A stretch of 64,000 nt of DNA from Ferruginibacter sp. HRS2-29 (GTDB lineage: Bacteria; Bacteroidota; Bacteroidia; Chitinophagales; Chitinophagaceae), in the NCBI RefSeq assembly GCF_024343615.1, contig NZ_RJUB01000141.1, forward strand, positions 1 through 64,000, in the 5' to 3' direction. The notes below the pieces were generated by a model. It was given only the letters and a program-made list of their open reading frames with translations. It did not search any database and was not told the DNA's origin. The number at the start of each line of letters is the position of its first letter. The first letter of the stretch is position 1. Positions 1-64,000 of the stretch are shown here, in pieces. A program made the position numbers and the translations under genes.

Positions 1-1380
1 ATTGAACTTTTTACTAACTGGATTTCGTTTTCTGCGAAGCAGAAAAAATCTGTGTAATCCCCTTCATCCCTATAAAATCTGTGATCCTTTTTCTATCTCA
101 TTAATCTTATCCCTTCTTCTGCCACTTGTTTTTTGATCACGGATTTCAGACTGATCAGGAGATCGCACGGATTATTTTGCTGGCGCAAAATCAAAATGTA
201 GTTTATAAACTAATTGAACTTTTTACTAACTGGATTTCGTTTTCTGCGAAGCAGAAAAAATCTGTGTAATCCCCTTCATCCCTATAAAATCTGTGATCCT
301 TTTTCTATCTCATTAATCTTATCCCTTCTTCTGCCACTTGTTTTTTGATCACGGATTTCAGACTGATCAGGAGATCGCACGGATTATTTTGCTGGCGCAA
401 AATCAAAATGTAGTTTATAAACTAATTGAACTTTTTACTAACTGGATTTCGTTTTCTGCGAAGCAGAAAAAATCTGTGTAATCCCCTTCATCCCTATAAA
501 ATCTGTGATCCTTTTTCTATCTCATTAATCTTATCCCTTCTTCTGCCACTTGTTTTTTGATCACGGATTTCAGACTGATCAGGAGATCGCACGGATTATT
601 TTGCTGGCGCAAAATCAAAATGTAGTTTATAAACTAATTGAACTTTTTACTAACTGGATTTCGTTTTCTGCGAAGCAGAAAAAATCTGTGTAATCCCCTT
701 CATCCCTATAAAATCTGTGATCCTTTTTCTATCTCATTAATCTTATCCCTTCTTCTGCCACTTGTTTTTTGATCACGGATTTCAGACTGATCAGGAGATC
801 GCACGGATTATTTTGCTGGCGCAAAATCAAAATGTAGTTTATAAACTAATTGAACTTTTTACTAACTGGATTTCGTTTTCTGCGAAGCAGAAAAAATCTG
901 TGTAATCCCCTTCATCCCTATAAAATCTGTGATCCTTTTTCTATCTCATTAATCTTATCCCTTCTTCTGCCACTTGTTTTTTGATCACGGATTTCAGACT
1001 GATCAGGAGATCGCACGGATTATTTTGCTGGCGCAAAATCAAAATGTAGTTTATAAACTAATTGAACTTTTTACTAACTGGATTTCGTTTTCTGCGAAGC
1101 AGAAAAAATCTGTGTAATCCCCTTCATCCCTATAAAATCTGTGATCCTTTTTATCGCATTAATATCGTCCCTTCTTCTGCCACTTGTTTTTTGATCACGG
1201 ATTTCAGACTGATCAGGCGATTACACGGATTATTTTGCTGGCGCAAAATGAAAATCCAGTTTATAAGATATCGTCAACGTTTCAAAAACTGCATTTTCGT
1301 TTTTACGAAGTAAAAACAATCTGTGTAATCCCCTAATCAATCTGAAATCTGTGATCCCCTTATCCCCTTATCTCCTCAAT
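1..1380. repeat. Tandem array of a 212-bp structured repeat
   Basis: Five essentially identical 212-bp units start at 1, 213, 425, 637 and 849. A sixth, diverging unit starts at 1061 and fades out just before the helicase stop codon. The array runs off the left edge, so the true copy number is unknown. Each unit holds the right half and then the left half of the inverted-repeat element also seen singly at 9605-9890, 28430-28605 and 34048-34299, so each unit junction restores one full element. Small hairpins TTTTCTGC-gaa-GCAGAAAA and TTTTGC-tggc-GCAAAA recur in every unit. It abuts the 3' end of the minus-strand helicase gene. An 83-aa open frame at 1062-1313 is repeat sequence and not a gene. 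Confidence 0.95.
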
Positions 1381-2716
1381 TACGTCCTTTCTTTTTCTGC
1401 CCCCTTGTTTTGGGTTTACCATATTTTTTCATCATCCTGTCTTTCCGGCTCATCACAAAATTCACCTTGCTGTTCTTCGCCGATTTCGGATGAAATGCCG
1501 GCCCCACATCTTCTTTCTTCGGAAGCTTGATCTGTATTTCCTTCATGTAGACCTTCGGAATTTCGTCTTCTGTAAGCACGGTAGAAATTTCGACTTCGGC
1601 AGGTAATGCTGCTATCGGAATAGCAAAATCCATCAATTCTTCGATGGCTTGCTGCAGCGGCTTTTCTTTTTCTGTAATAAATGTGATGGCAATCCCTTTT
1701 TTCTTCGCACGACCGGTACGGCCGATGCGGTGCATGTAATTTTCAGGAATGTCGGGAGTATCGAAATTGATGACATGGGTTACTTCGGTAATATCGATAC
1801 CGCGGGCCACAATGTCTGTAGCGATGATGAAGCGATAATTTCCTTCCTGGAATTGTTTGACCGTATTGAAACGATGATTCTGTTCCTTATTGCTGTGGAT
1901 CACCCCGGCAGATTCGGGGAATAACGTTTCCAGCTCCGCGAAAAGTTGATCCGCCAGTTTTTTTGTGGCGGCAAAAACCAACACTTTTGTCATCTGCGGA
2001 TCATTTGCCAGCAAGTGTTTCAGCAGGTTTACCTTGGTATGGAAGTTTGGGACTTCATATGCCTGTTGCTCAATATTTTCGAGCGGGGTTCCGGATGGGG
2101 CCGCTTCTATTTTTACGGGATTATTGAAGAATGTGTGAATGAGTTCTTCCACTTCTTCTGTAAGTGTTGCCGAAAACAACAGGTTTTGCCGTTTGGCCGG
2201 GATAAGGTCGAGGATATTTTTCAGCTGTGTGCGAAAACCGAGATTCAGCATTTCATCCACTTCATCGATGATCAGCGTCTTAATATTTTTCAGTTTCAAT
2301 GAGCCGTTCATCGCCAGATCGAATAAACGCCCCGGCGTTGCTACCAGTATGTCCACTTTTCCTTCCACCGAAAGGCGTTGGGTATTGATATTTACGCCCC
2401 CATACACCCCTACCGTCACCACGGTCATATAAGTAGTGAGTTTGTTGACCGTTTCCACCACCTGCGCCACCAGTTCCCGGGTAGGCACCACGATCAAAAT
2501 AGTCGGGGATTTGTCCTTTGTAAATTTCCATTGCCGCAGGCAGGGCAAGAGGTAAGCGATCGTTTTTCCTGTACCGGTCTGCGCTATGCCACACACGTCG
2601 GCCCCGGACATCACCACGGAAAAAGCCTTTTCCTGGATCGTAGTGGGATTTTGATACCCAAGATCGTCGAGTGCATTGAGTAATGGTGTGGAAATATTGA
2701 GATCACGAAAGCTCAT
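1376..2716 (-). CDS. DEAD-box family ATP-dependent RNA helicase
   Basis: A 446-aa superfamily 2 RNA helicase that unwinds RNA duplexes, probably in ribosome assembly or mRNA turnover. The motifs are in order: Q-motif region around residues 26-30, AQTGTGKT at 45-52 (motif I), PTREL at 78-82, TPGR at 127-130, motif II, SAT at 182-184 and HRIGRTGR in the C-terminal RecA domain. Motif II reads DEVD (151-154) instead of DEAD. The tail is basic (KKYGKPKTRGQKKKGRN), as in RhlE/CsdA-type proteins that bind RNA through a charged extension. A TACCTTTG promoter box lies about 20 bp before the ATG. The stop codon touches the 212-bp repeat array. Family is certain; the RhlE versus CsdA subtype is not. Confidence 0.95.
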   Translation of the reverse strand: MSFRDLNISTPLLNALDDLGYQNPTTIQEKAFSVVMSGADVCGIAQTGTGKTIAYLLPCLRQWKFTKDKSPTILIVVPTRELVAQVVETVNKLTTYMTVVTVGVYGGVNINTQRLSVEGKVDILVATPGRLFDLAMNGSLKLKNIKTLIIDEVDEMLNLGFRTQLKNILDLIPAKRQNLLFSATLTEEVEELIHTFFNNPVKIEAAPSGTPLENIEQQAYEVPNFHTKVNLLKHLLANDPQMTKVLVFAATKKLADQLFAELETLFPESAGVIHSNKEQNHRFNTVKQFQEGNYRFIIATDIVARGIDITEVTHVINFDTPDIPENYMHRIGRTGRAKKKGIAITFITEKEKPLQQAIEELMDFAIPIAALPAEVEISTVLTEDEIPKVYMKEIQIKLPKKEDVGPAFHPKSAKNSKVNFVMSRKDRMMKKYGKPKTRGQKKKGRN

Positions 2717-2733
2717 GGTGGAAAGATTTTGGG

Positions 2734-2741
2734 CAAAGGTA
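2734..2741 (-). promoter_or_regulatory. TAnnTTTG -7 box of the helicase gene
   Basis: The minus strand reads TACCTTTG, matching the Bacteroidota -7 consensus TAnnTTTG, 18 bp from the helicase ATG. This implies a very short leader. Confidence 0.55.
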
Positions 2742-2752
2742 AGGAATGGGGG

Positions 2753-2781
2753 CTGGTTACTGGTTACTGGATGCTGGTTAC
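2753..2781. repeat. Heptamer repeat CTGGTTA
   Basis: CTGGTTA occurs at 2753, 2760 and 2774, all in register at multiples of 7 bp. It is one of several 7-bp-period intergenic repeats in the window. Confidence 0.7.
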
Positions 2782-2802
2782 AGCAGAATGCTCAACGGCT
2801 CT

Positions 2803-2880
2803 GTCATTGCCAGGCACGAAGCAATCTCTTCGAGTAGACAAATATGGAAGAGATTGCTTCGTACCTCTTACAGCAATGAC
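2803..2880. repeat. Inverted repeat with GAAGCAATCTCTTC core, copy 1
   Basis: The left arm holds GTCATTGC and CGAAGCAATCTCTTC; the right arm holds the complement, GAAGAGATTGCTTCG and GCAATGAC. A second copy lies at 19627-19700, and both are followed by GTTCTAATG. Similar inverted repeats with the CATTGCGAGGAACGAAGCAATCTC sequence are known from many bacterial genomes. This copy sits between the helicase start and the 3' end of the next gene. Confidence 0.85.
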
Positions 2881-2884
2881 CGTT

Positions 2885-3427
2885 CTAATGGAAATCCCGG
2901 CCTGCAACTAAACTCCTCCAGTCATCCTCCAATATTCCCATTTCAATCATGCTCCAGAATTCGCCTTCGTATAACAATACATCGCGTTGCAATCCTTCCT
3001 GTTGCATACCTGCTTTTTCATAACATTTTACAGCAGCGATATTATCACTGTAAACGCCGAGCCCGATACGGTGGAGCCCGAGTTCTTCAAAACCTATACG
3101 GATGGCTTCTTTCATCATGGCGATGCAATAACCTTTTCCTTTTTCGCTTACAAACACACGGCTGATCCTTGCCGAGCGGTTCTTCCAGCTGAGCCCACCG
3201 ATAGAGATATGCCCCACCACATTCCCGGTTTTTTCCTCCACAGCACGATAAACGAACGCATCGGAAACGCCTTTGATATTCGTGTCATCGATATACCATT
3301 CCAGGCTTCTTTGTGTAAGGGGATAGGAGAACAGCGAACCGGCCCAATTCATCAGCAACCGCTCATTGTTGATCCATCCGATTAATTGTGTAAAATCCTC
3401 TTCGCTGAATTTTTCTAGTCTGATCAT
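2885..3427 (-). CDS. GNAT-family N-acetyltransferase (RimJ/RimL-like)
   Basis: A 180-aa single-domain GNAT acetyltransferase that would transfer acetyl from acetyl-CoA to an amine. The GNAT core is visible: GNVVGHISIGGL (strand 4), then the acetyl-CoA loop region RVFVSEKGKGYCIAMMKEA, then LGLHRIGLGVYSDNIAAVKCYEKAGM, the classic C-terminal half with N-x-x-A-V-K-C-Y-E-K. This layout is typical of the RimJ/RimL subgroup, whose substrates range from ribosomal protein termini to small molecules. The substrate cannot be read from sequence. It lies alone between an inverted repeat and a divergent gene. Confidence 0.9.
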   Translation of the reverse strand: MIRLEKFSEEDFTQLIGWINNERLLMNWAGSLFSYPLTQRSLEWYIDDTNIKGVSDAFVYRAVEEKTGNVVGHISIGGLSWKNRSARISRVFVSEKGKGYCIAMMKEAIRIGFEELGLHRIGLGVYSDNIAAVKCYEKAGMQQEGLQRDVLLYEGEFWSMIEMGILEDDWRSLVAGRDFH

Positions 3428-3523
3428 GCCCGTCAGGTAAATTTTTATGCGAAAGTAAACTTTAATTAGAATGAATAATTGATAATGAATAATTAATAAT
3501 TATTTCCAGGACAGGCTGATATT

Positions 3524-3531
3524 TATCTTTG
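3524..3531 (+). promoter_or_regulatory. TATCTTTG -7 box of the DUF1543 gene
   Basis: TATCTTTG fits TAnnTTTG and lies 41 bp before the ATG at 3573. The start codon is preceded by an A/T-rich leader with no Shine-Dalgarno. Confidence 0.5.
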
Positions 3532-3572
3532 GCACTCTATTTAATACAGTACCTTTTTTTAAATGCTTTTTT

Positions 3573-4154
3573 ATGAAATTATTTATGCTCCTGTTGGGTT
3601 GCAGGGTGAAAGGACGTTTTACAGAGCAACATGATATCTTCTTCGGTATTGCAAAAAACCTGAAAGAGCTCATACCGTATATGATCGATCATTGGCCGGA
3701 AGCGAAAGGAAAAATTCATATAGATGCCTGGCGGGAAGTAAATTGTGCGAACGGTTTTCTTGTAAAAGTCATAGAAAAAACACAGGATATGAAACTACCG
3801 GAAAATGAAATGAGCCTGTTTTTTATAAACCTTGGAGGTTACAGGGCAGGAGAATTTGACGAGTTTCATTACAAAATGATCATTGCCGAAAAAGATACCA
3901 GGGCTGCCCGGCGGCAGGCGATGAAACACGTTTTTTTTAAACACAATACCCTCCCCAAAAGCGATCTTCATTACAAAGCCGTTGCGCATGTGGATGATAA
4001 ATACGGTTTAGACGTGGATGACCTGTATAATATCAGGGATATCCTTCCTTTGGAAATGAAAAGCAGGTATGCGTTGCAGTTAGTACCTACCGCAGATGTT
4101 ATTGAAGACCCTGTTCATCTCGGATATTTGAAGTTTACGGATCTTTCGGCTTAA
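3573..4154 (+). CDS. DUF1543 domain-containing protein
   Basis: A 193-aa soluble protein resembling the DUF1543 family. Family-like features are the start MKLFMLLLGCRVKGRFTEQHD, the early stretch with FGIAKNLKELIPYM, and an internal repeat of the same fold (LFFINLGGYRAGEFDEFHYKMII, then HYKAVAHVDDKYGLDVDDLYNIRDIL). No catalytic residues are known for the family and no signal peptide or membrane segment is present. Neighbours are unrelated, so context gives no function. A gap of over 1.2 kb follows. Confidence 0.8.
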   Translation: MKLFMLLLGCRVKGRFTEQHDIFFGIAKNLKELIPYMIDHWPEAKGKIHIDAWREVNCANGFLVKVIEKTQDMKLPENEMSLFFINLGGYRAGEFDEFHYKMIIAEKDTRAARRQAMKHVFFKHNTLPKSDLHYKAVAHVDDKYGLDVDDLYNIRDILPLEMKSRYALQLVPTADVIEDPVHLGYLKFTDLSA

Positions 4155-5415
4155 CTATGTAATATGTTGTACTATCAGATTTTTTAATGGATTAAAAAAA
4201 ATCGAAAATCCGCAGTTAAGTCTTTAGTCCATAGTGACGTTTTATCTTCAGAAATTCTTTATTACTCCACGCCCGTTGGGGCGATTGTTTGCGCTCCCCA
4301 CAGTACTGTGCGGGACTGTATTCGCCGGTTTTGTCCCGGATAATGCTACGCATCCGGCACAAATTTCGCCTGCGGCGAAACCCCGGCAAATGAGGCCGTT
4401 CTGCAAACATTGATGGTTCACACGAAGGGAAAATACATTCGCAAGATTAAAATTGATATCGCACATTTCTAAGAGCGGTTAATTAAATTAAATATCCATT
4501 CATGTTAAAGGATCCGTAAAGCCAACCGTTCATTAAATAAACCTCCCCGTTCATTGTTATCATACCAGCTGTTTGATTGAATTGCCGCAATTTCGCCTCG
4601 GAAAAAACACTGCATTTATCTATACATCCTACGTAACTGAAGTGTAGAATAAATGTGCACCCGGCAATTGAAAAGTGGAAAACTATCTTTTCCTCTGTAA
4701 CGTCTCATCAGTGTGTGGCCGGAGATGTTATGGGGAAAGGATTTTTGTTTCAGGCCTTCGACAACGGTTGTCTCATCCTGAATACACTTTACACCGTATT
4801 ATAATTACTTATAAACTTACCTGCTTTCACCTTTCACTATTCACCATTCACTATTCACCATTCACCATTCACCATTCACCATTCACCATTCACCATTCAC
4901 CATTCACCTTTCACCTTTCACCCAGTCACCGCGTTACGTGCATCGGGGAAATGCATTTCGGCGCCGATGGAAAGATATTGCCGGTAAAACTGACGAATGA
5001 AGGTGTACACTTACAAAAACCTGGACACCAGATAATATAACCATTTAGCCTACAATCTCTTATTACTTTTAAACAACATATCCGCTGCACCTATGTTATT
5101 TGCTTTACACACATACTGTTTATAACATCTGATCCGAAAAAATCAAAAAAGTGAGTTTTTGCTGTATATTAGCGCAACGATCCCGGATGGCCGGTATAAC
5201 ATTTTTCTCTACCCTAATTCTACCATACTCCATAAAAGACAGGCCTGGCCTGCCCCGTAAAAATTTATTTTAAAACAAGAGAGAACTGTTAGCGATCGGT
5301 GTCAGATCACAGGCGATAAATTGCCCGGATACTAAAAATGAATTTTATTAACATTTTGACAATCAGGCAAAGTTGTTGCAAGTGGTTGTGCTGAATTTAA
5401 TTAAAAGATTTTGCG
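4155..5415. other. 1.26-kb intergenic region without a convincing gene
   Basis: No open frame here looks real. A perfect hairpin TTTCGCC-tgc-GGCGAAA lies at 4364-4380. Two overlapping minus-strand frames of 64-72 codons (4216-4466) cover moderately GC-rich sequence and could be the decayed end of a gene; nothing in them is recognisable. A 7-bp microsatellite fills 4826-4921. The last 250 bp lead into the response regulator and include the palindrome CAGGCCTGGCCTG near 5241. Confidence 0.6.
4826..4921. repeat. Heptamer microsatellite TTCACCA
   Basis: About 13 tandem copies of a 7-bp unit (TTCACCA with TTCACTA and TTCACCT variants). A forward open frame at 4675-5040 reads through it but is low-complexity (repeated H-S-P-F-T) and is not accepted as a gene. 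Confidence 0.9.
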
Positions 5416-5802
5416 ATGAAAAAAGTTTTAGCCAAAAAATTAAACCTGCTGGTGGTAGATGACGATGATGATATGCTGGTGCTCTTTTATATGGCCATGA
5501 GGGCAAAAGGTTACGATGTAGAAGTAAGTCGCAATGCCGAAACATTCTGGGAAGACCTTTTTTACACACATCCCGATGTGATCATACTGGATGTGCATAT
5601 GCCCGGCATTGACGGGCGGGTACTCTGCAGGCGCTTGAAAGAACATGAGTATACCGCACAGATCCCGGTCATACTCTTATCCGCTAATGCCGACCTCGAA
5701 CACATCGCCAGCGAAACAGGCGCCAACGGTTATATCAAAAAACCGTTCACTCCCGAAAAAGTGATGCAGGAAGTTGACCGCATCATGGGAAAGGCCGCCT
5801 GA
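5416..5802 (+). CDS. Receiver-only response regulator (CheY-like)
   Basis: A 128-aa stand-alone REC domain. Acidic residues VVDDDDDM lie at 13-20, the phospho-acceptor is Asp59 in ILDVHMPG, the Ser/Thr switch is in VILLSAN, and the conserved Lys is in YIKKPFTP near residue 114. There is no output domain, so it probably relays phosphate to a partner or works by protein contact. No histidine kinase is adjacent. A strong hairpin terminator follows. A second orphan receiver of the same type is at 28041-28412. Confidence 0.93.
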   Translation: MKKVLAKKLNLLVVDDDDDMLVLFYMAMRAKGYDVEVSRNAETFWEDLFYTHPDVIILDVHMPGIDGRVLCRRLKEHEYTAQIPVILLSANADLEHIASETGANGYIKKPFTPEKVMQEVDRIMGKAA

Positions 5803-5846
5803 AAAATAAATGATCATCTGTACTGATCGTTATAAATAATAAAGTA

Positions 5847-5871
5847 CGCTGCCAATATTTGGCAGCGCTTT
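5847..5871 (+). terminator. Rho-independent terminator after the response regulator
   Basis: CGCTGCCAA-tat-TTGGCAGCG is a perfect 9-bp stem with a 3-nt loop, followed by CTTTT. Confidence 0.85.
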
Positions 5872-5923
5872 TGTATGAATGCAGGTACGGCCAATATCAG
5901 CTGCAACCATTTAAAACAACATT

Positions 5924-6193
5924 ATGGAAAATAAAAAGACTGACGAAAGCGTAAAAACAGGCTTAGAGGTTGAAGCAGTAAAAGTTGAGGACATCAATAC
6001 AGAAAAAGACCCGGATGAACTGGTGCATGAAAAAGAAGATGAATTACCCGATACCGTTTCTACGGAACAGGATATGGATGATCTTGTGCACACACATGCA
6101 ACAGATGCACCGGTGAATGAACTGGAGGAAAAAGATATTGACGACCTGATGCACCAGGCTCCGAATGATAACATTGAAGAAGATCAGCGCTGA
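5924..6193 (+). CDS. Small, highly acidic protein with DDLVH repeats
   Basis: An 89-aa protein dominated by Asp and Glu, with no Cys, no membrane segment and no signal peptide. A short motif recurs three times: PDELVH, MDDLVH and IDDLMH, each followed by a spacer rich in Glu/Pro/Thr. The composition suggests an intrinsically disordered chain. It has its own ATG after an A-rich leader and lies just upstream of the broken DUF6526 gene on the same strand. I do not recognise a family. Confidence 0.6.
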   Translation: MENKKTDESVKTGLEVEAVKVEDINTEKDPDELVHEKEDELPDTVSTEQDMDDLVHTHATDAPVNELEEKDIDDLMHQAPNDNIEEDQR

Positions 6194-6208
6194 ATTTAAA
6201 TTTATTTT

Positions 6209-6647
6209 ATGGCTCAACAGCAATATAAAAATCATATCCGCTGGTATCCTGCGCATCATTTTGTTTTTTATCCATTGGTAACCCTGCTTTTTTTCGCGGG
6301 GATATTACGGATATAATCAACAATTGAATATTAACTGGCTATGGCTGATCATTTCAGCCATAGCTGTTTTTTTAGGATGGTCGTCGTTCATGATGCGGCA
6401 GCATTATGCATTGATCTGCCAGAACAGGATCGTACGGCTGGAAATGCGTTTCAGGTATTTTTCACTTACGGGAAAACGTCTGGAAACAGTAGAACGGGAA
6501 TTGACTTTCGGCCAGATAGCGGCATTACGGTTTGCATCTGATGAAGAATTGCCCGGATTGCTGGATAAAACACTCCGGGAAAAACTTTCGCCGGATGCAA
6601 TCAAAAGATCGATCCGCAATTGGCTACCGGATGACATGAGGGTTTGA
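6209..6647 (+). pseudogene. DUF6526 family membrane protein, frameshifted
   Basis: From ATG at 6209 the frame gives MAQQQYKNHIRWYPAHHF and a first membrane segment ending GILRI, then TAA at 6314. The +1 frame, open from 6282 to 6647, continues with NQQLNINWLWLIISAIAVFL (second membrane segment), RNRIVRLEMRFRYF-like text and the C-terminal IKRSIRNWLPDDMRV. Together they rebuild a protein of about 145 residues with the DUF6526 layout: two membrane helices, then a soluble tail with ALRFASDEELPGL. A run of seven T at 6288-6294 lies where the frames switch. This is either a real disruption or an assembly error. The tail is convergent with nnrD. Confidence 0.75.
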
Positions 6648-7487
6648 TCAATACTTTTTAAGCACCATCTTGAATGCATGCCCGATCTCCGCGATCACAT
6701 CTCTCGCCAGCATACTCTCCATACTCTGATGGTTCAAAGCGATGTCTGCAGCCAGGCCGTGCAGATATACCCCGATCTTCGCGGCATCAAAAGGTTGGTA
6801 TCCCTGTGCCAGTAACGCAGTGATCATTCCGCTTAAAATATCACCCGAGCCACCTTTGGCAAGCCCGGCATTACCCGTGGTATTCAGGTAAGCGTTACCG
6901 TTATGAGCGATCAATGTCTGGTGGCCTTTCAACACGATCACCCAGGGATGCTCCGCGGATAACCGGATCGCTTTTTCCATACGTTCTTCCGACGACATGG
7001 ATCCGCCAAACAACCGGTCAAATTCTTTAGGGTGCGGGGTGATGACTGTATTGAATGGAACGGATTGCCAGATGTCTTTGTTGGCAGCTAAAAGATTCAA
7101 TGCATCCGCATCGAGTAACAAAGGCCTGTTGAAATTTTTTAAATAATAGTGAAGCAATTCCAATGAACCATTGCCGGTACCCAATGCAGGCCCGATACCC
7201 GCTGCGGAAAAAACTTCCAGGTCAAGCTGTTCATCATCCCGAAAGACCAGCATTGCTTCGGGCACGGCTGTCTGCAAAATACCTCTTTCTGTTTCGGGAA
7301 CGTTCACTGTAAGCAGTCCGGTCCCGGCACGCAGACAGGCTTCCGCACATAACACTGCGGCCCCCATCCTGCCCTTGTTTCCGGCTACCAGCAAGGCATG
7401 CCCGTACGTTCCCTTATGCGAATCAGCAGCTCTCGGCTTGATCAGGGAAGTAATGATCTCTGGTGAAAGTAAAACAGGATGGTCCAT
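6648..7487 (-). CDS. nnrD: ADP-dependent NAD(P)H-hydrate dehydratase
   Basis: A 279-aa ribokinase-like enzyme that repairs NAD(P)HX, the damaged hydrated cofactor, using ADP. It has the family marks: KGTYGHALLVAGNKGRMGAA near the N terminus, DADALNLLA, TPHPKEFDRL, VLKGHQTLI and GNAGLAKGGSGDILSGMI, the nucleotide-binding and catalytic loop with GSGD around residues 215-220. It lacks the N-terminal epimerase (NnrE) half found in fused versions, so epimerase activity must come from elsewhere. Stop codons of this gene and the DUF6526 remnant are adjacent. Confidence 0.93.
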   Translation of the reverse strand: MDHPVLLSPEIITSLIKPRAADSHKGTYGHALLVAGNKGRMGAAVLCAEACLRAGTGLLTVNVPETERGILQTAVPEAMLVFRDDEQLDLEVFSAAGIGPALGTGNGSLELLHYYLKNFNRPLLLDADALNLLAANKDIWQSVPFNTVITPHPKEFDRLFGGSMSSEERMEKAIRLSAEHPWVIVLKGHQTLIAHNGNAYLNTTGNAGLAKGGSGDILSGMITALLAQGYQPFDAAKIGVYLHGLAADIALNHQSMESMLARDVIAEIGHAFKMVLKKY

Positions 7488-7664
7488 TTTTTTGTTTTTA
7501 GATCGTTTCCGGAGCCTGTATTATTCATTTCAGAAACAAAAAGGAAAGTTATTCATAATATCCCGTACAATTCCACTGTTCATTTATTTGCAACCTGCCT
7601 GGCAAGCGACACCAGCTGCCAGTACGGTGGAAAATATTGATGGGTTTTGATGAAACCGTCTATT

Positions 7665-7775
7665 TCAGCTGCTGCCTCTTTCCGCAAAGTCGCCGGATTT
7701 ATTACTGTCGGGAATCAGCAACAAAAGATAAACTGCCGCCAATACCAGCACAAAATATTTCAGGAATTTTTTCAT
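7665..7775 (-). CDS. Possible 36-aa single-pass membrane peptide
   Basis: A short minus-strand frame starts MKKFLKYFVLVLAAVYLLLL, a basic start followed by a hydrophobic helix, and ends with a polar tail (IPDSNKSGDFAERGSS). It sits alone in the 345-bp gap between nnrD and a lipoprotein gene. It is the only gene-like content there. No family is recognised, and a chance frame is possible. Confidence 0.4.
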   Translation of the reverse strand: MKKFLKYFVLVLAAVYLLLLIPDSNKSGDFAERGSS

Positions 7776-7832
7776 GCCGGCAAGGTAATGATAAACTTAT
7801 ATTTTAGTTATATTTAAGTATAAACAGAAAAC

Positions 7833-8486
7833 ATGAAAAACAGCCTGCCCGTCATTTTAATCATCATCCTTTTGCATTCCTGCAACGATAATAAAACCAG
7901 AGAGAATAAAAATGTCACCGCTCCTGTTACAAAAGATAGCGTTGGCGCAAAACCTTCACCGGCAGATAGTTTGAAAACAGCCCCCGTTTCCATAACGGAA
8001 ACCACGAAAGCTATCCTTACCCTTCTTCAAAACAAGGATCACAAAAGTTTTTCTTCTTATATCCATCCCGTAGAGGGCATCCGGTTTTCCCCTTATGCCT
8101 GCATCGATACGGCTACCGATCATCATTTCAGTGCAACGGAATTTTCTTCACTGCTGGCGCAAAAAAATAAAAAGCTGATCTGGGGAAGTTATGATGGCAG
8201 CGGCGATGACATAAAACTGACAGTGGACGGTTATTTCCAGAGGTTCGTATATGATGCCGACTTTTTAAATGCGGAAAAAACATCGCTCAATAAAATGATC
8301 GGTGGCGGCAATTCACTCAACAATCTTCCTAAAATTTATCCCGATCACGAATTTACAGAAAGCTATTTTTCAGGATTTGATAAAAAGCTGGGAGGGATGG
8401 ATTGGGTAGTCTTGCGGCTGGTGTACAAACGATATGAGGGCAAACCATATCTTGTAGGGGTTGTGCATGATCAATGGACGATATAG
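7833..8486 (+). CDS. Putative lipoprotein of unknown function
   Basis: A 217-aa protein with a lipoprotein signal: basic start, hydrophobic stretch PVILIIILLH and lipobox LHSC with Cys16. The following 40 residues are polar and low in complexity. The mature domain includes ILTLLQNKDHKSFSSYIHPVEGIRFSPYA, which resembles a small SnoaL/NTF2-like or stress-sensor fold, but I cannot name a family. It is probably anchored in the inner or outer membrane and faces the periplasm. Confidence 0.75.
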   Translation: MKNSLPVILIIILLHSCNDNKTRENKNVTAPVTKDSVGAKPSPADSLKTAPVSITETTKAILTLLQNKDHKSFSSYIHPVEGIRFSPYACIDTATDHHFSATEFSSLLAQKNKKLIWGSYDGSGDDIKLTVDGYFQRFVYDADFLNAEKTSLNKMIGGGNSLNNLPKIYPDHEFTESYFSGFDKKLGGMDWVVLRLVYKRYEGKPYLVGVVHDQWTI

Positions 8487-8574
8487 ATTTTCCGCAGATG
8501 TTGGCTGATGAATACACGCAGATTTTTGCAGATCAACAAGCCCCGATTGGTGAATAAAATAAGATAATTTAACT

Positions 8575-8604
8575 GATACATCGAAATAATTCGATGTATC
8601 TTTG
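8575..8604 (+). promoter_or_regulatory. Palindromic operator overlapping a -7 box
   Basis: An exact inverted repeat, arms GATACATCGAA and TTCGATGTATC with a 4-bp centre (8575-8600), overlaps the -7 box TATCTTTG (8597-8604). The ATG at 8609 lies only 4 bp further, so the transcript would be leaderless or nearly so. The placement is that of a repressor site. The dyad resembles sites of small winged-helix repressors such as the ArsR family, but no regulator gene is adjacent. Confidence 0.6.
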
Positions 8605-8608
8605 CGCC

Positions 8609-9604
8609 ATGAGCAAGTTAAAATTAAGCATACTCGATCAGTCGATAGTGAGGGAAGGCGCTACTGCGGCGGAAGCTATCCAGGAAACCATTGAAACAGC
8701 CAAACTGGCGGAAAAACTGGGCTTCAACCGCATCTGGATTTCGGAGCATCACAATTCGGCCTTCATTGCCGGATCGGCGCCGGAAGTATTGATGGTAAAG
8801 CTGGCGGATGAAACGAAGACATTGCGCATAGGTTCGGGCGGCATCATGTTGCCCAACCATAGTGCTTTTAAAGTGGCCGAAAATTTCAGGATGCTTGAAA
8901 CGCTTTTCCCCGGCCGCATCGATTTAGGCATGGGGCGTGCACCCGGTGGCGACAGGATCTCCGCTTCCCTACTCAACCCTTCCAATACATTCAGCGAAGA
9001 AAATTACATCACGCAACTCGACAATCTTCAGCATTTTTTCCGCGATACCGCCGGCACCAAATACGGGCCGATACTGGCAGTTCCGCAGGCACAGACAATT
9101 CCTATGCAATGGATATTAAGTTCCAGTGGTGGCAGCAGCAGCATTGCAGCTAAATTCGGGCTGGGACTGGTGATCGCGAAATTCATCAACGGAACAGTTT
9201 CGCCGCAGGTGGCCGAGATCTACAGGAATGATTTCGCCCCATCTTCACAATTTGAAAAACCGCATGTGATCCTGGCAATCTCCGTACTGTGCGCAGAAAC
9301 GGAAGAAAAAGCCAAAGAAATGCGGAAGAATGTGGATTATATTCTATTGCAATTTGATAAAGGGATCTTTGATAAATTTCCCGAACAATCCGTCATTCAG
9401 CAATACGAATTTTCACCTGCGGAACTGGAACGCATAAGGCATAATAGCGGCCGCACGATTTCAGGTACCAAAGAACAGGTAAAAGAACAACTGACCAGAC
9501 TGGCGGAAGAATTTGATGTGGATGAGATCATCGTATCCACCATGACCGCGAATAAGGATGACAGGAAGAGGAGCTTTGAATTGCTCGCAGAAGCATTTAG
9601 GTAA
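8609..9604 (+). CDS. LLM-class flavin-dependent oxidoreductase
   Basis: A 331-aa luciferase-like monooxygenase fold (TIM barrel using FMN). It has LSILDQSIVREG at the N terminus, LGFNRIWISEHHN, GSAPEVLM, RIGSGGIMLPNHS, LDLGMGRAPGG-type text (RIDLGMGRAPGGD) and a C-terminal GTKEQVKEQLTRLAEEFDVDEIIV. These match the bacterial MsnO8/YhbW-like group; the substrate is unknown. The start was set at 8609 (MSKLKL) because it follows the TATCTTTG box directly; the upstream in-frame ATG at 8594 lies inside the promoter palindrome. Convergent with the J-domain gene, with a structured repeat between. Confidence 0.92.
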   Translation: MSKLKLSILDQSIVREGATAAEAIQETIETAKLAEKLGFNRIWISEHHNSAFIAGSAPEVLMVKLADETKTLRIGSGGIMLPNHSAFKVAENFRMLETLFPGRIDLGMGRAPGGDRISASLLNPSNTFSEENYITQLDNLQHFFRDTAGTKYGPILAVPQAQTIPMQWILSSSGGSSSIAAKFGLGLVIAKFINGTVSPQVAEIYRNDFAPSSQFEKPHVILAISVLCAETEEKAKEMRKNVDYILLQFDKGIFDKFPEQSVIQQYEFSPAELERIRHNSGRTISGTKEQVKEQLTRLAEEFDVDEIIVSTMTANKDDRKRSFELLAEAFR

Positions 9605-9890
9605 TTACGAATTGACAATTACGAATTACGAATGGAAGCGAGGATATGAGCGATAAGGGATCGCAGATTAAAAAAGGATGAAGGGGATTCCACAGATTAT
9701 TCACTGCTTCGCAGTAAATTAAAATGCAGTTTATAAATACCAGAACTCTTAATTAAGTTCCAATATTTATAAACTGCATTTTCGTTTTTACGAAGTAAAA
9801 ACAATCTGTGTAATCACCTTCATCCCTCTGAAATCTGCGATCCTTTTTCGCTTCGATCACTCGTAATTCGTAATTGTCAATTCGTAATTG
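9605..9890. repeat. Structured intergenic repeat, copy B
   Basis: The outer arms pair GATCGCAGATT and GGATGAAGGGGATTCCACAGATT with AATCTGTGTAATCACCTTCATCC and AATCTGCGATC. Inside are small hairpins ACTGC-ttc-GCAGT and TTTTTAC-gaa-GTAAAAA, then a central stem AATGCAGTTTATAAATA / TATTTATAAACTGCATT. The flanks are 7-bp ATTACGA repeats that are themselves inverted. It fills the space between two convergent genes; its right end covers the last codons of the J-domain gene. Confidence 0.9.
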
Positions 9891-10752
9891 CCTTCAGTTT
9901 TTGAAAAAGCTCCTTTTGTTCTTCGGAAAGATGGATTGGCAATGCCACTTCATAAGTAACAAACAGGTCACCAAATTCCCCTTCTTTTTTATACACCGGG
10001 AAACCTTTGCCCTTCAATCTGGTTTTGCTGCCGGGTTGCGTGCCTGCAGCCACTTTCACTTTTATTTTCCCGGTAAGCGTTTCGATGATGGTTTCGCCTC
10101 CCAGCACTGCCGTGAACAGATCGAGTTTGCCAATCGTGTGCAGGTCGTTTCCTGTACGGCGGAAATTGGAAGGTTCTGATATGGAAAACGTGATGAACAG
10201 GTCACCCGCGGGGCCGCCATTTACACCGGGAGCGCCATAACCTTTGAGTTTGATCACCTGCCCGTTGGCAATTCCGGCAGGAATGGTGATGCGCACGTTC
10301 TTTCCGTTTACGGTCAATGTCTGCTGATGGGTGTGCAAAGCATCGGTCAGGGATAATTTCAATTCGGCATTGTAATCCTGTCCGCGATGTTTTGCCTGTC
10401 GCCTGCCGCCGCCAAACATCGATTCAAAGAAATCGGAAAAGCCACCGCCGCCATCAAAACCTTCAAATCCCCCGCCAAATGGCTGCGACTGTTGCTGTGA
10501 TCGGCGGGCCTGCTCAAACTGTTCCCCATGCTGCCAGTCTTTCCCGTATTTGTCATATTTTTTGCGCTTCTCCGGATCACTCAGCACTTCATTGGCCTCA
10601 TTTACCTGCTGGAATTTTTTGTGCGCTTCCTTGTCATCGGGATTTACATCAGGATGAAATTTCCTGGCCATTTTTCGGTACGCTTTTTTGATCTCTTCGT
10701 CTGTCGCTGTTTTATTTATACCTAAAATCTTATAATAATCTACAAAGTCCAT
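9877..10752 (-). CDS. J-domain co-chaperone, CbpA/DnaJ C-terminal type
   Basis: A 291-aa Hsp40 co-chaperone. The J domain covers residues 1-70 with the HPD motif in [10 protein letters not shown], needed to stimulate DnaK ATPase. A Gly/Phe-rich linker ([24 protein letters not shown]) follows, then two DnaJ C-terminal substrate-binding domains ([35 protein letters not shown]). The Cys-rich zinc-finger domain of true DnaJ is absent, making this the CbpA class. A TAATTTTG promoter box lies about 30 bp upstream. The 3' end abuts repeat copy B. Confidence 0.93.
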
Positions 10753-10778
10753 AATTCAGTTTTTCTTGATACAATGTA

Positions 10779-10786
10779 CAAAATTA
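10779..10786 (-). promoter_or_regulatory. TAATTTTG -7 box of the J-domain gene
   Basis: The minus strand reads TAATTTTG, matching TAnnTTTG, 27 bp before the ATG. Confidence 0.5.
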
Positions 10787-10933
10787 TGGCACCAAACGAT
10801 GGAATTACATGGAAACAAGAGGAATTTCCGCTGTGATGTATGGAACGAAAATTTAATAAAAGCTACCAAAAGCTTTTTTGGTACGATTCTTCTGGTATAA
10901 ATGCCAGCTGATTAACAATTAAACCATACAATC

Positions 10934-11416
10934 ATGTTACACGATACACCCCCTCCTCAAGGCAAACAATCGCCGCAGCCAAAATGGCTTACCATTTTCA
11001 GGGTGATCCTGGGGTTCATTCTTATCTGGAAAGGCTATACTTTTTTCAAAGATTCGGCCGCATTGGAAGAAATGATCCGTGGCGGCGGCATCGAAATGTT
11101 CAGCAATAACACACGTGCCATCGCATTCATTATCACTTACATAAACCTGCTGGGCGGCGTATTTATCGCTACCGGGCTTTTTACCAGGTGGATGTCGCTG
11201 ATCAATATTCCTGTGGTGGTTGGTGCGATCATTTTTGTAAACAGCAAAGCGGGCATGAGTTTTTCCAATACGGAACTGATATTATCCATAGGCGTATTGA
11301 TCCTGCTTATAATTTTTGTAATAAAAGGAAGTGGCACACTCTCCGCTGACGAATTTTTCAGGTCGTACACAAAAGCGGGAATGGAACAGGGGCACACGAA
11401 AAAATTATTCCAGTAA
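10934..11416 (+). CDS. DoxX-like membrane protein
   Basis: A 160-aa inner-membrane protein with four predicted helices: IFRVILGFILIWKGYTFF, AFIITYINLLGGVFIATG, MSLINIPVVVGAIIFV and ILSIGVLILLIIFVI. The helix pattern with GLFTRW after the second helix matches the DoxX family, linked in other bacteria to redox and terminal-oxidase functions. The N terminus is Pro/Gln-rich and cytoplasmic. It is convergent with the HMA-AraC gene, with 5 bp between the two coding regions. Confidence 0.8.
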   Translation: MLHDTPPPQGKQSPQPKWLTIFRVILGFILIWKGYTFFKDSAALEEMIRGGGIEMFSNNTRAIAFIITYINLLGGVFIATGLFTRWMSLINIPVVVGAIIFVNSKAGMSFSNTELILSIGVLILLIIFVIKGSGTLSADEFFRSYTKAGMEQGHTKKLFQ

Positions 11417-11421
11417 GTCCA

Positions 11422-11982
11422 TCAAAGATCCTGGAGCACGATACGCCTCTTTTTCTTTAAGGCTTTAAAATGTGAAGGTGTAAGCCCCGTCACTTTTTTA
11501 AACTGTGAAGAAAGATGCGCCACACTGCTGTAATTCAGCCGGTAAGCTATTTCTGTAAGTGTATACTCATTGAAAAGTATCATTTCTTTGGCCTTTTCGA
11601 TCTTCAGGGAAATGATATATTTTTCAATAGTACTGGCCTGCATGGCCGAGAAAAAATTCGCCAGGTAACTATAGCTGTAATTCAGTTTCTGGCTGAGGTA
11701 TTTTGAAAAATTCTTCGGCATTTTTTCATCGGAATTGTATACATATTCCAGTATTTCTTTACGGATCTTTTCCAGCAGCACACCTTCTTTGTTTTGGATC
11801 AGTTCCAGCCCGGCTTTGCGGATGGCGCTGTTGAGTTTTTTTTGCTGCTCTACAGTCACTTTTTCTTTTACCTCCGCTTCGCCCAATTCCACATTTTTGG
11901 GATGAAGGCCGAGTTTTTCAATTTCATCTTTCACAACGATCTTACAGCTTTGGCAAGCCATGTTGCGGATATACAATTTCAT
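11422..11982 (-). CDS. AraC-family regulator with N-terminal heavy-metal-associated-like domain
   Basis: A 186-aa protein. The N terminus MKLYIRNMACQSC carries an MxCxxC motif (residues 8-13) in a ferredoxin-like half resembling HMA metal-binding domains. The C-terminal 100 residues are an AraC HTH pair: FNEYTLTEIAYRLNYSSVAHLSSQFKKVTGLTPSHFK is the signature second HTH. This suggests a metal or redox signal read by the Cys pair and passed to DNA binding. HMA-AraC fusions of this size are known in Bacteroidota. No metal transporter is next to it; the convergent DoxX-like gene and the downstream-encoded small protein are its only neighbours. Confidence 0.88.
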   Translation of the reverse strand: MKLYIRNMACQSCKIVVKDEIEKLGLHPKNVELGEAEVKEKVTVEQQKKLNSAIRKAGLELIQNKEGVLLEKIRKEILEYVYNSDEKMPKNFSKYLSQKLNYSYSYLANFFSAMQASTIEKYIISLKIEKAKEMILFNEYTLTEIAYRLNYSSVAHLSSQFKKVTGLTPSHFKALKKKRRIVLQDL

Positions 11983-12032
11983 GTCAGTACGATTAAGGTT
12001 GTATGGGTAATATCTGTTGTAATATACAAAAA

Positions 12033-12359
12033 TTAAGCAGGCCGCGGATAAATCGAAACGATCATTTTCCGCGATTCGTCTACCGGCGTGATACGGAGCC
12101 CTTCTCTTTTTGCATAACTGAAATTGTACGACCTCGGATCGAACATTTCCGGGAGATGCTCCTCATTTTCAGTAAAAATAATGTAAACCGTATCAAGATG
12201 ATTGCTGGTAATGATCTGTACATTATTGTCAAATACTTTCAGGTGGCCATCCCGTAACAGATGAATGGTTCCTGTAAAACTCACGACCCCGTATTCGTCC
12301 ATGAGATTAAAGTCTGAAATAAAATTTTGTAAAGCGGCAGTAGATTGGTCAGAATGCAT
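12033..12359 (-). CDS. Hypothetical protein, 108 aa
   Basis: A soluble protein with predicted beta strands (EYGVVSFTGTIHLLRDGHLKVFDNNVQIITSN) and no signal peptide or membrane segment. It lies 50 bp upstream of the HMA-AraC gene on the same strand and might be co-transcribed with it. No family recognised. About 190 bp of AT-rich sequence separates it from the divergent TetR gene. Confidence 0.65.
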   Translation of the reverse strand: MHSDQSTAALQNFISDFNLMDEYGVVSFTGTIHLLRDGHLKVFDNNVQIITSNHLDTVYIIFTENEEHLPEMFDPRSYNFSYAKREGLRITPVDESRKMIVSIYPRPA

Positions 12360-12523
12360 ATTTCCCCCTGGATATTAAAAAACAATGCAAAGTAATAAAC
12401 TAATTTCCTCTCCGTCATTATACAATTACGCTATTCTTTTATAGAATTTTTATATGAAAATGAAGCATTTACGTAGTGCCAGATACTTTTAACAATAGCT
12501 TGCTGAAAATAATATACCCATTC

Positions 12524-12544
12524 ATATACCAATCGGTATATTTG
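12524..12544 (+). promoter_or_regulatory. TetR operator overlapping the tetR promoter
   Basis: ATATACC-AATC-GGTATAT (12524-12541) is a perfect 7-bp dyad. Its right half-site overlaps the -7 box TATATTTG (12537-12544), 4 bp before the ATG. The same dyad with centre AACT is at 14058-14075, preceded in both cases by TTC, pointing to autoregulation by the adjacent TetR protein. Confidence 0.75.
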
Positions 12545-12548
12545 CAAA

Positions 12549-13157
12549 ATGAAATTCGTTCCACGCTCAGAAGAGACCAGGCAATTTATCATAGAAAAGA
12601 CGGCAGCCATCTTCAATAAGAAGGGTTATGCCGGTACCTCCATGTCGGATCTTACTGCGGCTACCAATCTTACCAAGGGCAGCATTTATGGTAATTTTGA
12701 AAATAAGGAATCGGTGGCCCTGGCGGTGTTTGACTACAATGCAAAAAAGAAAAATAAATTCGAAGATGAAAAACTGGCGCTTGCTCCTACTTATAAAGAA
12801 AAACTGATGGTGTATGCGCATATATTTTGCCAGAAAGATGCGTTGGAGCTGATGGAAGGTGGTTGCCCGTTGTTGAATACCGGCATTGAATCGGATGATA
12901 CCCATGAGCCACTTCGAAAAAAAGTGGGCGAAGAATTATCCGCATGGAAAAAAAAGATACAGGCTATACTTTCAGCAGGCATCAAGGCGAAAGAATTTGT
13001 ACCGACAGTTGATATGGAAAAATTCGCTTTATCGGTGATAGCACTCATAGAAGGTGGTATCTTTGTTGCCCGCGCTACAAAAAACAAAAAGAACTTCGAA
13101 GTCATCCTCAAGACAGTTGAAGATATGATCGAAAATATTTCATTGGTAAAAAATTGA
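12549..13157 (+). CDS. TetR/AcrR-family transcriptional repressor
   Basis: A 202-aa dimeric repressor. The N-terminal HTH is clear: EETRQFIIEKTAAIFNKKGYAGTSMSDLTAATNLTKGSIYGNFENKE, ending in the Y-x-x-F-x-x-K recognition-helix signature. The C-terminal ligand domain resembles the TetR_C group with GGCPLLNTGIESDD. Transcription probably starts at or near the ATG. The dyad over its promoter and the identical half-sites before the ketosynthase gene suggest it controls itself, the SDR gene 20 bp downstream, and the next operon. The inducer is unknown. Confidence 0.93.
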   Translation: MKFVPRSEETRQFIIEKTAAIFNKKGYAGTSMSDLTAATNLTKGSIYGNFENKESVALAVFDYNAKKKNKFEDEKLALAPTYKEKLMVYAHIFCQKDALELMEGGCPLLNTGIESDDTHEPLRKKVGEELSAWKKKIQAILSAGIKAKEFVPTVDMEKFALSVIALIEGGIFVARATKNKKNFEVILKTVEDMIENISLVKN

Positions 13158-13176
13158 TCCACATAAAAAACGACAG

Positions 13177-14013
13177 ATGAAAAAAGTTTGGCTCATTACA
13201 GGTTGCTCCACCGGGTTTGGAAGGGAACTCTCCACTTACCTTCTTGCACAAGGTTACCCGGTTGCGGTTGCAGCCCGCAAAACAGAAGATATAAAAGACA
13301 TCGTGGAAGGGTTTCCCGAAACGGCTTTGTCATTGAAACTCGATGTAACAAAACCTGCTGAAATCAAAACTTCCGTGCAGCAGGCGTTGGATAAATTTGG
13401 CCGAATCGATGTGTTGGTCAATAATGCCGGCATCGGTTATTTCGGCGCTGTAGAAGAAAGCGAAGATGAAGCGGTGAGAAATATGTTTGAAATAAATTTC
13501 TTCGGCCTGGCAAATATGACGAAAGAAGTTTTGCCAGCCATGCGTAAACAAAGGAGCGGGCATATTGTAAACATCGCTTCTATCGGCGGCCTGGTAAGTT
13601 TTCCGGCAGTAGGTTTTTACAATGCCACCAAATATGCAGTCGACGGTTTATCTGAAGCACTTGCGAAAGAAACCGCCCCACTTGGCATCAAAGTAACCAT
13701 TGTAGCCCCAAGCGGGTTCCGTACAGACTGGGCGGGAAGGTCGGCTAACAACAGCCCGGTCGTGATTGAGGATTACGCTGCCACAGCCGGTGCAAATAAA
13801 GACAGCATCCGTGGTTACAGCGGCAACCAGCCCGGTGATCCGAAGCTTGCCGCCATAGCGATCGTAAAAGCAGTAGAATCTGCAGAACCGCCATTGCGAC
13901 TGCTTCTGGGAGCAGCTGCGCTCAAAGGGGCACGCAACAAACTGGAATTATTGAAAAAAGATTTTGACACCTGGGAAGAAACTACCGTGGGTGCCGATTC
14001 GCCAAAAGCGTAA
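13177..14013 (+). CDS. Short-chain dehydrogenase/reductase
   Basis: A 278-aa classical SDR. It has the cofactor motif TGCSTGFGRE near the N terminus, NNAGIG after strand 4, the catalytic Ser in NIASIGG, and YNATK as the Y-x-x-x-K active site. The alternative residues after strand 2 (VAARK) suggest NADP(H). The protein resembles SDRs usually annotated as oxidoreductases acting on alcohols or ketones. It begins 20 bp after tetR and is probably its operon partner. Confidence 0.9.
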   Translation: MKKVWLITGCSTGFGRELSTYLLAQGYPVAVAARKTEDIKDIVEGFPETALSLKLDVTKPAEIKTSVQQALDKFGRIDVLVNNAGIGYFGAVEESEDEAVRNMFEINFFGLANMTKEVLPAMRKQRSGHIVNIASIGGLVSFPAVGFYNATKYAVDGLSEALAKETAPLGIKVTIVAPSGFRTDWAGRSANNSPVVIEDYAATAGANKDSIRGYSGNQPGDPKLAAIAIVKAVESAEPPLRLLLGAAALKGARNKLELLKKDFDTWEETTVGADSPKA

Positions 14014-14020
14014 TAAATTA

Positions 14021-14045
14021 TTTAATGGAACATTGTTCCATTAAA
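14021..14045. promoter_or_regulatory. Perfect 25-bp palindrome upstream of the ketosynthase operon
   Basis: Arms TTTAATGGAACA and TGTTCCATTAAA flank a single T. The position, 8 bp after the SDR stop and 13 bp before the TetR dyad, allows two readings: a second operator, or a terminator for the SDR transcript (with the loop opened to about 5 nt, followed by TTTT). Confidence 0.6.
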
Positions 14046-14057
14046 TTTTATTCATTC

Positions 14058-14075
14058 ATATACCAACTGGTATAT
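14058..14075 (+). promoter_or_regulatory. Second TetR operator copy
   Basis: ATATACC-AACT-GGTATAT is the same 7-bp dyad as at 12524-12541. It lies 25 bp before the ketosynthase ATG, so the TetR protein probably represses this unit too. Confidence 0.75.
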
Positions 14076-14100
14076 AGAAAAGAAAATTAAAAATACGATC

Positions 14101-15348
14101 ATGAAAAGAGTAGTTATCACCGGACTTGGCGCCTTATCGCCATTAGGCAATAATGTGAACGATACCTGGGAATCTTTGATAAATGGTAAAAGCGGTGCTG
14201 CGCCGATCACAAAATTTGACAGCAGTAAATTCAAGACGAAATTTGCAGCCGAATTGAAGGGTTTTGACCCGCTGGAGTTTATTGATAAAAATGAAGCCAA
14301 GAGATACGATGCCTACACCCAATACGCCCTGGTGGCCGTTGCCGAAGCGGTAAAACAGGCCGGCATTGATTTTGAAACATTGAACCGCAATCGCATCGGG
14401 GTCATCTGGGGCAGTGGTAATGGAGGAATTCAAACTTTCCAGGAGCAGTTGATGGAGTTTGCCAAAGGTGATGGCACCCCGCGTTTCAGCCCGTTCTTCA
14501 TTCCTAAGATGATCGTGGATATTGCTTCCGGCGTGATCTCGATCAAATATGGCCTGCGTGGTGTGAATTTCACTACGGTATCGGCCTGTGCCACTTCCAA
14601 TACGGCGTTGATAGACGCATTCAATTATATAAAATGGGGCAAAGCCGATATGATCATCACGGGCGGATCTGAAGCCGCCATCAATGAAAGTTCCGTTGGC
14701 GGCTTCAATGCATCGCGTGCTTTGTCTACGCTGAACGACAGCCCCGCCACCGCCTCCCGCCCTTTTGATATCAGTCGCGATGGTTTTGTAATGGGTGAAG
14801 GTGCAGGCGCTATCATTCTCGAAAGCCTTGAATCGGCCCTGGGCCGCAATGCCACCATCCTCGCCGAAGTGGCCGGTGGCGGCATGGCTGCAGATGCATA
14901 TCATCTTACCGGTACGCATCCTGAGGGAGAAGGCGCTTTTCTCGGAATGAAGGAAGCCCTCGCCGATGCCGGCATTGAACCGAAAGATATCGATTACCTG
15001 AACGTACATGCCACTTCTACTTCACAGGGGGATACCAGTGAACTGAAAGCCGTGGAAAGGGTTTTCGGTATAAAACCAAACATGCAGATCAGCGCTACCA
15101 AATCCAGTACCGGCCACCTCCTTGGCGCAGCCGGTGCAATTGAAGCCATCGCCTGCATCAAGGCTATCATACATGGCATCATCCCTCCTACCATCAACAC
15201 GGTGAATGTTGAGCCGGAGTTTGCTGACAAATTTGAATTCACGCTGGGAAAGGCACAGCAAAGGGAAGTCAATTATGCGATGAGTAATACATTCGGTTTT
15301 GGCGGCCATATCGCTACCGCAATTTTCAAAAAGTTCAATCAATCATAA
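14101..15348 (+). CDS. Beta-ketoacyl-ACP synthase II-like ketosynthase (FabF-type)
   Basis: A 415-aa thiolase-fold condensing enzyme, which normally extends acyl-ACP with malonyl-ACP. The Cys-His-His triad is present: Cys163 in SACATSNT, His in NVHATSTSQGD near residue 303 and His in KSSTGHLLGAAG near 340. The length fits FabF. No acyl carrier protein or other fatty-acid gene is adjacent; instead it sits behind a TetR operator with two SDR genes nearby. This suggests an extra, inducible KS and not the housekeeping copy, but that is inference. An SDR gene follows after 9 bp. Confidence 0.93.
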   Translation: MKRVVITGLGALSPLGNNVNDTWESLINGKSGAAPITKFDSSKFKTKFAAELKGFDPLEFIDKNEAKRYDAYTQYALVAVAEAVKQAGIDFETLNRNRIGVIWGSGNGGIQTFQEQLMEFAKGDGTPRFSPFFIPKMIVDIASGVISIKYGLRGVNFTTVSACATSNTALIDAFNYIKWGKADMIITGGSEAAINESSVGGFNASRALSTLNDSPATASRPFDISRDGFVMGEGAGAIILESLESALGRNATILAEVAGGGMAADAYHLTGTHPEGEGAFLGMKEALADAGIEPKDIDYLNVHATSTSQGDTSELKAVERVFGIKPNMQISATKSSTGHLLGAAGAIEAIACIKAIIHGIIPPTINTVNVEPEFADKFEFTLGKAQQREVNYAMSNTFGFGGHIATAIFKKFNQS

Positions 15349-15357
15349 ATCACTGAA

Positions 15358-16122
15358 ATGAACACTATCAATAACACCATCCTGATCACCGGCGGAAGTG
15401 CCGGCATCGGATTTGAGATCGCCAGGTTGTTTTCACAAAAAGGCAACCATGTCATCATTACCGGAAGGGATGAACAACGCCTGGCGAAAGCAGCTGCGCA
15501 ACTTCAAAATGTGACAGCCATACAATCCGACGTAACCGATAAAGATTCTGTAGAAGCCCTTACAACAAGGATCCGGAAAGATTTTCCGGCATTGAACATC
15601 GTTATCAACAATGCAGGAAAAGCCAGTGTATATAATCTTGATACTGAGGACGTGAATGCTTACCAGAAAGCGGCTGAAGAATTTGAAACCAACTTTCTTT
15701 CTGTTTTAAGATTGAATGAAGCTTTATTGCCTTTGCTGAAAAAACAACCGGAAGCCGCCATCGTAAATGTAAGTTCTATTGTAGCTTTCGTGCCGGGCAT
15801 TTCATTGCCAACTTACGCGGCGAGCAAAGCAGCGTTGCATTCTTACACCAGGTCATTGCGGCTGACGCTGGAAAGGTCTACCGTAAAGGTTTTTGAACTG
15901 ATGCCACCATTGGTAAATACAGAATTTTCAACAGAGATCGGCGGAGCAAATGGAATTCCCCCGGCCCAGGTGGCAGAAGCCCTGTGGAATGCCTTCGAAA
16001 AAAATCAATACGAGATACGTGCAGGCAATACCGAAGACATGTATCGTTTATACCTTTCGTCACCGGAGAATGCCCTTGAAGTGATGAATGCACAGCGCAG
16101 AGAAATATTGGCTGCACGCTGA
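15358..16122 (+). CDS. Short-chain dehydrogenase/reductase (DltE-like)
   Basis: A 254-aa SDR with TGGSAGIG near the N terminus (dinucleotide binding), NNAGKAS, catalytic Ser in NVSSIVAFVP and YAASK. The text LRLTLERSTVKVFELMPPLVNTEFS matches SDRs annotated as DltE-like. It lies 9 bp after the ketosynthase gene and is surely co-transcribed. Its reaction is not known. Confidence 0.9.
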   Translation: MNTINNTILITGGSAGIGFEIARLFSQKGNHVIITGRDEQRLAKAAAQLQNVTAIQSDVTDKDSVEALTTRIRKDFPALNIVINNAGKASVYNLDTEDVNAYQKAAEEFETNFLSVLRLNEALLPLLKKQPEAAIVNVSSIVAFVPGISLPTYAASKAALHSYTRSLRLTLERSTVKVFELMPPLVNTEFSTEIGGANGIPPAQVAEALWNAFEKNQYEIRAGNTEDMYRLYLSSPENALEVMNAQRREILAAR

Positions 16123-16260
16123 AGTTCCTGCTCCAGCCTGTATCATTGATCATTTACTGAAAAATACTTTGACTGTGCAAAGCAGTTTTTAGTTTTATTA
16201 CATCCCCCCATTCATTTTTACTTCTTAACTTTAGCCCCGTTCTTTCAAAAATTTAAACTC

Positions 16261-16746
16261 ATGGGTAATCAGCAATTATTTATACAAATGGCCATCACCG
16301 CCTGGAAGAGTCACAACAAACGAGTGGATGAACTTTTGAATACGCTTACAGATGAGCAACTGGCCACGCCTACCGCTCCCGGTAGAAATTCGGGTGTGTA
16401 TCTTTTAGGACACCTGGCGGCTGTGAACGATAACCTGTTTGTATTGTTAGGATTTGGGGAAAGGCTTCATCCCGAACTTGACCTTCCTTTTTTGCAATCG
16501 CCTGATGGCGCTGGCCTCAGCATCCCCGACACCGTTTCGCTGAGGAAATACTGGGAAGAAATAAACAGCGCATTAAGCACAGCAGTTGATGAACTTTCAA
16601 CAGAAGGGTGGTTTGAAAAACATTCGGCCGTTTCTTCGGAGGATTTTGCCAAAGAACCGCACCGCAACAAACTCAACATCCTTTTGAACCGCACCAATCA
16701 CCAGGCTTACCATCTCGGACAGATGAATTATCTTAAGACTAAATGA
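16261..16746 (+). CDS. DinB family protein
   Basis: A 161-aa four-helix-bundle protein of the DinB/YfiT type. The three metal-coordinating His positions are plausible: GHLAAVNDNL, then the C-terminal NRTNHQAYHLGQMNYLK with H-x-x-x-H. Members include damage-inducible proteins and thiol S-transferases; the activity is unassigned here. A TPR gene follows after 10 bp. A second DinB-fold protein is at 20931-21443. Confidence 0.85.
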   Translation: MGNQQLFIQMAITAWKSHNKRVDELLNTLTDEQLATPTAPGRNSGVYLLGHLAAVNDNLFVLLGFGERLHPELDLPFLQSPDGAGLSIPDTVSLRKYWEEINSALSTAVDELSTEGWFEKHSAVSSEDFAKEPHRNKLNILLNRTNHQAYHLGQMNYLKTK

Positions 16747-16756
16747 TGACAGCGTT

Positions 16757-17578
16757 ATGAAACAAAAATTTACAGCCGCATTAAAACCATTGCTACTTAT
16801 ATTTTTTTGCTGTACAACGATGGTGATCCATGCACAGCAAAAAAACACCCCGGATCTCGACAGCAGGATCACGGCTTTATCCAACAAGGCAAAAGCAGGA
16901 AACCTCACCAAAAAAGAGGGAAAAGAATTCAGGGATATCGGTTACCAGGTACAAAACAATGGCTTTGCGCTTGACGAAAGATCACATGATTATAGCAATG
17001 CCTTATCGTATATCAACAAAGCGCTCAACATCTGGGAACTCACTGCCGATACGCTCAACGAAGCCAATAGCCGGAAATACAAAGGCTACCTGCTTGGAAG
17101 GCTCGGACAATTTCCCGAAGGGAAAAAAGAGATATTTCAAGCCATCTCTTTATATCAGCAAAAACGTAAACCCGCGGGTGTAGCCGTTTCTTACTTCGAC
17201 CTCTCAAGGGTTTTTGAATTTCAGACGCAGTATGATTCATCGTTGTACTATGCAAACCAGGCACTCGCCTATTGGAAGAATAACGTCGATAGTTCGAGGA
17301 TATTCATTGTGCGCAACCAGCTGATCAATATTTATTACCGTACAAAAAAATACAAGGATGCCGAACAGGTAGTTCAGCAGAATGAACTGATGCTTTCGCA
17401 AACAAAATTAAACTGGCAGCAGCTGATAGATTTTTATGACGTGACTGTTCAGTTTTACAAAAAATGGAAAAAGAAAGATCAGGTCAAAAAATACACCGCG
17501 TTGCTGGAAGATAAGGTCAGCACACTATATGCTGAAGGCATCAATGCCAGGTCTTCTTTCGAGGTCGCTGAAAAATAA
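16757..17578 (+). CDS. Exported TPR-containing protein
   Basis: A 273-aa protein with an N-terminal signal peptide ending near MVIHAQQ. TPR-like helical pairs follow: ALSYINKALNIWELTADTLNEANSRKYKGYLLGRLGQFPEGKKEIFQAISLYQ and the next two repeats. It lacks a kinase or HTH domain, though the repeat style is like the sensor half of Bacteroidota TPR histidine kinases or LuxR proteins. It may be a truncated relative. Co-directional with DinB, convergent with the DUF1345 gene. Confidence 0.75.
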   Translation: MKQKFTAALKPLLLIFFCCTTMVIHAQQKNTPDLDSRITALSNKAKAGNLTKKEGKEFRDIGYQVQNNGFALDERSHDYSNALSYINKALNIWELTADTLNEANSRKYKGYLLGRLGQFPEGKKEIFQAISLYQQKRKPAGVAVSYFDLSRVFEFQTQYDSSLYYANQALAYWKNNVDSSRIFIVRNQLINIYYRTKKYKDAEQVVQQNELMLSQTKLNWQQLIDFYDVTVQFYKKWKKKDQVKKYTALLEDKVSTLYAEGINARSSFEVAEK

Positions 17579-17584
17579 ACACCA

Positions 17585-18268
17585 TTAATTTTTAAGCCCG
17601 GCTACGATATTGATTGTGAGCGCCACTACGAAAGTATTCAACCCGAAAGAGAGTAATCCGTGAAGAAGTACCAGCCGCCGGATCTTCCGCGAGCTGATCT
17701 CCACATCAGAAACCTGGAATGTGCAACCGATGACGAAAGAAAAATAGGCAAAATCTATATAATCCGGTTCTTTTTCATCGCCTGGAAACTCCAGTCCGCC
17801 GGCTATTTTTTTACCACCCTTGTCGGGTACATCATAATACATGTGTGCGTAATGAAAAGTGAACACCGTATGCACCATTGCCCAGGAAAGCAGCATCCCG
17901 GTGATGGCCACGGGTAAAAAATAAGCCTGTGCACTGTCTTTTGAAAGCATGAGTAAAAGAATGGTGAACATTCCCGCGAAAGAAGAAAACAGCACCATGA
18001 TGGTGACGAAGAACTTATTACCATCTTCGCCGGAAGCGATATTTTTTATGTCACCCACCGAACGTTTGAAAAAAATGATCCAGCTCATCAGGAGAAAAGA
18101 AGCTGAGAACCCTATCCAGCCGATCATGCAGATGAACAAAGCGTTATCTGAACTATAAGCGAAGAAGACGGCGAGGCCTGCAACGGCAAGGCTTATTATA
18201 AAACGTTCCAATGGATACATCCGCAGGATAAGGTTTCCGTTTTGTTCTTTCGTTTTTTTTCTTGGCAT
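17585..18268 (-). CDS. DUF1345 membrane protein
   Basis: A 227-aa inner-membrane protein with about five hydrophobic helices and the DUF1345 signature DYIDFAYFSFVIGCTFQVSDVEISSRKIRRLVLLHGLLSFGLNTFVVAL. The first 15 residues are basic and cytoplasmic. The family's function is unknown. The stop codon is 6 bp from that of the TPR gene. Confidence 0.88.
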   Translation of the reverse strand: MPRKKTKEQNGNLILRMYPLERFIISLAVAGLAVFFAYSSDNALFICMIGWIGFSASFLLMSWIIFFKRSVGDIKNIASGEDGNKFFVTIMVLFSSFAGMFTILLLMLSKDSAQAYFLPVAITGMLLSWAMVHTVFTFHYAHMYYDVPDKGGKKIAGGLEFPGDEKEPDYIDFAYFSFVIGCTFQVSDVEISSRKIRRLVLLHGLLSFGLNTFVVALTINIVAGLKN

Positions 18269-18299
18269 AAATTATTTTTCTAAAATATATACATACAAT

Positions 18300-18761
18300 T
18301 TATCCGCCACGCCTCATTTCAATCATGTGCCGGACAAACCCAACTTTTTCATAAGCCCGGATGGCTGCGGAATTCCCGGAATAAACTTCCAGCCGGAATT
18401 CGGTAATGCCTTTGGCTTTCGCCCATTCCATCAGCCTGTTGATCATCAAACGATTGATCCCTCTTCCCCTGTATTCCGGAAGTACGTACATGAATCCAAG
18501 ATAAGCATGTTGAGTATGCTGCAGAAATAATTCGGAAGCTTCAATACGTGCATAACCCGAGGCTATGGGTTTTCCATCAACGGCCGCAACCAATAATTCA
18601 ATGTGACCGGAATGGATCATTTTCGGCAGGTCGTAATATTTTGCATCGGCTGTTTTTAATGTTGGATCAAAGGGACGCTCGGATCCTATCACGCCCTGCT
18701 CAAATTTCAGCAGCGTTTCCATATCCCCTACAACGGCTTTTCTTATGATGACATCTTCCAT
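18300..18761 (-). CDS. GNAT-family N-acetyltransferase
   Basis: A 153-aa GNAT enzyme. LGFMYVLPEYRGRGINRLMINRLMEWAKAKGI holds the acetyl-CoA pyrophosphate loop (R-x-x-G-x-G/I), and FRLEVYSGNSAAIRAYEKVGF is the C-terminal signature. The substrate is unknown. It lies 31 bp upstream of the DUF1345 gene start on the same strand, so they may form an operon. Confidence 0.9.
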   Translation of the reverse strand: MEDVIIRKAVVGDMETLLKFEQGVIGSERPFDPTLKTADAKYYDLPKMIHSGHIELLVAAVDGKPIASGYARIEASELFLQHTQHAYLGFMYVLPEYRGRGINRLMINRLMEWAKAKGITEFRLEVYSGNSAAIRAYEKVGFVRHMIEMRRGG

Positions 18762-18887
18762 TGAATTTTCTTTGTGTTATGAAAGTAATCAAAAAGCAGC
18801 AACGAAATATTTACTTTCCTCAAAGCTCAGGCTTACAGTATATCAACTCACCAATAATGTGTAATTTTCAACTGCAAATCGAAAGCC

Positions 18888-19529
18888 ATGGACAAGTACA
18901 AAGAGACATTTGAAACCTGGGATAAGCTAGCCGGGCTCTACCAGGAAAAATTCATGCACCTGGATCTTTATGACGATACCTATGATCTTTTCTGTAATGA
19001 GTTGGAGCCGCATGCTGCTTTATTGGAGATCGGCTGCGGGCCGGGAAATATTGCCGCGTACCTCCTGAAAAAAATGCCGGAGCTAAAGATAGATGCAAAT
19101 GATATTTCCCCGAATATGATCGGCCTGGCGCAACTAAATAATCCTTCGGCTCATTGTTATGTAATGGACAGCCGTGATATTTCGCAAATTGAAAAAAAAT
19201 TTGATGGCATTGTCGCGGGGTTCTGTATCCCCTATCTTTCCGTTCCGGATACCAGGCAGCTGGTAAAAGATTGCAATAACCTGCTGAATGAAAATGGCGT
19301 TTTATACATCAGCTTTGTAGAAGGCAACCCCGGAGATTCAGGCTACAAAGCTGGCAGCACGGGCGACCGGACATATTTTTATTACCATGAATGGAAGGTT
19401 TTAGAAGAAATGATGAAGAAAGACAATTTTGAAATACTTCATTTGATCCACAAATCTTACAAAAGAAACGATGGGTCTGAAGAATTGCACAGTATTGCCA
19501 TTGCAAAGAAACCGAAGCATTCAGACTGA
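18888..19529 (+). CDS. Class I SAM-dependent methyltransferase
   Basis: A 213-aa methyltransferase. Motif I is LLEIGCGPGNIAAYLL (SAM binding), motif II is IDANDISPNMIGLA, and DGIVAGFCIPYLS corresponds to motif IV/post-II. The closing strands FEILHLIHKSY and HSIAIAKK complete the Rossmann-like fold. The methyl acceptor is unknown. It is followed by a clear terminator. Confidence 0.88.
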   Translation: MDKYKETFETWDKLAGLYQEKFMHLDLYDDTYDLFCNELEPHAALLEIGCGPGNIAAYLLKKMPELKIDANDISPNMIGLAQLNNPSAHCYVMDSRDISQIEKKFDGIVAGFCIPYLSVPDTRQLVKDCNNLLNENGVLYISFVEGNPGDSGYKAGSTGDRTYFYYHEWKVLEEMMKKDNFEILHLIHKSYKRNDGSEELHSIAIAKKPKHSD

Positions 19530-19555
19530 GATAGTTTTAAATAGCTACAAATGAC

Positions 19556-19587
19556 AAGGACATCCACTTACCTGGATGTCCTTTTGT
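19556..19587 (+). terminator. Terminator of the methyltransferase gene
   Basis: AAGGACATCCA-cttacc-TGGATGTCCTT is a perfect 11-bp stem followed by a short T-run. Confidence 0.85.
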
Positions 19588-19626
19588 TATGATGCTAAAT
19601 CCAAGAGTGCTGCCTAATTGTAATGT

Positions 19627-19700
19627 TATTGCGAGGAACGAAGCAATCTCTTCGCATTCTATTGAGAAACTCCAAGAGATTGCTTCGTTCCTCGCAATGA
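19627..19700. repeat. Inverted repeat with GAAGCAATCTCTTC core, copy 2
   Basis: Left arm TTATTGCGAGGAACGAAGCA and on; right arm its complement ending CCTCGCAATGA. Near-perfect 27-bp arms with a 20-bp centre. It lies between convergent genes. See copy 1 at 2803-2880. Confidence 0.9.
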
Positions 19701-19735
19701 CAGTTCTAATGAAATTTTTCGCCAGCCTCCAGCCC

Positions 19736-20254
19736 CTACTCCCCATCAATCAGCCTCAACAACGATTCATACGTAGTATCATATTCCGCGATAACACCGT
19801 TGATGAAAAAAGTAGGAGTGCCGTTAACGCCGCTGCGGATACCGCTTTCAAAATCAGTCGCCACTTTTTCGAGGATATCATCGCTATCCATATCGGCACG
19901 TAATTGCGCCGCATCGAGTCCAAGTTCTCCGGCAAATTCATCGTAGATACTTTCATCAAGATCTTTCTGGCGGTCGAATATGAGGTTGTGCATCTCCCAG
20001 AATTTACCTTGTTTTGCCGCTGCCTCCGCCGCATGGGCAGCCATCAGGGCCTGGGGATGCGATTCCTGCAAAGGAAAATTGCGGAACACGAAAAGAAAAT
20101 CATCACCCCTTTCTTTTAACAAACGATTGATCAACGGATGCGCATGCCCGCAATGCGGACATTGGTAATCGCCAAACTCTACCAGTACCGTTTTTGATGA
20201 CGGGTCGCCCAATGATTGATCGTAATCGGAAACTGCCGGTTTTAATTTTGCCAT
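19736..20254 (-). CDS. DsbA-family thioredoxin-fold protein
   Basis: A 172-aa thioredoxin-fold protein with the CPHC active site at residues 32-35 (GDYQCPHCGHAH) and a cis-Pro region in NGTPTFFINGV. The helical insert typical of DsbA lies between. No signal peptide is present, so it probably works in the cytoplasm like the FrnE/DsbA-like proteins, in disulfide or glutathione-linked redox reactions. It starts 10 bp after the peroxiredoxin stop; the pair is a likely oxidative-stress operon. Confidence 0.88.
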   Translation of the reverse strand: MAKLKPAVSDYDQSLGDPSSKTVLVEFGDYQCPHCGHAHPLINRLLKERGDDFLFVFRNFPLQESHPQALMAAHAAEAAAKQGKFWEMHNLIFDRQKDLDESIYDEFAGELGLDAAQLRADMDSDDILEKVATDFESGIRSGVNGTPTFFINGVIAEYDTTYESLLRLIDGE

Positions 20255-20264
20255 AAAATATGCG

Positions 20265-20732
20265 TTAAGATTTTTTCTTCATTTCTTCCAAAGCTTCCAC
20301 TATCCCATCAGCGCCCGGGTTGATACCATCCGGTGCCATGTAACTCCATTGGATGATCCCCTCTTCATCGATCACAAACAACGCACGTTTGCTCTGGCCT
20401 TCCGTTTCGTTGTAAGCGCCGTACAATTTCGATACTTCCCCTTTCGGTTCGAAATCGGAAAGCAACGGGAATTTTATTTTCCTGTTCTCTTCAAATGCCA
20501 GATGACACCATTTGCTATCCACCGAGATCCCGATCACTTCTGCATTGTACTTATGAAAGAAACTGCGCATTTCATTGTACAACCCCATCTGGTCGCTGCA
20601 TACAGGGCTCCAGTCTGCAGGGTAAAATGCCAGTATTACATTTTTCCCCTTCAGTTCTTCCAGGGCCAGCTTCTGATCTGGTGTAGCATGTAATTTGAAA
20701 TCCGGTGCAACATCGCCTTTTTGTAAAATCAT
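20265..20732 (-). CDS. Peroxiredoxin (AhpC/TSA family)
   Basis: A 155-aa thiol peroxidase. The peroxidatic Cys45 is in FYPADWSPVCSDQMG, a conserved variant of the usual P-x-x-x-T/S-x-x-C loop. The later LLSDFEPKGEVSKLYGAYNE and RALFVIDEEGIIQW match the AhpC/BCP type. It reduces hydroperoxides; its electron donor could be thioredoxin. It is the first gene of the two-gene unit with the DsbA-like protein. Confidence 0.92.
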   Translation of the reverse strand: MILQKGDVAPDFKLHATPDQKLALEELKGKNVILAFYPADWSPVCSDQMGLYNEMRSFFHKYNAEVIGISVDSKWCHLAFEENRKIKFPLLSDFEPKGEVSKLYGAYNETEGQSKRALFVIDEEGIIQWSYMAPDGINPGADGIVEALEEMKKKS

Positions 20733-20930
20733 CCTGGTGAGTATTTAATGATATAAAATGAAAATTGATCGATTGAAAGTCGTGATTATAAAGATAAACA
20801 GATTACGGCAGACAGCATTGCCTTCCCCTCCATAAATCACGATCGGGGTAACGGAATAGTTGATCTATACAACCAGCCTGCGTTTGCTGGCGTGAAAAAT
20901 GTAACTTGAGTATTCTTTAATATCCACACC

Positions 20931-21443
20931 ATGACTGATACTACTCTTGAAGTTTGGCAAAGGGGGCCGCTGCCCGGCATTCCGCCTCTTTTACAACCGG
21001 TAGCGCATGCCCTGCTGCAGGCCAATGAAGAATTGCTGGCGCTCGAACCGGCTGACGATATCTTATGGGAACGTCCGGCCGGCGTGGCTTCTCCGGGATT
21101 TCACCTGCAGTACCTTTCGGGTGTGCTCGACAGGGTTTTTACCTATGCACGTGGTGAAATGCTTACCGAGCAACAGTTAGCCCAACTCCGGGAAGAAGAC
21201 GTTTCGCCTAATCCCGCCCTGAACGCGGCCGGGCTGGTAAAACGATTTAGTGACCAGGTAGATCAAGCGCTGCTGCAATTAAAAAACACCGATGAATCAA
21301 CCCTTACAGAATTCAGGGGCATCGGCCGGAAGCAGCTGCCATCCACAGTTATAGGCCTGCTGGTGCATGCGGCCGAACATACCATGAGGCACCTTGGCCA
21401 ATTGAGGGTAACGGTAAAAATACTGGATGCGGCAAGGTCATAA
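20931..21443 (+). CDS. DinB family protein
   Basis: A 170-aa DinB-superfamily protein. The helical pattern with [42 protein letters not shown] and the closing [22 protein letters not shown] fits the fold; His residues in the last helix (H-x-x-x-x-H) match part of the metal site. Its 3' end overlaps the convergent nudK gene by 6 bp. Function unknown. Confidence 0.82.
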
Positions 21444-22016
21444 TATTCCGTGCAGGCGAAGGTATTGCAGCAGCATGATCGTTTTGCCATCTTTTATCCC
21501 GCCGGAAGTGATCATTTCCAATGCCTGTGTAAATGGGATCTCCAGCACTTCTATATTTTCTTCTTCATGCTCTACACCACCGCCATCAGCCACTTTCATG
21601 GTTTTGTCGTAGGCCGCTATGAAAAAATAAACGATCTCCGTCACCGAACCCGGCGACATATAGGCTTCAAAGATCTTCTGCACTTCCGTGATCTTATAAC
21701 CCGTCTCCTCCTCCGTTTCGCGGCGGATGGCATCTTCAGGATCATCCTTGTCCAGCAGGCCGGCACAGGATTCTATCAGCAAACCCGATTCGTTTCCATT
21801 GACAAATGTAGGGAGCCGAAACTGCCGCGTGAGTATCACAGTGCCGGTTGTTTTATTGTACAACAAGATCGTCGCGCCATTGCCACGGTCGTAGGCTTCG
21901 CGGCTTTGCACCTGTTTGGTGCCGTCTTTTTTCAAATACTCGTACGAGATCTTCCTGAGCACATACCAGTTGTCGGACAATATTTCGGTGTTGAGGATCT
22001 TTACAGAAGTTGTCAT
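21438..22016 (-). CDS. nudK: NudK-like Nudix hydrolase (GDP-mannose pyrophosphatase)
   Basis: A 192-aa Nudix enzyme. The Nudix box is [20 protein letters not shown], with the one-residue-shorter loop seen in Nud[30 protein letters not shown] and [20 protein letters not shown] are typical of the NudK/ADP-ribose-type subgroup, which hydrolyses nucleotide sugars such as GDP-mannose. The glycine of the box and the metal-binding Glu cluster are intact. Exact substrate preference is inferred from the family. Confidence 0.9.
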
Positions 22017-22038
22017 TGTTACTTGTTTTTTTCTTAAT

Positions 22039-22482
22039 TCAAGATAATGAGTGTGTCATCAAAACAGCCGGCCTGTTTACCGAAAGGCTGGTTTGATCTA
22101 TACTGCTCCAATGTATATTTGATATCCCGGTAACTTTTTTACCCAACCTGTTGAATTCATAATATAACCGATTCTTCAAACGGCCATCCTTACCGGCATC
22201 CGGCCATTCCATCCGCACTTTTCTCGCATCCCCGATGGTCAACAGGTCATCTTCAATGCTGATATTTTCCGGTTCAAAAACAGAAAGTAATTGATTGCCC
22301 GAAAAAGACAAACGCAATTCTCCCGACGCTTCATCATACGCTGCCGAAATAATCGTACACAGGTGACCGTTAGGTTTTCCAAACCATTGCCCCCAGAAAC
22401 AAACACTGCCGGTAAGCTGAGGCTGGATATTATCACCTATGCGCTGCAAAAGAGATTCAATCGTTAAAAGAAAAGACATCAA
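22039..22482 (-). CDS. Hypothetical protein, 147 aa
   Basis: A soluble protein with a beta-rich middle ([41 protein letters not shown]), no signal peptide and no membrane segment. It starts just 9 bp after the S9 peptidase stop and ends 22 bp before nudK, all on the same strand, so the three may be co-transcribed. No family recognised. Confidence 0.7.
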
Positions 22483-22491
22483 TGTGCAGGA

Positions 22492-24672
22492 TTAATTTTT
22501 TATTCCTTCCAGCGATAATAAAAATGCATATTCCCTTGCCCTGTCTTTCAGCACTTTGAACCTCCCGCTGGCCCCGCCATGTCCTGCATCCATATTGGTA
22601 TACAGGAAGATCTTATTATGGTCGGTTTTAAAATCACGCAGCCGTGCTACCCACTTCGCCGGTTCAAAATATTGCACCTGGCTATCATGAAGCCCCGTGG
22701 TGACAAGCATATTGGGATAATCCTTTTTTGTTACATTATCGTAAGGGGAATAACTTTTCATGTAAAAATAGCTGTCTTTATCCGCCGGATTTCCCCACTC
22801 ATCATACTCATTGGTTGTAAGCGGTATGCTCGCATCGCTCATGGTGGTTACCACATCCACAAAAGGAACGGCTGCAATGATACCATGCCAGAGATCCGGA
22901 CGGAGGTTCACTACCGCTCCCATCAGCAATCCACCGGCGCTGCCGCCTGAAGCATACAGATGTTCCTTGGCTGTATATTTTTGAGCGATCAAAAATTCTG
23001 CGCAATTGATAAAATCGTTGAACGTGTTCATCTTTTTCTTCATCTTTCCATCCTCATACCAATACCTGCCCATTTCCTGTCCGCCACGGATATGTGCGAT
23101 CGCGTAAGCAAATCCGCGGTTGAGCAGGCTCAGGCGTGCACTGTTGAAAGTGGCGTCCATGCTGATCCCGTAGCTGCCATAGGCATACAAAAGCAAGGGT
23201 TTATTGCCATCTTTTTTAAATCCTTTTTTGTACACGATCGAAATGGGTATACTCGTTCCATCCGTTGCGGTAGCATATAATCTTTCGGTCACATAATCCG
23301 TGGATGAATAACCACCCACCACTTCCTGCTGCTTCATCAGCTTTTTAGTCCGGTGCGTCATATCATAATCATATACCGAAGAGGGGGTGATCAGCGACGT
23401 ATAGTTGAAACGTACCACTTCCGAATTATATTCCGGCGTGTAAGCCACCGACGCAGTGTATGATGGTTCGTCAAAAGCAAGATAATGGCCCTGGTTGTTG
23501 CGCAGGTCGATCACATGCACCTGTGTAAGCCCGCTTTTTCTTTCAGAAACGACCATGAAATTTTTAAACAGTTCAAAATTTTCAATCAGGATATCCTTGT
23601 TGTGCGCTACCATTTCTTTCCAGTCGGCCACACCGGTCTTTCCTTCTGCCGCCGTCATGATCCGGAAATTCCTGGCATCCAGGTTTGTCTGGATATAAAA
23701 ATGCCCGTTTGCATGATCAATGTAATACAATACTTCCTTCATCCTCGGCTGAAAAACTTTAAAGGCGTCCTGTGGTTGGCCGGCATCGAGGTACAGGTTC
23801 TCCGAAGACAAAGTAGCGGAAGAACTGATGACGATGTATTCGTCAGATTTGGTCTTGCTCACCCCGATGTAATTGCTCGGATCTTTTTCTTCATACACCG
23901 TCACATCCGTTGCCGCATCTGTACCCAACGTATGCCGGTTGATCTTTTCGGATAATAATGTCAGGAGATTTTTGGAGGTATAAAAAAGTGTTTTATTGTC
24001 GTTGGCCCACACAGGGTTCCCTTCTGTATTGGGTATTTCATCTTTGTAAATTTCCCCTGTCTCGATATTTTTAATATATATCTTGTACTGCCTGCGTGAC
24101 AAAACATCCACCCCATAAGCCAGCAGCTTGTTATCCCTGCTTACGCTGAAACCGGTAGCGGAAAAATAATTATGCCCTTCCGCCATTTTATTTACATCCA
24201 GCAAAACCTCCTCGGCTGCAGACAGATCGCCCTTCTTGCGGCAGTATACATAATAATCCTTTCCCGGTTCTACACGGCTGTAATAATAATAACCGTTCTT
24301 GAAAACCGGTACACTCTCATCTTTTTCCTTGATACGCCCCTTCATTTCCTCGTACAATTTTTCCTGCAGCGCATTCGTTCCGGCTGTCATTGTTTCGTAG
24401 TACGCGTTTTCTGCTTGCAGGTACTCGACCACTTTTGTACTATCGGGCCCTTTTTTGAAAAAATCATTCATCCAGTAATAGGGATCCTGGCGGGTATCGC
24501 CGTGCGCAATGAGTTGCCTGTCTTTTTTATCGGCCACCGGGGGCTTCACATTTTCCGGCCATGCATAATGATTGTCGTTTGCCATATTTCGATTGGTTTG
24601 TGCGCTGGTATTGTTGATCAAAAAGAAAAACAGGATACCCGCGGCAAAATATTTGAATGATGAATGCTTCAT
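22492..24672 (-). CDS. S9 family peptidase, oligopeptidase B-like
   Basis: A 726-aa exported prolyl-oligopeptidase-family serine peptidase. Signal peptide (residues 1-24, YFAAGILFFFLINNTSAQ), then an N-terminal beta-propeller starting PPVADKKDRQLIAHGDTRQDPYYWM, then the alpha/beta hydrolase domain. The catalytic triad is Ser in ASGGSAGGLLMG, Asp in TGLHDSQV and His in DAGHGGASG. Oligopeptidase B cleaves after basic residues in short peptides. It probably acts in the periplasm. A TAATTTTG promoter box lies about 60 bp upstream. Confidence 0.93.
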   Translation of the reverse strand: MKHSSFKYFAAGILFFFLINNTSAQTNRNMANDNHYAWPENVKPPVADKKDRQLIAHGDTRQDPYYWMNDFFKKGPDSTKVVEYLQAENAYYETMTAGTNALQEKLYEEMKGRIKEKDESVPVFKNGYYYYSRVEPGKDYYVYCRKKGDLSAAEEVLLDVNKMAEGHNYFSATGFSVSRDNKLLAYGVDVLSRRQYKIYIKNIETGEIYKDEIPNTEGNPVWANDNKTLFYTSKNLLTLLSEKINRHTLGTDAATDVTVYEEKDPSNYIGVSKTKSDEYIVISSSATLSSENLYLDAGQPQDAFKVFQPRMKEVLYYIDHANGHFYIQTNLDARNFRIMTAAEGKTGVADWKEMVAHNKDILIENFELFKNFMVVSERKSGLTQVHVIDLRNNQGHYLAFDEPSYTASVAYTPEYNSEVVRFNYTSLITPSSVYDYDMTHRTKKLMKQQEVVGGYSSTDYVTERLYATATDGTSIPISIVYKKGFKKDGNKPLLLYAYGSYGISMDATFNSARLSLLNRGFAYAIAHIRGGQEMGRYWYEDGKMKKKMNTFNDFINCAEFLIAQKYTAKEHLYASGGSAGGLLMGAVVNLRPDLWHGIIAAVPFVDVVTTMSDASIPLTTNEYDEWGNPADKDSYFYMKSYSPYDNVTKKDYPNMLVTTGLHDSQVQYFEPAKWVARLRDFKTDHNKIFLYTNMDAGHGGASGRFKVLKDRAREYAFLLSLEGIKN

Positions 24673-24730
24673 AAATTAAATGCTTAAAGATGTTGAAAAT
24701 TATGAAGGCGTCGTTTGAAGATCAGCAGTG

Positions 24731-24738
24731 CAAAATTA
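24731..24738 (-). promoter_or_regulatory. TAATTTTG -7 box of the S9 peptidase gene
   Basis: The minus strand reads TAATTTTG, matching TAnnTTTG, 59 bp before the ATG. Confidence 0.45.
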
Positions 24739-24887
24739 GTCGTTTATCACGCACAAATCAGGAAGTTGCAAACTTGCCATAGTTTTCTTTCAAATGTAAT
24801 TTTCATTGTATAAATTACAATGATATTTCAATCAACTTCTTTGGCTGTATCGTTTGTTTGATTCCATATTCTAAATAAAAAATTGCC

Positions 24888-27383
24888 ATGCGTATCATTC
24901 CGCTTCTCATTACCGCGTCACTCTTTTGCGCTTCTGTTTCTGCCCAGGTTTACAAAGACCCCAAAAAGCCGGTAGAGGAAAGGGTTTCCAGCCTTCTTTC
25001 AGAAATGACCCTGGATGAAAAACTGGATTATATCGGCGGTGTGGAGGCCTTTTATATCCGTGATATCGGGCGGCTTGGCTTACCGAAGATCAAAATGTCC
25101 GACGGCCCGGTGGGTGTACGCACGTACGGAAAAGCGGTGGCATACCCTGCTTCCATCCTGAGTGCCGCCACGTGGGATACTTCGCTGGTAAGGCAACTGG
25201 GCAGTGCACTTGGCAGGGATGCCAAAGCACGCGGGGTGCATATCCTGCTTGCGCCGGGTGTAAATATTTATCGTGCCCCCATGAACGGAAGAAATTTTGA
25301 ATACCTCGGCGAAGACCCGTTCCTCACTTCCCGCCTCGCGGTGAGTTATATAGATGGGGTGCAATCGCAGGATGTGGTGGCTACGGTAAAACATTTTGCT
25401 GCCAACAACCAGGAATGGAACCGCCATCATGTGAGTTCCGATATGGATGAAAGGACATTGCAGGAAATTTATCTTCCCGCTTTCAAAGCGGCCGTTCAGG
25501 AAGCCAATGTGGGTGCGGTGATGAACAGCTACAATCTTGTCAATGGGGTACATGCTACGCAAAATGCCCACCTCAACCGGGATATATTAAAGAACGACTG
25601 GAAGTTTGACGGCATCCTGATGTCCGACTGGGAATCTGTATATGATGGAGTTGCTGCCGCAAAAAACGGGCTTGACCTTGAAATGCCTTCAGCAAAATTC
25701 ATGAATAAAGCCACGCTGATGCCCGCTATCAACGATAGCAGCCTGCCGGTTTCACTCATCAATGATAAGGTGAGCAGGATATTACGCATCATTTTCCGTT
25801 ATGGGTTTTACGACAAAGAACAGCTCGACAAATCCATTCCCGAAGACAATCCGGAGAACGATAAAGTAGCGCTGGAAGTGGCCCGCAACGGAATGGTATT
25901 ATTGAAAAATGATAAGAATACTTTACCGTTTTCTTCCACTAAAATAAAAACACTGGCGGTGATCGGGCCAAATGCGGATGTGTATGTAACCGGCGGTGGA
26001 AGTTCGCAGACAGATCCTTTTCATTCGGTGACCGTGATGCAGGGATTGCAAAAATTGCTCGGCGATAAAGTAAAGCTGGTATATGTTCCCGGCTTCCGCA
26101 ATGTTGAAAATGCTGCGAAAGCATCTGCATTTTTTTCCAATGAAACTGCTACTGAAAAAGGCTTAAAAGCAGAATATTTTAACGGGAAAGAATTAAAGGG
26201 AGAAGTCGTAGCAACCCGTACGGAAGAATTTGCCGATCACAACTGGAAGGAAAATCCGGATGTAACTGGTTTGGGGGCCGATAATTTTTCCGTTCGCTGG
26301 ACGGGTGTTGTAAAACCGTTAAAGACCGACCATTATCGTTTTACCGTAAAAGGTGATGATGGCTACCGGTTATGGATAGACGATAAACTGGTGATCGATG
26401 ACTGGAACGACCATGCAGCTACCATCAACAATGCTGATATAAAACTGGAAGCCGGAAAAACATACCGGATCAGGCTGGAGTATTTTGAAAATGGCGGCGA
26501 CGCGATCATTTCGCTGGCATGGTATCCTGCCGGGGTCGATTTTTCGGAAGCCATTGCTGCCGCAAAAAAAGCAGATGCGGCCATCGTATGCGTGGGGTTC
26601 AATGAAAGCACCGAACATGAAGGCGGCGACCGGCCATTCAACCTGCCTTCCTTGCAGGATGAATTGATAAATGCCATTGCGAAAGCCAATAAAAATACGG
26701 TGGTGGTATTGAATGCAGGTGGTAATGTAAACATGCAGCCCTGGCTCAAAAACGTGAAAGGGTTGCTGCATGCGTGGTTCCCGGGACAGGAAGGCGGAAC
26801 GGCCATCGCCGAAATATTATTCGGAAAAGTGAACCCTTCGGGAAAATTGCCGGCAAGTTTTGAAAAACAATGGAAAGACAACCCGGTGTTCAACAGTTAT
26901 TATGATGAAAACAAAGACCTGCGGGTAAAATATAAGGAAGGATTATTTGTAGGGTATCGTTATTGGGATAGCTCCAGGATCAAGCCGCAGTTCGCTTTCG
27001 GCTATGGATTGTCCTACACCAATTTTACTTATAGCAACCTGCGCATCAGCAATACAGGCGGTACAGGTAAAACGAGTGAGCCGATGGTAACCGTTTCGAT
27101 AGATGTAAAAAATACAGGCAACTATGATGGCGCCGATGTGGTGCAGGTATATGTGCAACAGCAAAAATGCCCGGTGTTAAGGCCTTTCAAAGAACTCAAA
27201 GGTTTTTCGAAAGTCTTTCTGAAAAAAGGTGAAACAAAAACGGTGAAGATACAACTGGATGCCGCTGCCTTTTCTTATTACAAAGGTGCGCAGGGATTCG
27301 GCTACGATCCCGGTATATTTAAAATATTGGTAGCCCGTGCCGCGAATGATGTCCGCATCACAGGAACGGTGGAAATACTTTAA
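24888..27383 (+). CDS. GH3 beta-glucosidase with PA14 domain
   Basis: An 831-aa exported glycoside hydrolase. Signal peptide ends near SVSAQ. The GH3 TIM barrel carries the catalytic nucleophile Asp in ILMSDWESVYDG and substrate-binding KHFAANNQE. The (alpha/beta)6 domain follows and is interrupted by a PA14 domain at about residues 425-555 (EYFNGKEL to ISLAWYPAG), a sugar-binding insert that shapes specificity in many Bacteroidota GH3 enzymes. A fibronectin III-like C-terminal domain closes it. It would release terminal glucose or xylose from plant or microbial glycans. No SusC/D genes are adjacent. A terminator follows. Confidence 0.95.
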   Translation: MRIIPLLITASLFCASVSAQVYKDPKKPVEERVSSLLSEMTLDEKLDYIGGVEAFYIRDIGRLGLPKIKMSDGPVGVRTYGKAVAYPASILSAATWDTSLVRQLGSALGRDAKARGVHILLAPGVNIYRAPMNGRNFEYLGEDPFLTSRLAVSYIDGVQSQDVVATVKHFAANNQEWNRHHVSSDMDERTLQEIYLPAFKAAVQEANVGAVMNSYNLVNGVHATQNAHLNRDILKNDWKFDGILMSDWESVYDGVAAAKNGLDLEMPSAKFMNKATLMPAINDSSLPVSLINDKVSRILRIIFRYGFYDKEQLDKSIPEDNPENDKVALEVARNGMVLLKNDKNTLPFSSTKIKTLAVIGPNADVYVTGGGSSQTDPFHSVTVMQGLQKLLGDKVKLVYVPGFRNVENAAKASAFFSNETATEKGLKAEYFNGKELKGEVVATRTEEFADHNWKENPDVTGLGADNFSVRWTGVVKPLKTDHYRFTVKGDDGYRLWIDDKLVIDDWNDHAATINNADIKLEAGKTYRIRLEYFENGGDAIISLAWYPAGVDFSEAIAAAKKADAAIVCVGFNESTEHEGGDRPFNLPSLQDELINAIAKANKNTVVVLNAGGNVNMQPWLKNVKGLLHAWFPGQEGGTAIAEILFGKVNPSGKLPASFEKQWKDNPVFNSYYDENKDLRVKYKEGLFVGYRYWDSSRIKPQFAFGYGLSYTNFTYSNLRISNTGGTGKTSEPMVTVSIDVKNTGNYDGADVVQVYVQQQKCPVLRPFKELKGFSKVFLKKGETKTVKIQLDAAAFSYYKGAQGFGYDPGIFKILVARAANDVRITGTVEIL

Positions 27384-27391
27384 AAAAATTC

Positions 27392-27433
27392 AACCTGATC
27401 CATATCGTAAAAAATAGCGGATCAGGTTTTTTA
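27392..27433. terminator. Terminator between the GH3 gene and a convergent gene
   Basis: AACCTGATCC and GGATCAGGTT form a perfect 10-bp stem with a 17-nt loop, followed by TTTTTTA. Confidence 0.75.
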
Positions 27434-27682
27434 TTTCCCCTGGTCTTCAAATCCTTCAAAAGCTCCTGCTTCACCTGCTGATCTTTCTTCATTCAGGCCT
27501 TCTTCTTTCGCAGTTTCGTCCTTTTCGTTAAGGCGGCAGACATCTTTGGGAATTTCGTATTCATCTCCCAGCGGATTACCCGAATCTGCAGGCTGCTTGT
27601 GTTGAAAAACTTCTTTTTGTGAAAACGTTTTTTCGGGAAGGGAAGATGGATCTATGGATGGATCTTTTTGTGGATGTTGCAT
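27431..27682 (-). CDS. Hydrophilic hypothetical protein, 83 aa
   Basis: A charged protein without hydrophobic segments, rich in Glu, Lys, Asp and Pro (DPSIDPSSLPEKTFSQKEVFQH, EDQGK end). Likely unstructured. It is convergent with the GH3 gene, and its 5' side faces the AGTTCACA cluster. No family recognised; codon use looks normal for the region. Confidence 0.5.
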   Translation of the reverse strand: MQHPQKDPSIDPSSLPEKTFSQKEVFQHKQPADSGNPLGDEYEIPKDVCRLNEKDETAKEEGLNEERSAGEAGAFEGFEDQGK

Positions 27683-27739
27683 ACGGATGTTTTCATTTGT
27701 AGGGTAAAATCCATGCCAGCATTGTAAAATGCATGCCCA

Positions 27740-27888
27740 GGTTCACAGAAAGTTCACAAATGGTAAAAGTTCACACGTAAAATGGCCATTTTACCTCAAA
27801 AGTTCACAAAGTTAACTGATTGAAAATGTGGAAATAATAAAAATTTTATACGGAGTTCACAGAAAAAGTTCACATCGAAAAGTTCACA
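27740..27888. repeat. Cluster of seven AGTTCACA repeats around a palindrome
   Basis: AGTTCACA (first copy GGTTCACA) occurs in the same orientation at 27740, 27751, 27768, 27801, 27854, 27867 and 27881. Between copies three and four lies the perfect 18-bp palindrome GTAAAATGGCCATTTTAC at 27777-27794. The cluster fills the 358-bp gap between the 83-aa gene (minus) and the response regulator (plus), so it lies upstream of both. This is the look of a multi-site binding region for one protein. Confidence 0.85.
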
Positions 27889-28040
27889 TCAAAAAAAAAC
27901 GAAAAACTTTTTTGCTGATAGTTACGCGGACTTTTAAAATTTAGCCGAACGAAATCGTGTTAAACCCTTGACTTTAGGGATATTGAGTATTATCTTGCGA
28001 AACCCGGATCACCGTATCGCTTACCAATACCTACTGACCT

Positions 28041-28412
28041 ATGGCCTATATATTAGCACTGGACGACAACTCAGAGATCCTTAATGTATTCCGGATAATC
28101 CTCCGGATGAACGGCCATGAATTGGAGGGTGTAGTTACAAAAGAAGAATTACTGAACTCTTTGAAAAGCAGGCTTCCCGATGCCATCCTGATGGATATAC
28201 AGCTTGGGGATGCCGATGGCCGCGAACTTTGCCTTGAATTGAAAAACACCGTTGCTTACAAGCATATACCTGTCATCCTCATTTCCGCCTCCCCAACCAA
28301 ACTTGCCGGATACAAAAAATATAAAGCCGAGGCGGCGCTGGAAAAACCTTTCGACCTCCAGGAACTGACCACTTCCATTGAAAATGTATTGGTAAAAAAT
28401 ACCGGGCAGTGA
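28041..28412 (+). CDS. Receiver-only response regulator
   Basis: A 123-aa REC domain with Asp52 in LMDIQLGDADGREL as phospho-acceptor, acidic ALDDNSEI at the start, Ser in VILISASP and Lys in ALEKPFD near residue 107. No output domain or adjacent kinase. Its upstream region holds the AGTTCACA cluster. Its 3' side is repeat copy C. Confidence 0.9.
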   Translation: MAYILALDDNSEILNVFRIILRMNGHELEGVVTKEELLNSLKSRLPDAILMDIQLGDADGRELCLELKNTVAYKHIPVILISASPTKLAGYKKYKAEAALEKPFDLQELTTSIENVLVKNTGQ

Positions 28413-28429
28413 TTTTTTTTCCAGGTTGA

Positions 28430-28605
28430 AAGGGATCGCAGATTTCAAAGGGATGAAGGGGATTACACAGATTATTTTGCTGGCGCAAAATGGAAATGCA
28501 GTTTATAAAGTAATCGCGAAATCTTACAAACTGCATTTTCATTTTTTACGAAGTAAAAAAGTAATCTGTGTAATCCCTTGCATCCCTTTGAAATCTGCGA
28601 TCATC
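28430..28605. repeat. Structured intergenic repeat, copy C
   Basis: The outer arms are GGATCGCAGATTTCAAAGGG with ATGAAGGGGATTACACAGATT on the left, and their complements on the right. Inner hairpins are TTTTGC-tggc-GCAAAA and TTTTTTAC-gaa-GTAAAAAA. The central stem pairs AATGCAGTTTATAAAG with CTTACAAACTGCATT. It lies exactly between the convergent response regulator and GH20 genes. Confidence 0.92.
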
Positions 28606-31159
28606 ATTTATTTTCTATCACCGTTGTATAACCTGCCCGCCCTTCGCGATTGAAAACCCTCAACCTGACAAGGCCTTTATCTGTAATTGGTGCACGGTAC
28701 AAGTTGCTTTTGAAAGTGGGGTCTCCCCCATTCACTGTATACCTGATTTCAAAACCTGGAAATTGTGTATTGGCCAACACCGCATTATCCGATACAATGG
28801 CGCCTGCCGGAGGGATACGATAATTGTAGCCACCATTGTAGCGATCGAGCATAGGCAATAAACTGTTGCCCGTGATACTGACAAAAGATGACCAGGCATC
28901 GTTATACCCCTTACGCATAGACGAGGAATCTTTTTCATTTGCCCAGGCCGGATCCTTTTGCCATGCCCGCTCGGCCAACGCCAGCAATCGCGGTAACAAC
29001 ATATATTCCAATTGCTGCGGACCTTTGATGGTTTCTGCCCACAAAGCCGCCTGGATACCCAGCACATTTGTTTTGCCGTAATCAGTCAATCGTTGTTTGT
29101 GTGCAAAAGCGCCCGGCTTTACCGGGTTTCCTTCATGATCCTCTTTCAGGTTTTTTGTAAGATCAAAAGGAATGAAGCCGTACGTTTTTGAAATATCGGT
29201 AATGCCACCCCAGAAATATCCGGGCTCATCATAGGTTTTATAAGACACCATATCGAGGTAAAAATTTGTTACGGGTGTAAGCACTATCTTGTACCCGGCA
29301 TTGGCCAGTTTGTACGCAAGATCTTCATTCCCGCCGATATTGTTCCACACATACAGCCTGAGATCATGGGCGGTAAACCCGGGATTGGGGATCATCACAT
29401 TTTGCCCATCGGTAACCGTTTTACGCAAACCGATCTCTTCCCAACCTGATAAAGCGATGCCTTTATCAGACAATAATTTATTCACTTTTCCAAGATAATA
29501 ATACCAGAGGTCATTCGTATTGTCCAGCGCCGGATCGGCTGCTATCAGTGCATTACAGGCCGGCGATCTTTCCCATGTTCCAGACGGCACTTCATCCCCA
29601 CCAAAATGGATCGTCTTTACCTGAAGCCCCGCCTCTTTGTAAAGGATGTCCACTTCTTCAATTATTTTTCCGATGAACGTATAACAGGAGGGCAGCGCCA
29701 CATTGATCACATTATCGTGAAAAGCCTGTGGGGTTGTGTATTCGGAAGCATCGAGGGTATCCCGCAAAAAATATTTCAGTGCTTCCTCCCGGTTCCCTAT
29801 AGCCATGTATTTGCGGTAGCGAAAATCCATCGCTTTGATAGCCGCCCGGGCATGACCGGGAGTTTCAATTTCCGGGATCACCTGTATATGCCGGTCGTTG
29901 GCATACTGCAGTATTTCGATGAAGTCTTTGCGGGAATAAAATCCGCTTCCGTATAATTTACCCGTATCGGCACCTGAACCATATGCTGAAGGCAGATGGT
30001 TCGCTTCATCGAGCGAATGGCCGCGTTGCGAGCCAAAAGAAGTAAGTTCAGGCAGGCCATTAATTTCAAGCCTCCAGCCTTCATCATCCGTAATATGAAA
30101 ATGGAAAGTATTGAGCTTTAATAACGACATCAGATCGAGTATCCTTTTCACTTCTTCTTTTGTTTGAAAATCCCGCGCCACATCCATCATGAAACCGCGG
30201 TAGCCAAACCTCGGCGCATCGTTCACCTCCACAAAAGGCACCGGTACAGATGCTGCTGATTTACTCCAGGATGCAGCGGGCAAAAGGGTTTTCAGGGATT
30301 GTATACCATAAAATATACCGGCAGATCTGCCGGCGGCGATTGTAATACCTTCCTGCGAAACCTCCAGGTTGTACCCTTCATCCGTAAAACCTTCTTTTTT
30401 GACCAGCCTGATTTTTTTTCCGGAATTGCCAGGAGCAACAGACAATTTTTTGCCGAGCAATTTACCGGCTTCCACAGATAAGTATGCGGCTTCTTTAGCA
30501 AATGCTTCATCTGTTTCTATGCCGGCTTCACCCGTCAAAATAAAACTGCCCTGTCCTTCGGCGTAATTTACCGGCGTAGGAAAAACTTTGCTCAACGGGC
30601 CATTAACAGCACGGTTTATTTGAAGGTTACGATGGTAGATTACAGCAGCATAATCGCTCTGCACGCGGCCGTCGATGGCTTTCAGTTTTATTGGCTTTAC
30701 GGATACATTTTTGATATCATATCCTTTAAGGGGCCGATCGTCCCACACGAGATAAAACCCCTCGGGACAGTCGGATTTATTGATAAGATTATCATCGAGC
30801 AACATTTCAGCAGCAAGACCTTTACCGGGCGTGATCGCTTCCGAACCCGCTATTGGCAATAAACAGAAGAGATTCGCTTTTTGCCGTTCGATCTTCACTT
30901 TTGCGGCAGTATCTTTTACACGAAGGGCACTTTTAGAATTAAAATATATTTTCCAACCCGTTGCAGGCAATATTTTCTTTCCATTGTTCTTTAGAGTAAA
31001 AAGCAGCAATGCCTGTCCGCCATTATTAAAATCATTGGCAACAGCTTCAAAAGTAATTGAGAGGTCGGCAGGATTAAAATTATTGACTTGTGCAGTTGCA
31101 CAAAAATTTTCACCCACTAAAAAGAATAGCAAAAAAATTGCGGCGATCGTTTTTTTCAT
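28604..31159 (-). CDS. GH20 beta-N-acetylhexosaminidase
   Basis: A 851-aa exported hexosaminidase, from the start MKKTIAAIFLLFFLVG at 31159, chosen because it opens a proper signal peptide; an upstream in-frame ATG at 31288 would add 43 residues without one. Domains are an N-terminal chitobiase carbohydrate-binding-like domain, GH20b, the GH20 TIM barrel with the Asp-Glu catalytic pair in HFGGDEVPSGTWE, and a C-terminal chitobiase-type Ig-like domain (GFEIRYTVNGGDPTFKS). It removes terminal GlcNAc or GalNAc, for example from chitin oligomers or host glycans. Substrate-assisted catalysis via the Asp is family knowledge. Confidence 0.95.
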   Translation of the reverse strand: MKKTIAAIFLLFFLVGENFCATAQVNNFNPADLSITFEAVANDFNNGGQALLLFTLKNNGKKILPATGWKIYFNSKSALRVKDTAAKVKIERQKANLFCLLPIAGSEAITPGKGLAAEMLLDDNLINKSDCPEGFYLVWDDRPLKGYDIKNVSVKPIKLKAIDGRVQSDYAAVIYHRNLQINRAVNGPLSKVFPTPVNYAEGQGSFILTGEAGIETDEAFAKEAAYLSVEAGKLLGKKLSVAPGNSGKKIRLVKKEGFTDEGYNLEVSQEGITIAAGRSAGIFYGIQSLKTLLPAASWSKSAASVPVPFVEVNDAPRFGYRGFMMDVARDFQTKEEVKRILDLMSLLKLNTFHFHITDDEGWRLEINGLPELTSFGSQRGHSLDEANHLPSAYGSGADTGKLYGSGFYSRKDFIEILQYANDRHIQVIPEIETPGHARAAIKAMDFRYRKYMAIGNREEALKYFLRDTLDASEYTTPQAFHDNVINVALPSCYTFIGKIIEEVDILYKEAGLQVKTIHFGGDEVPSGTWERSPACNALIAADPALDNTNDLWYYYLGKVNKLLSDKGIALSGWEEIGLRKTVTDGQNVMIPNPGFTAHDLRLYVWNNIGGNEDLAYKLANAGYKIVLTPVTNFYLDMVSYKTYDEPGYFWGGITDISKTYGFIPFDLTKNLKEDHEGNPVKPGAFAHKQRLTDYGKTNVLGIQAALWAETIKGPQQLEYMLLPRLLALAERAWQKDPAWANEKDSSSMRKGYNDAWSSFVSITGNSLLPMLDRYNGGYNYRIPPAGAIVSDNAVLANTQFPGFEIRYTVNGGDPTFKSNLYRAPITDKGLVRLRVFNREGRAGYTTVIENK

Positions 31160-31529
31160 GTAAAAAAAATTTCTCTGTGAAGATAAAGTTTTAAAATTCT
31201 TAGCGAACAAATGCTTCCACTGGCTCATACTACACCAGAGCAACGTCATCATTGCGGGCAGCCTGTTTCGTACGATCTTAGCGCTCACCCAAAATCACTT
31301 AAGGGTACAATTTTATAAGCTGCACTTCCAAAATTATTCCGGCACCCGGCATCCGGCATCTTTCCACAAAAAAAATCTATCTTTATTGCTCTTTAAATCT
31401 CGTTCTGAAATCTGGTAAATCAAAGCGCAGAGATGATAAGCAGCCATCCCAACGGGATGAATCCCTGCTGCGTTAATTCTCCTTATTTCAAACGTTTGGC
31501 CCGTACTTTTTATCTTAAACTGAAAACGA

Positions 31530-31832
31530 ATGAACACGTTGCCCGCCGAAATACAGGAACACTTCTATACTTTGAAAGCTACCCCCAATAAGGATGATGC
31601 AAAAGCTATCGTAGAAGAATTTTTTAAGGAATATAGTCCCGATGAAGCGGAAAGGGAACTATGGCTTTTATTTACCGGGGCGCTTACCAGCCATCATTTT
31701 CCAAATATACATTTGCCGGAAGAAAGGTATTGCATGCTCCACTTTTTCGAATTTATGAAAGCATTGATACATGCGGTTGCAGTAATGAAAAATATACCTG
31801 CTGAAACTGTTTCGGCCGCACAAGATCCATAA
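31530..31832 (+). CDS. Hypothetical protein, 100 aa
   Basis: A soluble, mostly helical protein (EIQEHFYTLKATPNKDDAKAIVEEFFKEYSPDEAERELW). No signal peptide, Cys cluster or membrane segment. It stands alone: the GH20 start is 370 bp to the left and the convergent ligase-like gene is 55 bp to the right. No family recognised. Confidence 0.65.
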   Translation: MNTLPAEIQEHFYTLKATPNKDDAKAIVEEFFKEYSPDEAERELWLLFTGALTSHHFPNIHLPEERYCMLHFFEFMKALIHAVAVMKNIPAETVSAAQDP

Positions 31833-31887
31833 ACAAAACATCTTGCTGCACGCTTCTATGCGAAGGCCTCGCATTATTAATTATTAA

Positions 31888-32391
31888 TTACAATCTAAAT
31901 TTCCACTCCCCTTTTGCTTCCCAAGGCCCACCCCGGTAAAGCCAGCTTCGTATACCGGTAGCCGTGATGTTAAAGGACATGAAATTCCCCTGTAGTTTTC
32001 CGGCTGTTTGTTTTGCTTTGAAAGCCGTCACCTTGTTTTGAACGGTAATATGCGGCCACAATTTTTTCCGGTCCTGCGAGATGAGGTGAGGATCAAACTC
32101 CCGCTGTAACCGGTGATGCAACTGAAGCAATTCATCCGAGAGGATCTCATACGCCACTCCATTCCCGATATTTTTTATTGCGGAGACACCCAGGATCATT
32201 GCAGGCCTGCTGCAAAACTTTTCAACCGTTTTTCCTATCAGCTCATCATCGGATGGTAAATGATGAAACAACGTAAGATGTGCTTTCAGGTAATTACAAT
32301 GCTTGGGGAAATGTTCATCACGGAGCGCATCGAAGTACTCCTGCGCCGGGGGATCCAATGTAAGTGTGAGTATCAATGGGGTTGATGTCAT
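31888..32391 (-). CDS. 2'-5' RNA ligase / cyclic phosphodiesterase-like protein
   Basis: A 167-aa 2H phosphoesterase. The two signature H-x-T/S-x motifs are HLTLFH and HITVQN, spaced about 85 residues apart as in the ThpR/LigT family, which hydrolyses 2',3'-cyclic phosphates of RNA or ligates tRNA halves. It stands alone on the minus strand. The in vivo substrate is unknown. Confidence 0.85.
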   Translation of the reverse strand: MTSTPLILTLTLDPPAQEYFDALRDEHFPKHCNYLKAHLTLFHHLPSDDELIGKTVEKFCSRPAMILGVSAIKNIGNGVAYEILSDELLQLHHRLQREFDPHLISQDRKKLWPHITVQNKVTAFKAKQTAGKLQGNFMSFNITATGIRSWLYRGGPWEAKGEWKFRL

Positions 32392-33090
32392 CCGTATTCA
32401 AAAGTAAGTATGCGTTTTCATACGCATACATTTGTTTATAAACACTTCGTTCAAAACCCGGTCCCGCGGCTGTGGGGTTATTTAAACATTCAACAAAAAA
32501 AGTGTACGGGCCTTGTAAAAAAAAGCACTACAGTAAACTATCGGGCACTACAGTCTTTTTTTTAAAATTGATCCAACTCAATTTCTTTTCGTTCAAAACC
32601 CTCATATTACTTGACCTGTATCAATTCTTAGAAAAAACACTACCTTAAAAGAATACTTGCAACGACAGTTTGTAAATATACCGTGATGTAAATTTGTACT
32701 ATCCAATAACCGAAGAAAAAAACCGTTTTAAAATCTGCTTCCTTTGAAAAAACCATCCTAAGAAGAACCACTGAAACCAATTTCATTCATGAAAGACCTT
32801 CTCCATAGAAGGTTTTTTTCATTTGTGCACGAAGGCAGATGCTGTTGACAGCCCACCGGCTGCTGGTAGTTTGCAATGATTGAAGTGCATTATTTCCCTG
32901 AAATTTCTTAACATTAAAATTTAGTAGGCTGCATTTCCAAAATTCATCCAGCATCCAGCATCCAACATATCCGTCCGAACGGCGTTCAGCCGGGCGGGCA
33001 GTATCCGCATTCTTAATTCTTAATTCTTAATTGATTCAGGCATGATTATCGCATCCGTTTTCATTGTATTTTACATTAAAACCATCAGCA
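32392..33090. other. 700-bp intergenic region
   Basis: No protein gene is visible. It holds a candidate small RNA unit (32669-32819, separate entry), CATCCAG and TTAATTC 7-bp repeats at 32943-32965 and 33011-33033, and a GC-rich patch near 32975. It lies between two divergent genes. Confidence 0.7.
32669..32819 (+). ncRNA. Candidate small RNA with its own promoter and terminator
   Basis: TTTG at 32669 and TAAATTTG at 32689-32696 match the -33 and -7 elements of Bacteroidota promoters. A perfect hairpin ACCTTCT-ccat-AGAAGGT (32796-32813) followed by seven T ends the unit about 115 nt downstream. No open frame of note lies between. The transcript, start site and function are inferred. Confidence 0.4.
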
Positions 33091-34047
33091 ATGAAAGCAA
33101 TAAGATTACATGAATTCGGCGGCCCAGAAAACCTGAAAATAGAAGAAACAGATCAGCCATCCATTACAGACAGCCAGGTATTCGTAAAAGTGTATGCAGC
33201 TTCGGTCAATCAATATGAAATAAAAGTGGCATCGGGCATGATGCAGAAAATGGTGCCGGTAGAACTCCCCTTCATACCCGGCAGCGATTTCGCCGGGGTG
33301 ATAGAAAAAGTCGGGAAGAACGTGACGGGTTTTAAAGCGGGTGATGAAGTATACGGACAATCTGCAAAATTTGCTGCTTATGCTGAATATCTCGCCGCCG
33401 AATCAGCGGCCATCGCCCTCAAGCCAAGGTCGCTCGATTGGGTGCAGGCAGCTTCAGTACCGGTGGTAGCGCTTACGGCCTACCAGGCTTTATTTCTCCA
33501 CGGGCACCTGAAAGCCGGACAAACTGTATTGATACATGGTGCTGCCGGCGCGGTAGGCGCCTATGCAGTTCAGCTTGCCAAAAATGGCGGCGCTCATGTT
33601 ATGGCCACCGCATCGGGCGTGGATGCGGATTTTTTGCACCGCATGGGTGCGGAAAAAGTATTCGCTTACGAAACCGATAAATTTGAAGACCAGTTGCAGG
33701 GTGTGGATCTTGTAGTGGACCTTATTGGCGGTGAAACGCAAAAACGTTCTTACGCTGTAATGAAAGAAGGAGGAAAACTGGTGGCCACCAGCCAGCCGCC
33801 CAACGAGGAAGAAGCAAAAAAACACGGCGTCTCTGCCATCATGATGAATATGAAGGCCAATACCGAAGACCTCAACGAGCTGGCCGTACTCATCGACGAA
33901 GGAATATTACATATTGATGTGGCAAAAGTATACCCGATGGAAGAAGTTGCTGAAGCATGGAGAGCCATTGCCGGAAACATTGCCAAAGACGGCTCTAAAG
34001 GGAAAAAGATCGGGCACGGGAAAGCAGTGCTGCAAATCGCGGATTAA
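33091..34047 (+). CDS. NADP-dependent quinone oxidoreductase-like (zinc-free MDR)
   Basis: A 318-aa medium-chain dehydrogenase/reductase. GroES-like N-terminal domain from MKAIRLHEFGGPENLKIEE, then the Rossmann domain with VLIHGAAGAVGAYAVQLAK (AxxGxxG cofactor site). The zinc-binding Cys/His residues of alcohol dehydrogenases are missing, so this is the QOR-type group, which reduces quinones or enones with NADPH. The start at 33091 was preferred to 33064 because MKAIRL is the normal family start. It ends at repeat copy D. Confidence 0.92.
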   Translation: MKAIRLHEFGGPENLKIEETDQPSITDSQVFVKVYAASVNQYEIKVASGMMQKMVPVELPFIPGSDFAGVIEKVGKNVTGFKAGDEVYGQSAKFAAYAEYLAAESAAIALKPRSLDWVQAASVPVVALTAYQALFLHGHLKAGQTVLIHGAAGAVGAYAVQLAKNGGAHVMATASGVDADFLHRMGAEKVFAYETDKFEDQLQGVDLVVDLIGGETQKRSYAVMKEGGKLVATSQPPNEEEAKKHGVSAIMMNMKANTEDLNELAVLIDEGILHIDVAKVYPMEEVAEAWRAIAGNIAKDGSKGKKIGHGKAVLQIAD

Positions 34048-34299
34048 AAATTACGAATTACGAATTACGAATCAGAGCGAAGATTGAAGCGAAAAGGGAT
34101 CGCAGATTTCAAAGGGATAAAAAAGATTTCACAGATTGTTTTGCTGGTGCAAAACGAAAATGCAGTTTGTACAGGAAATTCAACCTGGTACAAACTGCAT
34201 TTCTGTTTTTACGAAGTAAAAATAATCTGTGCAATCCCCTTCATCCCTTTGAAATCTGCGATCCCCTTTCGCTCCATTCTTAATTCTTAATTCTTAATT
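34048..34299. repeat. Structured intergenic repeat, copy D
   Basis: Outer arms AGGGATCGCAGATTTCAAAG and its complement at the right. Hairpins TTTTGC-tggt-GCAAAA and TTTTTAC-gaa-GTAAAAA. The central stem is AAATGCAGTTTGTAC / GTACAAACTGCATTT, where other copies have TTTATAAA on both sides; the change is compensated. Flanked by ATTACGA repeats at 34050-34072 and TTAATTC repeats at 34278-34298. Between convergent genes; its last bases touch the stop of the next gene. Confidence 0.92.
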
Positions 34300-35442
34300 G
34301 ACCTTGCGTCCCCAGAACATCGAATTATTGGACGACCCGGCAAAATTTGTGATCTGGGCAGAGGAAACACTTTGTGAACTCAGCTTCGCAAATACTGTTA
34401 CCTTATCGCCCGCGGCAAGATTATACAAAGCGGTATGCACTGCGCTATGTACACCGATTGACCCGGGTGAAAATGGTGGCAAAGCAAATAAAGAAGAATA
34501 ACCGGCAGTTCCGTTCACGGCAAAATGGGCTTCCACTCCATACGGTGTTCCCGAAACCAATACGCATGTCATCCGCACAGTAAATTCGTAGATACCTGCC
34601 GAAGGCGCTGTAAATTCGTCCGTAGCATTACTGTACACTGTACCGGGGTTAAAACTCACGGGGCCGTTTGCGGATGCACCGAAATGCAATTTTGTATCCA
34701 CATTATAAAATAACGTACGGCTCGAATCGAGGGTAGCCGCAAATGCTACCGGTGCCACAACCGGTGCGGAAGGGATCGGTTGCCAGGTGGCATTTCCCCC
34801 GGCGTCGCTGGTCAATACTTTTCCGGCACCGGGATTCCCTCCCAGCAGTTGCACCCCGTTTCTTAATATGGTAGTTCCGTTCACATCCAGGTTGGCCTGC
34901 GGAAATTCCACGTTTATCCCCACTGTTTTCAATGGATCTGCCGCAGCAGGTATGTAAAAGGAAGTGACGCAGATGCTTAATTCACCATTGGGGTTCGTAG
35001 CATTATATTGCGAGATACGCAGATAAAAGGTTTGTCCGCCGGTAACAGCTAATGAATCAAATCCCGGCAGGGCAGCAACAAAATCGTCGCTGCAGCCCAC
35101 CTGGGTGAATGGCCCGCTGCAGGAAGCGGCTGTATATACTGCCATGATCGCGTCGGTAGTGCCGGTACCCGCTGCCGTCCTGATATTCAGTTTGTTCACA
35201 TTCGCCGGCAGGCTGAATTTATACCATACATCCCTTTTTCCGGTACTCCATTGTCCGCAGGAAGGAAAAGGTGTGGTGGCGCTGGCGGTCGCGCCCGTCC
35301 AGGAAAGTAAGGTAGAGGGTGTGCAGACAGCACCTCCCTGGGTTACAGAAAGGTCTATGGCGCCACAAGGTTCATCATTTGCCGGTTGGGCAAAGACCTG
35401 TCCGCTATAAAAACAAAGGAGAGCCAGAATGAGTATTTTCAT
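34294..35442 (-). CDS. Secreted protein with C-terminal C1q-like domain
   Basis: A 382-aa exported protein. Signal peptide MKILILALLCFYSGQVFAQ. Residues 20-165 form a beta-rich domain with Cys pairs (PANDEPCGAIDLSV, VWYKFSLPANVNKLNI, TFYLRISQYN), like the PPC-type pre-peptidase domain of Bacteroidota surface proteins. A linker carries text usual for phage-tail-like or adhesin stalks (ANLDVNGTTILRNGVQLLGG). The last 130 residues resemble a C1q/TNF-like domain (TLDSSRTLFYNVDTKLHFG, GIYEFTVRMT, SSNNSMFWGRKVN). Probably an extracellular binding protein; no enzymatic motif. Confidence 0.75.
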   Translation of the reverse strand: MKILILALLCFYSGQVFAQPANDEPCGAIDLSVTQGGAVCTPSTLLSWTGATASATTPFPSCGQWSTGKRDVWYKFSLPANVNKLNIRTAAGTGTTDAIMAVYTAASCSGPFTQVGCSDDFVAALPGFDSLAVTGGQTFYLRISQYNATNPNGELSICVTSFYIPAAADPLKTVGINVEFPQANLDVNGTTILRNGVQLLGGNPGAGKVLTSDAGGNATWQPIPSAPVVAPVAFAATLDSSRTLFYNVDTKLHFGASANGPVSFNPGTVYSNATDEFTAPSAGIYEFTVRMTCVLVSGTPYGVEAHFAVNGTAGYSSLFALPPFSPGSIGVHSAVHTALYNLAAGDKVTVFAKLSSQSVSSAQITNFAGSSNNSMFWGRKVN

Positions 35443-35837
35443 TGTCAGAATGTTGGGGTTGAAACAACATTCAAATGACGGTTATATCCAGTTATCAAAC
35501 AATCACCTTTGAGGGTGAATATGTGATGCCCCCTCTTTCGCTTATGTGAAACTTTTATCCGGCTTACGTTGTTCCTCATAAACACCAAAAAATGGCAGAA
35601 CCCTCCTTTTTTCCTTTATTTCCATTATATATTCCAAATGCTGTGCACCGCAGTGTTGACCTGCCGCCGGGTTCAAAAACTTTAAATTCTTCCCAAAAAC
35701 TTGTTCCCCTCCTGTTAATAAAATAACATTTTCCTCTCCCCTTTTTTAACGAATTTCGTATGCTCGTCCGGTGAAGGATCGAACTCCCATCCGGAAGACA
35801 TCAAATCATACATCATACATCTCAGATCATACATCAA
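35443..35837. other. 395-bp intergenic region upstream of dnaE
   Basis: It lies between divergent genes and has no open frame of interest. Near the dnaE ATG (35806-35837) is a 7-bp repeat based on ATCATAC that runs right up to the start codon, so it may lie in the mRNA leader. No clear TAnnTTTG box was found. Confidence 0.6.
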
Positions 35838-38800
35838 ATGAATTTCTCCCATCTTCACGTACACACCCAGTTTTCCCTTTTGGATGGGGCCGCTTCTATC
35901 AAGAACCTGTACAAAAAAGCCATTGCCGACAATATGCCCGCGCTTGCCATCAGCGATCACGGCAACATGTTCGGGGTTTTTGAATTTGTAAAAGAAGCGT
36001 ATAATCACAAAAATGCGGATGGATCGCTGAAAGTAAAACCAGTCGTGGGCTGTGAATTTTATATTACCACCGACCGCCACCGCAAAACCTTCAGCAAAGA
36101 CGAAAAAGATCCCCGCAATCACCAGATCTTACTGGCAAAAAACGACGAAGGATATAAGAACCTCGTAAAACTCACCAGCCTCGGTTATATCGAGGGCATG
36201 TACAGCAAGTATCCCCGTATCGATAAGGACCTGATCCATAAATACCACAAAGGGCTGATTGCCACTACCTGCTGCCTTGGTGCACTGGTACCGCAGACCA
36301 TCCTCAAAAAAGGGGAAGCTGAAGGGGAAAATGAATTCAAATGGTGGCTGAATATTTTCCAGGAAGATTATTACGTGGAACTTCAGCGCCATGGCATCCC
36401 CGACCAGGAAAAAGTGAACGAGGTATTGCTTCGCTTCGCGAAAAAATATAATGTGAAGGTGATCGCCAGCAACGATAGCCATTACGTGGATAAGGAAGAC
36501 GCCAATGCACATGATATCCTGCTTTGTATCAATACCGGCGAAAAACAAAGCACCGAAAAGATGGGCATGATGAGCGATGACGATGTATACGCCAAAAACA
36601 AGCGTTTCGCTTTCCCCAACGATGAGTTTTTCCTGAAAACGACCGACCAGATGAGTGAAGTGTTTCACGATCTGCCGGAAGCCATCGATAATACCAATGA
36701 AGTCATCGGTAAGATCGATGTACTCGACCTGAAAAAAGAGATCCTGCTGCCGTTTTTCGAAGTACCTCCTCCATTCAAGACCCAGGATGAATACCTGGAA
36801 CACCTCACCTGGACAGGCGCCAAGGAACGATACCTCGTACTCACCCCTGCGCAGGAAGAACGGCTTCAATTTGAATTAGGTATCATCCGTAAAATGGGTT
36901 TCGCCGGTTACTTCCTTATCGTAAGCGATTTTATAAAGCACGGCCGCGATATCGGCGTTTTCATCGGCCCCGGCCGTGGATCCGCAGCAGGAAGTGCTGT
37001 GGCCTATTGTATCGGCATCACCAATATCGATCCTATCAAGTACAACCTCCTGTTCGAAAGGTTTTTGAACCCCGAGCGTAAGAGCATGCCCGATATCGAT
37101 ACGGATTTTGATGATGACGGACGCCAGAAAGTGATAGATTATGTGGTGCAGAAATACGGAAAGAACCAGGTAGCGCAGATCATCACCTATGGTACCATGG
37201 CTGCCAAAAGCAGTATTGCCGATGTAAGCCGCGTAATGGACCTCCCGCTTGCGGAAAGCCGGGCAATCAGTAAGCTTGTTCCGGAACGTCCGGGCATCAA
37301 CCTGAAACGCCTGATACTGGCGCCCCTGACAATAAAAGAGGCCAAAGGGGGCACGGAAAAAAGCCTGGAAGAGAAAGAAGGCTTGATGGGAGAAGATGCG
37401 GAGAATATTAAAAAACTTCGTGAGATATACAATGGTAATGGACTGGATTCCAAGATATTAAAAGAAGCAGTAAAATTAGAAGGATCGGTACGAAATACCG
37501 GTGTCCACGCCTCCGCTATCATCATTGCCCCTAAAGATCTGACCGAATTGCTGCCGGTTGCCACCAGTAAAGAATCAGAGCTTTGGCTGACGCAGATCGA
37601 GGGAAACAGTATCGAGGAGGCCGGTGTAATCAAGATGGACTTCCTGGGTCTGAGGACCCTGAGCATTTTGAAAACAGCCCTTGGGTTGATCAAACAAAAC
37701 CATAATGTAGATATCTCCATAGACGATATCCCGCTGGATGACGAAAAAACGTATGCTTTATATCAAAAAGGTGATACAAACGCGACTTTCCAGTTTGAAA
37801 GTCCGGGGATGCAGAAATATCTCCGCGAGCTGAAACCGGATAAGTTCGACGATCTTATCGCCATGAACGCCCTCTATCGCCCGGGACCGATGGCTTATAT
37901 CCCGCAGTTCGTTGCCCGCAAACATGGGCGGGAAATTGTAGAGTACGATCTTCCGGATATGGAAGAATATCTGCAGGATACTTATGGTATTACCGTATAC
38001 CAGGAACAGGTGATGTTGCTCAGCCAGAAGCTGGCAGGCTTCAGCAAAGGGGATGCCGATATTTTGCGTAAAGCAATGGGTAAGAAGCAGAAAGCGGTGC
38101 TAGATAAAATGAAAGTTCAGTTCATTGAGGGAGCTGTTGCCAAGGGGCATCCGGCCAATAAGCTGGAAAAGATATGGACAGACTGGGAAGCTTTCGCACA
38201 ATACGCCTTCAACAAATCACATAGTACCTGTTACGCTTTTGTGGCGTACCAGACGGCCTATATCAAAGCGCATTACCCGAGCGAATATATGGCTGCGGTA
38301 TTGAACCATGCCGGAAGTATCGATAAGATCACTTTTTTCATGGAAGAATGTAAACGTATGGGTATTACGGTACTTGGGCCTGATATTAATGAAAGCCAGA
38401 ACGGTTTTGCTGTCAATGATAAGGGCGAGATCAGGTTCGGCTTCAGCGGGCTCAAAGGTGTGGGAGAGAACGCTATAGAAAATATTATCGAAGAAAGAAA
38501 CAAGCACGGAAAGTATATAGATTGTTTTGACCTGGTAAAACGGGTTAGCCTTAGAGCAGTGAGTAAGAAGAGTTTAGAAAGTCTTATCTATAGTGGCGCT
38601 TTCGATTGCTTTAAAGATATGCACAGGGCCCAATACTTCTTTACCGCTCCTGGCGATGTGCTGAACCTGGAGAAGATCGTGAAATTCGGGCAGGTATACC
38701 AGAGCAATTCTCAAAGTACCAGCAATACCCTTTTCGGTGATCTGCAGATGCCGGATATCCTGCCGCCCAAACTGGCACTTTGCCCGCCGTGGCAATTGAT

Positions 38801-39458
38801 AGAGCAACTGGATTTTGAGAAGGAAGTGACGGGTATGTATATGAGTGGCCACCCGCTGGACAATTTCAAATTTGAATTAAAGCATTACAATATCACTCCG
38901 CTGGCCCAGTTTACCGAGGTCAAAAATGCTCCGGGTACTCCGCCTACCGCCACCAATTTCCGCCTGGCAGGACTGGTAATTGATGCGCAGCACCGTTTAA
39001 CAAAAACGGGCAAAAACTTTGGGATACTGCATGTGGAGGATTTCAGTGGAAAAGCCGAATTCATGCTTTGGAGCGAAGATTACGTGAAATACACGAATTA
39101 TCTCGAAAAAGGGATGATCGTAATGATCGAGGGCTCGTTCAAGAGCCGTTTCAACAGTGATCAGTATGAATTTAAGATCGCGAAGCTGCATCTGCTGGAA
39201 ACGCTGAAGTCGACCATGACAAAACAGATCGTGATCGATGTGGCTGCACAGCATGTCGACAGCCGTTTTGTAGATTTCATTGATACGAATGTCAAGGAAC
39301 ATCCGGGCAAGTCTTCCATCAAGTTCCAGATCACCGATCCGGTGCAGCAGTTGAAAGTGAGTATGTATACGCTGGAAAAGGGTTTTACGATGAATGATGA
39401 TATGGCGGTTTTCCTTAACGAGAATGTGAACCTGGAAGTAAGTGTGATGACAGCATAG
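35838..39458 (+). CDS. dnaE: DNA polymerase III subunit alpha
   Basis: A 1206-aa replicative polymerase catalytic subunit. PHP domain at the N terminus (FSHLHVHTQFSLLDGA, ISDHGNMFG), polymerase palm with catalytic aspartates in MPDIDTDFDDDGRQK, fingers with ATFQFESPGMQKYLREL and MGKKQK, helix-hairpin-helix region, and a C-terminal OB domain (FRLAGLVIDAQHRLTKTGKNFGILHVEDFSG). The length fits the DnaE1 type. The gene is single with its own leader containing 7-bp repeats. No proofreading exonuclease motif is fused. Confidence 0.97.
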   Translation: MNFSHLHVHTQFSLLDGAASIKNLYKKAIADNMPALAISDHGNMFGVFEFVKEAYNHKNADGSLKVKPVVGCEFYITTDRHRKTFSKDEKDPRNHQILLAKNDEGYKNLVKLTSLGYIEGMYSKYPRIDKDLIHKYHKGLIATTCCLGALVPQTILKKGEAEGENEFKWWLNIFQEDYYVELQRHGIPDQEKVNEVLLRFAKKYNVKVIASNDSHYVDKEDANAHDILLCINTGEKQSTEKMGMMSDDDVYAKNKRFAFPNDEFFLKTTDQMSEVFHDLPEAIDNTNEVIGKIDVLDLKKEILLPFFEVPPPFKTQDEYLEHLTWTGAKERYLVLTPAQEERLQFELGIIRKMGFAGYFLIVSDFIKHGRDIGVFIGPGRGSAAGSAVAYCIGITNIDPIKYNLLFERFLNPERKSMPDIDTDFDDDGRQKVIDYVVQKYGKNQVAQIITYGTMAAKSSIADVSRVMDLPLAESRAISKLVPERPGINLKRLILAPLTIKEAKGGTEKSLEEKEGLMGEDAENIKKLREIYNGNGLDSKILKEAVKLEGSVRNTGVHASAIIIAPKDLTELLPVATSKESELWLTQIEGNSIEEAGVIKMDFLGLRTLSILKTALGLIKQNHNVDISIDDIPLDDEKTYALYQKGDTNATFQFESPGMQKYLRELKPDKFDDLIAMNALYRPGPMAYIPQFVARKHGREIVEYDLPDMEEYLQDTYGITVYQEQVMLLSQKLAGFSKGDADILRKAMGKKQKAVLDKMKVQFIEGAVAKGHPANKLEKIWTDWEAFAQYAFNKSHSTCYAFVAYQTAYIKAHYPSEYMAAVLNHAGSIDKITFFMEECKRMGITVLGPDINESQNGFAVNDKGEIRFGFSGLKGVGENAIENIIEERNKHGKYIDCFDLVKRVSLRAVSKKSLESLIYSGAFDCFKDMHRAQYFFTAPGDVLNLEKIVKFGQVYQSNSQSTSNTLFGDLQMPDILPPKLALCPPWQLIEQLDFEKEVTGMYMSGHPLDNFKFELKHYNITPLAQFTEVKNAPGTPPTATNFRLAGLVIDAQHRLTKTGKNFGILHVEDFSGKAEFMLWSEDYVKYTNYLEKGMIVMIEGSFKSRFNSDQYEFKIAKLHLLETLKSTMTKQIVIDVAAQHVDSRFVDFIDTNVKEHPGKSSIKFQITDPVQQLKVSMYTLEKGFTMNDDMAVFLNENVNLEVSVMTA

Positions 39459-39809
39459 TTTTTATTACACCAATTTTGCGAATTCCACTAATTACACGAA
39501 TTGGCGAGGTTTATGAGCTATCTGCGAAATCATATTAATCCATTACTGAATCTCTGTCAGTTAAGATTTTTAACTAATAACAGAACAGCCCATGTAATGT
39601 CTTTGTAATCTGTGATTCGTTTCGAAATACGATATTATTCACACTGACAAATAGATTGTGCATATGTCAACGGGGCATGGAATGTGGAATGGATGTAAAT
39701 TTGCAATACAAGAAACATAACTGGGAATTAAAAACCGGAAACAAGGCCAACTTATCCAGTAACTAGCATCCAGCATCAATTAAGAAACACATTTTAAAAC
39801 ATAAATATT
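39459..39809. other. 351-bp region between dnaE and trxA
   Basis: It contains decayed pieces of the structured repeat family (ATTACACGAATT near 39490 and GTAATCTGTGATTCG at 39606) and a promoter box TAAATTTG at 39696-39703 for the thioredoxin gene, giving a leader of about 100 nt. A short CATCCAGCATC repeat is near 39765. Confidence 0.65.
39696..39703 (+). promoter_or_regulatory. TAAATTTG -7 box of trxA
   Basis: It matches TAnnTTTG and lies 107 bp before the trxA ATG. The long leader between has no gene. Confidence 0.5.
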
Positions 39810-40127
39810 ATGGCACTCGAATTAACAGATTCAAACTTCCAGACTGAAGTGCTGGAATCGGATAAACTAACAGTAATTGATTTTTGGGCAGAATGGTGTG
39901 GACCATGTCGTGCGATAGGACCAGTGATTGAAGAACTTGCAAAAGATTACGAAGGCACCGTGAAGATCGGTAAAGTAAACGTGGACAACAATCCGCAGGT
40001 TTCAATGAACTATGGCATTACCAGCATCCCTGCTATCCTTTTTGTAAAAAATGGTGAAGTGGTAGATAAACTGGTAGGTGCTCAGCCAAAAGCTAACTTC
40101 GTAAAGAAGATCGAAGCACACAAATGA
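39810..40127 (+). CDS. trxA: Thioredoxin
   Basis: A 105-aa classic thioredoxin. WCGPC active site at residues 29-33 (FWAEWCGPCRAIG), cis-Pro in GITSIPAILF and the C-terminal KANFVKKIEAHK helix. Cytoplasmic disulfide reductase that supplies electrons to ribonucleotide reductase and peroxiredoxins. A terminator lies about 100 bp downstream. Confidence 0.97.
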   Translation: MALELTDSNFQTEVLESDKLTVIDFWAEWCGPCRAIGPVIEELAKDYEGTVKIGKVNVDNNPQVSMNYGITSIPAILFVKNGEVVDKLVGAQPKANFVKKIEAHK

Positions 40128-40228
40128 GGAGATAACAGTTCAAAAAGTTTAATAGTTCAATGGTTCAAAAGGTTGAAAAACTTTTTCGGCCTGAAAAAAT
40201 AATACTGAAGTTTTGAGGGTTTTATAAG

Positions 40229-40257
40229 ATCCCCGGCCGGAAGGTTGGGGATTTTTT
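40229..40257 (+). terminator. Terminator downstream of trxA
   Basis: ATCCCC and GGGGAT form a 6-bp stem around a 12-nt loop, followed by TTTTTT. Confidence 0.7.
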
Positions 40258-40288
40258 ATAAAGGCTTCACGCAAAGACGCTAAGATAG

Positions 40289-40323
40289 CAAAGGGGCAAA
40301 GAATATTTTTCTTTGCCCCTTTG
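40289..40323. terminator. Strong hairpin between trxA and the transporter gene
   Basis: CAAAGGGGCAAAGAA-tattt-TTCTTTGCCCCTTTG is a perfect 15-bp stem. It lies 29 bp past the transporter stop (minus strand) and could stop transcription from both sides. Confidence 0.8.
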
Positions 40324-40351
40324 TATTTAAACTTTGTGCTTTTGTGTGAAA

Positions 40352-41653
40352 TTAACTTGATACTGGTATGACGGGCGTTTCGGGAGCTGCATCGCCATGC
40401 GGATCCGAAGGGATCGCATTCGGATCGTGTTTATGTTTGAACAATAACACGAACAAGATTGCTACTACCAGAGCATACCCGGCAAATGCCAGCCAGATGC
40501 CATGCCAGTCGCGGCTTCCGTTGGCCATTACAAAATATTTGCCGATCACATATCCGCTTACCACACTTCCCAGCCATGCCCCTACTCCGTTTGTCATCAT
40601 CATAAACAAACCTTGTGCGCTCGAACGAATACGGCTGTCGGTGGTTGTTTCAATGAACAATGAACCAGAGATATTGAAAAAGTCAAATGCCATTCCGTAT
40701 ACGATACAGGACAGTATTATCAAAGCTGTACCCGTGGCGGATGGATCGCTGTAGGCGAAAAGGCCGAACCTTAATACCCAAGCCAGCATTGCGAACACCA
40801 TCACCATTTTTATTCCGAATTTTTTCAGGAAAAACGGAATCGTGAGGATGAATAACGTTTCAGACATCTGTGAAACAGAAAGGATGATGGTGGAGTATTT
40901 TACCACGAAAGAATCCGCATATTGCGGTTGTTCTGAAAAGCCGCTTAAAAAAGAATCGCCGTACATGTTGGTCAACTGAAGCGCTGCCCCCAGCATCATC
41001 GAAAAGATGAAGAATAAAGCAGTCTTGTAATCTGCGAAAAGTTTAAAAGCTTTTAAACCCAATTGTTCTGCAATTCCCGCATCTTTTGAAATGCTTTTGG
41101 CCGGAGGGCATTTAGGGAGGGTAAAGGAAAAAATACCGAGCAAAAGCGCTCCTACTGCTCCGATGATGAATTGGTTGGCTGTAGCTTTGCTACCCGTAAG
41201 ATTGGTAACCCACATGGCCACAATGAAACCAATGGTGCCCCACACCCTGATTGGTGGAAAAACCTTTACCACGTCATAATTATTTCTTTTGAGGATGGTG
41301 TAGGCTATGGAGTTTGATAAAGAAATAGTGGGCATATAACAGATCATCGCCCCAAAGATCACATAGTACAAAGTGTCCGGGTTGTCGATCTTTGGAACAT
41401 ACAAGAGTATTGCGCCATACAGGATATGCAAAACCCCATAAAGCTTTTCAGCATTTACCCATTTATCGGCAATGATACCGGTTAGCGCTGGCATGAAAAG
41501 TGAAGCCAGGGCCAGCGTTGAGAAAATAGCGCCAAACTGGGGGAAACTCCATCCTTTGGCATTCAAACAGTAGGTTCCGATGGTAATTAACCAGGCTCCC
41601 CACACGAAGAATTGGAGAAAGCTCATAATCGTCAGCCTAAACTTAATATTCAT
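40352..41653 (-). CDS. Nucleoside permease, NupG/XapB-like MFS transporter
   Basis: A 433-aa inner-membrane protein with 12 predicted helices. FLQFFVWGAWLITIGTYCLNAKGWSF at the N terminus, GIIADKWVNAEKLYG after the second helix and FNISGSLFIETTTDSRIRSSAQGLFMMMTNGVGAWLGS are characteristic of the nucleoside:H+ symporter family. It probably imports nucleosides with protons. Single gene; no nucleoside hydrolase next to it. Substrate range is inferred from the family. Confidence 0.88.
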   Translation of the reverse strand: MNIKFRLTIMSFLQFFVWGAWLITIGTYCLNAKGWSFPQFGAIFSTLALASLFMPALTGIIADKWVNAEKLYGVLHILYGAILLYVPKIDNPDTLYYVIFGAMICYMPTISLSNSIAYTILKRNNYDVVKVFPPIRVWGTIGFIVAMWVTNLTGSKATANQFIIGAVGALLLGIFSFTLPKCPPAKSISKDAGIAEQLGLKAFKLFADYKTALFFIFSMMLGAALQLTNMYGDSFLSGFSEQPQYADSFVVKYSTIILSVSQMSETLFILTIPFFLKKFGIKMVMVFAMLAWVLRFGLFAYSDPSATGTALIILSCIVYGMAFDFFNISGSLFIETTTDSRIRSSAQGLFMMMTNGVGAWLGSVVSGYVIGKYFVMANGSRDWHGIWLAFAGYALVVAILFVLLFKHKHDPNAIPSDPHGDAAPETPVIPVSS

Positions 41654-41803
41654 ACAGCGTTAGTTTTTTGTACGTGGAAGATACGGATTAATGGATAATT
41701 AATTAATGGATAATTGATAATGAAAACCTTCCGGGCATTGTTAAAATCTTCCGTCCGAATGTATTATCCATTATCCGCTATTCAATTATCCACTACCTTG
41801 TCG

Positions 41804-41811
41804 TAAATTTG
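41804..41811 (+). promoter_or_regulatory. TAAATTTG -7 box of mqnE
   Basis: It matches TAnnTTTG and lies 15 bp before the ATG at 41826, so the leader would be about 10 nt. Confidence 0.6.
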
Positions 41812-41825
41812 TCAAAATTTTTGTG

Positions 41826-42971
41826 ATGAGTGCTTCAATAGATATCCTGATAGATACCGCTACCAGCAATGACCTGAAAGAGATAGCCCAACATGTTAAG
41901 GAGGGAAAACGGATCACCGACGAGGAATGCCTGCTGTTATTCGAAAAAGGCAGCCTGGCGTTTGTAGGTGGACTGGCCAATTTCATCCGTGAAAAGTTGC
42001 ATGGCGACAAAACGTATTTCAATAGGAATTTTCATATCGAGCCAACGAACGTTTGTGTGTTCAGCTGCAAGTTCTGCTCTTATTCCCGGCTGTATGCTCA
42101 TAAGGAAGAAGGCTGGGAACTTAGTATCGACCAGATGCTGGATATCGTGAAAAGTTATGATGGCAAGCCGATCACCGAAGTGCATATCGTAGGTGGTGTT
42201 CATCCAAAAATGAACATGGCTTATTTTATCGAGCTGATTCAAAAGATTCATGCACATCGCCCCGACCTTCACGTAAAAGGATTTACTGCAGTGGAACTGG
42301 ATTATATGTTCCGCAAAGCCAAAGTGTCAACAGAGGAAGGTATGCGCCAGCTTAACGAGGCCGGTCTGCAATCCTTACCCGGCGGAGGTGCTGAAATTTT
42401 TCACCCGGATATCCGAAAGATCATCGCGGCCGATAAAGTTACCGGCGATGGCTGGCTGGCGATACATGAAGCAGCACACAACCTGGGCATGAACACCAAT
42501 GCCACGATGCTATACGGACATATAGAAAAATACGAACACCGCATCGATCATATGCGTCGCCTCCGCGACCTGCAGGATAAAACAGGCGGCTTCAATACGT
42601 TCATTCCCCTTAAGTTCCGCAATGGCGGCAATGATATGAGCGATGTTCCTGAAAGCACCATTACCGAAGACATGCGGCTGTACGCGATAGCCCGGATATA
42701 CATGGACAACTTCCCTCACCTGAAGGCTTACTGGCCGATGCTGGGCAGGCAGAATGCACAGCTTTCCCTGTCATTTGGTGTAAACGACATCGATGGTACG
42801 ATCGATGACTCTACAAAGATCTACTCCATGGCCGGCAGCGAAGAACAGACCCCTACTATGAGCACAGAAGAACTGGTGACGCTGATCAGGCAGGTGAAAA
42901 GGCAGCCGATAGAACGGGATACGGTTTACAATGAAATAAAGGATTATAGCAATGAGGAAGTATTTGCATGA
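41826..42971 (+). CDS. mqnE: Aminofutalosine synthase
   Basis: A 381-aa radical SAM enzyme of the futalosine menaquinone pathway. It joins 3-(1-carboxyvinyloxy)benzoate and the adenosyl radical to give aminofutalosine. The [4Fe-4S]-binding motif C-x3-C-x2-C is in NVCVFSCKFCSYSR, the SAM region in VHIVGGVHPKMNM, and LPGGGAEIFHPDIRKII is typical of MqnE/MqnC. Start 41826 was chosen over a GTG one codon earlier because it fits the promoter box. No other mqn gene is in the window. A terminator follows. Confidence 0.95.
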   Translation: MSASIDILIDTATSNDLKEIAQHVKEGKRITDEECLLLFEKGSLAFVGGLANFIREKLHGDKTYFNRNFHIEPTNVCVFSCKFCSYSRLYAHKEEGWELSIDQMLDIVKSYDGKPITEVHIVGGVHPKMNMAYFIELIQKIHAHRPDLHVKGFTAVELDYMFRKAKVSTEEGMRQLNEAGLQSLPGGGAEIFHPDIRKIIAADKVTGDGWLAIHEAAHNLGMNTNATMLYGHIEKYEHRIDHMRRLRDLQDKTGGFNTFIPLKFRNGGNDMSDVPESTITEDMRLYAIARIYMDNFPHLKAYWPMLGRQNAQLSLSFGVNDIDGTIDDSTKIYSMAGSEEQTPTMSTEELVTLIRQVKRQPIERDTVYNEIKDYSNEEVFA

Positions 42972-42997
42972 TGTAGCCTGAATTAGAATATTACACA

Positions 42998-43031
42998 AAA
43001 GCCCCCCGGGAAATCCCGGGGCTTTTTATTT
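42998..43031 (+). terminator. Terminator of mqnE
   Basis: AAGCCCC-CCGGGA-aa-TCCCG-GGGCTT is a GC-rich stem of about 12 bp with one bulged base, followed by TTTTTATTT. Confidence 0.85.
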
Positions 43032-43046
43032 AACCGAAAGTAATGA

Positions 43047-43090
43047 GTCGACGACTCATGGGAGTTGACGACTCAGGGGAGTCGACGACT
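43047..43090. repeat. Three 17-bp tandem copies of GTCGACGACT units
   Basis: GTCGACGACT, GTTGACGACT and GTCGACGACT begin at 43047, 43064 and 43081, exactly 17 bp apart. The first copy is also part of an ATGAGTCG-a-CGACTCAT dyad. It lies between the two facing terminators of mqnE and ompA. Confidence 0.85.
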
Positions 43091-43108
43091 GAAAATCCGC
43101 TTAATACA

Positions 43109-43134
43109 AAGCCCCGATATTTCTATCGGGGCTT
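43109..43134 (-). terminator. Terminator of the OmpA-family gene
   Basis: AAGCCCCGATA-tttc-TATCGGGGCTT is a perfect 11-bp stem 35 bp past the stop codon of the minus-strand gene. Confidence 0.85.
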
Positions 43135-43168
43135 GTTTATTTTGATCGAAGCAAAACTTCGATATAGA

Positions 43169-44500
43169 TTAGAAGTTCCTTACAGTCATTTCAGTCCTCC
43201 TGTTCTTAGCACGGCCTGCAGCAGTTTTGTTGTCAGCTACTGGTTTGGTTTCACCATAACCTGTAGATTTCAAACGGCTTGCATCGATCCCTTTGCTGAT
43301 AAGGTAATTTTTAACTGCACCAGCACGGTTGTCAGAAAGAACCTGGTTGCTTTCGTCAGAACCCTGAGAATCGGTATGACCATCGATATCGATGAAGAGT
43401 GACGGATCAGCATTCAACAACGTAACCACTGCATCCAGAGATTTGTTTGACTTAGCCAGCAATTTGTAGCTACCTGTTGCGAAGAATACGTTCTTAGCAG
43501 CGAAGTTTATTTTTTCAATTACTTCTTTAGCAATTTCAGGGCAACCCTGGTTGCTTGCAGGACCAGGACGTGAAGGGCATTTATCTTCTTCGTCGTTTAC
43601 ACCATCACCATCTGTATCAGGGATAGGGCAACCTTGATAACGTGCGAAACCTTTAACAGTAGGGCATTTATCTTCTTCGTCGTTGATACCATCACCGTCT
43701 GTATCAGGTATAGGACAACCTTGATATTTAGCGATACCAGCTACATCAGGGCATTTGTCATCGCCATCAGCGATACCATCACCATCACGATCAGGGCAAC
43801 CTTGCAAAGCAGCAAGACCCGGAGTATCAGGACATTTGTCATCAGCATCCAAAACGCCATCTCCATCACGATCCAGAACAACTGGTGGTGGCGGCGGTGG
43901 AACAACTTTTGGTTGTTTGCTACCCAGGCTCTGAGCAACACCCAGGGAGTAGAATAAATTATCTTTTAATACTTTATCAGTTAAAGTGAAACGATATTGC
44001 GCTTGTACGAACAAATAAGTAATGCTCTGCAGGTTCAACTGAACACCAACACCAACCGGTACATAAGCACCCCATTTGCCGGTGTAGTAACCACCACCAA
44101 TACCTGCGGTAAGGAAAGGTGCAACAAGGCTGTTATCGCCATAAGGCCTGATGTTCAAAGTTGGTTCCAATTCCAGACCTACTTCTTTATCATCTGTAAA
44201 TTCACCCCTGTCATCAGCAGCATAGTCATGCAACATCATATTGAACTTGGTAGAAAAATCGATCGTTTTTGTAAGCCCCTTCCAATAAGAAACACCAAAA
44301 CCGAAATCTAATTCTTTCAGTTTAGTAAACGTTCTTGAAGTTGAAGAGTTTTTCCATGTCAATGGCGTTTTTGTGTCAAGGGCATTAAAGTGAATTCCTA
44401 TAACACTCCCCTTCGTGGCAGAGCCGTATTTATCACTTTGTGCAGCCGCTCCAAGAGAAAAAGCCACCAACGTTAGTACCAACGCAATTTTTTGTTTCAT
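43169..44500 (-). CDS. OmpA-family outer-membrane protein with thrombospondin type 3 repeats
   Basis: A 443-aa outer-membrane protein. Signal peptide to about residue 20 (LTLVAFSLGAAAQ), an N-terminal eight-stranded-barrel-like domain, a short run of prolines (VVPPPPPPVV), four calcium-binding TSP3 repeats (DRDGDGVLDADDKCPDTPG, DTDGDGINDEEDKCP and relatives) and a C-terminal OmpA domain that binds peptidoglycan (NVFFATGSYKLLAKS, LFIDIDGHTDSQGSDESNQ, SRLKSTGYGETKPV). This is a common major surface protein in Bacteroidota. Its leader carries two promoter boxes. Confidence 0.95.
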   Translation of the reverse strand: MKQKIALVLTLVAFSLGAAAQSDKYGSATKGSVIGIHFNALDTKTPLTWKNSSTSRTFTKLKELDFGFGVSYWKGLTKTIDFSTKFNMMLHDYAADDRGEFTDDKEVGLELEPTLNIRPYGDNSLVAPFLTAGIGGGYYTGKWGAYVPVGVGVQLNLQSITYLFVQAQYRFTLTDKVLKDNLFYSLGVAQSLGSKQPKVVPPPPPPVVLDRDGDGVLDADDKCPDTPGLAALQGCPDRDGDGIADGDDKCPDVAGIAKYQGCPIPDTDGDGINDEEDKCPTVKGFARYQGCPIPDTDGDGVNDEEDKCPSRPGPASNQGCPEIAKEVIEKINFAAKNVFFATGSYKLLAKSNKSLDAVVTLLNADPSLFIDIDGHTDSQGSDESNQVLSDNRAGAVKNYLISKGIDASRLKSTGYGETKPVADNKTAAGRAKNRRTEMTVRNF

Positions 44501-44567
44501 AAACGCTAATTTTAATTTAAATTTTTCTTTTAAAGTGTTTTATAGAGTTAAATTACTTTGCTTTTGG

Positions 44568-44618
44568 CAAATGTAACATTTAACTACATACCAATCAAGC
44601 AATTCTTTAACAAAGATA
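44568..44618 (-). promoter_or_regulatory. Two TAnnTTTG boxes upstream of the OmpA-family gene
   Basis: The minus strand reads TACATTTG at 44568-44575 and TATCTTTG at 44611-44618, both matching TAnnTTTG, about 70 and 115 bp from the ATG. A 5' leader of 60-110 nt is implied, as is common for abundant OmpA messages. Confidence 0.5.
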
Positions 44619-44699
44619 TAAATAAGTTTATTTTTTTATGCGGAATAAATGTAGTATATAATACTGTAGAAAAAATAATCATCCTCGAAAAAATACCTT

Positions 44700-44707
44700 T
44701 ATATTTG
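44700..44707 (+). promoter_or_regulatory. TATATTTG -7 box of the tRNA-Arg gene
   Basis: It matches TAnnTTTG, 14 bp before the first tRNA base. Confidence 0.6.
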
Positions 44708-44721
44708 CACCCCAAAACTGA

Positions 44722-44795
<74 letters not shown>

Positions 44796-44817
44796 CAAAA
44801 ATCATCCAAATTATATT

Positions 44818-44855
44818 AAAGACGCTTAAATCAATGTAGTTAAGCGTCTTTTTTG
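44818..44855 (+). terminator. Terminator of the tRNA-Arg transcript
   Basis: AAGACGCTTAA and TTAAGCGTCTT form a perfect 11-bp stem with a 10-nt loop, followed by six T. Confidence 0.85.
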
Positions 44856-45008
44856 TCTAGGAAGGGAGAAATTGATACATTCTATGTCAATTCATTCGGT
44901 TACCAATTCGGTTACCATCTCCTTTAATAACTTTAGTAACCGAATTACGAGCCATACAATCAAACTGAATAAGAATTGAGGTGCCTTAACAATTTTTTTA
45001 AATTTTAA

Positions 45009-45212
45009 AGGTCACCACATGAACAAATAAAAATTGCCAACAATCCTTTTCGGCTACGAAAAAATCATGCTGTAGAGCAAATCTCCCCGATCTACGCAAG
45101 GATTACGATCGCCGGCAAACGACGCGAAATTTCAACAAAACTTACCGCAAACTCCTTTAACTGGAACTCGAAAGGTCAATATGTTGAAGGAAAAAGTCAG
45201 GCAATCAAGTAC
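45009..45212 (+). other. Out-of-start N-terminal part of the tyrosine recombinase
   Basis: The frame of the recombinase stays open back to a TAA at 45006-45008 and codes for typical integrase N-terminal text (LRKNHAVEQISPIYARITIAGKRREISTKL), but holds no ATG or GTG. An ATG at 45019 in another frame meets a TAA after three codons. The following text in that frame, LPTILFGY, would join well to LRKNHAVEQ, so at least one indel near 45050-45060 has separated the start from the body. Confidence 0.6.
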
Positions 45213-46262
45213 TTGAACAGTCAGCTGGGAGAAATCAAGTTGAAATTACTTACATGCTTTAATAATTTGACTTCCACTGATTCAAATGTTACCGCAGAGA
45301 AATTAAGAAATCGGTATTGGGGAATTACAGAGAGAAAAAGATTGTTGCTGGAAGTTATTCTCCAACATAACAAAGACATCCGGAGATTAGTGGGCAGAGA
45401 CTACACCAGTGTTACCTGCACCAGGTATGAAACGATGTATACTCAAGTTCGTGAGTTTATCAAATGGAAATTTCAATTAAGCGATATTGCCCTCGAGGAT
45501 TTTGATGTTGAATTTATAAGTGATTTCAATTTCTATTTAAAATCAGAGAAAGGAATCAATACATCAACCAATCCCATGAGTCTAAAAAAACTTAAGAAGG
45601 TGGTTCACGATTGCCTTGCAAAAAAGTGGCTGTCCACAGATCCGTTCGTCGATTTTAAATTTTCGATTAAAAAATCGAAGAGAACATTTCTTACCCAGGA
45701 AGACCTCAAAATTATTATGGTAACGGATGTAAAACTGCCAAGGCTTGAAGTAGTCAAGGATATATTTATTTTCAGCTGTTACACCGGCCTTTCCTACATC
45801 GACCTTTACAACCTCACTGCTGAAAACGTTGTGATAGGGATCGATGGAGGTAAGTGGATTTCCACGAGCCGTCAAAAAACGGACATCTCTTCAAAAATCC
45901 CATTGTTACCCGGAGCTCAATTAATCCTGCAAAAATATGCTGGCGAAAACCATAATACCCGGAAACTTTTTCCAATGTTGAGCAATCAGAAAACTAATGC
46001 GTATTTAAAGGAGATAGCAGAGTTGTGTGATATCACAACGCCATTGACCTTCCATATGGCCCGACACACGTTTGCAACCGTTATTACTCTGACTAACGGT
46101 GTCCCGATAGAGAGCGTAAGTAAAATGCTCGGTCATGCTAAAATTGAGACTACGCAAATCTACGCCAAAGTACTTGATGTAAAAATAAGCAGCGACATGC
46201 ATGAACTTAAAAAGAAAATGGCGAAAAATGCCGGAAAGGTCCGGCTGAACAAAGCAGGTTAA
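45213..46262 (+). CDS. Tyrosine recombinase (tRNA-associated integrase), 5' end damaged
   Basis: The body of a phage-integrase-family recombinase, 349 aa from the TTG at 45213. SAM-like core-binding domain (YTQVREFIKWKFQLSDIALEDFDVEFISDFNFYLKSE), then the catalytic domain with K region, H-x-x-R in FHMARHTFATVITL, GHAKIETTQIYAKV with the nucleophile Tyr. The first catalytic Arg position reads S in TGLSYIDLYNL, as in several Bacteroidota integrases. The N-terminal arm-binding part is out of a usable start (see preceding entry), so the gene may be inactive. Its place next to tRNA-Arg marks the left edge of an integrated element. Confidence 0.88.
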   Translation: MNSQLGEIKLKLLTCFNNLTSTDSNVTAEKLRNRYWGITERKRLLLEVILQHNKDIRRLVGRDYTSVTCTRYETMYTQVREFIKWKFQLSDIALEDFDVEFISDFNFYLKSEKGINTSTNPMSLKKLKKVVHDCLAKKWLSTDPFVDFKFSIKKSKRTFLTQEDLKIIMVTDVKLPRLEVVKDIFIFSCYTGLSYIDLYNLTAENVVIGIDGGKWISTSRQKTDISSKIPLLPGAQLILQKYAGENHNTRKLFPMLSNQKTNAYLKEIAELCDITTPLTFHMARHTFATVITLTNGVPIESVSKMLGHAKIETTQIYAKVLDVKISSDMHELKKKMAKNAGKVRLNKAG

Positions 46263-46325
46263 TAATTACGCGTACATAATGCTTTAGCTATGCTTTACAT
46301 ACGCTTTTACCTGACTTTATCTACT

Positions 46326-46529
46326 CTATACAAGAAAGGGGGCAATTGTTGTTTCATCAAGACCGGTGAAATTACTGAAGTCTTTAACTGAGATAAAATC
46401 CCCTTTCTTCTTTTTGTATTTTTTGCGGATATCGGCAAGGAGTTTACGGGCCGCACGCTCCTTGCGGCCGGTAATATTCATTACATCTTTTGCATATACC
46501 ACTATGCGCCTTGGTATCACTTCCTGCAT
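46326..46529 (-). CDS. Small putative DNA-binding protein next to the integrase
   Basis: A 67-aa basic protein: YAKDVMNITGRKERAARKLLADIRKKYKKKKGDFISVKDFSNFTGLDETTIAPFL. The two halves look like a pair of short helical motifs, the first resembling an HTH or excisionase-like recognition helix. Similar small genes lie by integrases in other Bacteroidota. A recombination-directionality role is only a guess from position and size. Confidence 0.6.
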   Translation of the reverse strand: MQEVIPRRIVVYAKDVMNITGRKERAARKLLADIRKKYKKKKGDFISVKDFSNFTGLDETTIAPFLV

Positions 46530-46667
46530 ATTGCTGCACGTACGGAACGGATCCTTTGTGGGGTTTAGAATTCATTTTAATGTTGTGGTGATAACAAAAG
46601 TAATGAAATAGCAGTACTAACTGTTAGGTGTAGTTGCTTTTAAACATTTCATTTAAAAGAACAGAAA

Positions 46668-47423
46668 ATGGCAAAGCAGAAAGGTATTCTGAAACTGGAA
46701 GGGACGATCGGTGATATTACCTTCTACAAATCGCAGGACGGATTTTTAGCGAAAGGGAAAAGCGCCATCTCCGGGGAAAGGATCGCGAATGACCCGAGGT
46801 TTCAACGAACCAGGGAGAATGGTGCCGAATTTGGCAACGCCGGTAAGGCCGGCAAAATTTTGAGAACAGCATTGCGGGCTCTTTTGCTGAACACTTCGGA
46901 CAACCGCATGGCCAGCAGGTTGTTGGCGATGATGGTGAAAGTGATCCAGGCAGATGCCACCAACCCGAGAGGCCAGCGAAACGTGATTGACGGGGAAGCG
47001 GAATTGCTGAAGGACTTTGACTTCAACAAAAACAGCAAACTGGGAACAACCCTCTTTGCGCCGTATGTGCCGACGATTGACAGGGTGACTGGTGCGATCT
47101 CAGTGAACATTCCTTCTTTCATTCCGGGGAACATGGTGGCTGCGCCGAGTGGCGCGACTCATTTCAAAATCGTGTCGGCGGGGGCTGAGATCGATTTCGA
47201 AAATGAGACATATGCGGTAGATACGCAGGAAACTGCCATCCTTCCGCTGGATAACGTGGCAACTGCTGTGATCAACCTGGCAAATGCGGTAACACCAAAC
47301 AGCACAAGTCCTCTGTTTCTGGCATTGGGCGTAATGTTTTACCAGGAAGTAAATGGTGGCCAGTATTCACTCAAAAACAGTGCCTACAACAGCCTTAGCC
47401 TGGTGGACGTACAGGGCCTTTAA
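46668..47423 (+). CDS. 251-aa protein of unknown function, first gene of the cassette
   Basis: The N terminus reads KGILKLEGTIGDITFYKSQDG, then SGERIANDPRFQRTRENGAEFGNAGKAGKILR, followed by beta-rich text (GAISVNIPSFIPGNMVAAPSGATHFKIVSAGAEIDFEN). The first 60 residues recall the DUF6266-type proteins of Bacteroidota. No enzymatic motif, signal peptide or membrane segment. Similar proteins occur with DUF5675 in other members of the phylum, to my memory. A structural (coat- or tail-like) role is possible but unsupported. Confidence 0.75.
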   Translation: MAKQKGILKLEGTIGDITFYKSQDGFLAKGKSAISGERIANDPRFQRTRENGAEFGNAGKAGKILRTALRALLLNTSDNRMASRLLAMMVKVIQADATNPRGQRNVIDGEAELLKDFDFNKNSKLGTTLFAPYVPTIDRVTGAISVNIPSFIPGNMVAAPSGATHFKIVSAGAEIDFENETYAVDTQETAILPLDNVATAVINLANAVTPNSTSPLFLALGVMFYQEVNGGQYSLKNSAYNSLSLVDVQGL

Positions 47424-47442
47424 TCTTTAAAATCCTATAAAA

Positions 47443-47841
47443 ATGGAACTTGAGCTGGTGAGAACTTACTATCCCGAAGGCACGAATGGCGAGCTGACCT
47501 ATAGGGGCAAAGGGGTATGCTTTACGATAGAGCTATCAAATCTGGACAATGCTCCGCGAAAGTCGTGTATACCTGAGGGGAGGTATGAACTTGCCAAACG
47601 ATACAGCACAAACTTCGGCTGGCATATACTGGTGAAAAATGTGGAGAACAGATCGCTGATATTGATACACCCGGCTAATGATGCCAACAAAGAATTGAAA
47701 GGCTGTATCGCTCCGGTTACCATTTTAGAAGGTGAAGGATTAGGCCTACAATCGCGGCTGGCTTTTGTGAAATTGAAAGCCATGGTATACGAAGCCCGCG
47801 AACGAAATGAACAAGTTTTTTTAACCATTAAAGCACGTTGA
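47443..47841 (+). CDS. DUF5675 family protein
   Basis: A 132-aa soluble protein with the DUF5675 pattern: ELVRTYYPEGTNGELTYRGKGVCFTIEL, CIPEGRYEL, SLILIHPANDANKELKGCIAPV. The short H-P-A-N-D and L-K-G-C-I-A-P motifs are the conserved core; the fold has been suggested to be a hydrolase-like beta sandwich but no activity is known. It starts 19 bp after the previous gene. Genes of this family are often found in phage-like or mobile loci next to small membrane proteins. Confidence 0.85.
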   Translation: MELELVRTYYPEGTNGELTYRGKGVCFTIELSNLDNAPRKSCIPEGRYELAKRYSTNFGWHILVKNVENRSLILIHPANDANKELKGCIAPVTILEGEGLGLQSRLAFVKLKAMVYEARERNEQVFLTIKAR

Positions 47842-47842
47842 G

Positions 47843-48052
47843 ATGAATCTAAAAGAAAGAGTCAAAGCCCCTACCCCGAAATTCTTCCGGAAACTGCGCA
47901 ACATCGCGATAGCGGTGGTGGCAGGCGCCGGGGCGATACTGGTATCACCGATTGCACTACCAGCGGTGGTGACGAGCATTGCAAGTTATGTGGTGCTGGC
48001 GGGAAGTGTAATGGGTATTACCAGCCACGTGACGATAAAAAATGATCCGTAA
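47843..48052 (+). CDS. Small membrane protein (holin-like)
   Basis: A 69-aa protein with a basic N terminus (ERVKAPTPKFFRKLRN) and two hydrophobic stretches (IAIAVVAGAGAILVSPIALPAVV and IASYVVLAGSVMGI). The stop codon of DUF5675 is 1 bp before its ATG, and its own stop overlaps the next ATG. Size and topology are holin-like, but no family is recognised. Confidence 0.7.
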   Translation: MNLKERVKAPTPKFFRKLRNIAIAVVAGAGAILVSPIALPAVVTSIASYVVLAGSVMGITSHVTIKNDP

Positions 48053-48246
48053 TGCAGACACATAGTTTTGCAAACAGTACGCTGGTTGGAACATTAGGCG
48101 GCACTACGCTGACCATATTGGTAAACATCAGCAGCGCTGATCTGTTGAAGACTACCCTACTGGCTGCTATTGGTGCGGTGGTGAGTTTTGGTGTTACACT
48201 AGGGCTGAAATTTGCAATCAGGAAAATAAAAAAAATCTTGCCCTAG
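48052..48246 (+). CDS. Small membrane protein, two helices
   Basis: A 64-aa protein with hydrophobic stretches LVGTLGGTTLTILVNI and TTLLAAIGAVVSFGVTLGL, ending in a basic tail (KFAIRKIKKILP). Its ATG overlaps the stop of the previous gene (TAATG), so the two are translated together. Holin- or pore-like topology. A terminator follows. Confidence 0.7.
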   Translation: MQTHSFANSTLVGTLGGTTLTILVNISSADLLKTTLLAAIGAVVSFGVTLGLKFAIRKIKKILP

Positions 48247-48268
48247 TTGTGGTGACCGAGGGCATGCT

Positions 48269-48295
48269 GGGGAAGCTGAGAGGCTTCCCCTTTTT
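48269..48295 (+). terminator. Terminator of the four-gene cassette
   Basis: GGGGAAGC-tgagag-GCTTCCCC is a perfect 8-bp stem followed by five T. Confidence 0.85.
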
Positions 48296-48343
48296 GTTTG
48301 CGTGAATAAGTGATTGTGGCAATGGGCGAAGGGGCTTAGATTT

Positions 48344-48781
48344 TTAGCCGTCAGCGATTACTGGCGGCATTTTAAATGCCTGATGAATGAGACCTTGCTT
48401 GAGACTTGCGATAAGATGCAATTGCTTATAAAGTGCTTCTTCCAGCTGGAGCAATGACGCTAACTTTTGGCTGGCTGCTACCATAGCATCCTCATTGACG
48501 CTGGGCGCCGTCTGCTGCAGTAGCTTCACCAGATCATCTTTTGTAATAAATGGAATGACTGATCCCTTATGGTATGGATGAAATTACTGCGCATAAAAAA
48601 GGATATTAGTGAGCCAATAATAAAAATTGTGCTCCTCCTGGCTTGCGCAGATAACCTCGAAAGAACTTCGCCAAGGCTGGAACCCAGGCTTTCCTGAATT
48701 GTTACCTTTTGACAGGATATAAAAAGTATGGGCAGAAGCCAGGTGCCCCGGGGAGTAGCTGCGGACTGTAGGAAACTTCAT
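48344..48781 (-). pseudogene. Remnant of an HsdS-like (type I restriction specificity) gene
   Basis: Two frames in the same register (48584-48781 and 48344-48529) are separated by an in-frame TAA. Read through, they give HLASAHTFYILS, then NFYYWLTNILFYAQ, FHPYHKGSVIPFITKDDLVKLL and the coiled coil LASLLQLEEALYKQLHLIASLKQGLIHQAF. The order matches the C-terminal half of a short specificity subunit: target domain end, K-G-S-V-I-P-F-I-T-K-x-D-L, then the conserved helix. No modification or restriction gene is nearby. The 5' part appears scrambled by a frameshift near 48770. Confidence 0.5.
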
Positions 48782-48893
48782 ATACTTGCTTTAGTGCTTC
48801 CTCCTCCTTCGTGATGGGAACTGAAACCAAAAGAAAAAAGGGAAAAAAAGAAAGCATTTCTGTCAGCTGCCAGTGAACGTAGCCAAAATGCAC

Positions 48894-49615
48894 GCGGACA
48901 TAAAATTGGTTGGGTGTAGGATATTCAATTCACTGAGAGGCTGATCGTGAGCCACGGAAGTAGAAAAGAGGAGACAAAATTTTATGCCGAACAATTTGGC
49001 TCCCGATGGCGCATGCGCCGCTTATGAAACTTGTGCTGGCAGCTATCTTTGCTTTGTTTTTTTATCTTATTTTTTCTTTTGGAATCACAGATGTTGCTGA
49101 CTACGTCCGCAACGAAGGATTAAAACGATTACACAGATGCTTTAGAGTTGAAATCTATTTGTTAAAAGAGATTTATAGATGAGCAGAAATGTGACTTTGC
49201 ATTTATGTAGCCCTAATATTAAATGTAAAGTCTAAGGCTTGGTTGCGTAATTCGAATAGATGTGGCTTGAAATCAACGTGTAGCCGATGAAGGAAGCTTA
49301 ATAGTATGAGCTGATAGAAATCCAGTGATATATCCGGCTTAGGGGGCAGCGTGCTCATGATATCTTATGCCTAGGTAACGACGGCATAAGGTGTCATGTG
49401 CACGATGACGCGAGGGTGCCTGTACGAAATGCGCAAATGGCATGACAGCCCTTGCCGTAGCCATCCCGTAGGGTGAGCTACGGACGGCCAGCCGGGTAAA
49501 AGCTAATTTGCAATAAGATATTTTACCGGGCTGGGCGGCGGGGCTGGCGGGGCATTTGCATTCAAGTACGTGTTCAAAATCAACGTTGCTCTGGGATTTT
49601 TATTGATAGATTATT
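48894..49615. other. Gene-free region with strong hairpins
   Basis: No convincing gene in over 700 bp. Perfect or near-perfect hairpins are: GTGCTCATGA...TCATGTGCAC enclosing TTATGCC-n11-GGCATAA (49351-49403), CCGTAGC...GCTACGG (49455-49483), and AGCCGGGTAAAA with TTTTACCGGGCT (49490-49534). The sequence is more GC-rich than its surroundings. It may be a structured RNA, a decayed retroelement or intron end, or the recombination site of the next integrase. It also has GATTACACAGAT text related to the structured repeats near 49130. Confidence 0.55.
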
Positions 49616-50689
49616 TCAGGCAATTTTTCGCTGTTGGTCATCGGATAATTTTTGAAATACAATGTCCATATCGTTATCCAGGTAAGATTGCACCAGGTTT
49701 ATATACCGGTAAAATGATTTACTATCACCGGAGTGACCGCTTATCTGTTTCACAACGTGCTCCTTCATGCCCAACATCAGCATAGTTGTGATGGCCGTCC
49801 TGCGCATGGTATGAGATGATACCAGGTCGCAGAAACGGTATTGATGGTTTCTATTGCTGAGGGTTAATTCATGTTTAACGCCCCTTTTTTTTCTTTGCTT
49901 TCCTACGCAGGATGTCCATCCGGCAAGGCAACTGATTTCTTTTAACTGATTATTGAAACGGTAACGGGGTATCGGGGGAAAGATCGTAACCCGCTTTCCT
50001 GACGCAGCTCTGAAAGTTTCGATGATAGTCATCGCATACGCGGGCAATTTAATGCGAACTATGCTGCCAGTTTTCTGGGTCTTCACAGGAAGATACCATG
50101 CTCCCCCCACCTTTTCCATGTCGGTGAACTTCAGGGCAAAAAGATCCGACACCCGTAGTGCAACCGTGCATCCAAAAATGAAGATATTTTTAGCCTTCAT
50201 CAACGAACCTGAAAGCCGGTTATTGAACGAGCCGTCATTGATCAGAAATTGTAATTGTTCGGGCAGCAGGGTAACAATCGGTACATCTTCTTTGTTAACG
50301 TAAAAACTTTTATAATGATCACCGGTTTTGATCCCCATTTCGCGGTTCAGGTAATTGAAAAAAGCCCGGATATTTTTCATTACAGAGCCCACGTAATTAT
50401 CAAAACACTTCTTCTTACTGTATAAAAACTGGGTAAACTGCCTGTAGAATGTTTTCCAGTATTTTATTTCAGCCTTGAAAGCCCTGGTACTTTGCGAACG
50501 AAAAACCTTAACCCTCAACTTTGTTTTGGTGTATTCTTCAAACTCCGTCAGATAACCCAGCACATACGAATAATTGTGTATCGTTTGCCTCTTTATCCTG
50601 CTGCCATCAGCTTTCAATCGCTTTCCCTTAAGGCTGTCTTTAATGAAGGTTTCAAAAAGGGGAATCACCGGATACTCTTTTGCTGTCAT
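49616..50689 (-). CDS. Site-specific tyrosine recombinase
   Basis: A 357-aa integrase/recombinase. N-terminal SAM-like domain (PLFETFIKDSLKGKRLKADGSRIKRQTIHNYSYVLGYL), catalytic domain with Arg in TVALRVSDLFAL, Lys in VKTQKTGSIVRI, H-x-x-R in SHTMRRTAITTM, and Tyr in GHSGDSKSFYRYINL. All core catalytic residues are present, in contrast to the first recombinase. It lies at the left end of the RHS tail array and could move or rearrange it; that is inference. Confidence 0.92.
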   Translation of the reverse strand: MTAKEYPVIPLFETFIKDSLKGKRLKADGSRIKRQTIHNYSYVLGYLTEFEEYTKTKLRVKVFRSQSTRAFKAEIKYWKTFYRQFTQFLYSKKKCFDNYVGSVMKNIRAFFNYLNREMGIKTGDHYKSFYVNKEDVPIVTLLPEQLQFLINDGSFNNRLSGSLMKAKNIFIFGCTVALRVSDLFALKFTDMEKVGGAWYLPVKTQKTGSIVRIKLPAYAMTIIETFRAASGKRVTIFPPIPRYRFNNQLKEISCLAGWTSCVGKQRKKRGVKHELTLSNRNHQYRFCDLVSSHTMRRTAITTMLMLGMKEHVVKQISGHSGDSKSFYRYINLVQSYLDNDMDIVFQKLSDDQQRKIA

Positions 50690-50812
50690 TTGCGTTAATT
50701 TAATATGATGAAATGGAGAATTTGAGCAAATTTGTGCTATTTTGTTGAAGCATAGATCTTTGAGAACAAACGCAGTATTGGGTTTACAGCAAATGACTAT
50801 TACCCGTTCGGG

Positions 50813-51904
50813 ATGCTGATGCCGGGGAGGAAGTATTCGGCGAATAGTAAATATCGGTACGGGTTTAATGGGAAGGAAAATGATAATGAGGTGAAGGGGG
50901 ATGGGAATCAGCAGGATTATGGATTTAGAATTTATGATCCCAGAATTGCCAAATTCTTGAGCGTAGACCCTCTAACAAAAACATACCCCTATTACACTCC
51001 TTACCAATTCGGTTCAAATAGTCCCATTATTGCAATTGATGTTGATGGATTGGAAAGCTCAAATGACAAAAATCCTTCCAGTGCAGCTGGAACAGAGCCA
51101 CCACTGCCAGTGCCGCAATCAGAGGGTAATTGGGCTAAGAAAAATGAGTATCCATTTTTGGGCAATACTACAATATCACATAGGCACGGGGAAACTATTA
51201 TCAATGCTTATGAAAACTCTGGCGGAGACTTAAATTTCACCCGGGTCGGTGGAGAACAAGCAATTGAAAAAATGAACAATAATCTTCAACCGGTAAAACC
51301 AGGAAGTATTTTGCAAGACAGCAGAAGTCCGAAAAACGTGACAAATATTACTCAGGCATTTTACTCGGCAAGCGAGGGCGGCAGCGAAGCTGCTTGGGTT
51401 AATGTTTTGTTAGGGGGCTTTATCAGTGGAAAGATCCCAGAAAATATCGTGTTTTCAGAAAATGGTACCGTTAGTCAATATCTGGAAGGAGGTCTAGCTT
51501 ACAAAGATTTTATTCTTCAATGGTATCATGATGGGCAACCGGCAAATAGTAAAACAATATATACTTTTAGTTACCAAGGAATGGAGCAGGCAATGGATCT
51601 TGTGGGTCATCAATCCTTTAACTCTCTTTCAAACTTTGTTGGCTCAAGTATGGCAACCGTCTTATATAACCCCGATGAAAAGTCTATTGTGATGACAATA
51701 ACAAATGTTACCTCAGTTGCTTCTGGTGATTTAGGAAAACACTTCTGGTGGCACACAGATGCTGCTCCGACATTATACCGGGATAATTCCATAAATATTG
51801 ACCAACCATTTACAAATTTTTCACAAACATATCGGCTAAAATTAAGCTACGAGAAAGTTATGGAAGACATAGACAATATTCGTTTGGGGCCGATATATTA
51901 CTAA
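50813..51904 (+). CDS. Displaced RHS tail module 1 (core fragment plus unknown C-terminal domain)
   Basis: A 363-aa protein that starts inside the conserved RHS core: MLMPGRKYSANSKYRYGFNGKENDNEVKGDGN, YDPRIAKFLSVDPLTKTYPYYTPYQFGSNSPIIAIDVDGLE. Core homology in the DNA begins at 50784 (TANDYYPFG). From about residue 85 on, the sequence is unlike the other modules and AT-richer; I do not recognise the C-terminal domain. By position it is a toxin tail. No repeats upstream and no signal peptide, so it is either silent until recombined with a full RHS gene or expressed from its own start. A lipoprotein gene follows after 11 bp. Confidence 0.85.
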   Translation: MLMPGRKYSANSKYRYGFNGKENDNEVKGDGNQQDYGFRIYDPRIAKFLSVDPLTKTYPYYTPYQFGSNSPIIAIDVDGLESSNDKNPSSAAGTEPPLPVPQSEGNWAKKNEYPFLGNTTISHRHGETIINAYENSGGDLNFTRVGGEQAIEKMNNNLQPVKPGSILQDSRSPKNVTNITQAFYSASEGGSEAAWVNVLLGGFISGKIPENIVFSENGTVSQYLEGGLAYKDFILQWYHDGQPANSKTIYTFSYQGMEQAMDLVGHQSFNSLSNFVGSSMATVLYNPDEKSIVMTITNVTSVASGDLGKHFWWHTDAAPTLYRDNSINIDQPFTNFSQTYRLKLSYEKVMEDIDNIRLGPIYY

Positions 51905-51915
51905 AATATAAGTGT

Positions 51916-52305
51916 ATGAAATATGTTATTATTTTTATTAGTGCAGTAATGTTTTATTCATGTGTTAAAAATGAGGAATGTAAGCAGCAATATATTGGCT
52001 CGTTTCAAATTGACACAACTTTAATAAGTAATAATAAGCTTAAGCCATATTTGAAAAAATACAATTGGATCAAGATAGTTTTGCGTTCAGATTCAACGGG
52101 CCATTACAGTTTTGAAGGCGCAGATCCGTTTCTTAAAGAATGCGAAGGTACTTGGAGCATATCGTCTAATAATATGGAAGGAAATTGTACTGGCTTTTTA
52201 ACCCAAAAAAATATAGGGAGAAAAGTTGACAGACAACCATTTGATATACTTATTAAAATAGATGGTGAAAGTTACTTTCTTCCGTTCAGAAAGGTTGGAA
52301 ATTGA
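51916..52305 (+). CDS. Small lipoprotein, candidate immunity to module 1
   Basis: A 129-aa protein with a lipoprotein signal (IIFISAVMFYSC, Cys16). The mature part is beta-rich (YIGSFQIDTTLIS, GHYSFEGADPFLKECEGTWSISSNNMEGNCTGF) and resembles small lipocalin-like Bacteroidota lipoproteins. Position directly after a toxin tail suggests an immunity protein that faces the periplasm, which in turn suggests the toxin acts there. Confidence 0.65.
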   Translation: MKYVIIFISAVMFYSCVKNEECKQQYIGSFQIDTTLISNNKLKPYLKKYNWIKIVLRSDSTGHYSFEGADPFLKECEGTWSISSNNMEGNCTGFLTQKNIGRKVDRQPFDILIKIDGESYFLPFRKVGN

Positions 52306-52385
52306 TTATTTTATCTTATCACTAGCCCCCCGCCCTCTGCACCGTAAGCGATTGATTATATTTATACGAGCTCTTTGAGTACATA

Positions 52386-53570
52386 ATGTCAACTGGTTTC
52401 CATCCGTTCGGGATGCTGATGCCGGGAAGGAAGTTTTCAGCGGATAGTAAGTATAGGTATGGGTTTAACGGCAAGGAGAATGATAATGATGTGAAGGGGG
52501 AAGGTAATCAGCAGGATTATGGGATGAGGATATATGATCCGAGGATTGGGAAGTTTTTGAGTGTAGATCCGTTTACGATTAAGTATCCATTTTATTCGCC
52601 TTATCAGTTTAGTGGAAATGATGTCATTCGTTGTGTTGATTTGGATGGAGGAGAGCCAATATCGAAAGTGGGGGAATGGGACACGCAAACTGCTTTTCTG
52701 AGCGGAACCATTTACAATTTTGTTTATGACAAGATTACTCACACCATGTTTTCCCTACAAGGAGTTGTCGATCCTAAAACAGGAAGACTTTGGATAGTTG
52801 CGGACGATGGACAAGGGCAACAACAATATTTCTATTTAGTAAATGATGATGGAGCAACCGACAAGTTAAGGACACATGTGGTAAATGGCCTAACCACATT
52901 ATATAAATCCCACATGCAACGCTTCGAAACTCGAGATGAGATAGATGCTAAGCAAGGAGCTGCCATTGCAAGAGGGTTTGGCGGTGCTGCATTTAGCGGA
53001 ACAGTTTTAGTTGCTTGTCTACCTATAATAGTCCCAGTAATCTCGAAAATTACTGCTTGGGTCGCAGCCAGTGGCGAAAGTGCCGCCACAATATTATCAG
53101 CCGCTTTTGGTGATGCAAGTGCTGCCTATTCTGCAGCTACGACCGGAGCGGTGATAGCTGGTGGGACAGTTGCTGGAGTGCGTGCAATGGCACAAGAGGA
53201 AGCTGTGGTTGGTGAAGTGAGTACAGTTATAAGAACTGAGTCAGGGGCCTCAAAACTTACTACAAATGGTGTGAGTCTAAATAAGAAAATGGCAAGTGAG
53301 GCTCAGATGGCTGAAGCAGGCGAAGTTATAGCGGGAGGTTCAAGTGGTACACCGCTTAGAAAGGCCGGAGACTTATCAAAACAATTTTGGGGTCAAGAAG
53401 CCGATTGGGTGAAGAAAAGAAGTTCGAGCCATACTGCTCCTGATAATATAACAATGGAAACCCATTGGGAGGAAAATGTAATTTCTGGACAAAGAACTAA
53501 TATGAAAACCAAAATGCATCGAAACGTATCACAACCAGAACCAAAGACAAAAAATCAATATGGTCATTAG
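52386..53570 (+). CDS. Displaced RHS tail module 2 (core fragment plus C-terminal toxin)
   Basis: A 394-aa protein starting MSTGFHPFGMLMPGRKFSADSKYRYGFNGKENDND, then the core YDPRIGKFLSVDPFTIKYPFYSPYQFSGNDVIRCVDLDGGE. The middle carries a hydrophobic stretch (GGAAFSGTVLVACLPIIVPVISKITAWVAASG) as in pre-toxin regions. The last 120 residues (GGSSGTPLRKAGDLSKQFWGQEADWVKKRSSSHTAPDN and THWEENVISGQRTNMKTKMHRN) have the look of a polymorphic-toxin domain seen at the ends of RHS proteins, with conserved W, K and H residues, possibly an RNase; the family is not firmly identified. The stop overlaps the next ATG. Confidence 0.85.
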   Translation: MSTGFHPFGMLMPGRKFSADSKYRYGFNGKENDNDVKGEGNQQDYGMRIYDPRIGKFLSVDPFTIKYPFYSPYQFSGNDVIRCVDLDGGEPISKVGEWDTQTAFLSGTIYNFVYDKITHTMFSLQGVVDPKTGRLWIVADDGQGQQQYFYLVNDDGATDKLRTHVVNGLTTLYKSHMQRFETRDEIDAKQGAAIARGFGGAAFSGTVLVACLPIIVPVISKITAWVAASGESAATILSAAFGDASAAYSAATTGAVIAGGTVAGVRAMAQEEAVVGEVSTVIRTESGASKLTTNGVSLNKKMASEAQMAEAGEVIAGGSSGTPLRKAGDLSKQFWGQEADWVKKRSSSHTAPDNITMETHWEENVISGQRTNMKTKMHRNVSQPEPKTKNQYGH

Positions 53571-53958
53571 ATGTTTAACTACTAAACTTACTTTGTCGCA
53601 ATTAGAATTGCTTCCAAAAAGTTATGCCAATTCCGACTTTCATATCACCGAGCTAAAAAAATATCTCGTTTTTGGTATTACAATTAGTGTTGGTGCGTCT
53701 GGCAATCAAATATGCGATGTGCAAATTGTGTCTGATTATGGTCATATAGCACATGCTCCTTTAGTGCTTTTTGAAATCATTGATTCAAGAGTTTCTAAAT
53801 ATTGGCAATTGAAAATTTTGAAAAGTGGTCAAATAGCTTTTTGGCCTGAAAAATTTTTTAAAGAATTTTTCCATGATGATTTATCCGAGGATATACCGAG
53901 TGCGATAGAGGACTTCAAACTTGTAAGAAAACTGTTGGAAGAGGAGCAACTGTGGTAG
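53560..53958 (+). CDS. Candidate immunity protein to module 2
   Basis: A 132-aa soluble protein whose ATG lies 11 bp inside the end of the toxin gene, the tight coupling typical of toxin-immunity pairs. No signal peptide, so it would act in the cytoplasm. Beta-rich with a charged C terminus (EDFKLVRKLLEEEQLW). No family recognised. A terminator-like hairpin lies 70 bp downstream. Confidence 0.65.
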   Translation: MVIRCLTTKLTLSQLELLPKSYANSDFHITELKKYLVFGITISVGASGNQICDVQIVSDYGHIAHAPLVLFEIIDSRVSKYWQLKILKSGQIAFWPEKFFKEFFHDDLSEDIPSAIEDFKLVRKLLEEEQLW

Positions 53959-54026
53959 TGTTCCTGAATTGTGTATTTGTTGTTTTTGCATTGTAAATAC
54001 TGGCATTTAAAATAATTTTTAGTAAA

Positions 54027-54054
54027 AATAAGACGGTCATTTGACCGTCTTATT
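54027..54054. terminator. Hairpin after RHS module 2
   Basis: AATAAGACGGTCA-tt-TGACCGTCTTATT is a perfect 13-bp stem followed by TAATTT. Confidence 0.75.
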
Positions 54055-54072
54055 TAATTTAAGGGCTGCCTC

Positions 54073-54425
54073 CGTCCTGAAATAAGTTGACACAAAAGTT
54101 AATTTATTAAATGAATACAGTAAAAAGCGATCATTTAAAGCGGACTCAAAAAGATTAAAGTCTTGCTTTTAAATTGCAGATTGTAGACGAGGTAGAAAAA
54201 GGGCTTTTAACCTATAAGCAATCTCAGCAGAAGCATGGTATCCAAGGGCGAAGTACTGTTTTGATATGGTTGCGAAAACATGAAACTTTGGATTGGAAAA
54301 GTAAAACTCCCATGAAAAAGAAAGCTCCCCCCAAAACATATATTTCCCAGCTGGAGAAAAAGATCAAGTTGCTGGAAGCAGAGAAAGAGATGTCTCGTCC
54401 TAAAATAAGTTTACAGGTTAATTAA
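54073..54425 (+). mobile_element. Remnant of an IS3-family element
   Basis: ATG at 54111 starts an OrfA-like frame, MNTVKSDHLKRTQKD, which hits TAA at 54156 and then continues in frame as SLAFKLQIVDEVEKGLLTYKQSQQKHGIQGRSTVLIWLRKH...KKIKLLEAEKEMSRP before running out. This is a transposase OrfA HTH plus coiled coil with a Tyr-to-stop change; OrfB is missing. A roughly 30-bp sequence, CGTCCTGAAATAAGTTGACA at 54073, recurs in the same orientation at 54396 (CGTCCTAAAATAAGTTTACA), so direct and not inverted copies of the element end flank the fragment. Confidence 0.75.
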
Positions 54426-54472
54426 TAATCCTGCTATTTATTTACATTTTAAAGGTACGTTTACGCTGCGAG

Positions 54473-55747
54473 TGGCACCTGTATGGCAGCAGCCGTCTGG
54501 GCCCGCTGGCTCTGCCGGCCGATAGTAAAGACCTTCCTTTCAGCCCGCTTGATAGTATTTATAATAGTAACTTTATCCGCGGAAATAAGTTCTTTGAGTT
54601 GGGCAATCATTTGGGCAATGTGCTCGTTACTATATCAGATAAGAAGTTTGGGGTGGATGATGGTACCTACGATCCGGCTACCGGGGTGAAGACAAATGGC
54701 ACCCCAGACAGTAAGATTGACTTCTACACAGCGGATGTGGTTACAGCAAATGACTATTATCCCTTTGGGATGCTGATGCCGGGAAGGAAGTTTGCGGGGG
54801 ATAGTAAGTACAGGAATGGGTTTAATGGGAAGGAGAAGGATAATGAGGTGAAGGGGGATGGGAATCAGCAGGATTATGGGATGAGGATATATGATCCGAG
54901 GATTGGGAAATTTTTGAGTGTAGACCCTATTGCTAGTTATTACCCTATGCTAACACCTTACCAATTCGCAAGTAACAGGCCGATTGATGGTATTGATCTT
55001 GATGGACAAGAATGGTGGAAACCTATTGTATATGCAATTTTTCCCGTTGGCGGATTGGCAACTGATAAAGAGATTCAAAAAGGGTTTTCACAAAGGGCAA
55101 TTAAAACAATCCATGGCTTGAAGGATTTGCCAAAAAGTTTACAAAAAATGGCAGAAAGCCTGGGAGGAACTGTTGGAACGCCGGGACCTGCCTTTGTTAA
55201 GGCGCAGGAAGAAAAGCGGGCAGCATTGATGAAAGCTTTCGGCAAAGCTTCAGTGGAAGATCTAAAGGAAATTGGTAATTTAGTGCGCGAAGCTGTAACC
55301 GGTAATAAACAGGCTATGGGAGCTTTGACATTTGAAATCCTATTGCTCATGACTCCAGGTGGAGAAGAAATCAATGGAGCATTAAAAGGACTAAAATATG
55401 CTTCTAAATTTGGAAAGTGTGTTGAGTATGCCACTCAATTTAGTAAAACTATTGAGCCCTTGTTTCTTAAAGCAGGAGCTACAGTAGAAAGGTTCGATAT
55501 AAATATTGGAAAAGATGGATTGATAGGAACTGCAACACAACAACTTTCGGATAATGGCTTTCACAGCATAACGGTTGTAACGCTTAAAGATAATACTGAA
55601 TTAATATTCGACAATTTTCATAATGGTGTGTTGAAAAGTGACTATATTAAAGAAGTTGCCGGCATGACGCGGGAGGGCAAAATGGTTTCAGGCGCAGAGT
55701 TATTGAGCTCCGCAAAAAAAGTTGTTCCAAAGACAAAGAAAAAATGA
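54473..55747 (+). CDS. Displaced RHS tail module 3 with papain-like toxin domain
   Basis: The longest core copy of the rightward modules. In-frame RHS text starts at 54473 (WHLYGSSRLG) and runs through NKFFELGNHLGNVLVTISDKKFGVDDGTYDPATGVKTNG and the DYYPFGMLMPGRKF block to YDPRIGKFLSVDPIASYYPMLTPYQFASNRPIDGIDLDGQE; an ATG start is at 54599. The C-terminal 110 residues have a Cys-His-Asp/Asn pattern: GKCVEYATQF, GFHSITVV and IFDNFHNG, as in papain-fold (Tox-PL) toxins of polymorphic systems. These can be proteases or deamidases. The stop overlaps the next ATG by 4 bp. Confidence 0.85.
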   Translation, partial: WHLYGSSRLGPLALPADSKDLPFSPLDSIYNSNFIRGNKFFELGNHLGNVLVTISDKKFGVDDGTYDPATGVKTNGTPDSKIDFYTADVVTANDYYPFGMLMPGRKFAGDSKYRNGFNGKEKDNEVKGDGNQQDYGMRIYDPRIGKFLSVDPIASYYPMLTPYQFASNRPIDGIDLDGQEWWKPIVYAIFPVGGLATDKEIQKGFSQRAIKTIHGLKDLPKSLQKMAESLGGTVGTPGPAFVKAQEEKRAALMKAFGKASVEDLKEIGNLVREAVTGNKQAMGALTFEILLLMTPGGEEINGALKGLKYASKFGKCVEYATQFSKTIEPLFLKAGATVERFDINIGKDGLIGTATQQLSDNGFHSITVVTLKDNTELIFDNFHNGVLKSDYIKEVAGMTREGKMVSGAELLSSAKKVVPKTKKK

Positions 55748-56100
55748 AAAAAAAATTAAGCGAAAATCAACAAGTAATAACTTTAATATCTTTACTAAAC
55801 GATATTATACTTTGGCCGGGTTTGCATGATGTCAGAACCGTTAAAGAAATTCATTTTATAACTTTTGGTTATAAAATGAGTAAGTCAACCCCTGCCGACC
55901 GAATGATAGTAGCGGATTTTTTACTTGAGTTTAGAAAATTTGCTAAAAAATATTTAAAGGATCGAACCGATCAAGCGTGGTATAAAATTATTGCATCACG
56001 AACTCCAAGTGATGAAGAAGGTTTAAAAATGTTCGAGATTATTTTTAAATTGTTTACGGAAGCTGCGCATTTTAAGTCCGTTGGACTTTCACCAGTATAA
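55744..56100 (+). CDS. Candidate immunity protein to module 3
   Basis: A 118-aa soluble, helical protein beginning in the last codons of module 3 (ATGA overlap). Pattern NDIILWPGLHDVRTVKEIHFITFGYKM and KIIASRTPSDEEGLKMFEIIFKLFTEA. Cytoplasmic; by coupling it is the immunity partner of the papain-like toxin. No family recognised. Confidence 0.65.
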   Translation: MKKKLSENQQVITLISLLNDIILWPGLHDVRTVKEIHFITFGYKMSKSTPADRMIVADFLLEFRKFAKKYLKDRTDQAWYKIIASRTPSDEEGLKMFEIIFKLFTEAAHFKSVGLSPV

Positions 56101-56297
56101 TATATATTGAAAACTTAGAGCGTTAAGGTTTTCTCTGCTGAATCTCATCTCGATTGAAGAATTTTATTGATTCTTTCCAGATTGTTGGCACTAAATGGTA
56201 GTGTTCCAGACCTGCCACCTTGGAGAGACACGAGTGGTCCTGCGGAACACTCGCCAGAAGGGAGATCCTACGAAAATCTTGCACCACAAGGCGAGTA
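56101..56297. other. Convergence point of right- and left-pointing RHS modules
   Basis: About 200 bp between the last rightward and the last leftward module. One forward frame reads GSVPDLPPWRDTSGPAEHSPEGRSYENLAPQGEYQIFN and may be a shred of another protein end. No terminator hairpin stands out. Confidence 0.5.
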
Positions 56298-56660
56298 TCA
56301 AATATTTAACAGATTTGCATCAAACCAAACATCTTCGTAATTATTATCGAATAAAAATCTCCACCCAGGAGCTAATCCTAAATAATTTATTGCTTTAGGG
56401 CATATCTGTAAAAGATGTTCTATGTGAACTGGTTGAAAAAAATCAATATCCTCTGAATATTCTCCAGCCCATATATACCAGTTCGCTGATTGCATATTTT
56501 CAATTGGATGCCTCAAGCCATTGATTGGCATTGTGAATGATTCGAAACTCTTTAATGCCACTCCAATTAATTTATTAAAAGGTGACATCAAAAAATCTGC
56601 ATTATATTTTTCACAAATGCTTTTTTGGCGTATTAAAAAATCATTTTCAATATTATCCAT
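56298..56660 (-). CDS. Candidate immunity protein to module 4
   Basis: A 120-aa soluble protein. SANWYIWAGEYSEDIDFFQPVHIEHLLQICPKAINYLGLAPGWRFLFDNNYEDVWFD resembles small immunity proteins that carry an LAPGWRFL-x-D-x-x-YEDVW motif. Its ATG overlaps the stop of the HNH toxin frame by one base (TAATG). It is the partner of the HNH toxin. Confidence 0.7.
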   Translation of the reverse strand: MDNIENDFLIRQKSICEKYNADFLMSPFNKLIGVALKSFESFTMPINGLRHPIENMQSANWYIWAGEYSEDIDFFQPVHIEHLLQICPKAINYLGLAPGWRFLFDNNYEDVWFDANLLNI

Positions 56661-56986
56661 TATTTGTTATTCTTTTTAATAAATTTATTCGCCTGTTGGC
56701 TTGCTTTCCGTACGGCCGCTGACTGAGCATCGGAACATGATTTGCATTGAGGCTGTACAGTTTCTATACTTCGCATTTTTTTCAAATCTATTTTACCAGT
56801 CGAAATATGCTCGATAGCTAAGGGAGTTTTATGATCTGCAATGAACGGACCATAAATAGTCTTACATGTAGCGCAAGATGCATTCATTTGGTTCACTGCC
56901 TGCCTTTGCGCTGGCACAGTAGCATTATTTGGTCGTTTGTAAGGAACCGTAGCATTAATTTCATAGGTTTGCCCATCATAGGTTAT
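56660..56986 (-). CDS. HNH-type nuclease toxin end of RHS module 4, cut off by a frameshift
   Basis: From ATG at 56917 this frame codes 85 aa; the same frame is open back to about 56992 with TITYDGQTYEINATVPYKRPNN. It has Cys pairs in CATCKTIYGPFIADHKTPLAIEH and QPQCKSCSDAQSAA, the zinc-bound HNH-like layout with D-H-K as the catalytic strand, as in nuclease tails of RHS proteins. It would cut DNA. It follows the module 4 core in a different frame, so the fused protein is not made unless a shift occurs. Read alone from 56917 it has no delivery region. Confidence 0.75.
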   Translation of the reverse strand: MTYDGQTYEINATVPYKRPNNATVPAQRQAVNQMNASCATCKTIYGPFIADHKTPLAIEHISTGKIDLKKMRSIETVQPQCKSCSDAQSAAVRKASQQANKFIKKNNK

Positions 56987-57744
56987 CGTAGGTTTGCCGC
57001 ATTATTAGCGTTGGCAGCCTCAGCATTACCACTGTTTGCAGCAGTAGTAATATTATTTGTTTTAGTCGCGGGCGTGCTTGTCTTAGAATATTTAGACCCT
57101 AATCCAGCCAACCCTCCTGGAGTTTCTGCTTCAGCCTGCAACATATTATTTGCACTGATAAATAGCGCTCTCTGGAGAGATTTATCTGCACTAGCCCAAC
57201 TCCATCCCCCATAATTACCTGGCCCACCATGATTTTCTGCCTTTCGCATATCAACTTCAGATGAGAAGGTCCAAGTTGCAGGGGCAACCTGGCTTTGAGT
57301 TCCATCCAAACCATATGTAACTATGACTGTTCCCTTTACAACATATTCATGACGTGGATTTCTTGTGATAGTAGAAGTTGTCTTAGTCCAATTATCCCAC
57401 GTCGGTGTCCATGAAGTTTTAGTTTCAGTAAAATCAGTGTTTTTTTCAAATTTTAAGTATGGCTTACCTTGGTCTGGACGAATCAATGTATAATAACTCA
57501 TTTCAAGACCGTCTAAATCTATTGCTTGGATCGGAGTATTGCTCGCAAATTGATACGTTGTTAATTCAGGGTAATCTCGTTGCAACGGGTCAACGCTTAG
57601 GAATTTTCCAATCCTCCCATCATACACCCTCATCCCATAATCCTGCTGATTCCCGTCCCCCTTTACATCATTATCATTTTCCTTCCCGTTAAACCCATAC
57701 CTGTACTTACTATCCCCCGAAAACTTCCTACCCTGCATCAGCAT
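56983..57744 (-). CDS. Displaced RHS tail module 4, core and linker, frameshifted from its toxin
   Basis: A 253-aa product: MLMQGRKFSGDSKYRYGFNGKENDNDVKGDGN, YDGRIGKFLSVDPLQRDYPELTTYQFASNTPIQAIDLDGLE, then a linker rich in Trp/Thr (TKTSWTPTWDNWTKTTSTI) and a low-complexity Ala/Asn end (ANANNAANLR). It stops at 56983; a -1 shift at about 56992-56998 would lead straight into the HNH domain. Upstream of the ATG the in-frame text is GFHPFG, as in module 2. Probably a decayed or phase-switched toxin gene. Confidence 0.85.
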   Translation of the reverse strand: MLMQGRKFSGDSKYRYGFNGKENDNDVKGDGNQQDYGMRVYDGRIGKFLSVDPLQRDYPELTTYQFASNTPIQAIDLDGLEMSYYTLIRPDQGKPYLKFEKNTDFTETKTSWTPTWDNWTKTTSTITRNPRHEYVVKGTVIVTYGLDGTQSQVAPATWTFSSEVDMRKAENHGGPGNYGGWSWASADKSLQRALFISANNMLQAEAETPGGLAGLGSKYSKTSTPATKTNNITTAANSGNAEAANANNAANLR

Positions 57745-58024
57745 CCCGAACGGATGGAAACCAAATAATGTATGTATTCAAATACTTGTTATAAATGCAC
57801 GATATTGAGGATAATTATGAGATATAATTACATGAAGAAATATTGGACATTTCCAATGATTTCATAACCCAATCAAACGACCAAACGGCAGAGCTTGCCA
57901 GACTCAAAAATTGCATATCAGTGTATTGATCACATATTTGAGCTCGAGAATGTTTGCTTTGTTCATAATTTCAACTTTTTTTTAGAACTAAAAACAATAT
58001 ACCGCAATGTTCCTACTACAATTA
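57745..58024. other. 280-bp AT-rich spacer
   Basis: Nothing gene-like is seen. It separates module 4 from the immunity gene of module 5. Confidence 0.5.
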
Positions 58025-58501
58025 TCAAGTCGGGTTTGTATAGAACCACAAATCGTTTATTGAAAATTTTGTAATGTTAGGAAAATAAGGAATTAAGTCT
58101 TTGACTTTTCCGTGTTCGATATAGTAATTTGGTTGCAAAAAATCTTTCACAGCTTCCTTGATAATAAAGGGAAAGGCTGCAAACAAGTCGATAAGTTTAT
58201 ATTCTGCATCTTCCTGATAAATTATTAAAGGATATTTACGCCAAATATATCCTATTGCCTTATTCTCTTTGCCAAATGAAGCCCAATTTTCTTCATCTTC
58301 CCAAAATGATACGGTAAAATGCGTATCCCTTAAAAACTCTAATACGAGAAAAAAATCCTTTAGTGACCATAATGTTTCTACATTACTTGCAAAAATTAGT
58401 TTATCTGTTAAGTCTAACTTTTTATCTTGGTGTTCCAGGTGATCCATGTAATATATTATTTGAGTTTCTGTATACATTAATAGTGTTTGTTGTTCTTCCA
58501 T
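58025..58501 (-). CDS. Candidate immunity protein to module 5
   Basis: A 158-aa soluble protein, acidic and rich in aromatics (MDHLEHQDKKLDLTDKLIFASN, DTHFTVSFWEDEENWASFGKENKAIGYIWRKYPLIIY). It overlaps the end of the toxin frame by 80 bp if the first ATG is used; ATG codons at 58477 or 58447 would shorten the overlap. No family recognised. Position makes it the immunity partner. Confidence 0.65.
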   Translation of the reverse strand: MEEQQTLLMYTETQIIYYMDHLEHQDKKLDLTDKLIFASNVETLWSLKDFFLVLEFLRDTHFTVSFWEDEENWASFGKENKAIGYIWRKYPLIIYQEDAEYKLIDLFAAFPFIIKEAVKDFLQPNYYIEHGKVKDLIPYFPNITKFSINDLWFYTNPT

Positions 58502-58868
58502 TACCTAAAGTCCCAACATTTACATTTGCTTGTACCTTTGCTTTAAATCCACCACTTCCATCAGCTACCCACATTTTGTATTTATCAGCAAATCTAGCTG
58601 CCCTTAGAACAACTTCCTCTGCATTCACTGTTTTGTAGAAAATACTTTTGTAGCCATTTCCAGTATAAACGTGAGGTTTCATCGCTTCCTTCGAAACAGT
58701 ATATCGTCCGTCGGTCAATAAACCATGCCTATTTTTTGTAAAAGATGATGCATTTGAAATTTGCTGTGACCTTGAGGAATTTATTCTTGTCCCAACGGGT
58801 CCCTTACCTACGCTTCTGCCGCTTACGTATCCGGCGCCAGCGATTGTATAAACTGTATTTTCGGCCAA
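58422..58868 (-). CDS. C-terminal toxin domain of RHS module 5, cut off by a frameshift
   Basis: 148 aa from ATG at 58868; the frame is open back to about 58985 (ISETLNSNSLSNEWKIAITNYAIGLTAWKWKAF). The end VVLRAARFADKYKMWVADGSGGFKAKVQANVNVGTLGNGRTTNTINVYRNSNNILHGSPG matches a toxin-like domain found at the ends of Bacteroidota RHS proteins, with conserved A-D-x-x, K-A-K-V and H-G-S-P-G. Its activity is unknown to me. Not in frame with the core at 58898-59482. Confidence 0.7.
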   Translation of the reverse strand: MAENTVYTIAGAGYVSGRSVGKGPVGTRINSSRSQQISNASSFTKNRHGLLTDGRYTVSKEAMKPHVYTGNGYKSIFYKTVNAEEVVLRAARFADKYKMWVADGSGGFKAKVQANVNVGTLGNGRTTNTINVYRNSNNILHGSPGTPR

Positions 58869-58897
58869 ACTACAAAATGCTTTCCACTTCCACGCAG

Positions 58898-59663
58898 TTA
58901 ATCCAATCGCATAATTAGTAATTGCGATTTTCCATTCATTTGAAAGAGAGTTGCTGTTAAGGGTTTCAGATATTCCTTTAAACTGTTAGTACTCCAATCC
59001 GCTACAGCAAAGAATTGATTAAAATAAGATTTTGCTACTCCTTGCATTTCTAGTCCTTGTTGTAGCGTCAAACTATTCGAATTTGCATATTCATCTACTG
59101 AAGCTTCTACGCTTGCAAGCATTCTATTAACCTCTATTTCATTATGAAATAATTTTTTCGCTTTAATGTTGTTAGCTACTTCATTATATCCAATTTTTAT
59201 TGCATCAGCAAATTGATTTGACTCTAAAGAAGTCGCAACAGTATCTCGGGCTCCATCTGGGTCAATAAAAGTGATTGGGTTGTTACTAAAACAAGCATAT
59301 GGGCTTTCATCTTCTTTTTCAACAGGATCCGTATTCCAACGCCTTCCCAACCTAGGGTCATATTCCCAAAATTCTGCAGTATAACTATTCCCCTCTGCTT
59401 TGATTTCATCGGATGTTTCATGTCCATTAAACCCATACCTATATTTAATTCCAACTGAATACTTCCTCCCCGGCATCAGCATCCCGAACGGATAATAGTC
59501 ATTTGCTGTAACTACATCGGCTGTATAGAAGTCGATCTTGCTGTCGGGGGTGCTGTTTGTCTAAACTCCGGTAGCCAGATCATACGTACCGTTGTCTACA
59601 CCAAACCTCTTATCTGATATAGTAACTAGCACATTTCCCAAATGATTGCTCAACTCAAAGAAC
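58898..59663 (-). pseudogene. RHS tail module 5, core part with two lesions
   Basis: Core homology starts at 59663 (FFELSNHLGNVLVTISDKRFGVDNGTYDLATGV). At 59561-59563 a TAG replaces the Lys codon of the conserved GVKTN, so translation must restart at ATG 59482 (194 aa: MLMPGRKYSVGIKYRYGFNGHETSDEIKAEGN, YDPRLGRRWNTDPVEKEDESPYACFSNNPITFIDPDGA). A second lesion near 58975-58980, apparently one missing G in AAGG, drops the toxin out of frame. The core variant (NTDPVEKEDESPYACFSNNP) differs from the others, being the general RHS end of another lineage. Confidence 0.75.
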
Positions 59664-59860
59664 TAAAACAAGGCATCAGTATCTTAACGGATGTTATTCA
59701 GATGGGGCGGCTGGGCAGGAGACCAAGCCTCGGCGATTCACGAGGAATAGTACCAACGCGGGCGAAGAGATGGATTGCTAAATTAAAGGGGTAGTCGGAA
59801 ATCTTTAAGTCAAAATGTATAGAGCGGACTATGCCATCTTAAAGCGACTTTCTCTGGGAA
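59664..59860. other. Breakpoint sequence between module 5 and the main RHS tail
   Basis: RHS homology stops at 59663. A 50-codon forward frame at 59642-59794 (MIAQLKELKQGISILTDV, ARAKRW-like end) crosses the breakpoint and may be a mobile-element shred; not accepted as a gene. Confidence 0.45.
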
Positions 59861-60223
59861 TTATATAGGAATATGTGGTTTTTTCTTTATGCGATTATGA
59901 TCCAATTTATTAATACACATTGTATCAATTATTCGCAAAACTTTGTCAGAAAACTGTCTAGAACTATCAATAGTTGATTTTGAATAGCGTGTACCGATTG
60001 GATCCCTAGTTACTTGTGTACTGATTTCCATAAATCTACTCTGCGAAAAAACTTTTTCTTCGCAGTCATAAATGTTAACTGATGAATCGCGGGACGTGGC
60101 CATTAGGTTTTTGACACAATTACAATAATTAAGAGCGACCTCAAAAGGGTCTTCTACTTTTGTTTTCTTACAACTTAAAGTAAGTGGGATAAATAGCGTA
60201 AGATAGATTAAGTGTTTGTACAT
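59861..60223 (-). CDS. Lipoprotein, candidate immunity to the main RHS toxin
   Basis: A 120-aa protein with lipobox LTLSC (Cys17) after a hydrophobic start. The mature part has three more Cys residues (NYCNCVKNLM, YDCEEKV, DTMCINKL) that may form disulfides. It begins 50 bp after the main RHS stop on the same strand. As a periplasm-facing lipoprotein it would shield against a protease toxin acting in the envelope; this is inferred from position. Confidence 0.65.
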   Translation of the reverse strand: MYKHLIYLTLFIPLTLSCKKTKVEDPFEVALNYCNCVKNLMATSRDSSVNIYDCEEKVFSQSRFMEISTQVTRDPIGTRYSKSTIDSSRQFSDKVLRIIDTMCINKLDHNRIKKKPHIPI

Positions 60224-60273
60224 GTCTTTAGTATGATTAAAAAATATGGAATTTGAATAAACTAAACCCCTGC

Positions 60274-63200
60274 TTAATATGAATAGTTTCTGTTTTTATT
60301 TCCACTCGAACCTGACGATTTGCCTGAACCAGTCGTCTTTGTTGAGGAAGGAACAAAAACCTTCCCCTCTTTAATCTGGGCTGCTTTCAATACTGGATCC
60401 CCCTCTTGACCTGCTGTATTTGGAAGTTTTTTCAATGACTCTGTTACTGTCTTTCCCGTTGTAAATTTCCATAAAGCTCTAGCGCCGTTGGAAGTCGGCC
60501 TGATTAAATCATCCCTCATTGCATCTCTATTTTCTCCATCTTTCACATTATTAGTATAACTGAACTGAATTCCGAAAACTGCATACTCTGCTTTAGCTCC
60601 GTCCTCGGCTCGGCCACCCGTTATATTATCTTTGTGCGCTTTCATTGAACGTGCCCAATGTCCACTTTCGTGCATAATTAAAATCATTGATCTGAACATA
60701 TTGAAAGCAACTTCTTCATCATTCCCAGCCTTCAGCGCTAATTCTAAATTTATTAAATTATAACTTTCAAATGAAATGTTATTTGGGAAACCATCAGACC
60801 GGCTCCACTCATTTCCACTTCCATTGCCGAATCTGCCACGGTATAAGTCTTTTCCAACAGATCCTCCAGATTTTGTTAACTCGTCTTCTGTCATTGTAGG
60901 AGTTACCCACGGCCCTTTTCCATATGTCAGCATTTCTTCCCATGCAGAGACACCACTCTGATGATCATCAAAACCCATTTTATAAATCCAGTAATCTCTC
61001 GCTGAAGTATTATTAATATATGTTGGCAAGACGTGTTCTATAATTTTAGCGAGTGTGGGGTACTTATTGGCAAAATAAGGAGATATTTTAAAAAGTCCAT
61101 TGAAATCAGTAAAAGCAATAGGGTTATCTCCAGCGAATGTGTAAGTACTTTCACCAGGGTTTATCGTTGCCATAGGATCCGTTGAAAAAAACCTACCACC
61201 CAATCTGGAATCTTGGATCCGAGCACCAAAGTTATAGGCATTCCCATCTCCCTTAATATCACTATCGTTTTCCTTCCCATTAAACCCGTACCGGTATTTA
61301 CTATTCTCCGCGAACTTCCTCCCCGGCATCAGCATCCCGAACGGATAATAGTCATTTGCTGTGACTACATCCGCTGTATAGAAATCGATCTTGCTGTCGG
61401 GGGTGCTGTTAGTTTTAACACCGGTCGCCGGATCGTAAGTGCCGTCGTCTACACCAAACTTCTTATCTGATATAGTAACGAGCACATTGCCCAAATGATT
61501 GCCCAACTCAAAGAACTTATTTCCGCGGATAAAGTTACTGCCATAAATGGTACCGGCAGCATTGAACGGCAAAGTTTTACTATCGGCAGTTAAGGACAGT
61601 ATACCCAGCCTACTGCTGCCATAGAGGTGACGTTCGCCAAGTGCGAGTGTGGCAGGGAAGGCTGTACCCGTGGCCGAGGAGTTGTACACCGCCATCACAT
61701 TGCCGCTGGCATCGCGGGTGTACCAGGTATAAGTGCTGGTGGTGGTAGCGTCGGAAGTAGCGCCATACTTTTCTACCTGTTTGCTGATACGGTTACCGGC
61801 TGCATCGTATTGGTAATAGATAGCTTTGTTCTTATTGGCCACGAAACCAAAGTTGATATCGGTGATTTTGCCGTATACATTCCAGTTGATGAGGGTGATA
61901 TTTTCCTTCGCGTCACTTTTCAGGTTGCCGATGGCATCGTAGGTATAATTATCGGCGTTCGACTGATCTTCGAGATCACTTACACCGGTAGCTATGTCCG
62001 ACTCGTCGTACGCGCTGGTATTGGTCATAAAATCCCTCACGCGGCGAAGGCGGTTGTTGGAAAGTTTACCCGCCAGCGGGCCCGATGCCTCATAGTTGTA
62101 CGAATACGAAAGGCTGTCCATCAGCTGCTGGCTGTTGTTGTTGCCGTAGCGGCTGTAGGTGAGTATATTGCCGTTGCCATCGTACCCTATCCTCTCGCGG
62201 TAGTTGCGCAGGCCGATGATGTTCGACCAGCTGTTGTTGGCAGCCGTAAGGCCTTTGAAGGCGTCCATGGCCTTGAGCCTGTTGAGTTGATCGTAGGTAT
62301 AGTTGTACAGGATGGCGCCATTGGTAGTGCCGGTACCGGAAACATCCGGTATGGACAATGCCCCGATGTTGACCACCATACTGCTGATATTACCATTGTA
62401 TAATGGACGATAAGCGGCATTGGGCAGGCCATTTGTAATGCCGGAAGCCATAGAATGCAGTGGCATGCTGGTAGTACCTGCACCGGAATAAATACTCTGG
62501 TAATCGCCATCAAAATAATTAAGGCTGAAGCCATATGCATCTTTTGCTACATAGCGTGATGAAGCATTTGTAGTAAGGCCATCGAGCCCCATGTCTTTAT
62601 CGGCAGCAAGGCTGCTGCTGTTTACCCCTTTGAGCCAGCCCTGGATGGTATAGGCATAGTCTACCCCCTGCACTTGCTGCTCACCCAGTATAGTACGGGC
62701 CAGCGGACCATGTTTGTAATAATCGTAAGCGGCATCTTTTTCCCAGATCAGGCTATCGATACTGGTGTGTACCGCTGTGATACGATTTTCGGCATCATAT
62801 TCATACTTGTGATACATCGCATCGGCGGGGCGATAGAGGTATCCATTTTTAATGAACTGGGGCTGATAAGCGACATGGTTGACCTTGCCGCTGATAAGAT
62901 CGTACTGGTACACCATCTTTTTGAACCTGTTGTGAATGCCATTGTAATTCATCATATTGATGAAAGGCGCCCCATAAATGGCGGTACCATAATCCTGGAT
63001 CAGGGTATCTACATTACCGTGGATATCATAACTATAATAAGTAGCCTGCCGGTAAGTTGCCCCGTTAGGGCTACCATCAGGATAATACTGGGTGAATGCT
63101 ACCCTGTTCCTGAGATTCGCCGCATTTACGGGGACATCTGAGGAAGATATGCCATACCATGCAGGATTAGGTACATCGTAAGTGGTGGTTACAACCTCAC

Positions 63201-64000
63201 GTTTCAGGTAAGACGTACCAAGCCAGGAACCTAAGGAGGTTGCATTGCGGCTGAGCGACTGCGACATACCGGTGGAGGTAACATTTACATATTCTCCTAC
63301 CTCGTTGATACGCCCGATGTAGTCATAGAGTGTGTAACTAAATCTCCTGTTTTCTTCTCCCGAAGGATTGATGTTTTTCTGCCGTGCATTTTGCGACACT
63401 ACCAGTCTTCCCAACCTGTCGTACCAGAAATTGCTGGCCCCGGCATCGGGTGTTGATTGAGATACCACCTGGTTGAGTGTATTGTACCTGTATCGTGTAG
63501 GAAGTCCATGCTGTATCAGTAAAGCTGTTCCTGCTGAGCGGGCTGTTTTTACCGAATCGCTCCAGGTTATTTTATGATCCATCTTTCTAAGGTTGACTCC
63601 TTCGGGAGGTACTGTCTTTACAAGATTGCCGGCCTGGTCGTAATAATAAAGTGTATAATGATATTCACTGGTGCTGTCTGTAACCGTGAAAGTTTCGCGG
63701 TTGAAAACGTTGGTGCATTTTTTCAGATAGCGGTCTTCAAAACTGCTTACCAGCGAATCGCGATAAGCGTTGTAAAGATCGGTAGCCAGGGCGGTAGCGC
63801 CATTGATGGCGAGATCGCATTTGGATGGCGGATTGAAAGCAGGGAGGCTGTCGGGCGTGGCACAAAGCTTTGGCCCCGGTGTTTGCGGACAAAGGCCTAA
63901 ATCTTCGCCACATACCCGTTTGTACAGATCTGCTATTTGCTCATAGGTATACGAAGTGCCGTATTGAGCATTAAAGTAAGCCGGGAATGTAGTCGAACAA
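60274..64000 (-). CDS. Main RHS-repeat protein with C-terminal metallopeptidase-like toxin, 5' end outside window
   Basis: At least 1240 codons; the frame stays open to the right edge, beyond the internal ATG at 63582 (GEDLGLCPQTPGPK, FTVTDSTSEYHYTLYYYDQAGNLVKTVPPEGVN lie upstream of it), so this is the C-terminal part of a much longer protein. Many YD repeats follow (RYRYNTLNQVVSQSTPDAGASNFWYDRLGRLV, YDYIGRINEVG, YTYDQLNRLKAMD, YTYDAIGNLKSDA), then the RHS core (NHLGNVLVTISDKKFGVDDGTYDPATGV, DYYPFGMLMPGRKF, SRLGGRFFSTDPMATINPGESTYTFAGDNPIAFTDFNGL). The tail holds ILIMHESGHWARSM, a HExxH zinc-site, so a metallopeptidase-type toxin is likely. YD repeats form a shell that encloses the toxin in known RHS proteins. 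Confidence 0.93.
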   Translation of the reverse strand, partial: CSTTFPAYFNAQYGTSYTYEQIADLYKRVCGEDLGLCPQTPGPKLCATPDSLPAFNPPSKCDLAINGATALATDLYNAYRDSLVSSFEDRYLKKCTNVFNRETFTVTDSTSEYHYTLYYYDQAGNLVKTVPPEGVNLRKMDHKITWSDSVKTARSAGTALLIQHGLPTRYRYNTLNQVVSQSTPDAGASNFWYDRLGRLVVSQNARQKNINPSGEENRRFSYTLYDYIGRINEVGEYVNVTSTGMSQSLSRNATSLGSWLGTSYLKREVVTTTYDVPNPAWYGISSSDVPVNAANLRNRVAFTQYYPDGSPNGATYRQATYYSYDIHGNVDTLIQDYGTAIYGAPFINMMNYNGIHNRFKKMVYQYDLISGKVNHVAYQPQFIKNGYLYRPADAMYHKYEYDAENRITAVHTSIDSLIWEKDAAYDYYKHGPLARTILGEQQVQGVDYAYTIQGWLKGVNSSSLAADKDMGLDGLTTNASSRYVAKDAYGFSLNYFDGDYQSIYSGAGTTSMPLHSMASGITNGLPNAAYRPLYNGNISSMVVNIGALSIPDVSGTGTTNGAILYNYTYDQLNRLKAMDAFKGLTAANNSWSNIIGLRNYRERIGYDGNGNILTYSRYGNNNSQQLMDSLSYSYNYEASGPLAGKLSNNRLRRVRDFMTNTSAYDESDIATGVSDLEDQSNADNYTYDAIGNLKSDAKENITLINWNVYGKITDINFGFVANKNKAIYYQYDAAGNRISKQVEKYGATSDATTTSTYTWYTRDASGNVMAVYNSSATGTAFPATLALGERHLYGSSRLGILSLTADSKTLPFNAAGTIYGSNFIRGNKFFELGNHLGNVLVTISDKKFGVDDGTYDPATGVKTNSTPDSKIDFYTADVVTANDYYPFGMLMPGRKFAENSKYRYGFNGKENDSDIKGDGNAYNFGARIQDSRLGGRFFSTDPMATINPGESTYTFAGDNPIAFTDFNGLFKISPYFANKYPTLAKIIEHVLPTYINNTSARDYWIYKMGFDDHQSGVSAWEEMLTYGKGPWVTPTMTEDELTKSGGSVGKDLYRGRFGNGSGNEWSRSDGFPNNISFESYNLINLELALKAGNDEEVAFNMFRSMILIMHESGHWARSMKAHKDNITGGRAEDGAKAEYAVFGIQFSYTNNVKDGENRDAMRDDLIRPTSNGARALWKFTTGKTVTESLKKLPNTAGQEGDPVLKAAQIKEGKVFVPSSTKTTGSGKSSGSSGNKNRNYSY

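Follow-up and report, generated by a model that had tools for sequence, protein, structure and literature searches.

A conserved putative TetR operator and a class of FabF paralogs that often adjoin regulators in Bacteroidota

A gene for a TetR-family regulator and a gene for a FabF-like beta-ketoacyl-ACP synthase (KS) were found to be preceded by the same palindromic dyad in a 64,000-nucleotide stretch of DNA (the window; contig NZ_RJUB01000141.1, positions 1 to 64,000) from Ferruginibacter sp. HRS2-29. Judged by its conservation in relatives, this dyad is almost certainly a real operator, and the comparison provides a concrete operator, TATACC-n4-GGTATA, and a predicted regulon for a TetR group of four Bacteroidota orders. 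By sequence, the KS belongs to a distinct class of FabF paralogs, here labelled FabF2, that is often found beside regulators. The kind of system, a TetR autorepressor with local targets, is already known, whereas the operator with its distribution and the class of FabF2 paralogs appear to be new; no description of the regulon or of the FabF2 class was found among the open-access literature matches listed, a scope that leaves most subscription papers outside. Should FabF2 tolerate inhibitors, the class would bear on intrinsic resistance to inhibitors of FAS II.

Results

Gene organisation and operator dyads

The features of the locus are as follows.

12512..12518, + strand: additional half-site ATATACC, upstream of dyad 1
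12524..12541, no strand: predicted operator dyad 1, ATATACCAATCGGTATAT, exact match, at the tetR promoter and conserved upstream of related tetR genes
12537..12544, + strand: TATATTTG, candidate -7 element, fitting TAnnTTTG and overlapped by dyad 1
12549..13157, + strand: TetR-family regulator, 202 aa, TetR_N and TetR_C_13 domains, Cys106 in a GGCP motif
13177..14013, + strand: SDR1, short-chain dehydrogenase/reductase of PRK06180 type, 278 aa (391.2 bits, cut-off 298), in the tetR unit
14020..14046, + strand: hairpin with a perfect 12-bp stem, a 3-nt loop and a T-rich tail, terminator-like, between the two units
14058..14075, no strand: predicted operator dyad 2, ATATACCAACTGGTATAT, exact match, 25 bases before the KS start
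14101..15348, + strand: FabF-like beta-ketoacyl-ACP synthase of the FabF2 class, 415 aa, with N107, T272 and A304 and catalytic C163, H303 and H339
15358..16122, + strand: SDR2, short-chain dehydrogenase/reductase by Pfam, 254 aa, in the KS unit

A preliminary description made from the sequence alone had proposed four genes (TetR, SDR, KS, SDR) in two units and two identical dyads, ATATACC-n4-GGTATAT, each preceded by TTC, one lying over the tetR promoter box and the other 25 bp before the FabF-like gene, and this layout was borne out. All four genes are on the + strand with the Pfam matches claimed, and they form a tetR-SDR1 unit (19-base gap) and a KS-SDR2 unit (9-base gap). Both dyads are exact, the TTC is present at both copies as part of a longer common stretch, CATTCATATACCAA, and 25 bases separate the end of dyad 2 from the ATG at 14101. 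Dyad 1 overlaps TATATTTG, which fits what we take to be the Bacteroidota -7 promoter element (consensus TAnnTTTG); no TAnnTTTG was found over dyad 2. A sigma-70-type promoter scan, with 12 matches against 8.5 in shuffles, was left unused. The hairpin at 14020-14046 is a possible terminator between the units, terminator-like matches as a whole being no commoner than expected (6 against 5.3 in shuffles). Divergent from tetR lies an open reading frame of 108 aa (12033-12359, - strand) with no Pfam match.

The preliminary description had also proposed a genome-wide motif scan, and this confined the exact 18-mer to the tetR/KS locus, where both of its occurrences in the 5.07 Mb genome are found (0 for the reversed control). 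With up to two mismatches the dyad occurred at 38 places against 24 for the control. Five other near matches were inspected (three with one mismatch and two extra ones from a looser consensus), all five lying inside open reading frames, and the 33 two-mismatch places were assessed by count. A wide regulon in the window's own genome found no support on these grounds, namely two exact sites only, intragenic positions for the five near matches inspected and 38 places against 24. A chance origin of the dyads was ruled out by the control motifs, both in this genome and in the relatives described below.

Conservation of the dyad upstream of related tetR genes

Of the 147 genomes searched in the family of the window, 41 had a TetR match at E <= 1e-20. 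No such match was obtained at this threshold from two other genomes of its genus, each of which gave one FabF match at E <= 1e-90. The family search, with 55 matches listed, yielded 30 loci, and 35 loci of relatives were taken at length together with three regions of the window's own genome. Among 36 loci (the 35 relatives and the window), 32 had the dyad at tetR when one mismatch was allowed, often repeated before the next unit, the four without it at that tolerance being L074, L078, L079 and L082. A scan of named genomes gave a further set of 80 loci, all kept, including six (L156, L162, L163, L172, L184 and L185) for which the ORF picker returned no tetR open reading frame.

The upstream regions of the 80 named loci, 29 family loci and the window were then pooled (110 regions, with five loci present in both sets). 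Within 120 bp upstream of tetR, TATACC-n4-GGTATA with at most one mismatch was found in 95/110 regions and in 0/110 for each of five control motifs, and was absent from the remaining 15. Allowing two mismatches raised the count to 104/110, as against 0 to 2 for the five controls, and 33/110 carried the exact dyad. Among the named loci the dyad was spread over four Bacteroidota orders (Cytophagales 17/22, Chitinophagales 15/17, Sphingobacteriales 29/36 and Flavobacteriales 3/3, with 2/2 in unranked genomes), and 42 of the 80 had another dyad 520-760 bases after the tetR start (controls 0).

The consensus ATACCRWWYGGTAT was counted in 36 hand-chosen genomes, giving 73 sites in the 22 with the TetR (reversed control 16) and 11 sites in the 14 without it (reversed control 18); these counts are approximate because the consensus misses the second site of the window (centre AACT) and one of its two matches in the window's own genome is intragenic (L193). 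A broad occurrence of the dyad, unrelated to TetR genes, had been named beforehand as the finding that would speak against the proposal, and the 73 sites with and 11 without the TetR show the opposite pattern. By these counts the sites go with the presence of the TetR, and the regulon looks small and mostly local.

Partners of the TetR in related loci

At one similarity threshold, SDR2 was the commonest of the partner genes counted for the TetR across the 80 named loci (45 loci), followed by the KS (23) and a major facilitator superfamily (MFS) transporter (21), which we take to be of the DHA2 kind; most loci of this TetR thus show no KS. Neither SDR1 nor thiolase was counted in any of the 80, which makes it tentative to assign SDR1 to the wider regulon. 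A looser threshold brought out thiolase or SDR1 in a few named loci and also in family loci. Pfam searches on sampled members backed the names TetR, HxlR, MFS and thiolase.

The operator is common to the MFS transporter in relatives, with a dyad at the MFS gene in L055, L059, L061, L063, L064 and L067 as examples of its recurrence ahead of separate units. Among the KS genes of the named loci, 12 of 23 are encoded on the other strand from tetR, and eight of these (L119, L125, L128, L130, L132, L134, L162 and L168) have their own dyad 60-124 bases upstream; in L133 the dyad is at -742, and L121, L124 and L154 showed none with at most one mismatch. Altogether, no dyad was found within 1.5 kb upstream of 7/23 KS genes in the named loci. 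The variation in partners (SDR, MFS pump, KS, thiolase) suggests that the system answers stress or xenobiotics more than it serves one set biosynthetic pathway.

Four loci (L071, L073, L076 and L077) combine the same operator and a TetR about 41% identical with a different gene set behind it, which by eye comprises thioesterase-like, PEBP, DinB, SnoaL-like, amino-acid permease and GNAT genes, not all of them in each locus.

The KS belongs to a distinct class of FabF paralogs

The KS of the window scores above the cut-off of the FabF model TIGR03150 (543.6 bits against 493.75), a model that does not tell it from housekeeping FabF. The genome encodes one other FabF, 60% identical to it, which adjoins acpP and rnc. 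In canonical FabFs acpP was next door in 14/14 cases, with rnc also in the fetched flank in 13/14, and the window KS has neither. In a tree of 28 KS proteins, drawn from 15 genomes mostly chosen for TetR-KS linkage, the 14 acpP-linked FabFs grouped in a single clade that excluded the window KS, and up to 1.4 kb upstream of these 14 genes no dyad with at most one mismatch was found. The canonical proteins all carry I107, P272 and G304 (14/14), as against T272 and A304 in all 14 non-canonical ones, whose residue 107 is Asn in 12, Gln in one and Ile in one. The catalytic residues C163, H303 and H339 are conserved in the FabF2 class, and HATST replaces HGTST. A housekeeping role for the window KS was ruled out by location, tree and residues 107, 272 and 304 taken together.

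The selection was lessened by a profile search of the 147 family genomes, the profile being built from 13 KS proteins that were mostly TetR-linked. The FabF2 set so obtained comprises 58 genes in 49 genomes at a score cut of >=669 bits read from the list, a cut that may miss divergent members such as that of L110, whose KS lies beside a TetR of the window kind and keeps Ile at 107. All 58 have T272 and A304, and residue 107 is Asn in 41, Gln in 12, Asp in four and Val in one. A tree of the 58 together with the 14 canonical FabFs separated the two groups with full support (quick method). In the 80 named TetR loci, 23/23 KS genes are likewise of the FabF2 class, with HATST and Asn or Gln at the pocket site. 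Two fixed residues and a pocket change thus separate FabF2 from canonical FabF.

Residue 107 falls in the column that holds Ile in structure 4ls5 and Phe in 4ls6, and the corresponding I108F change in Bacillus subtilis FabF is described as conferring cerulenin resistance through a changed acyl pocket (PMC3996569). FabF2 is like this mutant in that the same acyl-pocket residue is altered, and differs in being a natural Asn/Gln/Asp class; the Asn at 107 of the window KS is accordingly not the known resistance change, which is to Phe. Self-resistance KS genes of thiotetronate clusters (tlmF and related genes) are comparable as extra FabB/FabF-type genes with a proposed tolerance of FabF inhibitors (PMC5518548), but they lie in the biosynthetic clusters of producers, nothing of the kind occurring among the eight local proteins scanned in the window.

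The preliminary description had read the absence of a carrier protein and a thioesterase as pointing to a dedicated pathway. As worded, that part of it found no support, as the KS passes the FabF model and the co-regulated genes vary in relatives, whereas an operator centred on the TetR and a local regulon of two units, with a condensing enzyme among its members, were supported. With its match to FabF, the KS can be expected to draw on the ACP and the fatty-acid enzymes of the host cell.

The TetR protein and its closest known systems

The regulator matches PF00440 (43.7 bits, cut-off 24) and PF16925 (77.7 bits, cut-off 27), and its predicted model (mean pLDDT 86.5) has a fold that matches TetR structures. 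The closest of these are 3eup, a TetR of Cytophaga hutchinsonii (Z 26.0, 53% identity), and 3qbm (Z 24.3), the titles of both naming no function and the 3eup entry giving no operator; NemR (4yze, Z 19.3) and CifR (Z about 18) follow lower down. No NemR model was among the NCBIfam matches.

Cys106 is invariant in 81/81 related TetR sequences (an alignment in which six translations contain a stop, set to X, with the rows kept) and falls in the same profile-alignment column as NemR Cys106. NemR, encoded in nemRA-gloA of Escherichia coli, represses its own gene through an inverted-repeat operator and has a reductase among its targets (PMC7464077, PMC13178969), much as is proposed for the window TetR, yet it shares 19% identity with the window TetR over the structural alignment and has different targets. 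Its Cys106 is described as pairing with Lys175 under hypochlorite, with Cys21 and Cys116 responding to electrophiles (PMC7464077). The window protein has Arg at 175 (Lys in 55/81), Asp at 116 as do all 81, and no Cys near residue 21, so that it lacks counterparts of NemR Cys21 and Cys116; a NemR-like Lys175 switch was rejected for it because of the Arg.

AltR of the Pantoea alt cluster, a NemR relative and TetR repressor that depends on one essential Cys, has a similar layout of operators, in which an inverted repeat covers the promoter of its own gene and more copies lie within the cluster; it differs in its operator, CAATCTAC-n6-GTAGATTG, and in its thiosulfinate-tolerance targets (PMC13178969). 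Epoxides release CifR, the TetR repressor of the Pseudomonas cif operon, which also contains a gene for an MFS transporter (PMC8244358). Its target, in contrast, is an epoxide hydrolase, and the likeness is one of fold and operon content. Cerulenin is an epoxide. It is reported to inactivate FabF covalently (PMC3996569). The alignment of Cys106 with that of NemR, the likenesses to AltR and CifR and the chemistry of cerulenin together make thiol or epoxide sensing by the window TetR plausible by analogy; a fatty acid or another non-reactive ligand would fit as well.

Discussion

Proposed mechanism and alternatives

The explanation that we consider probable, if well short of secure, is a TetR autorepressor in control of reductases and a spare FabF that a xenobiotic or an electrophile would induce. 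Starting from the dyads, the units, their conservation and the FabF2 class, all of them read from sequence, we infer binding, repression, inducer chemistry and the role of FabF2 as follows. The TetR would bind both dyads and hold the tetR-SDR1 and fabF2-SDR2 units off, covering the -7 promoter element at dyad 1 because the dyad overlaps it. A small molecule, most likely thiol-reactive or otherwise toxic, would release the TetR, and the two reductases and the second FabF would then be made. The acyl pocket of this FabF2, which differs from that of housekeeping FabF at the cerulenin-resistance site of the B. subtilis enzyme, would allow fatty-acid elongation to be kept, or altered, while the compound is present.

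A different use of the same enzymes, which we regard as unlikely, is lipid remodelling, in which the TetR would sense a fatty acid, an acyl-CoA or a membrane-active compound and FabF2 and the SDRs would make fatty acids of other length or type, unconnected with any tolerance of inhibitors. FabF2 has kept its catalytic residues while its acyl pocket and nearby loops have changed, thiolases stand under the same operator in L061, L064 and L067, and the TetR is weakly similar to the FadR type (NF053878, 39.9 bits, cut-off 200), all of which would suit such a role; the varying partners, with an MFS transporter among them, the absence of other fatty-acid enzymes from the eight local proteins scanned and an invariant Cys106 that resembles a thiol sensor argue against it. 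Plain detoxification of carbonyls, with the SDRs doing the work and the KS riding along, would account for the higher frequency of SDR2 (45/80 named loci against 23/80 for the KS) but seems improbable, as several KS genes have a dyad of their own, on the opposite strand or elsewhere in the genome, and every KS in the named loci (23/23) is a FabF2. A signalling circuit as in ScbR systems, with KS and SDR making a butanolide-like signal sensed by the TetR, is very improbable. In its favour, the ScbR-type model NF041196 is the best NCBIfam match of the TetR (72.7 bits), and AvaR1 and CprB occur among the PDB matches; against it, that score is less than half of the cut-off of 150, and no AfsA-type signal-synthase domain was present among the eight local proteins scanned.

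Regulators adjoining FabF2 genes

FabF2 genes were found next to the TetR of the window kind and to several other regulators, 38 of the 58 adjoining a one-component regulator or carrying the dyad (a raw adjacency count). For 45 of the 58, 4 kb was fetched on each side, less at contig ends, so that a more distant TetR counts as absent. Fourteen FabF2 genes lie beside a TetR of the window kind, including relatives down to 34% identity. Two more (L235 and L236) have a dyad at -90 and a TetR match elsewhere in the genome, none being present within the 4 kb taken on either side, and are possibly regulated in trans. A different TetR, TetR-B, directly precedes FabF2 in 13 cases (L230, L231, L234, L237, L239, L240, L245, L248, L254, L258, L260, L261 and L263), the genes often overlapping or nearly touching. 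An HxlR gene is next to FabF2 in five (L196, L250, L251, L253 and L255), on the opposite strand in four of them, and all five HxlR proteins have a Cys near the N terminus. Such an N-terminal Cys is common across the HxlR family. In B. subtilis, the HxlR-type regulators YodB, CatR and HypR are described as sensing quinones, diamide and hypochlorite via N-terminal Cys residues (PMC6943732). FabF2 is followed by an AraC gene in three cases and preceded by a third TetR in one, and 20/58 have none of these regulators next door; in one of the latter, L252, a gene that by eye is thioesterase-like precedes FabF2, and ahead of it stand two dyads, 524 and 660 bases upstream of FabF2.

On the FabF2 tree, the TetR label was hardly more clustered than shuffled labels (33/500 shuffles as low), as would be expected, though this is no proof, if the pairing of TetR and FabF2 had been made or lost several times. 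A single origin of the link was rejected, the quick tree requiring 11 label changes and its starred branches forcing at least four, with gain and loss indistinguishable.

A broader proposal, possible though on the doubtful side, is that many Bacteroidota keep FabF2 as an inducible bypass of an inhibited target in fatty-acid synthesis, and that it has come more than once under the control of repressors responding to toxic compounds, which may be thiol-reactive. When the active-site cysteine of the housekeeping FabF is attacked, whether by general electrophiles or by epoxides like cerulenin, a tolerant replacement would be switched on, often with a pump and reductases, in bacteria that do not produce the inhibitor; the repressors would be the Cys106 TetR, another TetR, HxlR and AraC. 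Evidence that electrophiles hit FabF was also sought in a study of allicin (PMC6943732), whose main text does not name the enzyme.

A conserved FabF2 group (L242, L246 and L257) was further observed with an AraC-type regulator and genes that by eye are SnoaL-like or flavin-reductase-like.
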